Of a DNA stretch of 46,349 nucleotides, positions 1 to 46,349 are shown piece by piece; the stretch's first letter is position 1; every line of letters begins with the position of its first letter. Both the position numbers and the translations under genes were made by a program. Source of the stretch: a virus; the IMG/VR virus record IMGVR_UViG_3300044835_000024, positions 1-46,349 of that record, one strand, 5' to 3'. The notes below the pieces were generated by a model. That model ran no database searches and was not told where the DNA came from. It saw only the letters and a list, made by a program, of their open reading frames with translations.

Positions 1-127
1 TGGGGGTTTTATGAGCACATCTACTGCCATCGATCGCCGCACCTTTTTGGGCGGCAGCGACATGGCCGCCATTCTTGGCCTATCTCCGTGGAAGACTCCT
101 TACCAACTTTGGTTGGAGAAAACATCT
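1..127. repeat. Terminal direct repeat, left copy
   Basis: These 127 bases are identical to the last 127 of the window. The exactness and the odd length fit the overlap left when an assembler using k=127 closes a circle. The repeat therefore most likely marks a circular or circularly permuted genome and need not be a physical terminal repeat. The early operon reads through the join: the last gene stops in an ATGA overlap with the exonuclease start. Confidence 0.95.
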
Positions 128-889
128 CCCGAGGCGCCAGAAGATCACGACTCAGGCGTCAAGAAGCGTGGCCGCCGCCTGGAGCCGGTCATCGTCGATT
201 GGATGCGCGAAGACTACGGCCTGAAGATCGTTGCCCACAACGCGCGCTATGTCGACCCGGAGCTGCCGTTCCTTTCCTGCGAAGTGGACTTTGAGCATGA
301 CGAGATGGAAAACGGCGTCGTCATCACCGAGAACGCTGAAGTGAAGACCGTCCATCCATCCCACGCCAAAGACTGGGGCGATGAGTGGAGTGACGAGATC
401 CCGCTCTACTACACCGCTCAGGCTGCTTTTGGGCAGATGATCACTGGGCGCGACTCGACACTCTTTGCTGTGCTGATCGGCGCAGATGATCTTAGGGCTT
501 ACCGCGTCAAGCGGGATGACGAGCTTATCTGGACACTGCGCAAGAAGGCTGTTGAGTTCTGGGAGTTAGTTGAGAGGCGCACGCCTCCACCAATCATCAA
601 TCTTCAGGATGCGCGGTTGGCGTGGTCGAAGTCTATGCCGGGATCGGTGACGGCTACCGATGAGATTGCTTCTCTGGTGGACGAGCTCCGATTCACCAAA
701 AAGATCATCTCGGGTCGTGAGGCTGAGGCCGAAATGCTGGAGCTCCGCATTGCTTCGTTCATGCAGGACAAAGAGCAGTTGCTCGATGCGCGCGGCGCTC
801 GGCTAGCTACTTGGAAGACACAGAAGCGTAAGGGCTACACCGTCGAGCCGACAGAGTTTCGAGTTATGCGCATGGGGAGGGAATTGTGA
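11..889 (+). CDS. YqaJ-family phage exonuclease
   Basis: This 292-aa protein looks like a YqaJ-type (lambda exonuclease superfamily) double-strand DNA exonuclease, which resects ends so that the partner annealase can load. The N-terminus has the family signature RRTFLGGSDMAAILGLSPW (residues 9-27), then RGRRLEP. The PD-(D/E)XK core is visible as the Asp of SCEVDF and the Glu-Lys pair of AEVKTV. The C-terminal third is helical and charged. The start follows a G-rich ribosome site (GGGGG) and overlaps the stop of the preceding gene across the circular join (ATGA). The RecT gene follows with a GTGA overlap, the classic two-component recombinase pair. Length is normal for the family. Confidence 0.93.
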   Translation: MSTSTAIDRRTFLGGSDMAAILGLSPWKTPYQLWLEKTSPEAPEDHDSGVKKRGRRLEPVIVDWMREDYGLKIVAHNARYVDPELPFLSCEVDFEHDEMENGVVITENAEVKTVHPSHAKDWGDEWSDEIPLYYTAQAAFGQMITGRDSTLFAVLIGADDLRAYRVKRDDELIWTLRKKAVEFWELVERRTPPPIINLQDARLAWSKSMPGSVTATDEIASLVDELRFTKKIISGREAEAEMLELRIASFMQDKEQLLDARGARLATWKTQKRKGYTVEPTEFRVMRMGREL

Positions 890-1821
890 GTGTAGCCGGA
901 CTAAAACAAGTCACCAGTGAGACTGGCCTAGCTAAGCGGGAGAGTTTTCCCACGATGCTGGAGAAGATGAAGCCGCAGATTGCTTTGGCGCTGCCGCGTC
1001 ACCTCAATGCGGATCGCATGTGCCGTATCGCGCTCACCGAGTTTCGCAAGAATCCAAAGCTGGCCGAGTGTGACCCGGTGAGTGTCGTGGCGTGCGTGAT
1101 TATGTCTTCGCAGCTTGGTTTGGAATTGGGCGTCGACGGTCAAGCCTATCTCGTTCCCTATTACGACAAGAAGAAACAGCAGTCCATCTGCACCTTCATT
1201 CCCGGATGGAAAGGGTATGTTGACCTTATCTCCCGTGCCGGTCGAGCTAGTGTGTGGACGCAGTGTGTGCGAGATGGTGACACGTTCAGCTTTCAATATG
1301 GGTCCGAGCCCCGCATCGTGCACCAGCCCGGCGCTGAAACAGACGATGATTCTCCCTTTACTCATGCCTATGCCTGTGGCCGCGTAAAGGGCGCTGAGCA
1401 GTCGGTCGTGGAGGTCTGGAGCCGAGCAAAGGTGCTCAAGCACCTGAAGCGTTACAACAAGGTCGGCGATGCTCACTATGCATTGCAGAACGAAAACAAC
1501 CTTGAAATGTATGGCCGGAAAGTCGCTCTCCTTCAGGTCATCAAGTACATGCCGAAGTCGGTTGAGCTTCAGGTCACCAAGGAACTTGAATACTCCGCTG
1601 AATCCGGGTCGCAGACAATTTCCATCGACGAAGCTGTTGCCGGCACCTTCACTCCGAACGGCTACGACGTGGAAGGCGAGACGGCGGAACAGCGTATCCA
1701 GAAGCTATTCGATCAGTTGGATATTCCCGGCGAGATGCGGGATGACGAGTTAGCCAAACACAAGGACAAGTTAGACGTTTTGGAAGCCAAATTGCGCGTT
1801 GAACTGGAGAAGGTTAAGTGA
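886..1821 (+). CDS. recT: RecT single-strand annealing protein
   Basis: This 311-aa RecT-family annealase should coat the single strands made by the upstream exonuclease and anneal them to homologous DNA. Hallmarks are the early block LPRHLNADRMCRIALTEFRK, then DPVSVVACVIMSSQLGLELG, YLVPYYDK and FIPGWKGYVDLISRAG, in the order expected for RecT. The acidic C-terminal tail (about residues 260-311) is also typical. Translation starts at GTG in a GTGA overlap with the exonuclease stop, with GGGGAGGG just upstream, so the two are probably translationally coupled. Family assignment is secure. A role in replication-linked recombination or cassette exchange is inferred from the family. Confidence 0.95.
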   Translation: MSVAGLKQVTSETGLAKRESFPTMLEKMKPQIALALPRHLNADRMCRIALTEFRKNPKLAECDPVSVVACVIMSSQLGLELGVDGQAYLVPYYDKKKQQSICTFIPGWKGYVDLISRAGRASVWTQCVRDGDTFSFQYGSEPRIVHQPGAETDDDSPFTHAYACGRVKGAEQSVVEVWSRAKVLKHLKRYNKVGDAHYALQNENNLEMYGRKVALLQVIKYMPKSVELQVTKELEYSAESGSQTISIDEAVAGTFTPNGYDVEGETAEQRIQKLFDQLDIPGEMRDDELAKHKDKLDVLEAKLRVELEKVK

Positions 1822-2180
1822 GTAATTCCCCCACAATCCGCGAGCAGATGATCAACAAGGGCTTGATTCAGGTCCAGAAATTCATCAGTTTTGAAGAATG
1901 GGTGGAGGGGGGATTTTCCAACGAAACCGGCCGCCTGGAAATATTATTCCGCGGCCTCGGCTTTGGCATTATTCAGCCGGACCGCTTTCGGGAAAGACGC
2001 TTGCTTGTCCTTCAGACAGCCATCGCAGCACCTACCGGTAAGGACTCCCAGACGCAGAGATATCTATCTCCGCAGACAGGTTCGCAGGTCGAGTTTGATA
2101 TGGAGCCGCAGGCGTTCCATAAGAGTCAGTTGCCGCAGGTGTCTGCTTGCCGGCTGCTGCTGCCGAAAGGGAAGAAATGA
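1818..2180 (+). CDS. Conserved-position early protein, function unknown
   Basis: I do not recognise this 120-aa protein. It starts at GTG in a GTGA overlap with recT, preceded by GGAGAAGG, so it belongs to the recombination operon. The first 35 residues (IREQMINKGLIQVQKFISFEEWVEGG) look helical. The rest is mixed, with several Gln-rich stretches and a basic tail (PKGKK). It has no Cys cluster, signal peptide or membrane segment. Codon choice in this frame matches its neighbours, and it ends in an ATGA overlap with the next gene, which supports reality. Position beside exo/recT suggests an accessory to recombination, but nothing in the sequence shows that. Confidence 0.7.
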   Translation: MSNSPTIREQMINKGLIQVQKFISFEEWVEGGFSNETGRLEILFRGLGFGIIQPDRFRERRLLVLQTAIAAPTGKDSQTQRYLSPQTGSQVEFDMEPQAFHKSQLPQVSACRLLLPKGKK

Positions 2181-2599
2181 AACTGCCCTGGGGGCGCAAT
2201 GCCCAACTTAGAGAACTGCTCCAGCAGATTCTTGCCAACCAACAATGCATGAGAACCGAACTTTTGGAGATTCAGACAATGGGAACAACCGCCGTAACCC
2301 AGCAGCAGTTCACCACCGATTTGGGCAAACTCCAGGGCGATGTCACCACCATGGTAGTCACCCTCAACGCTCTCGACGTCAACGTGAAGCAGCTCAAGGC
2401 AGATGTCGCGGCACTGAAGGCTGCGAATCCCGCCTTTGACTTCTCCGCGCTCGATGCGACGGTCAGCCAGATGGACAACACGATCACCACCGCCAATGCG
2501 AACGTCCAGGCCGAGGTCCCCAACCCGGATGCGCCGCCGGTCACTGCGCCGCCGACGGACCCAGCCACTGGCAGCACCGAGCCGCCCGCGGCCTCCTAG
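2177..2599 (+). CDS. Coiled-coil early protein
   Basis: This 140-aa protein starts at ATG overlapping the upstream stop, with AAAGGGAAG as ribosome site. Residues 10-90 have heptad-like spacing of Leu, Val and Met (for example TTDLGKLQGDVTTMVVTLNALD and VKQLKADVAAL), predicting a long coiled coil. The C-terminus is a Pro/Ala/Thr-rich tail (APPTDPATGSTEPPAAS). An internal Met at residue 35 (MGTTAVTQQQF) could be a second start. Coiled-coil proteins with such tails occur beside RecT genes in other phages, but I cannot assign a function. It is the last gene before a probable terminator. Confidence 0.65.
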   Translation: MKLPWGRNAQLRELLQQILANQQCMRTELLEIQTMGTTAVTQQQFTTDLGKLQGDVTTMVVTLNALDVNVKQLKADVAALKAANPAFDFSALDATVSQMDNTITTANANVQAEVPNPDAPPVTAPPTDPATGSTEPPAAS

Positions 2600-2618
2600 C
2601 GACGTTTGCCTTTCCTTT

Positions 2619-2661
2619 AGCGGGGGCGCTGCCACCAAAGCCGGCTCCTCCGCTCTTTTTT
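2619..2661 (+). terminator. Probable Rho-independent terminator between recombination and replication genes
   Basis: AGCGGGGG pairs with TCCTCCGCT downstream (eight pairs including one G-U), closing a 19-20 base loop, and C plus six T follow. It lies in the only sizeable gap of the left early region and faces the direction of transcription. It would limit read-through into the replication genes unless they have their own promoter or there is antitermination. A second short inverted repeat, GGCCC-TT-GGGCC, follows at about 2671-2682. Confidence 0.6.
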
Positions 2662-2704
2662 CTCTTCCCGGCCCTTGGGCCCGTACTTACCCCTTGGAAG
2701 TTAG

Positions 2705-3508
2705 ATGCCTGCTAAGTGGCAAAAGTGGATGCCGTTGGATCTCGATCAACTTTGGAGCTCTCCATCAGTGCAAAGAATGTCCAATTCGGCGTTTAAGGGC
2801 TACATCGCTCTCCTGTCCGCTCAATGGCAGTCAGACGACGGAACTCTGCCCAACGACATGCACGAGCTTGCCGAAAAAAGCCGGCTGAGTGATGCAGATT
2901 GGGAAGACAGTTCCGCATCCATTTTGCGCAAGTTCACAAGCATTGAAGGTAATCGGCTACGGAACGAGGTGTGTTTCCAGAAATGGCTCGACGCCAAGAC
3001 CATCTTTGAGGCGCGCCAGGCTTCAGCAAAGAAGACGAACACGGTCACCGCACGGTCACCGCACGGTCACCGCACGGTGCGCAAGCGGTCACCGGGGCGC
3101 TCAGCCGACACACGTACAGATACAGAGACATATACAGAAACAAAAGAACGAAAGCCTTCCGGCAAGCCGGGGACTGAATCTCGTCACAAGGCGTTCCACG
3201 ATCAGATTGATCGCTACTGGAAGCACAAGACGGGCGAAGAGAAAGCACCATGGGACGGTTCGGAGGGGAAAGCCCTCAGCGCGCTATTAGCCGCCAAGCC
3301 GGATCTCACGATCGAGGACTTCCGCCGTTGCTTGAAGCATCGCGGGGACTCTCCAGACGAGGTGCAGACGGAACGCCCACGCCAATGGCTACCAAACGTC
3401 CTGCGATTCACTGGCGGCCCACTGGACCGCTACGGCAAGCCGCTTGAGACGAAACAACCAACCCTGCAACTCCGCGGCGTGACGCTTGAGGAGGCGATGC
3501 AGCGATGA
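2705..3508 (+). CDS. Replication initiator, DUF1376/YdaU and lambda-O type
   Basis: This 267-aa protein is a likely origin-binding protein. The N-terminal ~100 residues (KWMPLDLDQLWSSPSVQRMS, then AFKGYIALLSAQWQSDDGTLPND and ELAEKSRLSDADWE) read as the winged-helix domain seen in DUF1376/YdaU phage replication proteins. The middle (about 112-150) is basic, low-complexity and encoded by tandem 11-bp repeats. The C-terminal part (about 160-230, DQIDRYWKHKTGEEKAPWDGSEGKALSALLAAKP) is a second helical domain. The gene overlaps dnaB by the ATGA rule, as lambda O precedes P and other initiators precede helicases. ATG is preceded by TTGGAAG. Repeats inside the initiator gene echo the lambda ori arrangement. 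Family call is good; origin binding is inferred. Confidence 0.8.
   Translation: MPAKWQKWMPLDLDQLWSSPSVQRMSNSAFKGYIALLSAQWQSDDGTLPNDMHELAEKSRLSDADWEDSSASILRKFTSIEGNRLRNEVCFQKWLDAKTIFEARQASAKKTNTVTARSPHGHRTVRKRSPGRSADTRTDTETYTETKERKPSGKPGTESRHKAFHDQIDRYWKHKTGEEKAPWDGSEGKALSALLAAKPDLTIEDFRRCLKHRGDSPDEVQTERPRQWLPNVLRFTGGPLDRYGKPLETKQPTLQLRGVTLEEAMQR
3040..3160. repeat. Iteron array plus A-rich tract, candidate origin of replication
   Basis: CACGGTCACCG occurs three times head to tail (3040-3050, 3051-3061, 3062-3072). A degenerate copy CACGGTGCGCA follows (3073-3083), then the related GCGGTCACCG (3085-3094). Each good copy holds the quasi-palindrome GGTNACC. About 15 bp later comes an A-rich stretch with few G+C pairs (about 3109-3155, repeated ACAGA/ATACAG words). 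Iterons of about one helical turn, inside the initiator gene and followed by an A-rich segment, match the lambdoid origin layout. Confidence 0.65.
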
Positions 3509-4812
3509 ACCAGCCAATCGCCGCACTCGAAGCCGAGCGCCTGCTCGTCGGCAGCATGCTCCAGAACGGGAATTTCCTGTTCGACGTGCGCGCCGCCCTC
3601 CTGCCCCGCGATTTCTTCGACGGTCAGATGCGCCGGGTGTACTCCCTGCTCTGCGAAATGGCCGACGAAGGCCGCTCGGTAGACCAGTCGGCATTCTTCC
3701 AGTTCATCCGCGATCACAAGCTGGAAGACGAGATGCTCGTGTCGGTGGCGATGGATTGCGCCGACAAAGCACTGCGCCGGCCCAATGTCACTGAGTACAT
3801 CGGCGAAGTGCGGGAAGCCTCCCAGAAGCGTTCTATCGCCACGCTGGGTTATGAGCTTACCGAGCGGGCTTACTCGCGGCAGGAATCGGCTCTGGAACTC
3901 ATCGCGGAGGCAGATAGACGGCTACTGGACATCGCCGCGGAGAGTGTCGCCGAGGAAGCCTCGCTCGAGCAGCAGAGTTACGACGCCATGGCGCGGGTCG
4001 ATGCCAAGCGCCGCGGCGAAGTAGCAGCTTCTTATCGCACCGGCATCCCTTTGCTGGACGTCTTTGCCGGCGGTTTGGGAATTGGGGAACTGACGATCGT
4101 TGGTGGCCGTCCGTCGATGGGTAAATCCTGCTGCGTCTCCCAGGCCATCGTCACAAACTGCCCAGCCGGTCATGCCTTCCATGTGATTTCGATCGAGATG
4201 AGCGCGGATGAACTGCTAGCTCGTATCTGGGCTGCGGTTTCCGGCGTCCCTGCAGGCCGTATCAGCGACCCGACGTACATGAACGAAGAAGACAGCGAGA
4301 AAGTCCGCAGAGCGTCTCTGGTGGTCAGCAGATGGCCCCTGGTGATCGATGACCAAGCGGTTATTACAACTGACCAGATCATGGCGCGCGCCAAGGTCAT
4401 CAAGCGCCGGATCGATACAAAAGTCCTGGCTGTGGATTATCTCCAGCGTGTGACTTTCCCTGGATCCAAGCAGGAGAGATACATGCACGTCGGCGACGCG
4501 GCGAAGAAGCTGGCAGAGTTTGCCAAGTCGGAAAAGGTTGCTGCGATGCTACTGAGTTCACTGACGGAGAAGACGGGCAACGCGGCGAATATTCCACCGT
4601 CGCTTACTGACCTACGCGAGTCCGGAGATGTTCAATACCACGCTCACAAGGCGTATCTCATCCACCGCGAGCGCGAAGAGTCAGGCATCGTCCCACATAC
4701 GAAGTTCCTGGTGGTGAAGAACCGCCATGGGCGTACCGGGGTGGTCGATGCGGTGTTCAACACAAAGTCGTTGATGTTTGAAGACGTGCAAGGAGCCAGT
4801 CATGTCATGTGA
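3505..4812 (+). CDS. dnaB: Replicative DNA helicase, DnaB family
   Basis: This 435-aa hexameric helicase unwinds the replication fork and is usually loaded by the initiator encoded just upstream. The N-terminal DnaB domain is clear (AALEAERLLVGSMLQNGNFL, residues 6-25). The RecA-like motor has Walker A GRPSMGKS at 201-208, the ISIEMSADELLARIW block after it, Walker B as VLAVDYLQRV near 305, and the later DLRESGDVQYHAHKAYLIHRE segment with the sensor region. Length is normal for phage DnaB. ATG overlaps the initiator stop. The next gene starts inside the last codons. No primase domain is present, so priming probably relies on the host primase. Confidence 0.95.
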   Translation: MNQPIAALEAERLLVGSMLQNGNFLFDVRAALLPRDFFDGQMRRVYSLLCEMADEGRSVDQSAFFQFIRDHKLEDEMLVSVAMDCADKALRRPNVTEYIGEVREASQKRSIATLGYELTERAYSRQESALELIAEADRRLLDIAAESVAEEASLEQQSYDAMARVDAKRRGEVAASYRTGIPLLDVFAGGLGIGELTIVGGRPSMGKSCCVSQAIVTNCPAGHAFHVISIEMSADELLARIWAAVSGVPAGRISDPTYMNEEDSEKVRRASLVVSRWPLVIDDQAVITTDQIMARAKVIKRRIDTKVLAVDYLQRVTFPGSKQERYMHVGDAAKKLAEFAKSEKVAAMLLSSLTEKTGNAANIPPSLTDLRESGDVQYHAHKAYLIHREREESGIVPHTKFLVVKNRHGRTGVVDAVFNTKSLMFEDVQGASHVM

Positions 4813-5035
4813 AGTAGCAGAACCGATTGCAATCACCACTCTTAAGAAGGTGTGTGACTTTCCTTCAGCGCAATTGCTCGCCTACCGCCGGCGCCTCTCC
4901 GCCCAGGCTGACCGGGAAGACCAGCCAGACAGGGTGCGAGACATCATGCACGCCGTGCTAAAGATCGACCAGCTACGGACGCTGCACGAGGACATCGACG
5001 GCTGCAACTGCTGGTATATGGCCGCTGCGAGATGA
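4802..5035 (+). CDS. Small early protein, unknown
   Basis: A 77-aa protein whose ATG lies inside the end of dnaB, 11 bp before its stop, with AAGGAG seven bases upstream. An earlier in-frame ATG lies deeper in dnaB but has no ribosome site. The sequence is mostly helical and charged (FPSAQLLAYRRRLSAQADREDQPDRVRDIMHAVLKIDQLRTLHEDIDG), with CNCW near the C-terminus. It ends in an ATGA overlap with the next gene. I recognise no family. Coupling to dnaB suggests a replication-associated accessory role, which is inference from position only. Confidence 0.7.
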   Translation: MSCEVAEPIAITTLKKVCDFPSAQLLAYRRRLSAQADREDQPDRVRDIMHAVLKIDQLRTLHEDIDGCNCWYMAAAR

Positions 5036-5244
5036 ACCGACCCGGAGATCCATTGTGCCGTTACATCAAGTCTGAGAAGCGGTACGAGTCATGGGCTGAG
5101 TTACTCGACGCGCTCAAGCGAGAGGCGAGCATCAGCGGCATGCGCGTAGTTCAGGAGACAACCATGGTCCAAATACCGAGTAATACCAAGATAGAGCGGA
5201 TGATGTCGCTGGCTTGCCCGAAGAGGAAGAGGTACACGGCTTGA
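5032..5244 (+). CDS. Small early protein, unknown
   Basis: A 70-aa protein starting in an ATGA overlap with the gene before it. The first half (RYIKSEKRYESWAELLDALKREASISGMRVVQE) looks like a compact helix-strand unit. The C-terminus is basic (CPKRKRYTA). There is no membrane segment or recognisable motif. Its stop overlaps a TTG start, continuing the tight packing of the operon. The function is unknown, and confidence rests on frame continuity and the overlaps at both ends. Confidence 0.6.
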   Translation: MNRPGDPLCRYIKSEKRYESWAELLDALKREASISGMRVVQETTMVQIPSNTKIERMMSLACPKRKRYTA

Positions 5245-5387
5245 AAGTTCCACGTGGAACGGCGTCCGCGAAGGTAACTAAGCCGGAGCCTGATAAGTGC
5301 GGTCGCTGCGATAAGCCTAAGCATGTAGGTGGGTGCCGTGGAGTAACTAAAGCGCGCCATAGCCGGTCGTGGAAGGAATCACGGTGA
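5241..5387 (+). CDS. Zinc-knuckle mini-protein (TTG start)
   Basis: A 48-aa frame opens at TTG, overlapping the previous stop (TTGA), with the purine-rich GAAGAGGAAGAGG upstream. It closes in a GTGA overlap with the nuclease gene. The core CGRCDKPKHVGGC gives three Cys and a His in knuckle spacing, followed by a basic tail. The frame fills what would otherwise be the only gap between two early genes. Its first codons contain the 14-bp palindrome GTTCCACGTGGAAC. The start codon is non-standard, so expression needs testing, but the double overlap argues that the gene is real. Confidence 0.55.
   Translation: MKVPRGTASAKVTKPEPDKCGRCDKPKHVGGCRGVTKARHSRSWKESR
5247..5260. promoter_or_regulatory. 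parS-like 14-bp palindrome
   Basis: GTTCCACGTGGAAC is a perfect palindrome. From memory, it equals the core of the ParB-binding parS site in Pseudomonas and differs symmetrically at two positions from the general bacterial parS core GTTTCACGTGAAAC. No ParA or ParB gene is visible in the phage. It sits at the start of a small ORF, so a coding coincidence or a local operator remains possible. Confidence 0.45.
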
Positions 5388-5728
5388 GCTGGAACGTTAG
5401 ACCACGCGGCCGCATGAAGGCTGGAGAACGCAACAAGACCGAAGCCGCCTATGAGCAGGAGTTAGAGCTATTACTGAGGGCTGGAAAGATTCTCTGGTAT
5501 CGCTTTGAAGGGATTAAGTTGCGGCTGGCGGATAAGACGTTCCTAACCCCGGACTTTGCGGTAATGCGTGCCGATGGGCTTATTGAACTACACGAGGTAA
5601 AAGGCTTCTGGGAAGACGATGCGAGGGTAAAGGTCAAGGTGGCTGCGGACTCTTATCCATTCCCTATTATCGCGGTAACCGCTAGGCGCAAGAAGGACGG
5701 CGGCGGATGGAGTTACGAGACGTTTTAG
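5384..5728 (+). CDS. PD-(D/E)XK nuclease, DUF1064-like
   Basis: This is a 114-aa small nuclease-fold protein. The diagnostic segment TPDFAVMRADGLIELHEVKG carries the Asp, then Glu-x-Lys of the PD-(D/E)XK core, preceded by a conserved helix (NKTEAAYEQELELLLRAGK). Proteins of this size in replication cassettes include DUF1064/VRR-NUC-like endonucleases that may act on branched or replication intermediates. The GTG start is chosen because it overlaps the upstream stop (GTGA) and has GGAAGGA about six bases before it. A GTG five codons earlier lacks this. The fold call is good; the substrate is not shown by the sequence. Confidence 0.8.
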   Translation: MSWNVRPRGRMKAGERNKTEAAYEQELELLLRAGKILWYRFEGIKLRLADKTFLTPDFAVMRADGLIELHEVKGFWEDDARVKVKVAADSYPFPIIAVTARRKKDGGGWSYETF

Positions 5729-5735
5729 GTGGAAT

Positions 5736-5843
5736 ATGATACTGCGAATAGTTATAATAGAGCACGGTCGCAGTAAGCCCGCCAAGGCTATCTGCGCAAA
5801 GCTCATCCTTTTGCTCAAGGAGATCACCCGTGCCCACTGCTAG
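5736..5843 (+). CDS. Possible 35-aa peptide
   Basis: A short frame starts at ATG with AGGTGGA just upstream and runs into the HNH gene, overlapping its start by 14 bp. It encodes MILRIVIIEHGRSKPAKAIC followed by KLILLLKEIT and ends in AHC. It is hydrophobic with basic residues. It occupies the gap between the nuclease and the HNH gene, and overlap with the next ribosome site could couple the two. No homology is claimed. The gap also holds a TATAAT hexamer at 5753-5758 without a clear -35. Confidence 0.35.
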   Translation: MILRIVIIEHGRSKPAKAICAKLILLLKEITRAHC

Positions 5844-6315
5844 TTATAGCATCCCACTCTCGCAAGGATTGGTCTCTTTGATCGACGAAGAGGACCGCGA
5901 TAGGGTCGCGCAGTTCAAGTGGTGCGCTTCCCGTTCCGGCCATAGCAATCTAGTCTATGCAATTCGCAAGGAATCGGGCAGGAAGCTAATCCTGCACAGG
6001 ATCATCACTGGGGCGCTTCCAGGTCAAGTTGTCGATCACATAAACGGCGACACTCTAGACAACCGCAAAGCGAATCTGCGCCTCGTTTCGCAAGGGGAGA
6101 ACCTTGCTAATACTGGTCCCACTAAAAAGAACCGGAGTGGGGTCAGAGGCGTCCACATGAATAGGTGGGGTGATTGGGTAGTCCAAATCAGAAGGTGCGG
6201 CTTATCCCGATATGTAGGCACGTTTGAATCACTCACTGATGCTGAGTCTGCATTTGAGAAAGCCTATTTCGAGACTCACGGATTATCACCTAGACCTAAG
6301 GAGAGAGCGCAGTGA
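5830..6315 (+). CDS. HNH endonuclease with AP2 DNA-binding domain
   Basis: This 161-aa protein has the layout of phage free-standing HNH-AP2 homing-type endonucleases. The HNH part includes LILHRIITGALPGQVVDHINGDTLDNRKANLRLV (about residues 55-90), giving the His, the Asp-His pair and the Asn of the beta-beta-alpha-metal motif. The AP2-like part is RSGVRGVHMNRWGDWVVQIR followed by RYVGTFESLTDAESAFEKA (about 102-148). It starts at GTG after a strong AAGGAG. Such genes are mobile and often interrupt tight operons; the ~100-bp gap upstream, unusual here, agrees with insertion. It overlaps the next gene by four bases. Confidence 0.9.
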   Translation: MPTASYSIPLSQGLVSLIDEEDRDRVAQFKWCASRSGHSNLVYAIRKESGRKLILHRIITGALPGQVVDHINGDTLDNRKANLRLVSQGENLANTGPTKKNRSGVRGVHMNRWGDWVVQIRRCGLSRYVGTFESLTDAESAFEKAYFETHGLSPRPKERAQ

Positions 6316-6569
6316 AGATCTGGAAATTCCCGCTAGTGATCATCGACCACCAGACCGTAGAAATGCCCTTCTTCTCCACTCCGCTGGCCGTTCAAATGCA
6401 GCACGGAGAGTTGATGTTGTGGGCCTTGGTAGAGCCTACGAGTCCTTTGCGGCCGAAAAAATTCGCGGTACATGGAACTGGACACAGCGTTCCTGCCGGC
6501 GAGAAATACATTGGCACGGCACAGATGGCTGGCGGAGAGCTCGTGTGGCACGTATTCGAAGTGCAGTAG
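6312..6569 (+). CDS. Small conserved phage protein, DUF7352-like
   Basis: An 85-aa protein beginning KIWKFPLVIIDHQTVEMP, then LAVQMQHGELMLWALVEP, HGTGHSVPAGEKYIGTAQM and GGELVWHVFE. This block order matches a small phage family I know as DUF7352. It is predicted to be a compact beta protein of unknown function, common in early regions of Gram-negative phages. It starts in an ATGA overlap with the HNH gene. There are no membrane segments or cysteines. Identification is by remembered motif pattern, so a profile search should confirm the exact family. Confidence 0.7.
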   Translation: MKIWKFPLVIIDHQTVEMPFFSTPLAVQMQHGELMLWALVEPTSPLRPKKFAVHGTGHSVPAGEKYIGTAQMAGGELVWHVFEVQ

Positions 6570-6593
6570 TTGGTATCCCGAGGGAGGGCGTAG

Positions 6594-8051
6594 ATGAGCG
6601 AAGCGAGAGACGATCGGCAGTTTTTGGAGCGCGTTCTGGACGAGTGCGCAGAGAGTATTGAACGTGCTACGCCGCAGGAAATAGCCGAGGAGATGGCCGC
6701 TGAAGGCATCGACGTGGCTGCTGTGGCGGCCCAGGCAAAGCAGATGATGCTAGATGCGGTTGCGCGTCATCCCGTTCAGCCAGCACTAAGTCACTGTCCT
6801 GGCTGCGATGAATATGGGGCATCCCACACCACTCCGTCTATTGAGCATCCAGCCGTTCCCCAACTCGACTCGTTCCCTTTTGAGTGTGGGGCGCGCAACG
6901 AAGAGACTGATGCGTTCTGCCAGCGAGAAAAGGGCCATGCAGGTAGCCATTACGGTCAATCTAGAAACTTAAATAAACCGTCGGCATGGCCAGACCCGAT
7001 GCAAACGTGTATTCACGGATGCGGCGGCGATGTAATTGAAGGACCAAGCGGATTCTGGACCCATAAGGCAGGACACGCTCTTTGCGGTTCAGGAAAGTGG
7101 GCACATCCCGCCGTGCCCGCTCAGGTAGATCACGTTTCGGGAACTATTGAGGTCAGCAACTATGGCCCTTTCCCATCTGGGCCGTGGCGCACCGTAAGCA
7201 TATCGGCAGACGCCGTGCCCGCTCAGGAAGCACCACGGGAGCCGACGTGCGCCATTTGCGGAGTATGTGAGTCGTGGCATTCGCGTACAGGATGTGGGCA
7301 ATGGGAGCCGGCGAAGTGCGCTTATAACGATCTCGGCCGTTGCCATGTCTGTCATGGAGACCACACTGCTCCCGCCGAGCCGCAAGCTGGCGCACAGGCG
7401 AAGTCCTGCGAGGATTGCGGAGGCTCAGGGAAGATTCAAATCCGTGAAGGCGGTATGTTGGGAAGATTCTTAGGGGAAAGTCCGTGCCCCGCATGTGCTG
7501 GCGCACAGGTGCCGCAATGGGAATGTAACGATCCTGAGCACTGGCACAATCCAGAATCTGGGCAGGTTGAGTGCGAGACATGCTGTGGCCATGCGATGGA
7601 TATTGTTTTCGAGCGGGAGGCGAAAGAGGCCATAGACAGAGGCGCACAGGTGCCGTCACGGGAGATGTGTCGATGGGAGATCGGGATACGGAACATCGTG
7701 ACCCGGACAATTGGCCCGAGGGTTCAATTTGAGATAGCGGATGTCGTAGACGATGTAGAGCGCATGAAGGACCGCCTCAACTCCATCAAGTCCTACGCCG
7801 TTGAGTCCGCAAAGACGGCCATCACCCGGGAGTCGATCCTTGCTGCGCCACAGGTGGAAGCGCCGCCAACCGAAGAGGCTATCTATGCCGCCGTACAACA
7901 GATAAACGCCAATGGCATGCGTGCGTCCGCGCTCTACATAATGAAACTAGAAGCACAACTGGAAGCGCGCAAGCTGCATGAGTTGGCCCAATTCGACGAG
8001 ATGCAGGGGTTGCGTCGCCTCATCTTGAGCGAGAGTGGAGGTGGCAAGTGA
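6594..8051 (+). CDS. Large multi-zinc-knuckle mosaic protein
   Basis: A 485-aa protein that looks assembled from separate cysteine modules. They include CPGCDEYGASH (about 63), CGARNEETDAFCQREKGHAGSH, CIHGCGGDV with a later HALCG, CAICGVCESWHSRTGC with CHVCHGDH, a DnaJ-like CEDCGGSGKIQI with CPACAG, and CNDPEHWHNPESG with CETCCGH. Modules are joined by similar linkers (HPAVPAQ, DAVPAQ, PQAGAQ, GAQVPQ, GAQVPSR) encoded by near-identical DNA. The N-terminus (1-60) and the C-terminus (about 360-485, EAIYAAVQQINANGMRASALYIM) are helical, and similar ends occur in other phage early proteins. GGGAGGG precedes ATG. The function is unknown. Zinc binding is inferred from Cys/His spacing; a fused set of former single-module ORFs is the simplest explanation of the repeats. 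Confidence 0.75.
   Translation: MSEARDDRQFLERVLDECAESIERATPQEIAEEMAAEGIDVAAVAAQAKQMMLDAVARHPVQPALSHCPGCDEYGASHTTPSIEHPAVPQLDSFPFECGARNEETDAFCQREKGHAGSHYGQSRNLNKPSAWPDPMQTCIHGCGGDVIEGPSGFWTHKAGHALCGSGKWAHPAVPAQVDHVSGTIEVSNYGPFPSGPWRTVSISADAVPAQEAPREPTCAICGVCESWHSRTGCGQWEPAKCAYNDLGRCHVCHGDHTAPAEPQAGAQAKSCEDCGGSGKIQIREGGMLGRFLGESPCPACAGAQVPQWECNDPEHWHNPESGQVECETCCGHAMDIVFEREAKEAIDRGAQVPSREMCRWEIGIRNIVTRTIGPRVQFEIADVVDDVERMKDRLNSIKSYAVESAKTAITRESILAAPQVEAPPTEEAIYAAVQQINANGMRASALYIMKLEAQLEARKLHELAQFDEMQGLRRLILSESGGGK
7109..7655 (+). repeat. Intragenic linker repeats in the multi-zinc gene
   Basis: CGCCGTGCCCGCTCAGG occurs at 7109-7125 and 7211-7227. GGCGCACAGGTGCCG occurs at 7500-7514 and 7641-7655, with a partial GGCGCACAGGCG at 7389-7400. 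All encode the linkers between zinc modules. Conservation at the DNA level, stronger than in the modules between them, points to recent duplication or recombination at the linkers. Confidence 0.75.
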
Positions 8052-8512
8052 AGGATGATTTGACGTTTGCAAAATACGAGGAGTTTGTAAGCCTTGACGG
8101 GCACACGATGTCTAACCGCGCCTGCATGGCCTGTGGCGACATAGATGGCTGTCATGAACCCGCACGGCTACGCAGGCAGCGAGCGAAGCCACGTGTGGTA
8201 TGCCTGTGCGGCTCTACACGCTTCTATGAGCACTTTCAGAAGGCGAATTATGACGAGACAATGGCTGGCCGCATTGTGCTTTCCGTGGGCTTCTATCCCC
8301 ACGCCGAGAAGGTCGCTCACGGTTCCGATGTAGGCTGCACTCCGGAGCAAAAGGTCGCGCTCGACGAGCTACACAAGCGCAAGATCGACCTCGCAGACGA
8401 AGTGTTCGTGTTGAATGTAGGCGGCTATATCGGAGATTCGACCCGCAGCGAAATCGAATATGCCGTGAAAATCAGGAAATCCGTGCGCTATTTGGAGGCT
8501 ATCAGTGAGTGA
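8048..8512 (+). CDS. Nucleoside 2-deoxyribosyltransferase-like protein with zinc-knuckle N-terminus
   Basis: A 154-aa protein. The segment VVCLCGSTRF (about 50-59), then KIDLADEVFVLNVGGYIGDSTRSEIEYAVKIRK (about 112-144), matches the nucleoside 2-deoxyribosyltransferase superfamily and DUF4406 relatives. In that family the Gly-Ser-x-R loop and the acidic DSTRSEIEYA helix line the base/deoxyribose pocket. Members exchange bases on deoxynucleosides or cleave nucleotide glycosidic bonds, as in phage nucleotide scavenging. Unusually, about 45 extra N-terminal residues carry CMACGDIDGCH. Translation starts at GTG in a GTGA overlap with the upstream gene; an internal ATG (residue 21) is an alternative. 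Superfamily call is good; substrate unknown. Confidence 0.75.
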   Translation: MKDDLTFAKYEEFVSLDGHTMSNRACMACGDIDGCHEPARLRRQRAKPRVVCLCGSTRFYEHFQKANYDETMAGRIVLSVGFYPHAEKVAHGSDVGCTPEQKVALDELHKRKIDLADEVFVLNVGGYIGDSTRSEIEYAVKIRKSVRYLEAISE

Positions 8513-9239
8513 GCGAGTAGACGCGCCAACACGGGAACAGCGGTTGGAAGATGTGCTGCGAGCCATATATCGGTTTGGGGCCGATACGCTATCGGGTCGA
8601 GTCGATGGTCCTGACGACCGAGATTGGCAGCGCGAAGCCGTTCTGGAAATGACGAAGAGATCCTGCGCTGCACTGGGGGGCAAAGTAATGGCAGAAGACT
8701 TGAGTGAGCGAGTAGAACGCGACGCGCTGCAGGGGGATGCACCGGGCCCAGCCCGCGAGGGCTACTGGAAGTGGGTCATCGGTGGCCCATATCAAGGCGC
8801 AGTGCTGCGTGGAGGGGAAATCAGACATCTCCACTCGTCCGTGGCTAAGGAGGTTTTCGAGCAGGTTCGTGGAACCAAGACCGCCGATGTCATGGCCGGG
8901 CTGATGTTCGCTGTTGACATCGCGGAGGAGCGGTCACGCCTAGCATTTGAGGAACTGAATCGCACTCAGAATGAGCTAGCCGCAATGACTGAGGACCGCG
9001 ACCTCTGGCGTTACGACCATGAAGGCGACTGTCCCGTTCAGGCATTACTTGAAGCCGAGCGCGAGTCACGGAAGCAGGCTGAGGCGGCATTGCAAAAGTT
9101 CATGGACACGATGGCCTTTACCCCATCCTCGGTTCCGGGAGCGATAGAGAAGGACTTGAATGATGCCTACAGGGCAGGGCAAGCATACTTCGAGTCCAAG
9201 CCTGTTCAGGAGCCTGCCGAGCGGGAGCGTGGGAAATGA
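8505..9239 (+). CDS. Helical early protein, probable in-frame fusion of two ORFs
   Basis: A 244-aa protein starting at GTG, eight bases inside the previous gene, after GGAGG. It begins SERVDAPTREQRLEDVLRAIYRFGADTLSGRVDGPDDRDWQ, a helical unit. A second unit begins at about residue 67 with SERVERDALQGDA, encoded by a 16-bp exact repeat of the start region. The second unit has WKWVIGGPYQGAVLRGGEI. A third helical part (FEELNRTQNELAAMTEDRDL and LLEAERESRKQAEAALQKF) looks coiled-coil, and AYRAGQAYFESK ends it. The repeat suggests that two genes with similar starts fused. Function is unknown; no catalytic motif is seen. Confidence 0.7.
   Translation: MSERVDAPTREQRLEDVLRAIYRFGADTLSGRVDGPDDRDWQREAVLEMTKRSCAALGGKVMAEDLSERVERDALQGDAPGPAREGYWKWVIGGPYQGAVLRGGEIRHLHSSVAKEVFEQVRGTKTADVMAGLMFAVDIAEERSRLAFEELNRTQNELAAMTEDRDLWRYDHEGDCPVQALLEAERESRKQAEAALQKFMDTMAFTPSSVPGAIEKDLNDAYRAGQAYFESKPVQEPAERERGK
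8506..8716 (+). repeat. 16-bp direct repeat at gene start and internal ex-start
   Basis: TGAGTGAGCGAGTAGA is present exactly at 8506-8521, where it forms the stop/start overlap and first codons, and at 8701-8716, where it encodes an internal LSERVE. Same reading frame, same spacing from the following helical unit. Confidence 0.8.
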
Positions 9240-9898
9240 AGCCGTATTACGAGGAAGACGGCATCACGATCTATCACGGCGATTGCCGGGAGGTATTGCC
9301 CTCCCTGTCCCCGATAGACCTCGTGCTTACCGACCCACCCTATGGAGTGAATCAGAATGGGGATAACACCCGATTCGGAGGCGGTTCGCAAGCTACGATA
9401 TCCAGGCGTGGGAATGTGGCAATGCATCCACGCAGGGGTCCGATAGTTGGCGATTCTGGCCCATTCGACCCGTCTTTCCTGACTTCCTATGGGAAGCACC
9501 AAGTAATTTGGGGCTGGAATAACTATCCAGATAAGCTACCGCGTGGCGCGTGCCTCGTGTGGCTTAAGCGTCACGATGACGCGTTCGGCTCATTCCTCAG
9601 CGACGCGGAAACCGCATGGATGAGTAAGGGGCATGGAGTTTATTGCAGGCGCGACCTATCTAACAATGGAATAACGAATGAACGAGTGCACCCGACGCAG
9701 AAGCCGGTTGGCTTGATGAAGTGGTGCCTGTCTCTATTCCCAAACGCGCGCACGGTGGCGGACCCATTTATGGGTAGCGGCACAACACTAGTAGCGGCCA
9801 AGGATTCCGGACTGTCGGCAATAGGAATCGAGATCGAGGAGCGCTATTGCGAGATAGCCGCTGAAAGACTAGCGCAGGGCGTTCTGGAATTGTCGTGA
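9236..9898 (+). CDS. Site-specific DNA methyltransferase, beta-class N6-adenine/N4-cytosine type
   Basis: A 220-aa methyltransferase. Motif IV DPPY (residues 33-36, in VLTDPPYGVNQ) precedes motif I DPFMGSGTT (176-184), with HPTQKP (152-157) between them. This order is that of beta-class amino-methyltransferases, which modify adenine N6 or cytosine N4 in duplex DNA. The region between them (about 40-150) is the short target-recognition part. No restriction enzyme lies nearby, so it is solitary; phage orphans of this kind usually protect DNA from host restriction or adjust regulation. ATG overlaps the upstream stop, and GGGAGCG lies before it. The recognition sequence cannot be told from the sequence. 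Confidence 0.92.
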   Translation: MKPYYEEDGITIYHGDCREVLPSLSPIDLVLTDPPYGVNQNGDNTRFGGGSQATISRRGNVAMHPRRGPIVGDSGPFDPSFLTSYGKHQVIWGWNNYPDKLPRGACLVWLKRHDDAFGSFLSDAETAWMSKGHGVYCRRDLSNNGITNERVHPTQKPVGLMKWCLSLFPNARTVADPFMGSGTTLVAAKDSGLSAIGIEIEERYCEIAAERLAQGVLELS

Positions 9899-10026
9899 GG
9901 ATTACCGGGGAAGTAAACCGGGACAAGCCTGATGAGCATGACTCGTCAGAATGCGGAGGCTGGGGCCATTATGCTTCGGCCTCCGCGCCAACCGTGAGCG
10001 AGCCAGAGAGTGGGGAGCAGAGATGA
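9895..10026 (+). CDS. Possible 43-aa early peptide
   Basis: A short frame opens at GTG in a GTGA overlap with the methyltransferase stop and closes in an ATGA overlap with the next gene. It therefore fits the packing rule of this operon exactly at both ends. The product is hydrophilic, with acidic and Ser-rich parts (RDKPDEHDSSECGGWGHYASASAPTVSEPESGEQR shown only in part: key words DEHDSSECGGWGH). The ribosome site is weak (GGA). No family is recognised. Without it the operon would have a 124-bp gap here. Confidence 0.4.
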   Translation: MRITGEVNRDKPDEHDSSECGGWGHYASASAPTVSEPESGEQR

Positions 10027-10286
10027 AGCGGCTTTTGTGTAAATTGTGGGGGTGCTGGGTCCACAACGATTACCCGGCTTGCGGTCGATGTGGATCTGCC
10101 CTGTACGATGCTGATTTCGTCCAGATCGGGCGCCTCAATTGGGTTTACCGGGTACGCGACGCACTTCGCGGGATTTACATGTCGCTCGCGACCCATCATT
10201 GCGAGGTCTGCCACAGGCGCATATGGTTCACGCGGCACAGCCCATGCTGCTCAGATAAGTGCTACAGCCAGTGGGTGCCGTTTTAA
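10023..10286 (+). CDS. Two-zinc-knuckle protein
   Basis: An 87-aa basic protein. The start is ATG after GTGGGGAGCAGAG, preferred over an upstream frame extension without a ribosome site. An N-terminal CGRCGS follows HNDYPAC, and a C-terminal set HHCEVCHRRIWF...CCSDKCYSQW gives two probable zinc sites. Between them is FVQIGRLNWVYRVRDALRGIYMSL, an amphipathic segment. This is one of many CxxC mini-proteins in this operon. Function unknown; nucleic-acid or protein binding is the usual role of such folds. Confidence 0.65.
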   Translation: MKRLLCKLWGCWVHNDYPACGRCGSALYDADFVQIGRLNWVYRVRDALRGIYMSLATHHCEVCHRRIWFTRHSPCCSDKCYSQWVPF

Positions 10287-10298
10287 AAGAGGACTCAA

Positions 10299-10796
10299 AT
10301 GACTAATCCAGCGAGTCAGCAGCCGGCACCTGTAGATCTGTGCCCCATATGCGGAGCCTCCAACGGCGAGAGTTGCAGGACGAAGAGTGGGAGGCGTCCG
10401 TTGAAAATGACCCACCCCGAACGGCGTCGAATAGTCTGTCCAGATTGCGGGCGACCCCTGAGCGTGACGCATTATTACCACAAGAATGGAATATGCGAGC
10501 ATCCCGACCGCGCAATGTATGTCCCACCTATTACTTCGGCGAGTCAGCAGCCGGCACCGATACCGGAGTGGTGTACCGAGTGCCAGTCATCTCTGGGCCA
10601 TCGCCGCCATTGCAGTCAATTCGTGCTCTGCACCAGGGAGCGCGTCATGGAGCTAGAAGCAGCGCTGACGGAGTGCACGGAGGTCATCTTCTGCAACTCC
10701 ATCGCGGACAAGCGGACGGCGGACGCATACAACAACGCAAACCGCTTACTCGCTATGCCTCTGGGGGCGCCTGGGAGCACAAAGGAGAAGAAATGA
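10299..10796 (+). CDS. Zinc-ribbon protein with duplicated linker
   Basis: A 165-aa protein with three Cys modules: CPICGASNGESC (about 15-26), CPDCGRPLSV with a later NGICEH (about 45-70), and CTECQSSLGHRRHC (about 90-103). The sequence ASQQPAP occurs before the first and before the third module, encoded by an exact 20-bp direct repeat (GCGAGTCAGCAGCCGGCACC at 10311-10330 and 10539-10558). The C-terminus (ERVMELEAALTECTEVIF, then DAYNNANRLLAMP) is helical. It ends in GAPGSTKEKK, related to the junction repeat described below. ATG follows AGAGGAC. Function unknown; construction from modules is seen directly. Confidence 0.65.
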   Translation: MTNPASQQPAPVDLCPICGASNGESCRTKSGRRPLKMTHPERRRIVCPDCGRPLSVTHYYHKNGICEHPDRAMYVPPITSASQQPAPIPEWCTECQSSLGHRRHCSQFVLCTRERVMELEAALTECTEVIFCNSIADKRTADAYNNANRLLAMPLGAPGSTKEKK

Positions 10797-11011
10797 GCTG
10801 GAAGAGATTTGATCGAGTCAAGATGTCAGAGAAATTCTTTGCCCAACTACCGTCCTGTGGACGGCCACGAGATAGAGAGGGCACCGTGATGCTCGTCAGC
10901 CCCAAGGGAACAATGGTCTACGTCCGCTGGGATGGCCTGAATTCCGTTAGGGGCGAGTGCACCAAGTGGATCACAGGAGTTAGGGGAACGCCTGGGAGAG
11001 AGAAACCGTGA
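10793..11011 (+). CDS. Small early protein, beta-barrel-like
   Basis: A 72-aa protein, ATG overlapping the upstream stop (ATGA), with AAGGAG seven bases before. The middle (REGTVMLVSPKGTMVYVRWDGLNS) reads like a small beta-barrel such as an SH3-like or KOW-like fold, with two Cys (PSCGR, GECTKW). The last residues GTPGREKP come from the junction repeat. A longer in-frame extension upstream overlaps the zinc-ribbon gene and is spurious. Function unknown. Its small size and the repeat on both sides fit a cassette. Confidence 0.65.
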   Translation: MSWKRFDRVKMSEKFFAQLPSCGRPRDREGTVMLVSPKGTMVYVRWDGLNSVRGECTKWITGVRGTPGREKP

Positions 11012-11184
11012 GCGAACCGATAAGAGTGACTAGGGATCAAGCGCTTCTGGGATTCCTGCGCGTGAAATATCCCGAACAAGTAGCCGAAACCGAAAGGTTG
11101 GTGGACAGCTTAATCGAACAAGGCGTGACGGGAATATACGAGCCTGTCGCTGCGCCTGGGAGAGAGAAGGAGGGAGATCAATGA
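11008..11184 (+). CDS. 58-aa early mini-protein
   Basis: Starts at GTG overlapping the preceding stop (GTGA) after a junction-repeat copy. The helical core (RDQALLGFLRVKYPEQVAETERLVDSLIEQGV) is followed by the repeat-encoded tail APGREKEGDQ. It ends in an ATGA overlap with the next gene. No family is recognised. The first helix pair resembles many phage-encoded host-interaction peptides, but that is only a general likeness. Reality is supported by the overlaps, not by homology. Confidence 0.55.
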   Translation: MSEPIRVTRDQALLGFLRVKYPEQVAETERLVDSLIEQGVTGIYEPVAAPGREKEGDQ

Positions 11185-11360
11185 TCTTGCCTGAAGAATT
11201 AATATTCGTAGCTGTCGCCCAACGCATCAATCGCGAACTGGTCTCCGCGCCGGTACAGGACATATTAAAAGCGGAGAGAGAGCGCATAGCCAGATGGGCC
11301 GAAAGACGAGCAATGCCCAACCTAGCCTTTAACCTACGCATGATGGATGGCGACGAGTGA
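11181..11360 (+). CDS. 59-aa helical early mini-protein
   Basis: ATG overlaps the preceding stop, and the ribosome site is AAGGAGGGAG from the third junction-repeat copy. The product is almost all helix: LPEELIFVAVAQRINRELVS, then QDILKAERERIARWAERRAM, with an acidic end DGDE. Unlike its neighbours it does not end in the repeat; 64 untranslated bases holding a short hairpin (AGAGGA-TTG-TCCTCT) and the fourth repeat copy follow. Function unknown. Confidence 0.55.
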   Translation: MILPEELIFVAVAQRINRELVSAPVQDILKAERERIARWAERRAMPNLAFNLRMMDGDE

Positions 11361-11424
11361 AACCGGGTAGAGGATTGTCCTCTATCAACTGCAGCGCTGC
11401 GCCTGGGAGAGAGAAGGAGCCAAG

Positions 11425-11655
11425 ATGAATACGCGAAAACCAACCTTGAGCCTAACGTGGGGAAAAGTGGACGACGCCTTTGTGGTCCGCTGTGCCGAAA
11501 ACGGGCTTGTCGCGACTGACCTCGATGAGCGGGCAGCAATTGCCAAGATGTTCACCCTGCTATGGCGGCAGATTCAGTTCGAGATACGCCAAGAAGCTAC
11601 GCAACGAGCCGAAGCCAGTTTGGGGACGCCTGGGAGAGAGAAGGAGGGATCGTGA
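11425..11655 (+). CDS. 76-aa early protein, unknown
   Basis: ATG follows GGAGCCAAG of the fourth junction repeat. The product starts with a beta-rich part (PTLSLTWGKVDDAFVVRCAENGLVATDLDERAAIAKMF), continues with a helix (LLWRQIQFEIRQEATQRAEA), and ends with LGTPGREKEGS encoded by the fifth repeat copy. The first half resembles the small antitoxin-like or HicB-like strand-helix units seen in phage mini-proteins, but the match is too weak to name. It overlaps the acetyltransferase gene start. Confidence 0.6.
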   Translation: MNTRKPTLSLTWGKVDDAFVVRCAENGLVATDLDERAAIAKMFTLLWRQIQFEIRQEATQRAEASLGTPGREKEGS

Positions 11656-12095
11656 GTCTAACCGTGGTGCCGTGCAATATCGACGAAGCGAATGCGTTCA
11701 TCGAGCGCGTGCATCGTCACCACGGGTCACTTCCCGGGGCCAAGTTCGCAATTGCTGTAGCCGAAGGAGATGAGGTTTGCGGCGTCGCATTGGTGGGTAG
11801 GCCAGTCTCGCGGATGAGGGATGACGGATTCACTGCGGAGGTGACGCGGCTCGCTACAGACGGCACCAAGAACGCCTGCAGCATGCTTTACGCGGCGTCA
11901 TGGCGTGCAGCTCGGGCGATGGGCTACCGAAGGATGGGGACGTACATCCTCAATTCAGAGCCGGGGACGAGTCTCATCGCTGCTGGCTGGAGATTGATCG
12001 GGGAAGCAGGCGGCGGTTCGTGGTCGAGAGATAAAAGGCCGCGTGTGGACAGGGCACCAATGCAGGGAAAGCTGCTTTACGAAGTGGGGGTCTGA
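11652..12095 (+). CDS. XF1762-family GNAT-like acetyltransferase
   Basis: A 147-aa protein that matches the phage/prophage XF1762 family, distant relatives of GNAT N-acetyltransferases. Diagnostic blocks are ANAFIERVHRHHGSLPG, AIAVAEGDEVCGVALVGRPVSR, TAEVTRLATDGTKNACSMLY, AARAMGYRRMGTYIL and GTSLIAAGWRLIGEAGGGSW, ending in RPRVDRAP. The A-x-R-x-M-G-Y-R segment is the probable acetyl-CoA-binding turn. GTG after GGAGGGATC is chosen because it overlaps the preceding stop and starts in the fifth junction repeat; a longer upstream reading lies inside the previous gene. The substrate is unknown. Homologues sit in phage early regions, so modification of a host or phage protein, or of DNA bases, is possible. 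Confidence 0.88.
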   Translation: MSLTVVPCNIDEANAFIERVHRHHGSLPGAKFAIAVAEGDEVCGVALVGRPVSRMRDDGFTAEVTRLATDGTKNACSMLYAASWRAARAMGYRRMGTYILNSEPGTSLIAAGWRLIGEAGGGSWSRDKRPRVDRAPMQGKLLYEVGV

Positions 12096-12111
12096 GATTA
12101 GTAAAGAAGCA

Positions 12112-12270
12112 ATGCTGCTAATCCGCAAGTGGAGCGACAAGCAGCTTATCGACGAGTTGCGCAGTCCGATTCGGGCCACGATTGGTCCTGACGCCTACCA
12201 TCTACTCTTGGCCGAGACGGGTGCACGACTACTGGAACGCACGCCAAAGCGCAAGAAACCCGTCGCGTAG
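12112..12270 (+). CDS. 52-aa protein ending the early operon
   Basis: A short basic protein (LLIRKWSDKQLIDELRSPIRAT, then GPDAYHLLLAETGARLLERTPKRKKPVA). The first ATG has only a weak AAAGAAG site. An ATT start five codons earlier, nearer the previous stop and after GTGGGGG, is an alternative that would restore tighter packing. It is helical and without Cys. It is the last rightward gene before a terminator and a switch of strand. Function unknown. Confidence 0.55.
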   Translation: MLLIRKWSDKQLIDELRSPIRATIGPDAYHLLLAETGARLLERTPKRKKPVA

Positions 12271-12277
12271 GGCAGGA

Positions 12278-12310
12278 GACTACCCCGGCCTATCCCGGCG
12301 GGGGTTTGGT
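12278..12310. terminator. Probable terminator between convergent transcription units
   Basis: CCCCG(G)CC pairs with GGCGGGG around the loop TATCCC (seven pairs, one bulged G), followed by TTTGGTTT. It lies in the 40-bp space between the early operon end and the leftward lipoprotein gene end, so it can close the early operon. The T-run is interrupted. Confidence 0.5.
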
Positions 12311-12808
12311 TTAGTGAATGTGGGCTTCCAGCTTAGCCACAACTGGCGGGGCGTCTTCACTCGGCAGCGGTAATGCTGGCTGCTTAAGGTCTCCCGTCAC
12401 GACGCCACCAAGCGTTACTGGTGCGCTGGGGTTGGTTGGCATCACGAGTGGCCCGGCAGTGTTCGAAGCATTGCCTACAGCCTTTAGCGAGTCCTGGGCC
12501 TGGACGACGAAGCAAACCGTGCCCGATGCCGTGGTGTCCGTATAGTTCGTCGCTGAGACTGGGGTCGCGGAATTGAGCGGCGTGTAGTTAGGCGTGGTGT
12601 AATTCACGGCTGGGCAGGCACTCGTTCCAGTCGTGAGCGTGACGCGGCTCATGATGTAGGCGTAAGGCGGCGTACCTCCGCTGGTCGGAGCGGTCCACGT
12701 GAGAGCTACGGTGTGCGTAGTGGGCGGGACCTGACTGTGAGCGCATCCGGCGCAAGCCACTACGGCGAAGAGAGCAACAAGCATCCTGCCTACTGGCAAG
12801 TTCTTCAT
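12311..12808 (-). CDS. Secreted lipoprotein with fibronectin type III-like domain
   Basis: A 165-aa protein. ATG is chosen after GGAGAACAA; an upstream extension has no ribosome site. Residues 1-25 form a lipoprotein leader (KNLPVGRMLVALFAVVACAGC, with a lipobox-like ACAGC). The mature part starts with HTVALTWTAPTSGGTPPYAY and has NYTDTTASGTVCFVVQAQDSLKAVG, the pattern of a single FN3 domain, then a Pro-rich tail. It would sit in the outer membrane or periplasm. Its own divergent start region, separate from the structural operon, suggests expression from the prophage (superinfection or surface change), though a minor virion protein is possible. Confidence 0.7.
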   Translation of the reverse strand: MKNLPVGRMLVALFAVVACAGCAHSQVPPTTHTVALTWTAPTSGGTPPYAYIMSRVTLTTGTSACPAVNYTTPNYTPLNSATPVSATNYTDTTASGTVCFVVQAQDSLKAVGNASNTAGPLVMPTNPSAPVTLGGVVTGDLKQPALPLPSEDAPPVVAKLEAHIH

Positions 12809-12870
12809 TTGTTCTCCGTTACTTAAGTGATGTGGAATATTTTGGAATCTGGCCCTATCCTTCATGGACT

Positions 12871-13239
12871 ATGCGCATGGCTGCATTCTTATTGCTGCTG
12901 CTGGTGTTATGCCCGCTAGCCCACAGCCAGAACGGAAAAGTGCCAGTGGCGTTTTCATGCCAATGCAACGATCCCGCTGGTGCCATCTTCAGCAGCGCCT
13001 TCCTCGATGCGTTGGCAATAAGCCCCAGGTACCGGAACTCAGACCGGAGCAGTAACCTGTATGTAAACGTGATGTCGATCGACCCTGATGAAATGGGCCA
13101 GCGCACGGTTCTTAGCATTACTGTCGGCGCACGCTCTAGCGTTTACGAGCTGAAGCATCTCAAGATCTGCGGGGCGCGGGTAATTGATTCCTGCGCGCGC
13201 TCCGTGCTCGCGGAAATCGACAGTGAAAGCCCGCGATGA
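12871..13239 (+). CDS. Small secreted protein on the opposite strand
   Basis: About 122 aa, starting at the paired ATGs MRMAAF; an upstream extension is possible. Residues 3-20 (MAAFLLLLLVLCPLAHS) are a textbook Sec signal peptide with AHS-Q cleavage. The mature protein has four to five Cys (CQC, KICGARVIDSCARSV), suggesting disulfides in the periplasm. It is a lone rightward gene facing the end of the leftward structural operon and diverges from the lipoprotein gene. Such placement is typical of morons expressed in lysogeny. The ribosome site is poor. Family unknown. Confidence 0.6.
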   Translation: MRMAAFLLLLLVLCPLAHSQNGKVPVAFSCQCNDPAGAIFSSAFLDALAISPRYRNSDRSSNLYVNVMSIDPDEMGQRTVLSITVGARSSVYELKHLKICGARVIDSCARSVLAEIDSESPR

Positions 13240-13254
13240 TAGCACTTCGGTAAT

Positions 13255-14784
13255 CTAGCGGCTGGTAGCATTCAGGGGTAGCATCCTACTCAGTAGGGAG
13301 CGCACACCTTGACCACTATTCTGTTCTTCCTGGCCATTTTCGGAATTGCCTTTGTCTGGTACGTTGGCCAGAGCATTGCGTATGGTCGCTCCATACGCCG
13401 CGGGCAGCGCGCGGTCAGCCAGCGCTCCGGAATGGTAGAGGGCGGACGACGCTCCGCTTAGGAATGGCGTGGAGGTTGCAAGTGGAATCGCCGTCGCTCC
13501 AACCAAAGTAGCCGCAGCCCCATCTCCGGCAAGCAAATGCCTTAGTTCCGCGCTGCTGGCCGCCTTGACTAGCGTCCCGAAAAGAGACGTACTCTTCTCC
13601 GCGTTGGCATTTTGCAATTTGCTGGCCTGCTTCAGATTCTGATAACTGCGGTTCGGACCCACCACCTCAGGTGCCTTTTTGTCTAGGATGTCTCCTAGGG
13701 AAGACGATAGCTGTTGCTTTACCTCGTTGATATTGGCATCCGAGGGATTGCGCCAGTTGGTGTTCTGGTCGAGCATCATCTTCTCTTGCCAGAGTTGCGA
13801 TGGCGTAAGGTCTCCGCGGCTGGCTAGATCCATCAGGCGCTGCTGCTGACCATTGATTTGGCTCATCAGGTCGTCACTTCCACCTAATGCCCCAGCAGCC
13901 GTCTTGGCTCCCTGGAATACATGCGCAGTACCGTCGCGCAACTCATCAGGAGAGATGGTCTCCCCGCGCGCATCTGCAGTCTTGTAGGCTTCGCCGATCT
14001 GCGGGCCCACTTGGTTGTAGAGCGCGTTGTCTATCTTGTCTGCCAGTCCTTGCTTGGTGAAGGCCACGCCAGAAGTGTTATCGAAGACGCCCTCTGCTGG
14101 GTTAGCTCCGAATTGGAGGTTCTTGGCCTTCGCGTTCAGGACGAACTTGTTCATCATGTTCTCGCCCGTCGTCCGGAGCGCATCTCCCGTTGGAGTAACG
14201 CCTTCCTGGCCGCTAGCGCCCAGCTTCATCGAAGCTAACAATTGCGCGGCGGGACTTATGACGTCGCCTGCCAGTCCTGCATAGTCGCTGTTCCGGTAGT
14301 CGGAAGCGATCGAGGAACCGTTGAATCCTGCCAGCCCTGCTGCCTGCTTCGTGACATCCGCGCCGACGTTTCCTTGTGCCTGCACAGCATGCGCCACAGG
14401 ACCCTGAGCAGCATCGTTGGCAAAGCCCTGCGCCACGCCGCCCGAAGGTCCGAGCCCGGTAGGATTGCCGACGGTGGCCGCGCGGAACATATTCAGTACA
14501 CCGCTGGGAGTCGGCAGGTTAGCACCTGCGGCGGTCAGGAAGCGTGAGACCGGCCCGGCCTCCGGAAGCGTCGGCGCCGGGGCTGGCGGGTGATAGGGAA
14601 CGGCTCCGGCAGCCAAAGCGTCGGAGTATCTGTCCTGCGGCACCACCCCGCGGGAGCCGGTGCCGGCGTGGACCATGTCGACGGCCATCTTGGCGCCGGC
14701 ACGAAGCGCGCCCGGCATTCCAGACAGCGGAACGTCAGCAACAGACCCGTCAGGGCCGATCATCGGGACGGTCTGGTCGCTCAT
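13255..14784 (-). CDS. Probable ejection (internal virion) protein, large
   Basis: A 509-aa protein, last in the leftward virion operon. The N-terminal ~230 residues are Ala/Gly/Pro-rich (SGMPGALRAGAKMAVDMVHAG, GFANDAAQGPVAHAVQAQ). The rest is helical with long Gln/Lys/Leu stretches (TPSQLWQEKMMLDQNTNWRNP, EVKQQLSSSLGDILDKKAP, NLKQASKLQNANAEKS). No enzyme motif is visible. Position after the nozzle gene and this composition match the DNA-ejection proteins of P22-like podoviruses, which leave the head to form a channel through the host envelope. It overlaps the preceding gene (ATGA). The call is by context. Confidence 0.65.
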   Translation of the reverse strand: MSDQTVPMIGPDGSVADVPLSGMPGALRAGAKMAVDMVHAGTGSRGVVPQDRYSDALAAGAVPYHPPAPAPTLPEAGPVSRFLTAAGANLPTPSGVLNMFRAATVGNPTGLGPSGGVAQGFANDAAQGPVAHAVQAQGNVGADVTKQAAGLAGFNGSSIASDYRNSDYAGLAGDVISPAAQLLASMKLGASGQEGVTPTGDALRTTGENMMNKFVLNAKAKNLQFGANPAEGVFDNTSGVAFTKQGLADKIDNALYNQVGPQIGEAYKTADARGETISPDELRDGTAHVFQGAKTAAGALGGSDDLMSQINGQQQRLMDLASRGDLTPSQLWQEKMMLDQNTNWRNPSDANINEVKQQLSSSLGDILDKKAPEVVGPNRSYQNLKQASKLQNANAEKSTSLFGTLVKAASSAELRHLLAGDGAAATLVGATAIPLATSTPFLSGASSALYHSGALADRALPAAYGATIRNALANVPDKGNSENGQEEQNSGQGVRSLLSRMLPLNATSR

Positions 14785-16220
14785 CGCTGCTGCCCTCCGA
14801 ATTGCGACCAGCTAAACCCGCCACCGGCTGCCGGCGCTGGTGCACCGGATTGCTGTGCCGGAGCTGTCGTCTGGCGTGCCTTTGGCGCATACGCCGTGGG
14901 GCGACCCAGGTTCTTCAATACCCCGGTCGCCAACTGCTGGTCTCGGTCGAGCAACGCGTTGTTAAGCGCGCTCGAGCGCGAGGCTCCCGGGAGATTCGAG
15001 TTCACAATGGCTCGCAGTGAGTCAGTGGCGCTGCCGCCATTGCCGGTGTATTTGCGCAACACGCCGCTCATCTCTCGCTGATTCAGGAGGCGGGAAGCGA
15101 ACTCCGCGGATTGCGGCGTCATTCCCTTTTGAATGTAGCTGTTGAGAACTGACTGCGTTGCGCCGGGATTCCCCTCCGCTTCGGTCGTGGCGCGCGCGAT
15201 CAATCCTCGCTGCGTCATATCGTCGAGGACGCCCATGTTCTTGCGGAAGAACTCATTGTTATCAAGGAATTGACTGACGCCAGTCTTGTCGCTGGCCAGA
15301 TTCATCGACTGCTGTTCAGTCGTCTTCGGGGCGCCGGTATTGAGCGCCTGTTGATTGGAGATCGTCGTCGGATTGCCCTGAGTGTCCGTTGTCTGGAAGG
15401 GCGTATAGGCGGCGTTCGCTTGCGCGCGCACGATTGGGGACAGCATGGAGTTCGACCTCACAGGCTTGCCATCGCTGCCCAGCACTGGCTGAATCTCTCC
15501 CGTGAACTTGTTCACACGCTGCAGAATGCCTCCCGCATCCTTCGTCTGCCAGGCCGCGGGATTCAGCGCGGCCATCTTGCTCAGGATGGGAATCATGCGC
15601 GGATCTACTTGCGTGCCCCGCGGAAGCTTCAGGATGTCCGCGATGTCGTCATCGACGTCCATCGGCATCTTCTGATTGAGCGCGGAGCCGGCATTGAGCA
15701 TCGGAATGATGTCCGCACGGCGCGCTGTGACTTGGCCGGGAAAGTGCTGTGCTACTTCGGCGGGAATCGGCAACTGCTGATTCTGATACTGATTCTGGGC
15801 ATAAGTCTGCTGCTCGTTCTGGAGTTGCTGTTGATGCAGGCCGATCAGGCTGCTGGTCTCTCCGGCTTGCTGATTAAGCTGCTGCTGCCGCTGGTTCTGC
15901 TGGATGACGTTCTGCTGTTTCTCGTAATCCGTCGGCAGTCCCACATGCTGCAGGGCTGACTGCCCAGCGCCGTAGAAGAAGTTTGTCAGGAAGCGCTTGA
16001 CCGGACTGGCACCCTGATCCGGACCCGCCTGCGGCACGGGCTGCAGAGGAGTCTGAGATATCTGCTGCAACTGCTGCATAATCTGAGACGGATTCGGTTG
16101 CTGCGGGGCCTGCTGAGGCATCTGCTGCTGCGCGGCCTGTGGCGGCTGCTGGAGCTGCGCATTCGGCGCTACCGGGGCAGGCAACTGCAACTGCGACATG
16201 TCTACATTCATTCCGCTCAT
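14781..16220 (-). CDS. Probable ejection protein, Gln/Pro-rich
   Basis: A 479-aa protein with an extremely Gln/Pro-rich first 170 residues (repeated QQ, QAAQQQMPQQAPQQPNPSQ). A helical region with SKMAALNPAAWQTKDAGGILQRVNKFTGEIQPVLG follows, and the C-terminus repeats the APAPAAGGG style. A segment near 310-400 (SQFLDNNEFFRKNMGVLDDMTQRGLIARA) is charged and helical. It overlaps both neighbours within a few bases. Composition and position suggest an internal virion protein, with the Gln-rich part probably disordered inside the capsid. No lytic transglycosylase motif is seen. Confidence 0.6.
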   Translation of the reverse strand: MSGMNVDMSQLQLPAPVAPNAQLQQPPQAAQQQMPQQAPQQPNPSQIMQQLQQISQTPLQPVPQAGPDQGASPVKRFLTNFFYGAGQSALQHVGLPTDYEKQQNVIQQNQRQQQLNQQAGETSSLIGLHQQQLQNEQQTYAQNQYQNQQLPIPAEVAQHFPGQVTARRADIIPMLNAGSALNQKMPMDVDDDIADILKLPRGTQVDPRMIPILSKMAALNPAAWQTKDAGGILQRVNKFTGEIQPVLGSDGKPVRSNSMLSPIVRAQANAAYTPFQTTDTQGNPTTISNQQALNTGAPKTTEQQSMNLASDKTGVSQFLDNNEFFRKNMGVLDDMTQRGLIARATTEAEGNPGATQSVLNSYIQKGMTPQSAEFASRLLNQREMSGVLRKYTGNGGSATDSLRAIVNSNLPGASRSSALNNALLDRDQQLATGVLKNLGRPTAYAPKARQTTAPAQQSGAPAPAAGGGFSWSQFGGQQR

Positions 16221-16221
16221 A

Positions 16222-16947
16222 TCACCAGCCCAATCCAGAAATATTGCCGCCGCCGGCGCTCATGCCCGGCGCATTGATGCCGCCGCCATAGCCCTGGAAT
16301 CCGCTGCTGCCCGTGTTCAGCATCTGTGGCGCCACGCTATTCATTCCACTCAGTGCTGTTCCCAGGCCGCCCGTAGCCACCGCGCCTACAGCTCCGCCCA
16401 GGCCCTTACCAAGACCGCCCAGGAACTGATTGAAGCCGCTATTCTCCTGTGACGACACATACTGGTTCAGCGAGTTGTTCGCTCCAGCTCCGAAGGTTCC
16501 CACACTCTGACCCAAAGTCTGCGCATTACCGGAAAGCACTCCCGCTGCATTGAACTGGTTGTTCATCGCCTGCTGCGAATTCTGCAGGTTGATGGTGTTG
16601 ATCGCATTCGACTGGTCCGACGCTTGCGCGCCGTAGAGTCCGGCCAATGTTCCTGCCGTAGCCCCGCCCCCCGGCGTCTGGCTGCCGCTGATCCCTCTCG
16701 CGCCGAGAGCCTGGCGGGTCTGGTTGCCGGCCTGAGCGTATTTCTGGGAGTTCTGATTCAGCGCCTGCGAGGTCATCGTGCTCATCTGCTGACCAGTGAA
16801 TCCCTGGTTGCCGGACAAGTAGCCAGACAGGCTCCCCTTCAGGCTGTTCAGAGTGTCCATCTGGCTCTGAAATGCTTTATTTTGGAGGTCGTTCTGACTG
16901 TTCAATTGCGTCTTCGCTGTTCCGGAACCTGCTCCGCCCACGGTCAC
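16222..16947 (-). CDS. Probable small ejection protein, Gly/Asn/Gln-rich
   Basis: A 241-aa low-complexity protein (SLSGYLSGNQGFTGQQMSTM, QALNQNSQKYAQAGNQTRQALGARG, LGGLGKGLGGAVGAVATGGLG). It starts at GTG in a GTGA overlap with the gene before it. The glycine zipper-like part GLGKGLGGAVGAVATGG (about 180-200) could insert into membranes, a feature of podoviral ejection proteins such as P22 gp7-like proteins. There is no signal peptide or Cys. The call is inference from composition and order. Confidence 0.55.
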   Translation of the reverse strand: MTVGGAGSGTAKTQLNSQNDLQNKAFQSQMDTLNSLKGSLSGYLSGNQGFTGQQMSTMTSQALNQNSQKYAQAGNQTRQALGARGISGSQTPGGGATAGTLAGLYGAQASDQSNAINTINLQNSQQAMNNQFNAAGVLSGNAQTLGQSVGTFGAGANNSLNQYVSSQENSGFNQFLGGLGKGLGGAVGAVATGGLGTALSGMNSVAPQMLNTGSSGFQGYGGGINAPGMSAGGGNISGLGW

Positions 16948-17366
16948 ACCTCGTCAATCTTGAGCTTAAAAACGCGCGCTTTCACTTCCACGAACCGTTC
17001 ATGCTTGGCCGCAAACTCTGCGATCGATGGCTCAGAAGCCACGAACCAGACTTCTCCATGACCCAGCCGCCGGCCTTCCCACTTCACGATCTCGGTCATC
17101 TTTCTCAGAGCCAAACCCACTTGTGCCATGCTCGCGTCCGGATTCGGAGCTAAGGAATCCATGATGTAGGCCGGATGGATCGGCACCATGAGCCACGGAT
17201 GCTTGCTGTCTCCCCCATCCGCCACCAGAACTGTGGTCGCCGGATAACGCAACATCTCTTCGTCCAAACCGTTCTTGTCTCGGTTGGCGTGGATCCACTC
17301 GCGGAAGAGTTCTATTTCACTCAGCGAAATATTCAGCGGTCGAATGGTGCATTCGCGCCGACTCAT
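16944..17366 (-). CDS. GNAT-fold-like protein in the tail module
   Basis: A 140-aa protein: TIRPLNISLSEIELFREWIHANRDKNGLDEEMLRYPATTVLVADG, then MVPIHPAYIMDSLAPNPDASMAQVGLALRKMTEIVKWEGRRLGHGEVWFVAS and SIAEFAAKHERFVEVKARVFKLKI. The alternating strands and helices and the late A-x-K-H-x-R-F segment resemble degenerate acetyltransferase-fold proteins that many podoviruses encode between nozzle and ejection genes. No clear acetyl-CoA loop is seen, so it may be structural. It begins in an ATGA overlap and ends in a GTGA overlap. Confidence 0.55.
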   Translation of the reverse strand: MSRRECTIRPLNISLSEIELFREWIHANRDKNGLDEEMLRYPATTVLVADGGDSKHPWLMVPIHPAYIMDSLAPNPDASMAQVGLALRKMTEIVKWEGRRLGHGEVWFVASEPSIAEFAAKHERFVEVKARVFKLKIDEV

Positions 17367-18013
17367 AGAGTCGAGAATCCCCGCGGGCGAGTCGAGGAAA
17401 GTGGGCCGCCGGTAAAGCTGGTGCCCGCCCCCGTTCCTGTGCCGGAGGCTGGGGTTGTGAAATACACCTGCCCGGAATAGATCGGCTCTGCTTTATACGA
17501 CTGCTGCGCTTGCAGAGCCACGTTTAGAACGGTTGGCGACGCGGTTGGCGAAATGGCTACCTTAGGAGTGCCGCTATCGCCGGGGCCAAAACTCAGCCCG
17601 CCAGAGCTGTTGATGTTCCAGTAGACGGAGAATCCATATTGGGTGTTCGCCGTGAGTCCGGTAATGGTCTGCGTGCCCGGCGGAATCGTAAAGCTGGTTC
17701 CATCCGCGCGCTTCACGGAGAGAATCTGGCTATGATTCGAGCCATCCCACCACAGGGTGATAGTGGTCGTAGTCGCCGTAAATCCCAGCACTCCAGATAG
17801 AACGTTCGGCGACAGACTTCCTTTCGCCGAGACGGCGGACTGGGAATTGATGAGTCCGGTCGGTGTCACTGCGGTATTCGAGGGCAGCGTAAACTTCGCC
17901 TTGGAGAACACCGGAGTCGTATGCGTGGTCTTGGGGTACGCACCCTCCAGCCTTCGCAGCCTGCTGGTAGCATCGTTCGAACTCACTGCCCATTTGCTGA
18001 TGTTCATGCTCAT
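17363..18013 (-). CDS. FN3-domain tail-associated protein
   Basis: A 216-aa protein. ATG (MSMNISKWAVSS) is chosen for its ATGA overlap with the nozzle gene; a longer reading lies inside that gene. The middle (about 85-165) is fibronectin type III-like: ATTTTITLWWDGSNHSQILSVKRADGTSFTIPPGTQTITGLTANTQYGFSVYW, in which the TGLTANTQYGFSVYW strand pair is the classic FN3 signature. The C-terminus is Gly/Thr-rich (TPASGTGTGAGTSFTGGP). FN3 domains in virions often bind surface sugars weakly. It probably decorates the tail, inferred from its place between nozzle and ejection genes. Confidence 0.65.
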   Translation of the reverse strand: MSMNISKWAVSSNDATSRLRRLEGAYPKTTHTTPVFSKAKFTLPSNTAVTPTGLINSQSAVSAKGSLSPNVLSGVLGFTATTTTITLWWDGSNHSQILSVKRADGTSFTIPPGTQTITGLTANTQYGFSVYWNINSSGGLSFGPGDSGTPKVAISPTASPTVLNVALQAQQSYKAEPIYSGQVYFTTPASGTGTGAGTSFTGGPLSSTRPRGFSTL

Positions 18014-20076
18014 ACGTGGTATGCCAGCGCCAGCGAATAGAGCATCCACGGCGTCACGTTGGCTCCATAGCCGAATTTCATCGCTGCACGTGTTGCTGAC
18101 TGCATCTCATAGCTGGCGCGATAGACCGTCTTGATAAGTGCCTGGCCTTGGTTCTGATAAAAAGGCGGCGTCGCGCCCTGCAACTGATCTCGCCAGTTTG
18201 CTTCTGCATAGGTCGGGTCTTCATCGAGCAACAACGCTACAGAGTCCAGAACTCTTGGTCCGGTCTCAAGCTCCACCTGTTGTGGCGTGCCGACTTCCTG
18301 ACGATTCCTGTTCGTCGCATCCGCGCCCGTTCCACATGGAACAAGATTTGTAACTACTGTCTCGGCATATTGCGTTCCATTGTCGACGTAGCCCAGGTTG
18401 GCCGCATCCAGCCAGCAGACCTCTCCGGTCGTGAATGCGATGAAGAGATACACATTGCCGGGAGAGACTTCCCCCGAAGCGATTGCACAGGCTCCAGGAA
18501 CGAGCCAGGGCGTATTCCAAACGCCCAGATCGATGTCAAAGATATAGAGCTTCTGATTTGCCGGGTCGAGCAGATACATCCAGTTAAAGCTGCCCTGCGT
18601 GTGCATGCCGACGAACGATTGCGAAGGATCCACAGTTGCCAGGTCCGGGCGAATATCTCTGCCAATTTCTCCTTGTGCCCCCATCCACAACTGCCGGGAG
18701 CGATCATTCCAGATCACATCGCTGCCCACTGACTTAATTCCGGTAACGCCGCGCACGCCGCGCTTGTCTAAAAGCAATCCGATGCGGAAGGTATCGAGCG
18801 AGTCTCCGGTAATCTGCCAGAACTGCGAGGCTAACCCGACGCCTAGCTGGTCCGGCGTTTGCCCGAGACCCTGCACCCTTTCCGGCCAACTATAAAAGTT
18901 CCCGTCGATACCGCCCGGCCACGCTTCCTCCGCAACGCCGTTGGCAATCTCTTCGAAGCCGGAGAAGTACGTTGTCCCATTCGCAAATCCCCAAATGCGG
19001 TTGTTCCAGAAGACAAATCCACGGCATGGGGTGGGCGGGCTGTTTCTCAGCAGTGCCGGGGCAGTCTGGTCGCCAAGGTTGATGTCTGCAATTAGGTCGA
19101 CAATGGTCTGAGTAGAGTTCGTATGAATGACATTGGGCTGCGTCTGTTGCATCACGTCCGGTGCCTGACTGCCACCGTCCGTCGTGCGATAGACATTTAT
19201 GCCAGTGACCTGTTGGTCCAGCGAAGCCGTTACTGAGACCGTTGGCATGTCGCCGGTAAACACGCCAGTCGAAGGACTGAGCGGGCTCATATTGGATTCA
19301 TGCCCATAGATGGTGGTGTAGGTGTATCCGTAGTAATAGCCGGTATAGGCGTTGATCCCAGCGGGCACGATGGTGACGGTCGGGGCGCTGGTATAGCCGG
19401 TGCCCCCATTGACGATGCTCAGGCTGGCGACTGCATCGAAAGCCACCGTGGCTGTGGCTGTGGCTCCCGTCCCACCGCCTCCGGTGATCGTGACCTGGGG
19501 CGGGTTGAACTGGTCATAGCCAAAGCCGGGGACGACTACGGCTAAGGAGGTCACTACGCCCCCGCCGACAGTCGCGGAGGCAGTGGCATTCGTCGGCGCA
19601 AAGAAGCCCAGCGTCGGTGCCACGGTTGGCGCATCTGTACCCCACTTCGATACGACCGCGCCATCATATTTCAGCATGTCCGTGCCGTTGCCGAAGAACA
19701 GCAGGTTCCGGCTGACCACGAAATCGAATGGCTGCGGATGACTTGCGCTGGTGTGGATCAGTACCAGGGATGCGTCCTGACCCCACTGCGCCTTATGGAC
19801 GTAGCTGTTCACTCCGTCCGTGGACGAGGTGAGGAAGAAGAACGTTCCGTCCCAGCGTTCCCAGGTATAGGTGCGCTTGATTGTGCCCATCGTCATGGGC
19901 GAGGTGAACGCATTGTTGGCGAAGCCGGGACGCTTTCTGAGCATGCCGTCGGCCAACACCAGCGTGTTCTGGCTGCCCGCTACAAAGTGCGCGGAGGTGT
20001 CAATGACCGAGGTAAAAGTGCGGTAGGCAAGCGTTGGTCGATCAATGCCCGCGTACTGCAGTTGTCTAGTTCCCAA
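18010..20076 (-). CDS. Tail nozzle / stabilization protein, podovirus type
   Basis: A 688-aa protein likely forming the tail nozzle (P22 gp10 or T7 gp12 role). The N-terminus YAGIDRPTLAYRTFTSVIDTSAHFVAGSQNTLVLADGMLRKRPGF, then RTYTWERWDGTFFFLTSS and NLLFFGNGTDMLKYDG, has the beta-propeller-like repeats found in these proteins. Residues about 180-245 carry two glycine-rich insertions (VPGFGYDQFNPPQVTITGGG and NGGTGYTSAPTVTIVP), typical of Ig-like add-on repeats in phage surface proteins. FWNNRIWGFANGTTYFSG and ERVQGLGQTPDQLGV are further propeller blades. The TTG start is the first in-frame start after a stop and overlaps the 48-aa gene. Confidence 0.75.
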   Translation of the reverse strand: MGTRQLQYAGIDRPTLAYRTFTSVIDTSAHFVAGSQNTLVLADGMLRKRPGFANNAFTSPMTMGTIKRTYTWERWDGTFFFLTSSTDGVNSYVHKAQWGQDASLVLIHTSASHPQPFDFVVSRNLLFFGNGTDMLKYDGAVVSKWGTDAPTVAPTLGFFAPTNATASATVGGGVVTSLAVVVPGFGYDQFNPPQVTITGGGGTGATATATVAFDAVASLSIVNGGTGYTSAPTVTIVPAGINAYTGYYYGYTYTTIYGHESNMSPLSPSTGVFTGDMPTVSVTASLDQQVTGINVYRTTDGGSQAPDVMQQTQPNVIHTNSTQTIVDLIADINLGDQTAPALLRNSPPTPCRGFVFWNNRIWGFANGTTYFSGFEEIANGVAEEAWPGGIDGNFYSWPERVQGLGQTPDQLGVGLASQFWQITGDSLDTFRIGLLLDKRGVRGVTGIKSVGSDVIWNDRSRQLWMGAQGEIGRDIRPDLATVDPSQSFVGMHTQGSFNWMYLLDPANQKLYIFDIDLGVWNTPWLVPGACAIASGEVSPGNVYLFIAFTTGEVCWLDAANLGYVDNGTQYAETVVTNLVPCGTGADATNRNRQEVGTPQQVELETGPRVLDSVALLLDEDPTYAEANWRDQLQGATPPFYQNQGQALIKTVYRASYEMQSATRAAMKFGYGANVTPWMLYSLALAYHV

Positions 20077-20212
20077 GCATCACCGTATTTCGCGCTACAA
20101 TTGTGCCGAGGGTGGGCCCATGGGCTGGCTTGACAGGATCGTAGGAATGGTGATGGATATTTGGGTCCGCAGACAGGTTCGCCGCAAACGCTCCGTATAT
20201 CGCTGGTAGCAT
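20066..20212 (-). CDS. 48-aa protein between spike and nozzle genes
   Basis: ATG lies directly after the spike stop (TAGATG), and the stop falls 11 bases inside the nozzle gene. The product is MLPAIYGAFAANLSADPN, then IHHHSYDPVKPAHGPTLGTIVARN and a short end. It has a His cluster and no Cys; the first 12 residues are mildly hydrophobic. In this late operon genes are spaced by a few bases, so the frame fills a 136-bp gap that would be exceptional. Function unknown; a small virion or coupling peptide is possible. Confidence 0.6.
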   Translation of the reverse strand: MLPAIYGAFAANLSADPNIHHHSYDPVKPAHGPTLGTIVARNTVMLGN

Positions 20213-22648
20213 CTATTCCCACCCTTCACAGGCCGCCGAAGTGATCGCATTCGTCGCGGCTGAAAAGTCCCGGAATGTCACCGTTGCGGTAGTCGTAGTT
20301 TTCCCCGAGTTCGCCACGGTGATGACTGCGCCGGCGCCCGTCGACGCCTCGGCCGTGCACTGGCCCGCCCAGGTCGTATTGGGAAATGCCTTGGGGAAGG
20401 TCAGCGTGAAAGTGCAAGAACCACTCGCGGCCGCCGAACACAACGGCGAGCCGGTCATGCGAACCTGCTGCCGGATGCTATATATTGAGCCGTTCGCTCC
20501 AAGCTGAATGCCTGCAGGGAATCCGGTCGGATTGATCCCGGCATTGCAAACCAGATTCGTGATGGTGCCCAGCGCGGGCAATCCAATCTGGTTCGTTTCC
20601 AGCCCGCCGATGCCGTTGCTGTTCACGTCCAGCGATATGCCGCAGGCCGCTGTTCCGTTGATCGTGTTGGACGAGATGACATTCCCCGCCGAAGTTACCA
20701 GGCTGATGATGTTCGTCGCCGTGATCCCATTCATCACGTTGCCGGTCACGGTGCTGGCATTCACGCTAGTGAACGAAATCGCCGACGCAGCGCCAACCAT
20801 GAAGTCGTCATGACTGATACGTAGGCTGCCCGTGTTGGCGGCGGATAAGCCCACGCCGGAGCCGTTGGGATAGAACATTTGCAGGTTGGTGATGTCTACG
20901 TGGCTGCTGGTTCGGATGTCAATAACCGGAGACGTGCTCGACTGGCGAAAGTCCCATCCCCCGCTTACCTCGACCGAACCCCCGACATTTTGGACATAAA
21001 TGCAAGTCGTAATGCAACCATCGTTGATCGAGTTGAGGATGTGGATGTCTGTAGATGGCGAGCTGGTGCTCGCAGCCTGCAGATAGTCCCCATAATTGAC
21101 CGCCGCTGTTTCCAGGTGATCCACCATCAGGTCATTCATGGCGGAGCCGTTGGAAAGCAGGCCGTAAGTGGTGGTGCCGGTCAGAGCCGGATTCGCTGCG
21201 ACGAAGGAGTCGCGGATGCGGAGCGAAGCGCTGGCCGCGCCGCTGGTGCTGTCTACCTCAAAGCCTGCGAGTGATCCGCTGGTCTCCGTGAATCCGTTAT
21301 AGCCCCAACTTGCAGCGCTGTTTTGAATGTAGCCAGTGCCCTGCGACCCCGCGCCGTTGAACAGGAAGCCCGCTGTCGAATCCATGGAGACGACGCCATC
21401 GATCATGGCTCCATAGGAAAAACTTAGCCGCAAGCCGGCTGCGGCCGCGCCCGGCGCCACACTGCGAGCCAGGGTGAAATTCGTAAATTTGTTGTAGGTG
21501 ATGTTGTTCGATGTGCTGGTCCCGCTCACGTCCAGAATGTCCGCGGTCGTGCTGTTCGAAACAATCTGGCTGGCCGATGGCGTGGGATACTGCGCCGAGT
21601 TTGGGATTCCCGACGCCACTCCTGTAAGACCTACTGCTGAAGTGGTAATAGAGAGCGTGTTGGTGCCAATGCTATATTTCTTCGCCTGCAAGAGAGCATT
21701 GCCCGTCGTCAGTGCGTTGAATGTTGCCTGGATCGCCGTGTAGTCAACCGTTGTTCCATCGCCCACAGCACCAAACCACTCCACGTTGGCGGTAGGCTGG
21801 TTTTGCCCGAATTTGATAGCTGCGGTGCCCGCAAAATGCTGGCTGATCGTTCCGTCTACGTGGCCGGGGAGGGTCAGGGTCGATCCGCTGCCGTTCACCG
21901 TCCACACGCCACCATTCATAAAGTAGAGTTGGACGTTGCTCGATAAGGTGTGATTTTCGCTGAGCGTGATGGTCTGCGGATTCGTCACAAGATAGATACA
22001 GGCAGACGAACATTCCGACTCGATGGAGGCGATTGTGTCTCCGCTCTTGGAATAAAACACGCCATTCACTGAATTCGCAGTGACCGTAGTCGCGTTTACC
22101 GTCGTGGCGGTCACAAGCGGCGTGGTCAGAGAGGTCGCATTTATGGGCGGGAGAGGCTGCGCAAGCTGTCCCCAATTCCCCAGATCCAGCCGCAGGTAAG
22201 AGTTATCCCCAGTCGGCGTGTTGATCACCGGAGTGGTATTGATCGGCGTCAGCGTATCCAGCGTGGTGCTTCCTGCTGGCACCTTGTAACTGCCCAGAGA
22301 GGTAACTTGGCCGTTGGCTACAAGATTGAAGGTGTAGAAGCTAACCGGAGTCGTAGGGACGCCGGCGCCGCAGTCAATGACTGAATTGCTCCAGAGCGGA
22401 ATCGGCGCGACGCCCGATGTGTTCGGGTAAAAGGTCCGCGACTTCTCACCAATATTTCCTGTCCCCGGAACTCGCGGTGCTGCGCAGTTCTGCAGATCCA
22501 CTCGGATGGAGGCTCCGGTCGGCTGCGCCGCTCCACCTCCGAGTTGCTTTAAATTGGCGGTGACGGTCGCATTTTGTGCGAACGCGCCCATAGCCAACAG
22601 TGGCCCACAAAACAACCAGCCCCAGCGACAGTTCAAAAAGCACCCCAA
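20213..22648 (-). CDS. Tail spike with right-handed beta-helix (pectate-lyase-like)
   Basis: An 811-aa spike, probably binding or cutting host surface polysaccharide. Residues 1-25 (FCGPLLAMGAFAQ) look like a Sec leader ending AFA-Q, strange for a virion protein. A beta-rich N-terminal part follows (to ~200, NSVNGVFYSKSGDTIASIE). At about 280-320 stands the pectate-lyase-3 signature NVEWFGAVGDGTTVDYTAIQATFNAL, then a long parallel beta-helix with repeating short strands and Asn/Gly turns. The C-terminal domain (about 735-811, FTLTFPKAFPNTTWAGQCTAE then VTFRDFSA) is a capping or trimerisation-like unit. The TTG start overlaps the adaptor gene by 16 bp; an ATG lies 19 codons later. Confidence 0.8.
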   Translation of the reverse strand: MGCFLNCRWGWLFCGPLLAMGAFAQNATVTANLKQLGGGAAQPTGASIRVDLQNCAAPRVPGTGNIGEKSRTFYPNTSGVAPIPLWSNSVIDCGAGVPTTPVSFYTFNLVANGQVTSLGSYKVPAGSTTLDTLTPINTTPVINTPTGDNSYLRLDLGNWGQLAQPLPPINATSLTTPLVTATTVNATTVTANSVNGVFYSKSGDTIASIESECSSACIYLVTNPQTITLSENHTLSSNVQLYFMNGGVWTVNGSGSTLTLPGHVDGTISQHFAGTAAIKFGQNQPTANVEWFGAVGDGTTVDYTAIQATFNALTTGNALLQAKKYSIGTNTLSITTSAVGLTGVASGIPNSAQYPTPSASQIVSNSTTADILDVSGTSTSNNITYNKFTNFTLARSVAPGAAAAGLRLSFSYGAMIDGVVSMDSTAGFLFNGAGSQGTGYIQNSAASWGYNGFTETSGSLAGFEVDSTSGAASASLRIRDSFVAANPALTGTTTYGLLSNGSAMNDLMVDHLETAAVNYGDYLQAASTSSPSTDIHILNSINDGCITTCIYVQNVGGSVEVSGGWDFRQSSTSPVIDIRTSSHVDITNLQMFYPNGSGVGLSAANTGSLRISHDDFMVGAASAISFTSVNASTVTGNVMNGITATNIISLVTSAGNVISSNTINGTAACGISLDVNSNGIGGLETNQIGLPALGTITNLVCNAGINPTGFPAGIQLGANGSIYSIRQQVRMTGSPLCSAAASGSCTFTLTFPKAFPNTTWAGQCTAEASTGAGAVITVANSGKTTTTATVTFRDFSAATNAITSAACEGWE

Positions 22649-23397
22649 ACATAGCTGTATCCTTGGTTCGCGTTCCAGATACCAATCGGATCGGCGGGGA
22701 ACATGGTGTCAATCGCTCCCGCATCTTCATCCTGGGCCATCGAGTTCAACCCGCCCATAAACGCCGCAAGCTGGCCGCTGTACGATGTCTGGCCTCCGGA
22801 ATAGGTCACCGAACCGGCGCGGGGATCTTCATCCAATCCCCACATCTTGTAGAGAATGCCGTCGTGCGCAATCTGCACATACTCGTCGGGAAACCACGGC
22901 GCCTGATCCAAACTCAGAATCGGATTCAGAAAAGGCTGATACTTCAGCCGCAGTTCAAACGTCGAAGGACTCGGAGCAGAAATGGCCGAGTCCAGCCGGA
23001 TGATTGCCAAGTCCGGTTCATACGAGATGGCCTGGATGTTGTTGTAGGCTTTCGCATTCAGGTCCACGGTCAGCGTCTTTACCACGTCGTAGTCAATGAC
23101 CTGCACCGGCGTGACATCAGTGCGGTAGATGGCCGCTTGCACGAGTCTGTAGAGGTCGGTCGGGGCGGCATAGTCCTGCTGCTGGTCGACAAGCGGGATC
23201 GTTCCGGGAGGGGCTATCGCCGGCGTGTTCTCCAGCGTGAATCGCCAGGGGAAAAAGCGATACATCGCTGTGGACACCATTTGCACGATGTCCACATCCG
23301 AGTTTCCGAACTGCCCCTTCTTGTCCCCGGTCACGCGCGCCATCTCGAAGATGCGCGACCAGGTGAAGGTGGACTGCAGTGTCCCCGTTCCCGCCAT
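22633..23397 (-). CDS. Head-tail adaptor, gp4-like
   Basis: A 254-aa protein placed between small capsid-side genes and the spike. WSRIFEMARVTGDKKGQFGNSDVDIVQMVSTAMYRFFPWRFTLENTPAI, then IPLVDQQQDYAAPTDLYRLVQAAIYR and PSTFELRLKYQPFLNPI, then FPDEYVQIAHDGILYKMWGL, follow the helix-strand layout of podoviral adaptor proteins (P22 gp4, T7 gp11 types). Such proteins sit below the portal and hold the nozzle. In P22, gp4 also has lysozyme activity; no catalytic motif is visible here. It starts right after the previous stop (TAAATG). Confidence 0.7.
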   Translation of the reverse strand: MAGTGTLQSTFTWSRIFEMARVTGDKKGQFGNSDVDIVQMVSTAMYRFFPWRFTLENTPAIAPPGTIPLVDQQQDYAAPTDLYRLVQAAIYRTDVTPVQVIDYDVVKTLTVDLNAKAYNNIQAISYEPDLAIIRLDSAISAPSPSTFELRLKYQPFLNPILSLDQAPWFPDEYVQIAHDGILYKMWGLDEDPRAGSVTYSGGQTSYSGQLAAFMGGLNSMAQDEDAGAIDTMFPADPIGIWNANQGYSYVWGAF

Positions 23398-23913
23398 TTA
23401 GGCGACCTGCCAGGCTGGCTTGTTGGGCAGCAACTCGGGATGCTTCCTGAGCGTGTCGTCTGTCCAGTTGGTGAGCTGCTTTGCCGTCAACTCCGAAAGA
23501 AGATGCAGATTCACCGCACCGGCATCCTTCTGCGCCTGCGTCGCCGTGATCGGACCAAACTCGAACTCACACCGCACGCAGTTGCCCCGAATGTAGCCGT
23601 CGGAGCAGATGTGCCCTGCGAAGGTGTGCTTTTCATCCTCCCGGCGATGCTGGCAGGCGGCGATGCGGCCGCGAATCTCTTCCGCCTCGCGTCTGGCCGC
23701 TTCCGCACTGGCGCGCGCCATTTTCTCGCGGCGGTTGCGATCCTCGTCGAGCTTCTTCTGATCGAGCTCGGTGGGCTTCTTCATCTCCGAGATGATCGTG
23801 CGCACCTGATCCATGCTGAAGTCCGATGCTGGCTCCTGCTTCTTGCCCGACCCCTTGGGCCGGCCGCCCTTGCGCTTCGGCTGTTCGATTTGCGGTACCT
23901 GTTCCTCGTCCAT
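23398..23913 (-). CDS. Virion-operon protein with zinc-like Cys cluster
   Basis: A 171-aa protein. The N-terminus is basic (QPKRKGGRPKGSGKKQEP, an AT-hook-like GRPKGSG), followed by a long charged helix (KKLDEDRNRREKMARASAEAARREAEEIRGRIA). Then comes CQHRREDEKHTFAGHICSDGYIRGNCVRCEFEF, a likely zinc site of the C-x-H/C-x2-C type, and a helical end. A strong AAGGAG precedes ATG. Proteins of this type between capsid and adaptor genes are found in relatives with N4-gp56-like capsids, but the role is unknown; DNA contact inside the head or at the portal is possible. Confidence 0.6.
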   Translation of the reverse strand: MDEEQVPQIEQPKRKGGRPKGSGKKQEPASDFSMDQVRTIISEMKKPTELDQKKLDEDRNRREKMARASAEAARREAEEIRGRIAACQHRREDEKHTFAGHICSDGYIRGNCVRCEFEFGPITATQAQKDAGAVNLHLLSELTAKQLTNWTDDTLRKHPELLPNKPAWQVA

Positions 23914-23924
23914 GCTTTTCTCCT

Positions 23925-24488
23925 TTAGTTCAACAGTTGGCGCCAGTTTCTGGACCGATCGGTGTCGGGAAACTCACGCAGCATGTCGGCATGCATGAAG
24001 AGTCCCTTGCGCAGCAGACGGCTGATCACCGTGCGCCAGCCGCGCATCTCGCCGGCGAATATCTCTCGCGTGGCCTCGCAATCCTTCTCCGTATCCCAAA
24101 ACTTCTCTTCCTTGGTGAAGCGAACGCTGAACTCGGGGCACAAGTCTTTCTCCATGCCCATCAGGAACATCAGTCCTTTGTGGCTGGGCGTGTCCATGTT
24201 CGAAACGCCGTCGCGAAAGTAAATGCCTACCCGTGTCGGGTCTGCCTTGGATAATTCGAAGTGGAAGTTCTGGTTCAGCCTGTGCAGCTTCTTGCGGACT
24301 TCATCCCCACGCATGATGTGGCCCATTTGCGCCTGCATGTCGGTCGTGGGGCGGTCGTCATCGGGCGCTATGGCCTGCAGGCGCTTCGCGTCGATGTCTT
24401 GCGCAATGGTGTCGTGCTTTTCGCGCTGCGCGTCCTTGCTGGCCTTTGCAGCGTGTTCTGCGATCATCTTCGTGTCTTTGCCAAGCAT
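23925..24488 (-). CDS. Virion-operon protein, unknown
   Basis: A 187-aa protein with a charged helical first part (MLGKDTKMIAEHAAKASKDAQREKHDTIAQDIDAKRLQ, shown by key runs AEHAAKASKDAQREK) and a mixed second part, GIYFRDGVSNMDTPSHKGLMFLMGMEKDLCPEFSVRFTKEEKFWD, ending in MRGWRTVISRLLRKGLF. GGAG lies well placed before ATG. No recognised family, signal or zinc motif. Its position suggests a head-completion or internal head protein. Confidence 0.55.
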   Translation of the reverse strand: MLGKDTKMIAEHAAKASKDAQREKHDTIAQDIDAKRLQAIAPDDDRPTTDMQAQMGHIMRGDEVRKKLHRLNQNFHFELSKADPTRVGIYFRDGVSNMDTPSHKGLMFLMGMEKDLCPEFSVRFTKEEKFWDTEKDCEATREIFAGEMRGWRTVISRLLRKGLFMHADMLREFPDTDRSRNWRQLLN

Positions 24489-24551
24489 GTGAACTCCAAA
24501 AGTAAGGCGACCCCGGAAAAGGATCGCCTAAAGAGAAAGCAGCCGAGGAAA

Positions 24552-25004
24552 CTAGGAGAGATTCGAGGCGCCGTTGGGCGCGCAGATAACCCAAAGGTTG
24601 ATGGTCGCGAAAGACGGCGTGGTCCCGCCGACAGTGGCCAGGACGCGCACGCTGCTGTAGACGATCGGAGAGTTGATCGCTACGGCGGCGCCGGTGTTGG
24701 CAATGGCCTGTTCGGAAGCAGCCTGATTCATCGCCACTTGCGCAGTGAAGATCAGCGAACGCTGACCGACTGCCGTCACCTGGGCAAACTTCGCGAAGGT
24801 ATACCAAGTGACGCCGTTGTTCGGCGAGTGCTGGAAAGCAACATCCAGTGTGGGTGAGGTTCCGGTCGCAGCGCCCACATCCAGAATGGCAGTATAGGAG
24901 TCTGCGATCGGCAACTGGAACGACGCACCGGTTAGGGTGGCAGTCGTGGCTGTGGTTGCCGAGAGCGGATTGATGATGCGCGGGTTAACGATCAGGCTTG
25001 GCAT
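24552..25004 (-). CDS. Beta-rich head or tail decoration-type protein
   Basis: A 150-aa protein starting at an ATG that shares one base with the upstream stop (TAATG). It is rich in Thr, Ala and Val: PLSATTATTATLTGASFQLP, YTAILDVGAATGTSPTLDVAFQHSPNNGVTWYTFAKF, then VRVLATVGGTTPSFATINLWVIC. The pattern of short strands predicts a jelly-roll or Ig-like sandwich. A longer reading runs into the gene upstream and is spurious. It is third in order after the capsid gene. A role as decoration or joining protein is inferred. Confidence 0.6.
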   Translation of the reverse strand: MPSLIVNPRIINPLSATTATTATLTGASFQLPIADSYTAILDVGAATGTSPTLDVAFQHSPNNGVTWYTFAKFAQVTAVGQRSLIFTAQVAMNQAASEQAIANTGAAVAINSPIVYSSVRVLATVGGTTPSFATINLWVICAPNGASNLS

Positions 25005-25597
25005 TAACCTACGACCTCCAGCGTGAATGCGTCGAGGTAGCCGATGTTGTTGGCGTTCGAGGTTCCGAAAATGCCCGTCACGCACAAGGGCTGTTTGCCG
25101 AGTGAGAGGTCGACGGTAACCGGAGTGATCGCCGCTCCAGCCACCGCTGTCCCGGTGGTTCCGCTCCAGCCGCCGGCATTGCCCGCCAGCAACTTTGAGG
25201 TCGGGTCGTAGCTCAGATTGAACTGAAACTCGTAGTTGCCCAGCAGGGCGAAGGTGCCGACCAGCGCCGATGCCGTAATGGTGGTGTTGCTCCCGGCGGT
25301 CGTGCTGTTGCCGATCTGCAGCGCTACCGTGAAGGTACCGCTCGTTCCGGTGGATGCGCGTCCTACCACCCGGACACTCCAAACAGAGGTGCCGAGAGGC
25401 CATTTCACAGGGCTGCTGCCCAGGTTGACCGAATCGACTTCAACCTCCGGAAGATAGACCACAGCAGCCTTGGTGGGAAGGCTGGAGCTGGCCGCGTTCG
25501 CGGTAACCGAATCCTGCGTCAGGAAGACGGTTGCCGCTGTGGGATTGGCCAGAGGAGCAGCCAACTTTGCGCCGTAGATGCTATTTACATTCGCCAT
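25004..25597 (-). CDS. Beta-rich capsid-associated protein
   Basis: A 197-aa Thr/Ala/Ser-rich protein directly after the major capsid gene, with AAGGAG before ATG. Blocks such as KWPLGTSVWSVRVVGRASTGTSGTFTVALQIGN and GTFALLGNYEFQFNLSYDPTSKLLAG alternate strands and turns, typical of capsid decoration (cement) proteins. It resembles the next gene product in style (both 'ATVxV' strand runs), perhaps by an old duplication. No signal peptide. Capsid decoration is inferred from position and predicted fold. Confidence 0.55.
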   Translation of the reverse strand: MANVNSIYGAKLAAPLANPTAATVFLTQDSVTANAASSSLPTKAAVVYLPEVEVDSVNLGSSPVKWPLGTSVWSVRVVGRASTGTSGTFTVALQIGNSTTAGSNTTITASALVGTFALLGNYEFQFNLSYDPTSKLLAGNAGGWSGTTGTAVAGAAITPVTVDLSLGKQPLCVTGIFGTSNANNIGYLDAFTLEVVG

Positions 25598-25612
25598 TGT
25601 TGCGCTCCTTTC

Positions 25613-26578
25613 TTAGACCAAGCTCGCGTCAGCCTGGAGGATGATGATGCGGTTTGCATCCAGCGTCTTCGTTGCGAAGACATAACGGTAGGAAACCAGT
25701 CCACCGATGGTGCCAGTGGGATCGGCAAGCGATGGGCCGCCGGGCACGATGTTTACCCGGAAGCGCTCGTTCATCGGATCAGTTACCCGGCTCGGACCTT
25801 TGCCTGCCAGATCCACAATTCCCACTGCTTCACTGCCGCAGATGTAGGTGTTGTAGAGCTGCGAGGGTGATGTGCCGCTCACCGAGACGTTGGTAGATTC
25901 CATCAGGCGAACATTGCCGACCATGCCGACTTCGCCATTCAGAATCTCGCCCTTCATCACTGCCGGACCCTGCTGGTACTTCATCAGGTCGATGAAGCCG
26001 CCGGCGGTATTGTCCACCGTCAGGTCATAGGTGATGTACGGGTGAATCACGCCGCGATTTGGCCCATCGGCAAAGCCACGAACGTTGCGACCGCGAAGTC
26101 TTGCAGAGGCCGCGCGGAAGTCGATCGCACTGATGTTCGAGCCTGCCGTCGGAAACAGCGCAGAACTGTTGCTGTCGATCTCCTGGCGGATGATGGTGTC
26201 CACCGAACCGGCGCCGCGGTAGCTCAACGTTTCAACCATGCGCGTCTGCGTGTCGGAGATGTCGGTGTCCTTCAGGAGCGTCGATGTGCTCATGAAGTCC
26301 GAATACTCTTCCACGGTGGCGCGGATGGTGAAGGTAGCTTCCGGAACCGGGTTGGGGATGTAGCCCTCAGCCGCTGGACTGGTGTTGAACGACGGCAATC
26401 CGACGCGATACCACTGAATCGTCTTGCCGCTATTCAGCGGGAGAGGCTTGTCAACGCAGAGTTGCGCCATATAGAAGCGCGCCATAACCTGCGTAAGGGC
26501 TGTTCTGTCGTAGTAGACAGTTGCCTGATGCTGAAGAGATGAGGTCTGAGTAGTAGACCCCGGAGGGAAGACGGCCAC
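25613..26578 (-). CDS. Major capsid protein, N4-gp56 family-like
   Basis: A 321-aa HK97-fold shell protein. The core pattern GKTIQWYRVGLPSFNTSPAAEGYIPNP, ATVEEYSDFMSTSTLLKDTDISDTQTRMVETLSYRGAGSVDTIIRQEI follows the N4-gp56 family, in which a K-T-I/V strand, a TEG/AEG turn and the QYGD/EEYSD-like segment with a long following helix are diagnostic. The C-terminus (SYRYVFATKTLDANRIIILQADAS) is the usual final strand pair. Starts at GTG after GGAGAACACC. It is preceded by ~195 untranslated bases with a possible promoter and follows the scaffold gene, as in other podoviruses. Confidence 0.85.
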   Translation of the reverse strand: MAVFPPGSTTQTSSLQHQATVYYDRTALTQVMARFYMAQLCVDKPLPLNSGKTIQWYRVGLPSFNTSPAAEGYIPNPVPEATFTIRATVEEYSDFMSTSTLLKDTDISDTQTRMVETLSYRGAGSVDTIIRQEIDSNSSALFPTAGSNISAIDFRAASARLRGRNVRGFADGPNRGVIHPYITYDLTVDNTAGGFIDLMKYQQGPAVMKGEILNGEVGMVGNVRLMESTNVSVSGTSPSQLYNTYICGSEAVGIVDLAGKGPSRVTDPMNERFRVNIVPGGPSLADPTGTIGGLVSYRYVFATKTLDANRIIILQADASLV

Positions 26579-26773
26579 GGTGTTCTCCTTCGATTTCCAA
26601 AAAGTGACGTTGCTGCTATCGCTTCTCGGTCAATCGAGGGACACCCTAATGACCACCCTGGACCTTGCCGGCTTGAGGCCGACTCAGTCATGCGCTTTCC
26701 AGTCTTGAGGACCGCTGCGCATGGGTCGCTGTTGCGATACAACCATACTGCTAATGCGAAGTCAATACCAAAA
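26579..26773 (-). promoter_or_regulatory. Untranslated region before the capsid gene, with candidate promoter
   Basis: The longest gap inside the virion operon. On the minus strand TTGACT (26765-26760) and TTGTAT (26742-26737) are 17 bp apart; the first fits -35 well, the second fits -10 poorly. A short hairpin CGGC-CTCAA-GCCG lies nearer the capsid gene. The region may boost capsid expression over scaffold and portal. No gene was found in it. Confidence 0.35.
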
Positions 26774-27520
26774 TCATCGTTTCGCTTGCAATGCCCTCAG
26801 ATCTTCCATCGGCATCTTCCACATATCCGCTTCCGTCATCGCCGGAGCGTTCTGCGGACTGCCGTTGGGCATCGATGCAGGAACTTGCGGCCGCTGGAAT
26901 GTGTTGCCGCGCGGCTGCATGGAGACTTGCTCATAGGAGCCGGTGCTCTTGAGCCACTGATGCGCCATCGCCAGGGTCTGCGGAGTCTCCGGCATGCCGT
27001 TCTGCGCCAAGGCCTCGGTCAGCACGCGGCTGTTGTGCTCGCTCGGCGCGAAGTCCGGATTCTCGGCCATGAACTGATTGGCGACCATGCGACCCTGAAT
27101 CTCCATCTGGTTTCCGTTGATCCGCTCATAGGCAGCCTTCATCTCGGCCGCGTTCTGGAAACCCAGGTTCTTCGCCGTGATGTCCGCAATCATCTGCTCT
27201 GCGGGATCGACGGGCGCCTGCTGGGGCGCGTTGGGTTGCTGCGCCGGGGGCTGTTGCTTGAAAGTATCGAGCTCCGTCTTCAGCTTCCTGCCGTAGTTGT
27301 GGGTGTGCGCCGCGGAGCCGGCCAGCTTCTCCACGAGCTCATCATTCGTGCCAGTGAAGATCTCGCCGGTGTTCAGCCTGACCTGAAACTTTCCGTCCTC
27401 GAGCGGGGTGCGTTCGAAGAGTTGCGGCGCCGGCGGTTCTGCCGGTGCCTGTACTGGAGGTGCCTGCTGCGGTTCTGCTGCTGGTGTCTGCTCGGCTGGG
27501 TTAGGCATGGTCGTTGCCAT
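26774..27520 (-). CDS. Scaffolding protein
   Basis: A 248-aa protein between portal-side and capsid genes. It has a Pro/Ala/Gln-rich N-terminus (PAEQTPAAEPQQAPPVQAPAEPP), then FERTPLEDGKFQVRLNTGEIFTGTNDELVEKL, helical segments (DPAEQMIADITAKNLGFQNAAEMKAAYERING) and a C-terminus with MPMEDLRALQAKR. Acidic, disordered-plus-helix composition and placement before the capsid gene are the standard marks of phage scaffolds that guide procapsid assembly and then leave. ATG follows AAGGAGACGACACAAC and overlaps the upstream gene by 20 bp. Confidence 0.75.
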   Translation of the reverse strand: MATTMPNPAEQTPAAEPQQAPPVQAPAEPPAPQLFERTPLEDGKFQVRLNTGEIFTGTNDELVEKLAGSAAHTHNYGRKLKTELDTFKQQPPAQQPNAPQQAPVDPAEQMIADITAKNLGFQNAAEMKAAYERINGNQMEIQGRMVANQFMAENPDFAPSEHNSRVLTEALAQNGMPETPQTLAMAHQWLKSTGSYEQVSMQPRGNTFQRPQVPASMPNGSPQNAPAMTEADMWKMPMEDLRALQAKR

Positions 27521-27842
27521 GTTGTGTCGTCTCCTTGATGTAGTCCTTGTATTGCTCGGTCATGCTGGTCACGCGGTGTTCCATCGCCACGCGCATCTTT
27601 TTCCACACCTGAAGCGTGATGAAGTTGTCTCGCTTCTTGTCGAGCGATTCACCGGGTGCGGCTTCGATGATGGCTGCTTCGGCATCGGCTATCTGCTGAT
27701 CCCACGCCGTTTTCAAGTCTTTCCAAACGGGGCTGGCCTGAAACTCGACATATGCGGACCCGAGAGACACTTGTTCCAGATCCATCTGCGCCTGCTCTTG
27801 CGCCTGCTCATGTGCGGCTGCGCTGACCCCAACGTCCATCAT
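27501..27842 (-). CDS. Small helical protein between portal and scaffold
   Basis: A 113-aa protein starting in an ATGA overlap with the portal gene. It is helical: AAAHEQAQEQAQMDLEQVSLGSAYVEFQASPVWKDLKTAWDQQIADAEAAI, then DKKRDNFITLQVWKKMRVAMEHRVTSMTEQYKDYIKE. No Cys or membrane segment. A similar small helical ORF sits between portal and scaffold in several podoviruses. Its role is unknown; it may be a portal-assembly or scaffold accessory. Confidence 0.6.
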   Translation of the reverse strand: MMDVGVSAAAHEQAQEQAQMDLEQVSLGSAYVEFQASPVWKDLKTAWDQQIADAEAAIIEAAPGESLDKKRDNFITLQVWKKMRVAMEHRVTSMTEQYKDYIKETTQHGNDHA

Positions 27843-29983
27843 GGGGCGCCGCCTGTTCCGCCATCACCGCCGCCAGAGCCTAGCAGCGCGGGATTCATCT
27901 GAATGCCCAGCATGTGCTTGATCTCGGGATCTTGCATCAGTTTGATCAGCGTCTGGATCAGCTTGGTCTCGTCGCGTTTGTCCTGCATCCCGTCCATAGC
28001 CTGCAATCTCTGACCCTGCACCGCCATCTTCTCTTGCATGGCTGCCTGCTGACGTTGCTGCATGTCCTGCTGTTCTTTCGGCGTCATCGGGCGATAGAGA
28101 TTCGACGGTGGCAGGGAATAGGTGTCGCAGAACAACTGCTCGATCGACTTGTAATCAGGCGTCATCATCTGCTGTTCGGCCATGCCCTGCACCAACTGCG
28201 GATTCAGCAGATACTGTGCCGCCACCATCATGCCGCCATTCTGCAGACCGGCTCTTGCCTTCATGCGGCTGCCGGCGTTCAGGTTGAAATCTACATCCGC
28301 GTTCAGCACATTGATGGGGTCAAACTGCAACTCCTGACCCTGTGGGCCGATGATTGACATCATCACGCCGGGGTCGAGGAACTTCTTGTTCAGGCCCAGC
28401 ATGATCTGCAGCAACGGCTGGAGCATGTCATCTTCGACGATGACCACCTGGTAGTGGACTCGCGTGCTGGTCGCCGCAGACTGCGTATTGATTCCCGTGG
28501 CTGTCCGGTTCGCGCTGTTGCCTCCGGAAGTCGGCGTTCCCAGGGAAGCCAGATCGGTCACACCTGTGACTTTCTGGCTGCGCTGGTCAATCTGGTCCAT
28601 CTCGATAAATGCCTGCTGGGTGACGTTGCCCATCTCCATGCGAATGACATCTTCGCCGGGCTTGTCCGCTTCCCATACCGCTCCGGGCCTCATGCGCAAC
28701 TGCCCGCGGCCGAAGACCATGCCACGCTTCTTGACGATCGGTGCATGCAGAATCAGGTTCAATTCATCGATGCGACCATTCAGGATGGCCATTGCTGCGG
28801 CTTGGTCGCTCTCCAGCACGTCGCAGATGCCCTGGCCGTAGAACCTGCCGGGTACGTCCGCATAGCACAAATCCATGTAGGGATTGGCGTCGTACTCGTT
28901 GGTCGTGTTGTAGATCGCCCTCTCTCGTCCGATGACCCATGCTGTTCGACTGGGTGACGTGTAGCAGAGCATCTCCATGCGTGCATTCTGCGGGTCTACT
29001 GACTGATCCTGCGTGGGTTGCCAGTTGCCGCCACGATAGCTTTCCGTGGTCTGTTTCGACATGTCGCCCATCGAATAGAATTTCTTGTTGGTGAGCTCGA
29101 TCAGCGTCGCATCGTCAGGAATGGTCATGTCCTGCATCCCGCGAAGCAACTGCAGGTCAACCACGCTCACCAAACGACGCTTCAGCGTGTACTGCGCTTC
29201 CTGCGGATTCGGACTGGAGCAGTTGGGGTCGATGTAGAAATCGCGCAGATCGATAAAGCGAAGAACGGGCTGCGAAAACCGGATCGGCACTTCTTTCTGC
29301 TCAAGCCACTGCTGCATTCTGCCAGTCGGCACCCTGGCTGGCATGCCGAAGGCCGTGGAGTCCTGCATCTCCGGACCCTGCTTGCGCTCCCAGAGCATCT
29401 TTTTGGTCAAGCCTTCTTCCCAGCCCCATTCGGCAATCCCGTTGCCATAGATAAGGTCGGATTTGTACATCTTGCGGAAGATGCTGCGCAGACTGTTGAA
29501 CTTGGTCTTGATTCCGTCCAGATTTTTCAATTGATACTGCAACAGTTGCTTGACCAGCAGGGCCTGCTCAATCGTGGTTCCTGGCTTGGATGGCAGCGCT
29601 TCGATGTCCAGATCGCCCTGAAAGATCGCCGACATCACCTGGGGTAGCAACGATTCAATCTGCTGGAATGCCTGATGCACCTGCAAGGAAGCTCGGGGGA
29701 TCTGCGTGCCTTCCCAAAACTTCTGCGTCACCCATGCCAGATAGGTCTGGTCGGCATTGCGCCAGCGCCAATCGTGGTTCTGCATGCGGTAGCTCTCGGC
29801 GGCGCTGAAGTCGCGCAGCACCACCTTGAGCGCCTGATCGTCGGACCAGGTACCTGACGTCGGCAGCGCCGTATTCATCCACTGCGGGGCGACAGGAGCC
29901 GTGTTTCCGGGCTTCGAGCCGTCTGCTGTGACTACCGGGCCTAATGAGCCTACATTATTGATAGTGTCGGGCAAATTCGTCAC
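27839..29983 (-). CDS. Portal protein, podovirus type
   Basis: A 714-aa protein that should form the dodecameric portal through which DNA is packaged and ejected. Size and order (directly after terminase) match P22-like portals of ~700-725 aa. Features are the N-terminal AESYRMQNHDWRWRNADQTYLAW, the wing/clip segment FYIDPNCSSPNPQEAQYTLKRR, DVPGRFYGQGICDVLESDQAAAMAILNGRIDELNLILHAP (stem region) and the C-terminal Gln/Met-rich barrel-like helix (KEQQDMQQRQQAAMQEKMAVQGQRLQAMDGMQDKRDETK). Translation starts at GTG in a GTGA overlap with the terminase stop. The Gly-rich end is probably flexible. Confidence 0.9.
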   Translation of the reverse strand: MTNLPDTINNVGSLGPVVTADGSKPGNTAPVAPQWMNTALPTSGTWSDDQALKVVLRDFSAAESYRMQNHDWRWRNADQTYLAWVTQKFWEGTQIPRASLQVHQAFQQIESLLPQVMSAIFQGDLDIEALPSKPGTTIEQALLVKQLLQYQLKNLDGIKTKFNSLRSIFRKMYKSDLIYGNGIAEWGWEEGLTKKMLWERKQGPEMQDSTAFGMPARVPTGRMQQWLEQKEVPIRFSQPVLRFIDLRDFYIDPNCSSPNPQEAQYTLKRRLVSVVDLQLLRGMQDMTIPDDATLIELTNKKFYSMGDMSKQTTESYRGGNWQPTQDQSVDPQNARMEMLCYTSPSRTAWVIGRERAIYNTTNEYDANPYMDLCYADVPGRFYGQGICDVLESDQAAAMAILNGRIDELNLILHAPIVKKRGMVFGRGQLRMRPGAVWEADKPGEDVIRMEMGNVTQQAFIEMDQIDQRSQKVTGVTDLASLGTPTSGGNSANRTATGINTQSAATSTRVHYQVVIVEDDMLQPLLQIMLGLNKKFLDPGVMMSIIGPQGQELQFDPINVLNADVDFNLNAGSRMKARAGLQNGGMMVAAQYLLNPQLVQGMAEQQMMTPDYKSIEQLFCDTYSLPPSNLYRPMTPKEQQDMQQRQQAAMQEKMAVQGQRLQAMDGMQDKRDETKLIQTLIKLMQDPEIKHMLGIQMNPALLGSGGGDGGTGGAP

Positions 29984-31719
29984 ATTCCTGTAAGGGCACT
30001 CACGGTGCCAGTCTCGTCACGGTCAAAGGGGCTGAAAGCCATCTCGCTCATCATCTTTTTGTAATCTCGTTTCGGCATAGGCTCGTCATCGTCTCCAAAG
30101 TTGCGTCCCATCACGTCTGAAACGGCTCCATCGCGCTCCAGCATGATGTCCACGCAGCAATCCAGAATGTCATCGTGCCGATATTTGGGAAATCCGCGAA
30201 TTTCGGCCAAAATATGCGATTTTCCGGTTAAATCATCGGCAAAACGGATGCCGCCGCTCGAAAACCACGGCTGCAGGCCCTTGATTTTCTGCTTTTTCGA
30301 TTGCTGGTTGTCTCTCGGCTGCGCATCGATCGGCAGCCACTTGTTGCGTTTCGCTTGTTCTCTCTGCAGGAAGGGAAGCAGCGTTCTTGCATGCGCTTCC
30401 TTCTCCATCTTCAGCTTGATCAGTCGCGGGTACCGCTCGAAGACTTCGAAAATCCATTCAATGACGGTGAAGACGTCAGGTCTGCCGTGCCAGAGGTCCA
30501 CGATATCCATCCGGCCGTCGGCCAGGAACCCGCCCACTGCAAGTGCCGAGTAATCGTTATCGAGTCCAAGCGCTCCCGTGTCCATGCCTGCGAGGTCCAA
30601 AGCTGCATAGAGTCCGTACCGCGGCATGATCTGGCTGATTCTGTCTCGTTTAACGAACTTGACGTCCTTGTCATCGGTGATCAGCCCCTCTCCCATCACG
30701 ATCGGCCTCATCAGGTACTGCGGAAACAGCACTGACGGGCCAGCCGTCTCGCTCATCTCGATATTCTTCAGTGCCTGGTAGCCCATCCGCTCCGGCCACA
30801 GAAACGGACCGGCGGGCCAGTTCGGCGCGGCCGAGCGCTCGATAATCTCGAACTCCGGCGCCATGCCCTGCTCTTTGCGCTTCGCTTCCGTCGAAATCAG
30901 CGAGCCATATAGGTCCGAGTAGTCGTATCTGGTACCGGCAACGTCCTGCCAGCCATTTGGGATCTCGCCCTCGCTCGTTTCAAGCAGCGGCGTCATCATG
31001 CCGAAGTGATACTTGACATCCTCGATCTGCCCCGGCGTCCTGCAGTTCTCTTTGTCTACGAGGTCATCATGCTTCTGGACATCGTAGTGACCGCCTGACA
31101 GCACCTTGCCCACCGTAGCGATGCGACAGCTCGGCTCCTTCCGCGTGATCTGCCGGCAGGGCAGCGTGAAGTTCTCGCTGTTGCCGAACGTGTCGACCTT
31201 ACCCTCTGGTGGACACCACTCCGGAAACAGAAACCGCAGCGTCTCGTTCTTGACGAAATGTCCTTTGACCGCGCTCAGGAAGCTCTTGGCTTGATCTTCG
31301 ATGCCCGATGACAGCAGAATGCGAACATCGGGGTAGTTGATCAGCCATTGAATCGTGTGTGCTTCCGTGATCACCGTCGTCTTCAAGTGACCGCGGGGAT
31401 AGAGGAACAACTTCTTCCGTCCACCCTTCAGATCCCACATCTCGACCTTCGGCTTGCCCAGCAGCTTTCTCAGCCCATACGCCGTGTTCAGATCGTCGAT
31501 CGTTTGGTGTGGCTCATCCCAACCTTCGAACTTCTGCAGCGCATCCAGAATCGGTCCATGCACCCGTTGCGAGACATCCTTATGTCCCAGCGCCGTATTG
31601 CATAGCCACAGCAGGTCTGTCCGCGCTCTCTCACGGCTGCGCTTCCAGCCAATGAAGAATGCTGGGACCTGCTCTTTGGTCAGACCGATCTGCTTATGCG
31701 GCGGCTTTTGGAAGGCCAT
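29980..31719 (-). CDS. terL: Terminase large subunit
   Basis: A 579-aa packaging motor. The ATPase Walker A is FLYPRGHLKTTV (PRGHLKTT at about 108-115), followed by VRILLSSGIEDQAKSFLSAVKGHF and a Walker B-like region near YDVQKHDDLVDKENC (213-226). The C-terminal RNase H-like nuclease shows YAALDLAGMDTGALG (Asp 375), YSALAVGGFLADG and the final KYRHDDILDCCVDIML with its catalytic acidic pair. Length and domain order are standard. It overlaps the portal gene and is separated by one base from the SGNH gene upstream. The small subunit lies 5 kb away, an uncommon split. Confidence 0.93.
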   Translation of the reverse strand: MAFQKPPHKQIGLTKEQVPAFFIGWKRSRERARTDLLWLCNTALGHKDVSQRVHGPILDALQKFEGWDEPHQTIDDLNTAYGLRKLLGKPKVEMWDLKGGRKKLFLYPRGHLKTTVITEAHTIQWLINYPDVRILLSSGIEDQAKSFLSAVKGHFVKNETLRFLFPEWCPPEGKVDTFGNSENFTLPCRQITRKEPSCRIATVGKVLSGGHYDVQKHDDLVDKENCRTPGQIEDVKYHFGMMTPLLETSEGEIPNGWQDVAGTRYDYSDLYGSLISTEAKRKEQGMAPEFEIIERSAAPNWPAGPFLWPERMGYQALKNIEMSETAGPSVLFPQYLMRPIVMGEGLITDDKDVKFVKRDRISQIMPRYGLYAALDLAGMDTGALGLDNDYSALAVGGFLADGRMDIVDLWHGRPDVFTVIEWIFEVFERYPRLIKLKMEKEAHARTLLPFLQREQAKRNKWLPIDAQPRDNQQSKKQKIKGLQPWFSSGGIRFADDLTGKSHILAEIRGFPKYRHDDILDCCVDIMLERDGAVSDVMGRNFGDDDEPMPKRDYKKMMSEMAFSPFDRDETGTVSALTGM

Positions 31720-31720
31720 C

Positions 31721-33976
31721 TCAGTAAGGCGTGCAGGTCAGGTCGTAGGTCATGCCCGCCGTAGCTGTGTGCGTCACAGTCACCGTCCCGGCCGCCTTGG
31801 TGCTGATAAAAGTGGTGCCTAGATTCGTCGCCGCGCTTGCGTTCGTTGCCCCCAGCGAGCAATGACCGCTCGTTGTACTGCCAGTGATGGTGGCAACGTC
31901 GCTCGTCGCTGCGGTGGTTGTCAAACTAGCGGCCGCCACCTGTGCTGGATCAACTCTCCACCAAACGCCTCCGCCTGATCCTCCAGATGATGCCAGCGTC
32001 ACTCCGGAATTTACTGGTATGCTCCCGTTTGCATCGCCACCTGAGGCACCCGCGATAATGAGTGCCGCGCTGCCGTCATAGTTCACTATGTGCAGGATTC
32101 GGCCTGAAGGCATGGCCGTTAACGTTACGGTGCTTCCGCTTTTATCAAATACAACCTGATCGCTGGATGAGACCGTATAGCTCGCAGTTTGGATGTTCGG
32201 CACTAGTTGTGTGGGAGGAATGGAGGAGAGGAGAAACCAGTTATTAGTCGCTACTCCTAACGTCTGAGCGCACTGACCGGGGGGGATCGCAAAGCTGTTG
32301 CCATTGCCGGAGAAAGCGCCGCCTCCAGTAACGTTAAGACTTCCTCCGCCCGCTAAGGAGCTGTTGCAGAGCGTGAAGACTTTGCCATTCAATGCATTTC
32401 CCCACGCGGGGTAAGTTAGAGTGTGCGCCCCGGTATCGAATACGAGGGAATCATTGAAGAACAGCGTGGAATCCGCACTTAGAGTTTTCACGCTGTTCGG
32501 AACAAAGGGCGATGTGATGAACCAGTTGTTGGTTGCCACGGCGGTAGTCTGCGCGCACTGTCCCGCTGGGATTGTGAAACTATTTCCTGTTCCGACTCCC
32601 GCCCCGCCCGTCACGGTTACAACGTCTGAAGAAAATATATCGTTGCAAAGGACATAACTCTTTCCGTTGAGCGCGCTCGTCCATGATGGGTATGTCAGCG
32701 TAAAGCCGCTTTGCTCAAAGACAGTAGTATCGGATGCCTGCAAGGTATAGTTCGCCCCGACGACGGTCGGTGTGTTAATGGTCGAGGCGGGAAGTCCAGG
32801 CAGCAACTTCATCGAATAAAACACCGCCTGCGCAACTTCTGATCCACCGATCGGGTTGACGTGCAGAGTGTTTTGTATATCACCCGCCGCAGTAGTCATC
32901 GGCACATATTGATCGACTGGCGTATAGAACAGTTTCAGGCCATCGGCGACAAGCAGGCTGTAATTCGCCAGAATATCGGCGCGGTAGGCGTTCACGTTCG
33001 ACTGAAGATTGCCGTTTGCCTGATTAAAGATCGTCATATCCAGCACGTACGGCAGTGTTGCTGCCATTGCGTTGGATGGCGTTCCCATACCCGCTATCGC
33101 CATCGTCCCTGAGCCGGTCTGAGTAAAGAGGACGGTATGCGAGCCAGCAGATACCGGAACCCTGATAAGTCCGGGCGCTGTCGTCAATGCGTTCTGCGTA
33201 CTGATAGGGCCAGCAAACGCCGTGGAGACGGATACCGCGCTGCCACCATCCACCGCGTAGGTCCAGGTACCGGTGTCACCATCTATATAGCGTGCCCAGA
33301 TGTACAGCGGCCCTCCCGTGGTTGTCAGCGAGAGAGTGATAGTGGACCCTGGTGCCGTGCAGGCCTCGCCCGTGACTGCTGCATAAGTCGTATCATTCGC
33401 GCACGTCCCGGTCGTCGTGCCCGTCGAGCCTGCGACTCTTGAAGTCGATGGGGTTGCAAGATGCGTGAGCACCGCCTGATCGCAGGCGTTGAAGGTCGCC
33501 TCGTATGCGCCCGAACCTTTGGCATTTGCATCATTGGTGCCGATCATCAGCGAGCGGAACGGCTGCGGCCCAACAATGCTAGGAAGATCGAAGTTAAAAG
33601 CATGTGACGCGGCATCGCACGCCTGATCGCCGCTGATAGCACGATTTGTGATTGCTGCACTTAGATATGCCCCGACGCGGTTAGGCCAACACGTGGCCGT
33701 GCCTTGGTAAAAACAGGTTGAGCCTGATTGATATGCGGTGTTGCTGTCTCCGTAGAAGATCGCTGCGCTTGGATTCAATGCCGGCGACTGAATTATGGGT
33801 GCACCGATAGGCCCCTGGAATGCCTGTGGGTTCGGGGTCGTCAGTGAGGCACCGTTCGCGCCTATCCCTGGATTGTTGATCCCCCCGCCACCGGATGGCT
33901 GGTTGATCTGGGCATGGGCCCCTAAAGCAAAAAGGCCAGCCACGAGGCTGACCGCAACCTTGTATACAGTTCTCAT
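31721..33976 (-). CDS. SGNH/GDSL-hydrolase spike with signal peptide and tandem C-terminal repeats
   Basis: A 751-aa protein starting at ATG in an ATGA overlap. Residues 1-23 (KVAVSLVAGLFALGAHAQ) are a clear Sec leader with AHA-Q cleavage. The SGNH domain has block I FYGDSNTAY (Ser 78), block III MIGTND (Asn 148) and a later LHVNPIGG His, the catalytic set of sugar O-acetyl esterases. An inserted beta-sandwich region (about 200-300, TITLSLTTTGGPLYIWARYIDG) is probably carbohydrate-binding. The C-terminal ~300 residues hold repeats of about 90 aa (YTLQASDTTVFEQSGFTLTYPSW, then TLFFNDSLVFDTGAHTLTYPAW, then YTVSSSDQVVFDKSGSTVTL). A deacetylating receptor-binding protein is likely. Confidence 0.8.
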   Translation of the reverse strand: MRTVYKVAVSLVAGLFALGAHAQINQPSGGGGINNPGIGANGASLTTPNPQAFQGPIGAPIIQSPALNPSAAIFYGDSNTAYQSGSTCFYQGTATCWPNRVGAYLSAAITNRAISGDQACDAASHAFNFDLPSIVGPQPFRSLMIGTNDANAKGSGAYEATFNACDQAVLTHLATPSTSRVAGSTGTTTGTCANDTTYAAVTGEACTAPGSTITLSLTTTGGPLYIWARYIDGDTGTWTYAVDGGSAVSVSTAFAGPISTQNALTTAPGLIRVPVSAGSHTVLFTQTGSGTMAIAGMGTPSNAMAATLPYVLDMTIFNQANGNLQSNVNAYRADILANYSLLVADGLKLFYTPVDQYVPMTTAAGDIQNTLHVNPIGGSEVAQAVFYSMKLLPGLPASTINTPTVVGANYTLQASDTTVFEQSGFTLTYPSWTSALNGKSYVLCNDIFSSDVVTVTGGAGVGTGNSFTIPAGQCAQTTAVATNNWFITSPFVPNSVKTLSADSTLFFNDSLVFDTGAHTLTYPAWGNALNGKVFTLCNSSLAGGGSLNVTGGGAFSGNGNSFAIPPGQCAQTLGVATNNWFLLSSIPPTQLVPNIQTASYTVSSSDQVVFDKSGSTVTLTAMPSGRILHIVNYDGSAALIIAGASGGDANGSIPVNSGVTLASSGGSGGGVWWRVDPAQVAAASLTTTAATSDVATITGSTTSGHCSLGATNASAATNLGTTFISTKAAGTVTVTHTATAGMTYDLTCTPY

Positions 33977-34308
33977 TTCCCCAACTTGTAATAGACCGTG
34001 CCCGAGACCTGCACGGCCGCGCTCAAGTTGATGTAGAACCCGCCCGCCGCACCTGTCCCCGCCCCGCACACGTACCGCTCAAACGTCGGGGCAAAGTCAA
34101 TCGACCCATCCGCCACCAGGGGAATCGGGCCAGTCAGCAAGGTGCTCGTTCCATTCTTCAACGTCACCGTCACGGCGCCGCCGGCCACAATCGTCAGCCC
34201 ATAGATCGTTACCGGACCTGTAGCATTCTGCAGCACCAGGTTGTCTCCAGATGCGCTAATGCTCACCGGAGCCTGACGGCAGTTCTGCACAACATTCAGA
34301 TCCGCCAT
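33973..34308 (-). CDS. Beta-rich decoration-like protein
   Basis: A 111-aa protein: LNVVQNCRQAPVSISASGDNLVLQNATGPVTIYGLTIVAGGAVTVTLKNGTSTLLTGPIPLVADGSIDFAPTFERYVCGAGTG. Short strands separated by Gly/Asn/Ser turns predict a small beta-sandwich, with two Cys that may pair. It ends in SGTVYYKLGK. It adjoins a gene of like size and style, and both precede the SGNH spike, so they could be spike partners or capsid decoration. ATG directly follows the previous stop. Family not recognised. Confidence 0.6.
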   Translation of the reverse strand: MADLNVVQNCRQAPVSISASGDNLVLQNATGPVTIYGLTIVAGGAVTVTLKNGTSTLLTGPIPLVADGSIDFAPTFERYVCGAGTGAAGGFYINLSAAVQVSGTVYYKLGK

Positions 34309-34617
34309 CTACATCCCGCCTTCGAGCGTGTAGTAGATCGCTAGGTTCTCAGCCGTACCCGCATCCGCCCAATACACCGCCGCCCCCGTCTGGCCTGTGT
34401 AATACGGCGTGCCATCATAAGCCATCACCCCGACAGCCACCGGAAACGATAACGTCGGCGCCGTCTGCAGATTCCCAATCACCGCTCCTGCCACAGACGA
34501 CACTACCTTCCAAATCCGGTAATTCCGTCCAGCCACCGCAGGCAACAACACCGCTCCACCCGCCCCCGGACCAGTCCCCACAAAATTCAGGACTCGAAAC
34601 GTTATAATGTCGGCCAT
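34309..34617 (-). CDS. Beta-rich small virion-type protein
   Basis: A 102-aa protein: ADIITFRVLNFVGTGPGAGGAVLLPAVAGRNYRIWKVVSSVAGAVIG, then LSFPVAVGVMAYDGTPYYTGQTGAAVYWADAGTAENLAIYYTLEGG. The repeated Val/Ala/Gly strands predict a small jelly-roll. It resembles its neighbour in composition and in starting with MAD. Placement upstream of the spike and terminase suggests a decoration or spike-base protein. No signal peptide or enzyme motif. Confidence 0.6.
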   Translation of the reverse strand: MADIITFRVLNFVGTGPGAGGAVLLPAVAGRNYRIWKVVSSVAGAVIGNLQTAPTLSFPVAVGVMAYDGTPYYTGQTGAAVYWADAGTAENLAIYYTLEGGM

Positions 34618-34818
34618 CTACCACCCCGTCCCATTCTGCGTCGGCCCACTCGCCAACGCCGCCTGCATCGCCTTCCGCTTCTTCTTCTGCTGACCAACCA
34701 CCTGTGTCAACGCCGTCAAATGCTGCTGCGCTACGCCTGAAGGCTTCACTGACGTCAACCCACCACTGCGGAGTGGTTGGCTCGTGGTTTCCCTAGCTCT
34801 GCCGAGCGGACTTTGCAT
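34618..34818 (-). CDS. Basic 66-aa protein
   Basis: Starts at the ATG preceded by GGAGGCGCAAA, overlapping the gene before it. Content: MQSPLGRARETTSQPLRSGG, then SGVAQQHLTALTQVVGQQKKKRKAMQAALASGP. The Lys/Arg-rich helix QQKKKRKAMQ could bind DNA or a protein surface. Similar basic short proteins precede spike and terminase genes in relatives. An extension upstream is out of keeping with the ribosome site. Function unknown. Confidence 0.55.
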   Translation of the reverse strand: MQSPLGRARETTSQPLRSGGLTSVKPSGVAQQHLTALTQVVGQQKKKRKAMQAALASGPTQNGTGW

Positions 34819-34942
34819 TTTGCGCCTCCGCGTATTGCTCCAACTCTTCAATCTTGATGTTCGGCGGATCCGCACACGGGATACACGCCCCGGGCCCGAT
34901 CTTTAAGCGGATACAGGCACTCTTGAACTCTTCCGCCGTCAT
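34793..34942 (-). CDS. 49-aa Cys-containing protein
   Basis: A short frame starting in an ATGA overlap with the zinc-finger gene upstream and ending 26 bases inside the next. Sequence: TAEEFKSACIRLKIGPGACIPCADPP, then IKIEELEQYAEAQNAKSARQS. Three Cys occur (SACI, GACIPC). It ends by supplying GGAGGCG as the ribosome site of the next gene. Function unknown; the overlaps at both ends argue that it is translated. Confidence 0.55.
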   Translation of the reverse strand: MTAEEFKSACIRLKIGPGACIPCADPPNIKIEELEQYAEAQNAKSARQS

Positions 34943-35100
34943 TCCTCACCCTTCTCCGGCCATGGCTTTGTCTTTCCTTCACATCGCGGACATGCCACCT
35001 TCGATGTCACTCCGTCCTGCGAGTTGAACACCCAACCGTTCCCCAAACACATCAGGCATGGATCGCTGTGCGGATAAGGTAACTGCTCTGCGTCGCTCAT
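34939..35100 (-). CDS. 53-aa zinc-finger protein
   Basis: The product SDAEQLPYPHSDPCLMCLGNGWVF continues with CPRCEGKTKPWPEKGEE. The CLMC...CPRC spacing (about 24 residues between pairs) is a classic small zinc ribbon, and LCLGNGW/RCEGKTK resemble DnaJ-type or rubredoxin-like knuckles. ATG overlaps the previous stop, and the stop overlaps the next ATG. Similar short CxxC...CxxC proteins occur in the early operon. Function unknown. Confidence 0.65.
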   Translation of the reverse strand: MSDAEQLPYPHSDPCLMCLGNGWVFNSQDGVTSKVACPRCEGKTKPWPEKGEE

Positions 35101-35270
35101 CCTGCCTCACCCTTCTCATACAAATCCCGCTTCGCCCTTAATAAACCAATCGCTATCAGCAAAGCGTTCTTCCCATCCTTCGACTTGATGTCCCGCTCCA
35201 GCTTTCCCAACAACACAATCGAATCCCGCAACACCTCGGCACGCACCGCGTTGTCACTCGCCTGAGTCAT
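35097..35270 (-). CDS. 57-aa helical protein
   Basis: Starts at MTQASDNAVRAEVLRDSIV, chosen because the upstream ATG has no ribosome site; it overlaps the previous gene by 17 bp. The rest (LLGKLERDIKSKDGKNALLIAIGLLRAKRDLYEKGEAG) is amphipathic helix. No Cys. It belongs to the run of small late genes between the terminase small subunit and the spike. Function unknown. Confidence 0.55.
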   Translation of the reverse strand: MTQASDNAVRAEVLRDSIVLLGKLERDIKSKDGKNALLIAIGLLRAKRDLYEKGEAG

Positions 35271-35499
35271 TCCGGGCCCTCTGTAAATTGGGACTGCAAC
35301 CAAATTCGTTGAACGGCTTCACCTTCGCAGACCTCAACGCCTCGCAAGCTCTCGCCATCGCACCGGGCAGCGTTTTATCCGCATACGTGGTCCGACCGCG
35401 ATGAAAGGCAAAGCCACCCCGCACCGCATAGATCTTCAGCGGCAGATCGTAGTAGCGACGCCACATGTGCCAGAGTCGTTCTTTAGTGGCCGGCATCAA
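35254..35499 (-). CDS. 81-aa basic protein
   Basis: ATGATG start in an ATGA overlap with the KTSC gene. Content: PATKERLWHMWRRYYDLPLKIYAVRGGFAFHRGRTTYADKTLPGAMARACEALRSAKVKP. Trp/Arg/Tyr-rich, mixed helix and strand. It looks like a compact basic domain (IYAVRGGFAFHRGR as a strand pair) that might bind nucleic acid, but no family is recognised. The position is conserved only by gene order. Confidence 0.6.
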   Translation of the reverse strand: MMPATKERLWHMWRRYYDLPLKIYAVRGGFAFHRGRTTYADKTLPGAMARACEALRSAKVKPFNEFGCSPNLQRARNDSGE

Positions 35500-35708
35500 T
35501 TCACCTTCCGGAACTTGTGCTTCCCATCCACCTCACCGCGAAAGAATCCGCCCTTGCTCGGCGCACTCATCAACTCCACATGCTTCCCAGCCGGCACTCC
35601 CGCATAGTGATACTCCGCACCGTTCTTGAACCGCACTCCAAGCGTCTTCGTCGCCTCGTCATACCCAATCTCCGCAATGTGCCCCGAGGTCACTTTTTTA
35701 AAGTCCAT
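35496..35708 (-). CDS. KTSC-domain protein
   Basis: A 70-aa protein: DFKKVTSGHIAEIGYDEATKTLGVRFKNGAEYHYAGVPAGKHVELMSAPSKGGFFRGEVDGKHKFRKV. This is a full KTSC domain: S-x-I-x-x-x-GYD, TL-x-V-x-F-x-N-G-x-Y-x-Y-x-x-VP, and A-x-S-x-GxF. KTSC domains occur alone in phages and fused to lysyl-tRNA synthetase-like proteins elsewhere; the biochemical role is unknown. The ATG shares a base with the upstream stop. Family call is confident. Confidence 0.85.
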   Translation of the reverse strand: MDFKKVTSGHIAEIGYDEATKTLGVRFKNGAEYHYAGVPAGKHVELMSAPSKGGFFRGEVDGKHKFRKVN

Positions 35709-35989
35709 CACGCTACCAACTTGCTCATACGCGCCTTTACCGCTTCGTCCCGCGTGGCGAATACGCGGCACCCCGGATAGCAGTCCCACCAGAGTTCCCC
35801 ATCGAGCGCATACCCCTCCCCGCCGGGGTAGAAAGGGTGCCTGTCGGGGTGATAGTGCTGCTCTCTGACCGTGGCCTCAACGATCGAGTACCCGCCGAAT
35901 CCGCGAAAAGTCTTATGGTGGCACCGGTCGCGCACCCACACCTTGTCGCCAACGTTGAAACGGTAGGGACACTCCGTATTTGCAGTCAT
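35708..35989 (-). CDS. 93-aa beta-barrel-like protein
   Basis: Begins MTANTECPYRFNVGDKVWVRDR, then YSIVEATVREQHYHPDRHPFYPGGEGYALDGELWWDCYPGCRVFATRDEAVKARM. The YRFNVGDKVWVRDR start and the following strand pattern resemble phage SH3-like or KOW-type small proteins. A final helix. ATG is embedded in a 15-bp repeat shared with the next gene upstream. Function unknown. Confidence 0.6.
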   Translation of the reverse strand: MTANTECPYRFNVGDKVWVRDRCHHKTFRGFGGYSIVEATVREQHYHPDRHPFYPGGEGYALDGELWWDCYPGCRVFATRDEAVKARMSKLVA

Positions 35990-36182
35990 AAAATTTCAGG
36001 CGCGGAACCTACTTGGAAGCCCTTAGGCGCTCCTCTAACTCTCGGTAGTCAATCGGCTCTGCTTCTCTAGCCCGGGCAGCCTGCCTCAGTACGTCGTTGA
36101 CCATCCAGTCCACCTCAGGTGAGATCCCGCCAAATCGCTCCCAGACCGACTTCTCCACTTCTTTAAGAGTCATAAAATTTCA
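35984..36182 (-). repeat. 15-bp start-associated direct repeat
   Basis: On the minus strand TGAAATTTTATGACT covers the start codon of two consecutive small genes (35998-35984 and 36182-36168). The copies match exactly over untranslated bases and the first two codons, whereas the genes that follow are unrelated. This is a second example of conserved DNA at gene junctions. Confidence 0.8.
36009..36173 (-). CDS. 54-aa helical acidic-basic protein
   Basis: ATG with CAGGAG ten bases before, inside the repeated TGAAATTTTATGACT. Product: TLKEVEKSVWERFGGISPEVDWMVNDVLRQAARAREAEPIDYRELEERLRASK. Helical with a Trp-rich first part and no Cys. It is short but the frame, ribosome site and matching repeat support it. 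It is part of the small-gene run after the terminase small subunit. Function unknown. Confidence 0.65.
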   Translation of the reverse strand: MTLKEVEKSVWERFGGISPEVDWMVNDVLRQAARAREAEPIDYRELEERLRASK

Positions 36183-36421
36183 CTCCTGACCAAAGCTCCT
36201 TCACCCCCACCCCGGCAGGGTGACTCGCCCCACACCCCTCGCCTGGGACTCCCGTCAGAGATCGCAGCCGCGCCAAAGAAGCGCAGCCCATTCCACAAAC
36301 CCGGCGCCGGCCGTGAGATGGCGGCTGGTTGGGTCGAGGCTGGGTCGGGGCAGTGGTAGATGTGCTGGTCCGAGGACTGGCTTGCGCCAATCAACCTTGT
36401 CGACGGTGCGTCCACCGCCAT
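36170..36421 (-). CDS. Low-confidence 83-aa ORF
   Basis: The frame stops in an ATGA overlap with the following small gene, and third-position G+C is high, both features of real genes here. It reads AVDAPSTRLIGASQSSDQHIYHCPDPA, then GLWNGLRFFGAAAISDGSPRRGVWGESPC. Other frames over the same bases are equally open, and the start has no good ribosome site. The stretch from 36422 to 36511 has no supported gene. Treat as a possibility only. Confidence 0.3.
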   Translation of the reverse strand: MAVDAPSTRLIGASQSSDQHIYHCPDPASTQPAAISRPAPGLWNGLRFFGAAAISDGSPRRGVWGESPCRGGGEGALVRSEIL

Positions 36422-36511
36422 TTGAACTCGCGTTCCCGGTCCGAAATACAGGCGAAAGAGTAACTGATGAGTACAATCGCCCGGCTAAGTTACTGATTCT
36501 GCGTAGTAGAC

Positions 36512-37000
36512 CTATTCATCTTCATTGTGTAGGTCTACGATTTCCGGCGCTTTGAGCTCGCCAAACATGCCTTCGAGGCCACCTGGCAGGTTGATCTGCA
36601 CATTCACGGCCGTCGAGTCGCTTTTGAAGATCCCGACCGCGATGTCTTTGCCCAGCAATTCAAGGCTTTTCGTGGCCGAATCCTTGCCAAATAGCACATT
36701 CTCAAGGAGTTTGCCTCTTACGATGTTCGCTCTGTGGTCCGGGCTGAATTGCTTGCCCAGCTTTATGTAGCGTTCACCGTCGCTCGCAAGCTGGTTTATC
36801 ACCCCTACAGGCAATCCAGCTTTACCCATTCCAGCTTTGCCTTCGCTGTATCCGGCCTCAAGCATTGCTGCTCTTATAGACGAGCCGTTTTTCAGGGCTG
36901 CTGCAACCTGTTGATGTCGAAGGACTTGCTCTTGCTTGCGATCGACTATTTCTGCCGGATGCTCAGGCACCGTGTCTTGCGTGCTCACTGTCTCGCTCAT
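36512..37000 (-). CDS. terS: Probable terminase small subunit
   Basis: A 162-aa protein. The DNA-binding helix-turn-helix-like start (KQEQVLRHQQVAAALKNGSSIRAAMLEAGYSEGKAGMGKAG) is the standard Terminase_2-type opening, as in 'xxxLxxGxSxxxAAxxAGYS'. It continues with LENVLFGKDSATKSLELLGKDIAVGIFKSDSTAVNVQINLPGG, a helical oligomerisation part and a beta-hairpin end, ending acidic. It recognises packaging sites and presents DNA to the large subunit. ATG (SETVSTQD) was chosen over an earlier TTG extension; neither has a strong ribosome site. It is separated from terL by 4.8 kb of small genes and a spike. Confidence 0.75.
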   Translation of the reverse strand: MSETVSTQDTVPEHPAEIVDRKQEQVLRHQQVAAALKNGSSIRAAMLEAGYSEGKAGMGKAGLPVGVINQLASDGERYIKLGKQFSPDHRANIVRGKLLENVLFGKDSATKSLELLGKDIAVGIFKSDSTAVNVQINLPGGLEGMFGELKAPEIVDLHNEDE

Positions 37001-37285
37001 GCTGAGGCTTTTGGTGACTTCACGGAGTGAAAGCAATAAGGAAGGGATGCTTTGGTTTGTAGCACGCTTTCTCCGGTTTTTCTTTGGGTTTTACCGCATC
37101 TCTTTGGTTTTGTTGATGCGAAATGTCTTGACACATAAGTTACCGGCTGGTCAGTTAGTGGCGTTTTCCTGCAAGTGCGTCCGTGCACCTAGCTCGCGTT
37201 CGAGATCTCTAATCCCAAAAGAGCACCATAGCGAACCCAGTTCGGTCAAAATGCTCCACATACTTAAGTAAACCTCGCTCCGGCC
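37001..37285. promoter_or_regulatory. Divergent intergenic region before terS and a rightward ORF
   Basis: 285 bases without a supported gene, A/T-richer than the flanks. A perfect -35 hexamer TTGACA lies on the plus strand at 37128-37133; 17 bases later TCAGTT is a poor -10. On the other strand GGTCAA near 37245 gives TTGACC. It is the only long non-coding divergence of the late region and the best place for the promoter of terS. No tRNA was found. Confidence 0.35.
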
Positions 37286-37501
37286 ATGAGCAATGTACAA
37301 GCGCCTGAAACATTAACCAAACTGCATCGAGACCCTAGCCTTGCCATCCAGATGGCGGCTAACGCTGTCATTCGCTACCTAAGAGAATCAGGCATTGACG
37401 GCGCCGAGGAACGGCGATGGTGGATCACCCAGGTCTTTAATAGCGTGATGGAGCGTGAGCTGCACGCGCGCTCAGATAATCCTCAGCAACAGCAGGATTA
37501 G
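37286..37501 (+). CDS. 71-aa rightward protein, uncertain
   Basis: A frame on the strand opposite to all its neighbours: SNVQAPETLTKLHRDPSLAIQMAANAVIRYLRESGIDGAEERRWWITQVFNSVMERELHARSD, ending in Gln-rich QQQQD. The composition is protein-like and helical. Its ribosome site is poor, and its last 30 bases overlap the leftward DUF3309-like gene. It could be an early or lysogenic gene from the TTGACA-bearing region. Evidence is moderate. Confidence 0.45.
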   Translation: MSNVQAPETLTKLHRDPSLAIQMAANAVIRYLRESGIDGAEERRWWITQVFNSVMERELHARSDNPQQQQD

Positions 37502-37615
37502 CACGATGAACAGGATCAACCCAATGCCACCACCACCGTAATAACCAATTCCTGGCCCCAAGCGATAACCACCGAAGCCAAAGACCAGAATGAGCACGAG
37601 TAAGAGAATGATCAT
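37472..37615 (-). CDS. DUF3309-like small membrane protein
   Basis: A 47-aa protein: MIILLLVLILVFGFGGYRLG, then PGIGYYGGGGIGLILFIVLILLLLRII. Two hydrophobic segments flank a central GYRLGPGIGYYGGGG, the layout of DUF3309 proteins (central GYGPSGGLGL, terminal ILLLLGRI). Located next to a two-membrane-segment gene, six bases away. It may be a holin-like or membrane-modifying lysis accessory; the family has no known biochemical role. ATG follows GGTAAACCC, a weak ribosome site. Confidence 0.7.
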   Translation of the reverse strand: MIILLLVLILVFGFGGYRLGPGIGYYGGGGIGLILFIVLILLLLRII

Positions 37616-37619
37616 GGGT

Positions 37620-37826
37620 TTACCTCGCCAGATGCAGTATGTGGCCGCTGCCGATGAGAATGCTCAATACCCAAAAGAACAGGCCTAGCGACACCAGACG
37701 AAATGCAATCACCAGACGTGCATAGAATGCCGTGTTTGGAGCCGGAGCTGTGGGGATATATAGCCCCGCTGCGACGAGGAAGCAGATTAGCGGAACGACC
37801 AGGAAAATGGTGGTCACTGTCATCAA
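37620..37826 (-). CDS. 68-aa protein with two membrane segments
   Basis: TVTTIFLVVPLICFLVAAGLYIPTAPAPN, then FYARLVIAFRLVSLGLFFWVLSILIGSGH form two predicted transmembrane helices with a short polar hinge. It overlaps the upstream gene in ATGA fashion. Size and topology fit a class II holin or a lysis-inhibition or secretion accessory. A separate holin candidate sits next to the endolysin, so this may be a second holin-like or antiholin protein. Inference from topology only. Confidence 0.65.
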   Translation of the reverse strand: MMTVTTIFLVVPLICFLVAAGLYIPTAPAPNTAFYARLVIAFRLVSLGLFFWVLSILIGSGHILHLAR

Positions 37827-38059
37827 CCTACCCTCCGCACGAGTTCTTCGAGTGCCTTTTCCAAGTTGGAGATTCGGTCATGCGCTGAGGTCAGCCCCAG
37901 CTCCATGCGGTTCAACTGAGCAGCATGGCTTTCTGACTGAATTTGCTGACTTGGGCTTGGATAGGTAGATGCCGTGTATTGCTGACTTTGCTGCTGCGCG
38001 TACTGCTGTTGCTTCGCAGCTTCCATTGCTGATCCCGCCATACCTCCGTAATAATCCAT
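37823..38059 (-). CDS. Gln/Ser-rich coiled-coil mini-protein
   Basis: A 78-aa protein with low-complexity first half (DYYGGMAGSAMEAAKQQQYAQQQSQQYTASTYPSPSQQ) and a short coiled coil (NRMELGLTSAHDRISNLEKALEELVRRVG). A disordered plus trimeric coiled-coil plan resembles small structural or tail-tip linkers. It ends in an ATGA overlap with the membrane protein. Function unknown. Confidence 0.55.
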   Translation of the reverse strand: MDYYGGMAGSAMEAAKQQQYAQQQSQQYTASTYPSPSQQIQSESHAAQLNRMELGLTSAHDRISNLEKALEELVRRVG

Positions 38060-38084
38060 TCTCTCTGCCTTTCCGAATCAGTTT

Positions 38085-38564
38085 TTAACCGATCTTCTTC
38101 ATTTGCCGCCCCACAAATATCGGGCTCAGATGCAACGTCTCCGGCGTGATGCGATAGGCCCAGTTCTCAAGAACGTTAAGCACTTTGGCCGTCCCAAAGA
38201 TGTGCAGCAGTCCTTCACAGCAGAATTGCGAGCAGATCAGGTCATGCGGAGAAGTCAGCTTACGCGCCTGCAGCATCAGTCCAACGATGTCAGTCGTGTT
38301 GTATTTGGTTCCAATCTTCGACCGCGCCCACCGCAAAAGCTCGTGCTCCTGCGCATCCGTGCAGGGAATGTCATAGATGTATTCCAGGGCCGGCTTGCAG
38401 TAGTCCGCGGCACGCTCCTGAATGCCGTCACCGATATGCGCTCCGATCCACGTCTCCTCTGGAGTCCCATATTCAACATGCTGAAACAGGGAACCAGTAA
38501 TCCAGCGAATCCCGATACCGGTGAAGCTTTTGGTCGCCAAGAAGCGAACGCGGATCGAGGCCAT
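38085..38564 (-). CDS. Permuted papain-like (NlpC/P60-type, YiiX-like) cysteine hydrolase
   Basis: A 159-aa protein. The order is His first, Cys later, as in circularly permuted papain-fold enzymes: FQHVEYGTPEETWIGAHIGDGIQERAADY (His 29), then HDLICSQFCCEGLLHIFG (Cys 111). The family includes amidases/peptidases of peptidoglycan or lipid-modifying enzymes. Here, among lysis-related genes, cleavage of cell-wall peptides is the simplest guess. It has no signal peptide. A compact 3-bp spacing joins it to the following gene on the minus strand. The fold call is good; the substrate is inferred. Confidence 0.75.
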   Translation of the reverse strand: MASIRVRFLATKSFTGIGIRWITGSLFQHVEYGTPEETWIGAHIGDGIQERAADYCKPALEYIYDIPCTDAQEHELLRWARSKIGTKYNTTDIVGLMLQARKLTSPHDLICSQFCCEGLLHIFGTAKVLNVLENWAYRITPETLHLSPIFVGRQMKKIG

Positions 38565-38567
38565 GGT

Positions 38568-38990
38568 TTAGCTGGCGAGAGGCGCCGGCTTGGCGACAGC
38601 AACAACGGCTGGAGCCGACGTCGACGTCATCGCATTGATGAATGTGATCACTGCGTTATTCGCAGCCGTGATCTGTGCAGCCGTGCGCGCCGGCATACCT
38701 TCCTGCTGCGCATACTGCAGTACCGTTGGCGTGATCGAACTAATCGCCAGAACGGCTTTATCGGCTCCGCTCCCTGTGGCTTTGGAGGCTGCAACCGCGA
38801 TTGCTTCAACGTTGTACGCCTTGGCAGCCCAAGCATTAAACAAATTGACGATGGGCACAGCAGCCGGCTCGGCAGTCTCCACTATGGCTTCCCCTGCTGC
38901 CACAACTGCCTGTCCTTTCGGGCTGCCAAACCATGCGAATGCCTTCTCGATGGTCATGCCAAACACCTTCAATCCGCTAAAAATGCTCAT
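38568..38990 (-). CDS. Ala/Val-rich helical protein
   Basis: A 140-aa protein: SIFSGLKVFGMTIEKAFAWFGSPKGQAVVAAGEAIVETAEPAAVPIVNLFNAWAAKAYNVEAIAVAASKATG, then VLAISSITPTVLQYAQQEGMPARTAAQITAANNAVITFINAMTS. It is a hydrophobic-patch helical protein but without clear membrane spans. Similar proteins occur in phages of soil bacteria near holin genes and are annotated only as hypothetical. Function unknown. Confidence 0.55.
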   Translation of the reverse strand: MSIFSGLKVFGMTIEKAFAWFGSPKGQAVVAAGEAIVETAEPAAVPIVNLFNAWAAKAYNVEAIAVAASKATGSGADKAVLAISSITPTVLQYAQQEGMPARTAAQITAANNAVITFINAMTSTSAPAVVAVAKPAPLAS

Positions 38991-39002
38991 GTGTTGCTCC
39001 TT

Positions 39003-39533
39003 TTAAATCGGTGCTGCGCCGCCATCCCAAGTCACCGCGGTTGTGTTCCAGTACCACCAGCCATTGGCTGAGTTTTCCTGCCAGATCACGCCCTTAACTG
39101 TCACCAGCTTGACTACGCCAGAGGTAAAACCAGCCGCCACTCCGTTCAACATCACCTGATTGTTGACCACGGTCCACTTGTTTCCAGCGGGATCCACAAT
39201 CGTTCCTGCGTTGTTCGTGATCGCGGTCAGATCCGGGCTGGCGGTTGATGTGGGCGGTGCTGTTGCAACTGCCGGAACAATCCACAGCCCAGGTGCAGCG
39301 ATCGGAAGAGTAGCCGATGTGCCTCCAGGAATATTCGCCACCAGATAGACTGGGGATTGAATGTAATAGATGTTTCCTGCGAGATCATGAAAGGTCCAGG
39401 TGCGAATGCCGGCCAGCGTATTGACCTGCGTGATGGTGATCGACGTTGCCCCGGTAGGCACTTGTCCCAAACCCGCAATTGCCAGCAGAAGCACCGCGGC
39501 CAGCAACGTTAACCATGCAGGAGGCTGCCTCAC
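39003..39533 (-). CDS. Secreted protein with WWYW carbohydrate-binding-like C-terminus
   Basis: A 176-aa protein with a Sec-like leader (RQPPAWLTLLAAVLLLAIAGLGQ, cleavage near GLG-Q). The mature part has strands (TSITITQVNTLAGIRTWTFHDLAGNIYYIQSPVYL, then PGNKWTVVNNQVMLNG) and the C-terminal VIWQENSANGWWYWNTTAVTWDGG, a motif repeated in other phage/bacterial surface proteins with WWYW cores. Likely a surface-sugar binder acting outside the cell or on the virion. It overlaps the LuxR-like gene by four bases. Confidence 0.6.
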   Translation of the reverse strand: MRQPPAWLTLLAAVLLLAIAGLGQVPTGATSITITQVNTLAGIRTWTFHDLAGNIYYIQSPVYLVANIPGGTSATLPIAAPGLWIVPAVATAPPTSTASPDLTAITNNAGTIVDPAGNKWTVVNNQVMLNGVAAGFTSGVVKLVTVKGVIWQENSANGWWYWNTTAVTWDGGAAPI

Positions 39534-39823
39534 ACGCCCTCATACTTGAACTTCATCAGGCGAATCAGCAGCGCAGTCTTGTCGTCGACTCCAACGTTTT
39601 GGAATATCGCGCACAGGCTGTTCTTGACCGCATGCTCAGAAAGCCCCATGCGAGTCGCAATCTCTTTATTGATTAGCCCGTTGCACACCAGAACGCAGAT
39701 GCGCCGCTGCTTGGGGCTGAGTCTGGCTGGGAACTGCTCCAGGTCGTCAGCCCTGATCGGTGCTTTGCGCATTCCGCATTCGGTGCAAAACCGAACATCC
39801 GGCATAACGCAAACGCTGCTCAC
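39530..39823 (-). CDS. LuxR-type (GerE) helix-turn-helix regulator
   Basis: A 97-aa DNA-binding protein. The C-terminal part LSPKQRRICVLVCNGLINKEIATRMGLSEHAVKNSLCAIFQNVGVDDKTALLIRLM (about 35-90) is a GerE domain: NKEIA-x-x-MGLSE-x-x-VKN-x-L recognition helices are clear. An N-terminal CTECGMRKA suggests a zinc knuckle. There is no receiver or autoinducer domain. It sits inside the lysis/accessory operon between a secreted protein and a lectin-like protein, with overlaps on both sides. It may control lysis or late genes, or a host response. Unusual context. Confidence 0.85.
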   Translation of the reverse strand: MSSVCVMPDVRFCTECGMRKAPIRADDLEQFPARLSPKQRRICVLVCNGLINKEIATRMGLSEHAVKNSLCAIFQNVGVDDKTALLIRLMKFKYEGV

Positions 39824-40635
39824 CAGGGGGTCACTTCAAGCGCGCTGCAGAGGATGACGTAGTCCGTGGATGCAGTCTGGCCGCTGTCCCACTGCAGTTG
39901 AAAGTTGACTTCATCTTTCGCCCACACGGCATTATCGGCATCCGTGACCACTTGGTTGATGGGATAGAACACACCATCATCGAGCGTGACGCCGAAATAA
40001 GTAATCTGCTTGGCGACAGGATCGAAGCCGACATACTCCACGCTTTCATACCAGACGCCAGTCTTACGAGTGGTTGGATTGACCTTGATGTTGGTTCCCG
40101 TCCACTTATGGTTGATCGTGATGTCCTCGACGCCGCTGTAACCATCCTGCTGCATCGCCATGTCGTAGGGGACACCCGTTGCCTTGTCAGTGATTTCAAG
40201 GTCGGTCTCGCAATTTGTGGGGATGGCCTTCAGGTACATCTCGCGTTTCCGATAGGCGAAGCGAGTAAAGGCGCTCGCACCACTCGGGACCGCATTGGTG
40301 TGGAAGATCACCCCACCCTTACCAGCTATGGTGGCCGCGAATTGACGGCAATTCGGAGTGCCATCCGGAGCGGTGACTGGATAGGTGGTCGTGATCGCTG
40401 TGACCGTGCCTGGCGTCCCCGCGTCATGATTCATCTGCCACGGCTTTAGTGGTGTAAGCATGTTTATCGTCTTGGACGTCGAGGGAATAACCGGAGCTCC
40501 AGTGGTGACCGGAGGAGGCGGCGGCGGAACAATAACTGGCGAAGTCTTCACAACCGTGGAACTGGTGAGTGTGCCCGTAATCGCGTAGACCGTTCCATCG
40601 GAGCCCGTGACCGTCAGTGCCAGATTGTCTGCCAT
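39820..40635 (-). CDS. Lectin/jelly-roll-like protein with Ig-like start
   Basis: A 271-aa protein. The N-terminus (NLALTVTGSDGTVYAITGTLTSSTVVKTSPVIVPPPPPPV) is a short beta unit and Pro linker. The main part (about 75-271) reads as a concanavalin-like or polysaccharide-lyase-like sandwich: HTNAVPSGASAFTRFAYRKREMYLKAIPTNCETDLEITD, GVWYESVEYVGFDPVAKQITYFGV, then WAKDEVNFQLQWDSGQ. No catalytic pair could be placed, so it may only bind sugar. ATG follows AGGAGAACC. A receptor-binding or cell-surface role is inferred. Confidence 0.6.
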   Translation of the reverse strand: MADNLALTVTGSDGTVYAITGTLTSSTVVKTSPVIVPPPPPPVTTGAPVIPSTSKTINMLTPLKPWQMNHDAGTPGTVTAITTTYPVTAPDGTPNCRQFAATIAGKGGVIFHTNAVPSGASAFTRFAYRKREMYLKAIPTNCETDLEITDKATGVPYDMAMQQDGYSGVEDITINHKWTGTNIKVNPTTRKTGVWYESVEYVGFDPVAKQITYFGVTLDDGVFYPINQVVTDADNAVWAKDEVNFQLQWDSGQTASTDYVILCSALEVTPW

Positions 40636-40642
40636 GGTTCTC

Positions 40643-40942
40643 CTAGCTTGGTGTCGTGATGGTGGTGTCTTGTTTCACTTCCGAGCCCGGGGGAATGTTT
40701 AGTTTCATTGGAGCCGAGTTTGCCGGCAGATTCACCGTCGTGTGCGTTCCGTCGGTCTGAATCATGCCCAGTAGAATCTTCGAAATGGCCGCAGCGCCCA
40801 GAATCTTGATACCAACATTGCTCGGGATCCACGGATTTGGGGTCGACGCCACAGCAGAGAAGCCGATCACTGCGCTCAGAAACCCCGAAAGTGATGTCTT
40901 CCAGTTCTTCGCGATGTGGCCGACAACCGTCTGCACGCTCAT
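40643..40942 (-). CDS. Holin
   Basis: A 99-aa protein with two hydrophobic segments (WKTSLSGFLSAVIGFSAVAS and VGIKILGAAAISKILLGMI) separated by a short polar loop, and a hydrophilic C-terminus (HTTVNLPANSAPMKLNIPPGSEV). It starts in an ATGA overlap with the endolysin gene, the classical holin-lysin pairing. Holins form membrane holes that free the endolysin. The class cannot be fixed; the topology is that of small class II or T4/phi29-unlike families. Confidence 0.75.
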   Translation of the reverse strand: MSVQTVVGHIAKNWKTSLSGFLSAVIGFSAVASTPNPWIPSNVGIKILGAAAISKILLGMIQTDGTHTTVNLPANSAPMKLNIPPGSEVKQDTTITTPS

Positions 40943-41409
40943 GCCGTCACCTCGGCGAACAACGCTTTGTGGGCATAGTAGATTTCCAGCACCTTTTCGG
41001 CTCGGTCCAGATCCGTGCTCCAGCGTTTGGAAACCGCGCGCACGTAATCGTCCGCATTGGCAGCATGTAACGCTGCCTTGTACTCCGGATACGTGTCCTG
41101 AAGTCTGGCGAGCAAGTTCATGCGTTCCGTAAATGCGACGGCCTTGGTTGGAAACCAGACGAATGCCGCCGTTACGTTGAATGTGTGGCCGCCCTGAACT
41201 TCCTGCGTCGGAAGATTCACCGTGAGGTAGATCGGCTCGACAGATTGCTTCTGGCCGAAGAGGTTGTTGTATTCATTGCCGAGCGTCGACGACAGCCAGC
41301 CTGTTTCCAGGCATGCTTCACAGGCCGCAGCGTCGGGAAAGATGTGCTCTGAGGTCTGCGCTGCGAGAAATAGGTTCTTCAGGTTCTCTAGCTGCTGAGG
41401 GGTCGCCAT
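40939..41409 (-). CDS. Endolysin, GH73 glucosaminidase-like
   Basis: A 156-aa peptidoglycan hydrolase. Catalytic Glu lies in ACLETGWLSSTLGNEYNNLFGQK (Glu 35), matching the GH73 pattern ALESGWG-x-S...NNLFGIK. Then FVWFPTKAVAFTERMNLLARLQDTYPEYKAALHAANADDYVRAVSKRWSTD fits the FRxYxS...NPRYAxAL...GYATDPxYAxK pattern of FlgJ-like enzymes. It cuts N-acetylglucosaminyl bonds. No signal peptide, so it depends on the holin. It starts two bases after the coiled-coil membrane gene ends. Short size is normal for a bare domain. Confidence 0.9.
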   Translation of the reverse strand: MATPQQLENLKNLFLAAQTSEHIFPDAAACEACLETGWLSSTLGNEYNNLFGQKQSVEPIYLTVNLPTQEVQGGHTFNVTAAFVWFPTKAVAFTERMNLLARLQDTYPEYKAALHAANADDYVRAVSKRWSTDLDRAEKVLEIYYAHKALFAEVTA

Positions 41410-41410
41410 G

Positions 41411-41848
41411 TCATCTGGAAAGCTTGAGGACTTCGAAGAGAACGACTAGAACGATCGGTATTGCTATAGCCAGAAATGCCAGCACGGCCATCGCGCCGTA
41501 AACCCACTTGCGAATCGTTGGAGCGTCTTCAACTGCAGACTTAAGGTTTGAGAAATCTTCTTGGAGCTTGTCTACTTTTTTGTCAATGGTATGGAGCAAG
41601 CCCGACCCCCCGGTGTTATCTCCCACCACTGTCCTCATGTCCCGCTCAACTGCGCTTATGCGTTCGCCCATCAGATGGACCCGAGCATCCAGCGCTGAGA
41701 AATCGTTCACCATCTTGTGGCGACGTTCCTTGTTCTCTTCATGTTTCTGATCGAAGTCTTTGCGCAGGTCAGTGAGCCGCTGCTGCATAGTCTCCTGACC
41801 CGTCTTGATCAGATCTGCCAAGTCGGCGAGTTTTACGGGAGCCGTCAT
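41411..41848 (-). CDS. Coiled-coil membrane protein, XhlA-like lysis accessory
   Basis: A 145-aa protein: a long coiled coil (AD LIKTGQETMQQRLTDLRKDFDQKHEENKERR and LDARVHLMGERISAVERDMR, then KVDKLQEDFSNLKSAVED) is followed by a single C-terminal transmembrane helix (WVYGAMAVLAFLAIAIPIVLVVLFEVL). The XhlA haemolysin-type proteins of phage lysis cassettes have this plan. It stands before endolysin and holin. Alternatively it is an inner-membrane spanin partner, but no outer-membrane spanin was found. Confidence 0.7.
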   Translation of the reverse strand: MTAPVKLADLADLIKTGQETMQQRLTDLRKDFDQKHEENKERRHKMVNDFSALDARVHLMGERISAVERDMRTVVGDNTGGSGLLHTIDKKVDKLQEDFSNLKSAVEDAPTIRKWVYGAMAVLAFLAIAIPIVLVVLFEVLKLSR

Positions 41849-41851
41849 CCC

Positions 41852-42157
41852 CTACGCGTAGACCGAGGTCGCCGCAAATACGCTGGCCTCGAAAGCAAGC
41901 AGCCGGCTTTGCCACTCCGCGCCGGCCGTCCCATAAGGGGGATCGAATCTCAGGCCAGGCACTTCTGAATAAGGCAGCGGCGCTCTGTCTTTTGCCTGCT
42001 GCACTCGTGCTGCAATCGATTCCGCAAGTGTCAGGTCGCGCACGGATACGCCTGCTTCAACCCATGCACAGGCGCAATTTTGGACAGCTTTCCGCGCCTG
42101 ATTGAGGCGGACGCTATAACCACGCGACACATTGGAGACACTAAGGGATTTGGCCAT
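41852..42157 (-). CDS. 101-aa protein before the lysis cassette
   Basis: Sequence: AKSLSVSNVSRGYSVRLNQARKAVQNCACAWVEAGVSVRDLTLAESIAARVQQAKDRAPLPYSEVPGLRFDPPYGTAGAEWQSRLLAFEASVFAATSVYA. Helical with CAC. Three bases separate it from the next gene. The family is not recognised. It is the first gene of the leftward lysis/accessory operon after a 215-bp gap. Confidence 0.6.
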   Translation of the reverse strand: MAKSLSVSNVSRGYSVRLNQARKAVQNCACAWVEAGVSVRDLTLAESIAARVQQAKDRAPLPYSEVPGLRFDPPYGTAGAEWQSRLLAFEASVFAATSVYA

Positions 42158-42372
42158 TCAGCTATCGAGTGAGTCGGTCCTCGAAATCCGTGAAGCCAGA
42201 CTTATTTGGGTACGCGAATTAAGAGACGCGCGGCTCAGACGAACTCAGCGGCTATTTGGGAGGCCGCCGTCTCCGCTCCAATTCTCAGGAAGAAGGGAAC
42301 GAAACAGGGAACGCTACCAACAGATACCGAAGAAACCCGAAGAACGCAAGCAAAAACTACTCTGCTTTCGTA
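42158..42372. other. Non-coding gap before the lysis operon
   Basis: No gene is supported on either strand. A rightward frame over it reads as Arg/Gln-rich shadow sequence. On the minus strand TTGATA (near 42355) is a possible -35, but no good -10 stands at 17 bp. It may hold the lysis-operon promoter. Confidence 0.3.
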
Positions 42373-42555
42373 TCAAATCGGGCCGTTCGCCAAGCTATGC
42401 CTAGGAAAAGTCGTCCGTGTAGGCTGATTCCTATCTGACGCCAGCCCGTTAACGTTTGCTGCCCCAGCCAGATGATCTTTTAAGTCTTCGGCTTCGCTCA
42501 ACGATTTCCATTGCTGATAGCTTTCAAAGTCCATGATCCGCTTAATTCCCGTCAT
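42373..42555 (-). CDS. 60-aa protein downstream of the RHH regulator
   Basis: Starts in an ATGA overlap with the ribbon-helix-helix gene, so the two form an operon. Product: TGIKRIMDFESYQQWKSLSEAEDLKDHLAGAANVNG, then basic ASDRNQPTRTTFPRHSLANGPI. The first half is helical, like small partner proteins of RHH regulators (antitoxin-toxin pairs have this order), but no toxin motif is visible. A second Met (MDFESYQQ) lies at residue 8. Function unknown. Confidence 0.55.
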   Translation of the reverse strand: MTGIKRIMDFESYQQWKSLSEAEDLKDHLAGAANVNGLASDRNQPTRTTFPRHSLANGPI

Positions 42556-42752
42556 TGTTTTCCCCCATCTTCCGCGCTCCCGGCCGCGCGAGTATATGAA
42601 ACCCCTTCGCGGTCGGCAAACTGCACCACCGCCGTGCTGATGACGGCGGCTTCGCTCAGCCCGTGTTTGTCAGCAAGAGCCTTGATCAACCCAACCACAT
42701 TCTCCGAAAGGGTGAAGTTCTTCTTGAGGCGCTTTTGCGTGCGACGTTCCAT
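42552..42752 (-). CDS. Ribbon-helix-helix DNA-binding protein 1
   Basis: A 66-aa protein. KKNFTLSENVVGLIKALADKHGLSEAAVISTAVVQFADREG is an RHH fold: short strand (KKNFTL), helix A, turn with GLS, helix B, as in CopG/MetJ-type regulators. The N-terminus ERRTQKRLKK is basic. The second ATG is preferred: AGGAG is ten bases before it, but only one base from the first ATG. A 7+7 inverted repeat covers its ribosome site, a probable autoregulation site. It is co-transcribed with the 60-aa gene. Confidence 0.75.
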   Translation of the reverse strand: MERRTQKRLKKNFTLSENVVGLIKALADKHGLSEAAVISTAVVQFADREGVSYTRAAGSAEDGGKQ

Positions 42753-42774
42753 GCAGTTCATTCTCCTGAACTGC
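42753..42774. promoter_or_regulatory. Inverted repeat over the RHH1 ribosome site
   Basis: GCAGTTC (42753-42759) and GAACTGC (42768-42774) form a perfect 7-bp inverted repeat with an 8-base spacer. It overlaps the Shine-Dalgarno and first start codon of RHH1. On the minus strand a TATAAG lies right upstream (about 42775-42780), a possible -10. RHH repressors commonly bind such repeats in their own promoters. A hairpin hiding the ribosome site is the alternative. Confidence 0.6.
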
Positions 42775-42854
42775 TTATACTCCTATTGTGGGGTAGACAT
42801 GGGGACAAAATGGGGATATGTTGGGAGTATTATTTGAGAACTTCCCAATATGGC

Positions 42855-43001
42855 TCAATGAATGCCCTCTGATTCGGCGAGCCGGTAAATGGCGTGGCGA
42901 ATGACATTGGTCGGGTCCAGTCCCAGCTTTTTCGACAGCTTTGCTAGGAGTTTTTCATCCAGCGGGCTCAAGCGTATCGTCTTGATCTTCTTGGGGGCCA
43001 T
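42855..43001 (-). CDS. Ribbon-helix-helix DNA-binding protein 2
   Basis: A 48-aa protein: APKKIKTIRLSPLDEKLLAKLSKKLGLDPTNVIRHAIYRLAESEGIH. Strand KTIRLSP, helix DEKLLAKLSKKLG and helix DPTNVIRHAIYRLAESEG match CopG-like RHH proteins almost completely. Gene orientation is opposite to the integrase across ~100 bp that hold inverted repeats. It is thus the best candidate for an integrase or lysogeny regulator. ATG preceded by CTTCTCGCC, a weak ribosome site. The opposite-strand frame over it is a shadow. Confidence 0.75.
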   Translation of the reverse strand: MAPKKIKTIRLSPLDEKLLAKLSKKLGLDPTNVIRHAIYRLAESEGIH

Positions 43002-43023
43002 GGCGAGAAGCCTAAATGCATGT

Positions 43024-43065
43024 CTGTATGTCTCTTGTGCATACAGGAGAACTCAATTTGTACAA
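43024..43065. promoter_or_regulatory. Two inverted repeats between RHH2 and the integrase gene
   Basis: CTGTATG (43024-43030) and CATACAG (43040-43046) form a perfect 7-bp inverted repeat with a 9-base spacer. The palindrome TTGTACAA follows at 43058-43065. They lie between the divergent RHH2 and integrase starts, the place for operators or integrase arm sites. The first differs in sequence from the repeat at RHH1. Confidence 0.6.
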
Positions 43066-43100
43066 CTTTTGCACACACGAGTAATTAAAAGGGTAATCAA

Positions 43101-44219
43101 ATGACGGCACTTGGGGGTAACTTGGGCGTGGAAATAAAGCACACCATCGGACATATCGATTGTCCTGTGTGCCAGGAGCTCAGGGCCGTGTATCTTCGTT
43201 CCATTTCACCAGAGATGTTATTCCCCAAAGCCGCAGAGTTTTATCTGAATACCAGGACTCTGCAAGGTGGTCGTTATATCGAAAAAACGACTGAGAAAAA
43301 CTACCGCAACTACATGCGTTCATTAGGCTTATTCTTCGGAAACCTGCAGTTGAACAAAATCCACCTCGGCCACATCCGCCAGTATCAGACGGCAAGATTG
43401 GCTGGCGCGGAGCCGTTCATTCGCCCACGTCGCCCCGGCCAGTTGCCGGGTCCATGTCCCACGAAACCTCAACACGTCAATCAGGAGCTGTGTATGCTGC
43501 GTGCCGTCATGCGCAGGGCAGAAGCTTGGGGCGCCGAGCTCGAGGAGAATTATGAGGAGTTGATTGAGCAGATGTCCGAAATCCCTCGAGCGTTGTCTCC
43601 GGAGGAGCAGGCGCACTGGCTCAACACGGCCAGAAAGCGGGAAGGATGGCAGACCGTGCTCTGCTACTCGCTGGTCGCCTTCGATACCACGATGAGCACC
43701 AACGAAATCCGCTCTCTGCGCCTGGGGGACATCAACATGCACCACCAGACGATCAATATCCCGTGGGCCGGCGCCAAGAATCGCTACCGGCACAGGTCGA
43801 TCGCTCTGGAGTCAGCAGACTGCCTCTGGGCCATGGAATGGTTGATGGACCGGGTGCGCAAGATGGGCGCGCATGATCCGCAGCATTACCTGTTTCCCTT
43901 CGTCCAGGGGCACAACCCTGACTTCCGCAAGCCGATGACGGTGCAAGGACTCAAGAAACCGTGGCAGGAGGTTAGAGAGGCTTCTGGGCTCATGCAGTTC
44001 CGGATGTACGATACTCGGCATACGGCGATTACCCGGCTGGCCGAGGCGGGAATGCCGATCGCAGTGATCATGTCCAAGGCCGGCCACGTTTCGCCGCGGA
44101 TGACGCAGCACTACACGCACATCAGTTCCCAGATGCAGCGCAAGTGGACTAAGTTCATGGAGGAGACAAAGAAGCAGCCACGACCGGATTGGACTTTCGA
44201 GCGGAGGAAACAGGCGTGA
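43101..44219 (+). CDS. int: Tyrosine-recombinase integrase
   Basis: A 372-aa site-specific recombinase that should integrate and excise the phage at a tRNA gene. Catalytic residues seen: Arg 204 in TNEIRSLRLGDI, Lys 226 in GAKNRYRHRS, Arg 306 in MYDTRHTAI (the usual Box II His is Tyr 303, a common variant), His 329 in KAGHVS and nucleophile Tyr 338 in MTQHYTH. The core-binding domain spans about 40-165. The N-terminus has CPVCQELRAVY after HTIGHID, a possible zinc site before an arm-binding part. ATG preceded by AAAAGGG. A strong terminator and a tRNA-Arg 3' fragment follow it directly. Confidence 0.95.
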   Translation: MTALGGNLGVEIKHTIGHIDCPVCQELRAVYLRSISPEMLFPKAAEFYLNTRTLQGGRYIEKTTEKNYRNYMRSLGLFFGNLQLNKIHLGHIRQYQTARLAGAEPFIRPRRPGQLPGPCPTKPQHVNQELCMLRAVMRRAEAWGAELEENYEELIEQMSEIPRALSPEEQAHWLNTARKREGWQTVLCYSLVAFDTTMSTNEIRSLRLGDINMHHQTINIPWAGAKNRYRHRSIALESADCLWAMEWLMDRVRKMGAHDPQHYLFPFVQGHNPDFRKPMTVQGLKKPWQEVREASGLMQFRMYDTRHTAITRLAEAGMPIAVIMSKAGHVSPRMTQHYTHISSQMQRKWTKFMEETKKQPRPDWTFERRKQA

Positions 44220-44255
44220 GTTAACAACCGCTAATAACTCCCCTGATACCCGAGT

Positions 44256-44281
44256 AGCCCCGCTTGCAGGCGGGGCTTTTT
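44256..44281 (+). terminator. Strong Rho-independent terminator after the integrase
   Basis: AGCCCCGC (44256-44263), loop TTGCAG, GCGGGGCT (44270-44277) and then TTTT: a perfect 8-bp GC-rich stem with a T-run. It insulates the integrase from attP and the early operon. Confidence 0.9.
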
Positions 44282-44415
44282 GCGTTCTAGATTCCCACAG
44301 AAGTAATGCGAAATATCTGTTGCATCAGTTCATAAAAAGAGTATGTTGGGTTTGCCTGCATGAAGGAACTCGCAAGGCGCTAAGAGATACTGACCGGTAG
44401 GGGTAGAGCAACACC

Positions 44416-44460
44416 CTACGAATCAATAGGTCGGGAGTTCGAATCTCTCTGGGCGCACCA
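44416..44460 (+). other. attP: Probable attP core: 3' part of a tRNA-Arg(ACG) gene
   Basis: From the anticodon loop CTACGAA (anticodon ACG) these 45 bases match bacterial tRNA-Arg positions 32-76: 3' anticodon strand TCAAT, variable loop AGGTC, T-stem GGGAG, T-loop TTCGAAT, T-stem CTCTC, acceptor TGGGCGC, A, CCA. T-stem pairing holds (one G-U). The bases 5' of it do not pair with TCAAT or TGGGCGC, so the tRNA is incomplete. This is the classic attP design that rebuilds a host tRNA on integration. Confidence 0.85.
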
Positions 44461-44627
44461 CGATCCCCTTCATGCACAACCGATAGATTGCTGAGACCTC
44501 GTTCAACGCAACCGCTTGCGTAACGATATTCCCAGAACGGCACCATGCCGTGAACTGTGGAACTGAATAAGGTCTGCGCAACGTCCTATGCGCGCAAGCG
44601 CCCTTTCCGTTGAAAGGGGTCTGTGTC
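44461..44627 (+). promoter_or_regulatory. Early-operon leader with inverted repeats and a ribosome-site hairpin
   Basis: 167 bases without a gene before the first early ORF. They contain ACGCAA-CCGC-TTGCGT (44506-44521), ACGGCA-CCA-TGCCGT (44537-44551) and CCCTTTC-CGTT-GAAAGGG (44601-44618). The last one hides the ribosome site AAGGGG of the first gene within a 7-bp stem. Operators for an early repressor and translational control are plausible. I see no clear -35/-10 pair. Confidence 0.55.
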
Positions 44628-44768
44628 ATGCCCGAATCAGTCTTCACTCCCACCCTTCCCTCCAGAAAACCTGTTGCCGAGCCCACCGCTGCTGAGTATC
44701 TGCGCGTCGTGGCCCTGTTCGTCGCCATAGCCATTGCCTGCTTTGGCGTTCTCTTGGGGTTGCTGTGA
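44628..44768 (+). CDS. 46-aa single-span membrane protein
   Basis: First gene of the early operon. ATG lies eight bases after AAGGGG. The product is PESVFTPTLPSRKPVAEPTAAEYLRVVALFVAIAIACFGVLLGLL, a polar 20-residue N-terminus and one C-terminal transmembrane helix. Its ribosome site can be hidden by a hairpin. It ends in a GTGA overlap with the next gene. Small membrane proteins expressed first are often inhibitors of host functions or superinfection; that role is a guess here. Confidence 0.6.
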   Translation: MPESVFTPTLPSRKPVAEPTAAEYLRVVALFVAIAIACFGVLLGLL

Positions 44769-45049
44769 ACCACACACGCGGAGAGATCGCCTTTACCAAA
44801 GACGGTGTGCTGATGAGCGATGACGGTAAGCCGCTCGTCTGCCACGACAATTCGCCCAACCGGCCACGGGAGCAGAGCGCGGCCAACCGAGCGCGCCTAT
44901 GCCTTTGTTGGAACACGCACGATGAATTGCTGGAAGCGCTCAAGGCCTGCCGGGATTATCTGCATTACGCTGACGGTCCCGAGGCCTTCCGCACGGAATA
45001 CGACAAGGCCAACGCAGCCATCGCCAAGGCTACAGGCGGTGCAGCATGA
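44765..45049 (+). CDS. 94-aa early protein, unknown
   Basis: GTG start overlapping the membrane-protein stop. NHTRGEIAFTKDGVLMSDDGKPLVCHDNSP continues with ANRARLCLCWNTHDELLEALKACRDYLHYADGPEAFRTEYDKANAAIAKATGGAA. The second half (HDELLEALKACRDYLHYA) is a helical motif recurrent in phage early proteins of Gram-negative hosts ('NTHDELLEALK'), where it belongs to a small domain of unknown role. The last nine residues IAKATGGAA recur at the end of the next gene. It stops in an ATGA overlap. Confidence 0.65.
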   Translation: MNHTRGEIAFTKDGVLMSDDGKPLVCHDNSPNRPREQSAANRARLCLCWNTHDELLEALKACRDYLHYADGPEAFRTEYDKANAAIAKATGGAA

Positions 45050-45423
45050 GCGGATACAACTTGCCTCCCGGCGTCTCGACACGGGACATCGACAATCTCG
45101 GCACCAACTCCGAGGAAGATCGCTACGGCAACGAAGAAGACTGCATGCTCTGCCATCGCGCCTTCATTCAGGACAGCTTCGACCAGCGCTTCTACTTCGC
45201 CGATGACGTCGAGTATTACAGCTTCAAAAACCTCAGCTATTCCAAGTCGATCAACCCGTTTCAAGTGCAGGGTGGTTGGATCTGCGGCATGGATTGCTAC
45301 AACGGCCATGCTGTCGAGGCGGATGAGCCTGAGGGGGGGATTGGCATCCATCTTGTGCTTAAGCCATTGGCTGTCTTGGCTCTTAAAGCGGTCATCGCCA
45401 AGGCCACAGGCGGTGCCGCATGA
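45019..45423 (+). repeat. 31-bp stop/start-associated repeat, two copies
   Basis: At 45019-45049 and 45393-45423 the same 31 bases occur with two mismatches, beginning CATCGCCAAGG and ending in the ATGA overlap. Each encodes the C-terminal IAKATGGAA and gives the GGCGGTG ribosome site of the next gene. The proteins around the repeat are unrelated apart from the end. Confidence 0.85.
45046..45423 (+). CDS. 125-aa early protein with CxxC pairs
   Basis: Starts in an ATGA overlap. SGYNLPPGVSTRDIDNLGTNSEEDRYGNEEDCMLCHRAFIQDSFDQRF continues with CGMDCYNGHAVEADEPEGG. CMLC...CGMDC could bind zinc. The last 30 residues (LVLKPLAVLALKAVIAKATGGAA) look different from the rest and end in the repeated IAKATGGAA, so the C-terminus may have been acquired by recombination at the junction repeat. 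Function unknown. Confidence 0.65.
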   Translation: MSGYNLPPGVSTRDIDNLGTNSEEDRYGNEEDCMLCHRAFIQDSFDQRFYFADDVEYYSFKNLSYSKSINPFQVQGGWICGMDCYNGHAVEADEPEGGIGIHLVLKPLAVLALKAVIAKATGGAA

Positions 45424-45644
45424 TCAACGCCATCGAAAAGACTGGCTTCTTTATCCCTGCCGAAATGGCGGGTAAGCTCGGCGAGCTTCAAGCCGCCACT
45501 GATCTATCCGCGTACCGGTTGAAGACGGACGCCCCTCATCTGGCTGACATTCTGTCCGAGTGGTATGTGATCCTCCGCAACCTGCGCGCTTCCACCTACT
45601 ACGAGCCGGTTCCCAAGACCGTGGAGATCGAGGTGGTCGCATGA
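45420..45644 (+). CDS. 74-aa early protein, unknown
   Basis: ATGA overlap start, preceded by GGCGGTG from the repeat. INAIEKTGFFIPAEMAGKLGELQAATDLSAYRLKTDAPHLADILSEWYVILRNLRASTYYEPVPKTVEIEVVA. Mixed helix, no Cys. Ends in another ATGA overlap. The family is not recognised. It is one in a line of short early genes before the recombinase genes. Confidence 0.6.
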   Translation: MINAIEKTGFFIPAEMAGKLGELQAATDLSAYRLKTDAPHLADILSEWYVILRNLRASTYYEPVPKTVEIEVVA

Positions 45645-45823
45645 AGCACATCTGGGTCGTTGAGTCGTCCGGCGGAAAGAAGTGGTGCGCATCCGGAAGA
45701 ATTTACGTCTGCGCTCAATTCACCAAGAAGAATGCCAAGGCACATAGAGATGAATTGGCTGAGCAATCCCCCGGCCTGAAATGGCGCGTAGCTAAGTACT
45801 CGCGGATTGGGGATAACTCCTAA
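45641..45823 (+). CDS. 60-aa early protein, unknown
   Basis: ATG in an ATGA overlap; a longer reading upstream lies inside the previous gene. KHIWVVESSGGKKWCASGRIYVCAQFTKKNAKAHRDELAEQSPGLKWRVAKYSRIGDNS. A short beta pair (HIWVVESSGGKKWCASGRIYVC), then a basic helix (KKNAKAHRDELAEQ): this plan is common among small phage proteins that modify or bind host enzymes, but no name applies. Its stop overlaps the next start (TAATG). Confidence 0.6.
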   Translation: MKHIWVVESSGGKKWCASGRIYVCAQFTKKNAKAHRDELAEQSPGLKWRVAKYSRIGDNS

Positions 45824-46236
45824 TGTGGCACATCCCTGAAGACTTACTGGGCTCGTTCGATACGCAGGAGGAGTCCCATGATGTGGGCTTTCATCGCACT
45901 CGGCTGGCTAACTGCCGTTCTCTGTATTCTTCGCTGTCTGCACTTCTGCACGCGCGGCGAAGAGGACTGAAGCAGTTTGTCGAGCCCGTTGCTATCCGCT
46001 GGCGCAAACGCAACGAGTGCCCATGTGAAGCTCCGGCGCGGATACGCTGCACCGTGCATAACAGCAAGCTCTGCGGTTCATGGAGCTGTACGGAGTTACA
46101 TCGTTGGGCCCATGACCACGCTGGCTGCGAGATTCAGGCATTCAGGACGTGGCTCGACTATGCGGTCTATATGTCGGCTGTCTTCGTCGCTGGGCTGTCA
46201 GTGGTTTGGATCGCTGTCTTTCTGGGGGTTTTATGA
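45823..46236 (+). CDS. 137-aa protein with C-terminal membrane helix
   Basis: ATG shares a base with the previous stop; the stop overlaps the exonuclease start across the circular join (ATGA). The first part (to about 45) is Ser/Arg/Leu-rich and less gene-like. The middle KRNECPCEAPARIRCTVHNSKLCGSWSCTELHRWAHDHAGCEI is Cys/His-rich (possible zinc), and the end WLDYAVYMSAVFVAGLSVVWIAVFLGVL is a transmembrane helix. A different frame inside (45878-45970) has a stronger ribosome site, so the true N-terminus may be elsewhere or a frameshift may exist. Confidence 0.5.
   Translation: MWHIPEDLLGSFDTQEESHDVGFHRTRLANCRSLYSSLSALLHARRRGLKQFVEPVAIRWRKRNECPCEAPARIRCTVHNSKLCGSWSCTELHRWAHDHAGCEIQAFRTWLDYAVYMSAVFVAGLSVVWIAVFLGVL
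45878..45970 (+). CDS. Nested 30-aa membrane micro-ORF
   Basis: ATGATG eight bases after the perfect GCAGGAGGAG opens a +1 frame inside the 137-aa gene: MMWAFIALGWLTAVLCILRCLHFCTRGEED. It has one hydrophobic span, three Cys and an acidic end. The strong ribosome site and protein-like content suggest that it is a real micro-protein or the true upstream gene, with the surrounding 137-aa frame starting later. Unproven. Confidence 0.4.
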   Translation: MMWAFIALGWLTAVLCILRCLHFCTRGEED

Positions 46237-46349
46237 GCACATCTACTGCCATCGATCGCCGCACCTTTTTGGGCGGCAGCGACATGGCCGCCATTCTTGG
46301 CCTATCTCCGTGGAAGACTCCTTACCAACTTTGGTTGGAGAAAACATCT
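46223..46349. repeat. Terminal direct repeat, right copy
   Basis: Exact second copy of the first 127 bases, including the exonuclease start codon and its first 38 or so codons. The gene begun here is completed only at the left end of the window, confirming that the two ends are one locus on a circle. Confidence 0.95.

Follow-up and report, generated by a model that had tools for sequence, protein, structure and literature searches.

We analyzed a stretch of 46,349 nucleotides, the virus record IMGVR_UViG_3300044835_000024 (here called the window), which is a complete circular phage genome with a terminal repeat of 127 bp (1-127/46223-46349). Close to where its rightward early operon ends, ahead of the convergent structural genes, lies an array of mini-genes that ends at a gene for a Mom-like DNA modification protein (Table 1). 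The portal, major head protein, and TerL are podovirus-like; the other genes include RecE/RecT-like recombination genes, a DnaB-like helicase, a DNA methyltransferase, and an integrase. The RecE/RecT-like pair is candidate machinery for short-homology recombination, a putative role. No Rfam families were found in the window, and promoter-like and terminator-like sites (sigma-70 type only) in the array stretch did not exceed those in shuffled sequences, with none in the repeat described below.

Directly after the integrase gene, a tRNA 3'-end-like sequence ending in GGGCGCACCA (44420-44460) is the likely attP. The motif is spread over many phyla, so that no host could be assigned from it, and a search with a TerL profile found no related prophages in bacterial genomes. 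An 11-bp tandem repeat, CACGGTCACCG, lies within a coding region at 3040-3083.

Table 1. Genes and junction repeat copies of the mini-gene array, with the recombination gene pair of the same genome
Feature	Positions	Strand	Description
RecE-like exonuclease (11-889) and RecT-like annealing protein (886-1821)	11..1821	+	
Gene A	10299..10796	+	165 aa; phage zinc-finger-like N terminus (Pfam PF24623)
Junction copy 1 (A/B)	10768..10792	+	CGCCTGGGAGCACAAAGGAGAAGAA, then ATGA; encodes APGSTKEKK
Mini-gene B	10793..11011	+	72 aa; no homologues found
Junction copy 2 (B/C)	10989..11007	+	CGCCTGGGAGAGAGAAACC, then GTGA; encodes TPGREKP; GGAG end missing
Mini-gene C	11008..11184	+	58 aa; no family matches
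Junction copy 3 (C/D)	11153..11180	+	CGCCTGGGAGAGAGAAGGAGGGAGATCA, then ATGA; encodes APGREKEGDQ
Mini-gene D	11181..11360	+	59 aa; no family matches; lacks the common tail
23-codon ORF between D and E	11357..11428	+	Has the common tail; overlaps D at GTGA and E at ATGA
Junction copy 4 (before E)	11400..11424	+	CGCCTGGGAGAGAGAAGGAGCCAAG, then ATGA; APGREKEPR, in frame with the 23-codon ORF
Mini-gene E	11425..11655	+	76 aa; no homologues found
Junction copy 5 (E/F)	11627..11651	+	CGCCTGGGAGAGAGAAGGAGGGATC, then GTGA; encodes TPGREKEGS
Gene F	11652..12095	+	147 aa; Mom-like DNA modification protein (phrog_1384, E 2.4e-33)

The mini-genes are predictions from sequence. No homologues of B to E were detected, and searches of GenBank phages with A, B, and E returned no relatives. 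Outside their common tails, the proteins of the array have no convincing similarity to each other, in agreement with the original prediction that the genes between the repeats are unrelated. A homology of B to an SH3-like-looking gene of the related contig G001, suspected by eye, found no support in BLAST. Gene A carries an exact 20-nt repeat, GCGAGTCAGCAGCCGGCACC, at 10311-10330 and 10539-10558, which encodes ASQQPAP twice and gives the appearance of two fused zinc-finger mini-genes. Between D and copy 4, a perfect 7-bp stem (TAGAGGA-TTG-TCCTCTA, 11368-11384) is not followed by a T-run.

A repeat at five consecutive gene junctions

The repeat, CGCCTGGGAGAGAGAAGGAG, occurs in five copies, all on the plus strand, at five consecutive mini-gene junctions within 0.9 kb (10768-11651); coordinates and mismatch counts bear out the original prediction on this point. 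Copies 2 to 5 fit a 20-mer with at most three mismatches, where 0.02 matches are expected by chance in a 46-kb genome, and copy 1 (CGCCTGGGAGCACAAAGGAG) has four mismatches to the 20-mer. A search of the whole 46-kb genome found no further copies. Exactly shared stretches measure 25 nt between copies 3 and 4, 23 nt between copies 3 and 5, and 17 nt between copies 2 and 5; ten bases, CGCCTGGGAG, are identical in all five, with partial agreement outside them.

Each copy had been predicted to end as a Shine-Dalgarno sequence. This holds for the four copies in which AAGGAG stands shortly upstream of the start; in copy 2 (CGCCTGGGAGAGAGAAACCGTG), the GGAG end is missing, and GGGAGAG is the only possible Shine-Dalgarno sequence. 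All five junctions are stop-start overlaps, either ATGA or GTGA. The distances from CCT to the start (23, 17, 26, 23, and 23) all equal 2 mod 3 and place the five copies in one frame, a constancy that, after the first copy, has a chance of 1/81.

This frame can be read through every copy, since copy 4 sits in frame in the predicted 23-codon ORF between D and E. The GTG start of this ORF lies within the GTGA shared with the stop of D; the ORF reads VKPGRGLSSINCSAAPGREKEPR and terminates at the ATGA that starts E. Through this ORF, copy 4 may be coding. One copy had been taken as untranslated, and it had been argued from that copy that the nucleotides rather than the peptide are selected; with copy 4 readable, the premise is not supported and the argument loses its basis.

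Distribution of the repeat and junction repeats of a relative

An exact 19-mer of the repeat has no other match in IMG/VR, and a 16-mer is found there in six contigs, in single copies within what appears to be coding sequence. A comparison is offered by G001, a contig of 44,776 bases from the same group. Its TerL is 82% identical in amino acid sequence to that of the window, most structural genes are common to both at ∼68 to 78% DNA identity, and its Mom-like protein is 88% identical to that of gene F, yet it contains no copy of the repeat. The junction repeat looks private to the window phage, as judged from a thinly sampled group: G001 and one 14-kb fragment are the only relatives found via TerL, and no relatives were found via mini-gene B or DnaB. 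The same repeat had been expected to flank different genes in different phages; neither the 19-mer search of IMG/VR nor G001 provided such a case.

G001 has junction repeats of its own. GTAGCTAGGAGCGG lies on either side of its Mom gene (847 and 1299), and further pairs are formed by GAGCGGAGGAGACGAGA (1307/1535), CTGCATCCACAGGGGAG (2656/3435), and GAGGAGACACGCAATGGC (3449/3651); each pair encloses one gene. At 1-160 and at the opposite end of contig L005 there is a 12-bp tandem repeat, TGCCTGGGACGC, which belongs to an AWDAARDA-type repeat protein and spans the ends of the circular G001.

Junction sequences are shared by adjacent starts

Contigs with Mom-like genes were scanned with a purpose-written, simple and crude gene caller, and start pairs from different genomes, with homologous genes removed, served as the control for Shine-Dalgarno similarity. 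Among these contigs, 12 start pairs within a genome share at least 15 exact nt, against 0.15 expected from Shine-Dalgarno similarity, and at this length adjacent starts are in excess by a ratio of 26. When the window and G001 were left out, sharing of at least 13 nt was seen in 13 of 1,244 adjacent pairs and 14 of 11,780 other pairs among 63 Mom contigs; for 65 methyltransferase contigs, which formed an independent set, the counts were 12 of 1,369 and 12 of 13,570, respectively. Sharing is thus ∼10-fold commoner at adjacent than at nonadjacent starts (Fisher p ∼3e-7 in each contig set), and ∼1% of adjacent junction pairs have a common junction sequence. When the compared segments were moved 90, 150, or -120 nt off the starts, the adjacent count fell from 26 to 1, 0, and 1, respectively. 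Local composition may inflate part of the adjacent matches, for example in contig L073.

That contig has, at 150-1960, at least six junction copies of the type CTAACC...CAACCAAGGA that directly follow stop codons; this array is like that of the window but untranslated and of another sequence. The window itself holds two further adjacent pairs. One is a 39-nt repeat of 87% identity (45011-45049 and 45385-45423) with an ATGA end, which gives neighboring genes nearly equal tails (AIAKATGGAA and VIAKATGGAA); the other, on the minus strand, is a start pair at 34942 and 35100 with GAGAAGGGTGAGG in common and one mini-gene enclosed.

Relatives with and without an enclosed gene

All relatives compared here are metagenomic contigs. 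L124 has a single junction, GCGTGGAATGAGACTGGAGACGACACCATGCAAGC, with one copy of GAGACTGGAGACGA; L175 has the same left context, then a gene of 109 aa, and then a second copy (ACGAGACTGGAGACGACACATGCAAGC) before the same downstream gene. Likewise, L078 has one copy of a ACAACACGAGGG-type junction where L082 has two around an extra gene. In both pairs, the phage without the gene has one junction copy and the phage with it has two, a pattern that fits gain or loss alike. In L124, several neighboring genes end in EVRS, AVRS, or EVRP, which is a translated Shine-Dalgarno overlap and the same effect as the PGREK tails in the window. Neither a relative with the same mini-genes nor an empty version of the window array was found.

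Among 39 distinct gene-size indels between relatives, a flanking repeat of at least 9 nt was present in 5, against 0.7 expected, and one of at least 12 nt in 3, against 0.0 expected; this excess comes from a second design, in which the searched segments were those where the duplication must lie, whereas a first design with misplaced segments gave none. One of the three cases of at least 12 nt (L078/L042) lies within coding sequence and not at a start. Because the other 34 indels have no flanking repeat of at least 9 nt, junction duplication is one route among several. At least one edge fell at an ATGA/GTGA-type motif in 25 of the 39 mini-gene indels, where the background is 0.13 per edge.

Origin of the array

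We consider it probable that the repeats are scars or joints of recombination left by the gain or loss of single mini-genes and that the PGREK tails arise by translation of the ribosome-site junction. The repeat would be a duplicated stop-start junction, made up of the last codons of the upstream gene, the Shine-Dalgarno sequence, and the overlapping next start. Mini-genes would be added to this early-operon stretch, or lost from it, one at a time, so that each extra gene lies between two junction copies. In the window, an ancestral A-junction-F arrangement may have taken in B, C, D, and E, with the junction copied at each event, leaving five copies around four insertions. After such a duplication, the newcomer and its downstream neighbor would each have a ribosome site and a coupled stop-start, and this would be why the events survive. 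The PGREK tail would be a side effect of translating the junction in the one frame with a stop at ATGA/GTGA; in other frames, the upstream protein would run on into its neighbor, and this would account for the frame being constant. Such constancy requires either that the stop-start overlap be selected or that a unit brought its frame with it. Repeats, frame, apparent privacy, the adjacent-start excess, and the empty sites in other phages were seen directly, and from them we infer the same origin for the window array. The joining agent may be the phage's own RecE/RecT annealing system, a candidate because annealing proteins of the RecT type recombine sequences of short or diverged homology (PMC3945230), or illegitimate joining may have been responsible. 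Of the original idea of a recombination joint for swapping mini-genes, the joint of gene gain or loss is supported by the one-copy and two-copy versions in two pairs of relatives; a repeat common to different phages is not, since each phage has its own, in most cases around single mini-genes.

Alternatively, the repeat could be a phage-specific signal for ribosome recruitment or coupling, perhaps bound by a factor and held identical by selection like the start-associated sequences (SAS) of mycobacteriophages. Its location at starts, the AAGGAG close before four of them, and identity that reaches upstream of any 16S pairing are in keeping with such control of translation, as is the slightly weaker structure of the region relative to other starts (unpaired, 0.54; other starts, 0.43; SD, 0.13). 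However, a signal of this kind would have to serve a run of neighboring genes within 0.9 kb and none of the phage's other starts, be absent from G001 despite the conserved Mom gene, and tolerate the loss of the AAGGAG end in copy 2; SAS of phage TM4, by comparison, are dispersed (in the right half, 1 of ∼40 start pairs sharing at least 12 nt is adjacent) and conserved in the cluster (PMC3203893). We therefore regard this explanation as unlikely; for the common translation-control element originally put forward, a genome-wide form finds no support in copies that are consecutive, so confined, and not conserved in G001.

The junctions could also be standing recombination sites, i.e., homology arms reused for cassette exchange between phages with the same junction, rather than scars. 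The phage has RecE/RecT genes, whose RecT-type product fits recombination at short homologies, and many indel edges fall at ATGA/GTGA-type motifs. Against this, the 19-mer occurs in no other IMG/VR phage and the six contigs with the 16-mer carry it singly in apparent coding sequence, so that no exchange partner is known; moreover, 17 to 25 nt is short for efficient exchange. This makes a standing site a rather improbable origin.

Tandem gene duplication followed by extreme divergence, with B, C, D, and E as old paralogues in which only the junctions are still alike, would likewise place a junction copy between every gene, but the proteins have nothing convincing in common beyond the tail, and 20 to 25 nt of identity beside unrecognizably diverged genes is improbable unless strongly selected; we give it very little credence. 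What is selected could instead be the C-terminal peptide PGREK(E), perhaps a docking or turnover tag, the DNA identity being secondary. The single frame of all five copies would agree with this, but we find it equally hard to credit, given that DNA identity is exact over 16 to 25 nt, synonymous sites included, and that the same architecture occurs elsewhere with junctions past the stop codons (L073) or with other tails (EVRS/EVRP in L124).

We suggest, tentatively, that copying of the recipient's stop, Shine-Dalgarno sequence, and start might be a general phage route for adding single genes ready for expression. Private junction-repeat arrays could then be records of successive gene gains in which no gene loses its ribosome site, which we put forward just as cautiously. 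An old question is whether gene exchange among phages uses short homologies at gene boundaries or results from illegitimate joining at random, followed by selection. Private junction repeats around single genes, as seen in the five-copy array and in the statistical excess in 128 other contigs, offer a signature for finding recent one-gene gains or losses, and from such repeats the joints can be read base by base. They also explain a C-terminal tail common to unrelated neighboring phage proteins, which otherwise invites wrong functional guesses.

Comparison with known systems

We found no report of multicopy junction arrays or of the adjacency signature in open-license papers. The original prediction had drawn a parallel to the start-associated sequences of some mycobacteriophages. 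SAS and ESAS occur in mycobacteriophages of Cluster K and in Microbacterium phages of Cluster EF (PMC3203893, PMC7302621). Like them, the junction repeat is short and asymmetric, lies a few nucleotides upstream of start codons in a subset of nonstructural genes, has a Shine-Dalgarno core, and is conserved beyond 16S pairing. On the other hand, SAS number ∼10 to 19 copies per genome, are spread over the nonstructural half, and are conserved in the cluster, whereas the window has five consecutive copies that appear private to one phage: G001 and, for the 19-mer, IMG/VR lack the repeat, within a thinly sampled group. The parallel thus breaks down on dispersal and cluster conservation.

In one proposal for phage mosaicism, cited in PMC3029335, conserved boundary sequences of short length could let modules recombine through homology at gene boundaries; the window repeat is shared among junctions inside one phage and not between phages. 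The PeSL cassettes of T4-like phages, to the extent that they are characterized in PMC4503421, where they are cited, resemble the array as a repeated intergenic regulatory unit with gene shuffling in a plastic region. They consist of an early promoter and a stem-loop, whereas the window stretch has no promoter-like or terminator-like site beyond chance.

The nearest precedent was described by Pope et al. in 2011: gene 68 of Island3, an orphan mini-gene, shares its C-terminal 18 residues and ∼50 to 60 bp with the upstream gene 67, and Brujita (gene 66) lacks the extra gene and has a single recombinant copy (PMC3029335). We confirmed this two-copy and one-copy pattern in the sequence records; Pope et al. 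were unable to separate deletion from acquisition (PMC3029335). As in Island3 67/68, neighbors in the window array are unrelated in their bodies and have a 3' end and junction in common. Island3 has two copies and the window five in a row, and the Island3 repeat lies at gene ends, whereas that of the window extends through the Shine-Dalgarno sequence to the next start. Island3 has an empty relative in Brujita, whereas none was found for the window array; a one-copy relative without the gene, like Brujita, was seen for L175/L124 and L082/L078. The two-copy version was therefore already known (PMC3029335), and the present analysis adds a five-copy array together with the excess of shared junction sequences at adjacent starts.
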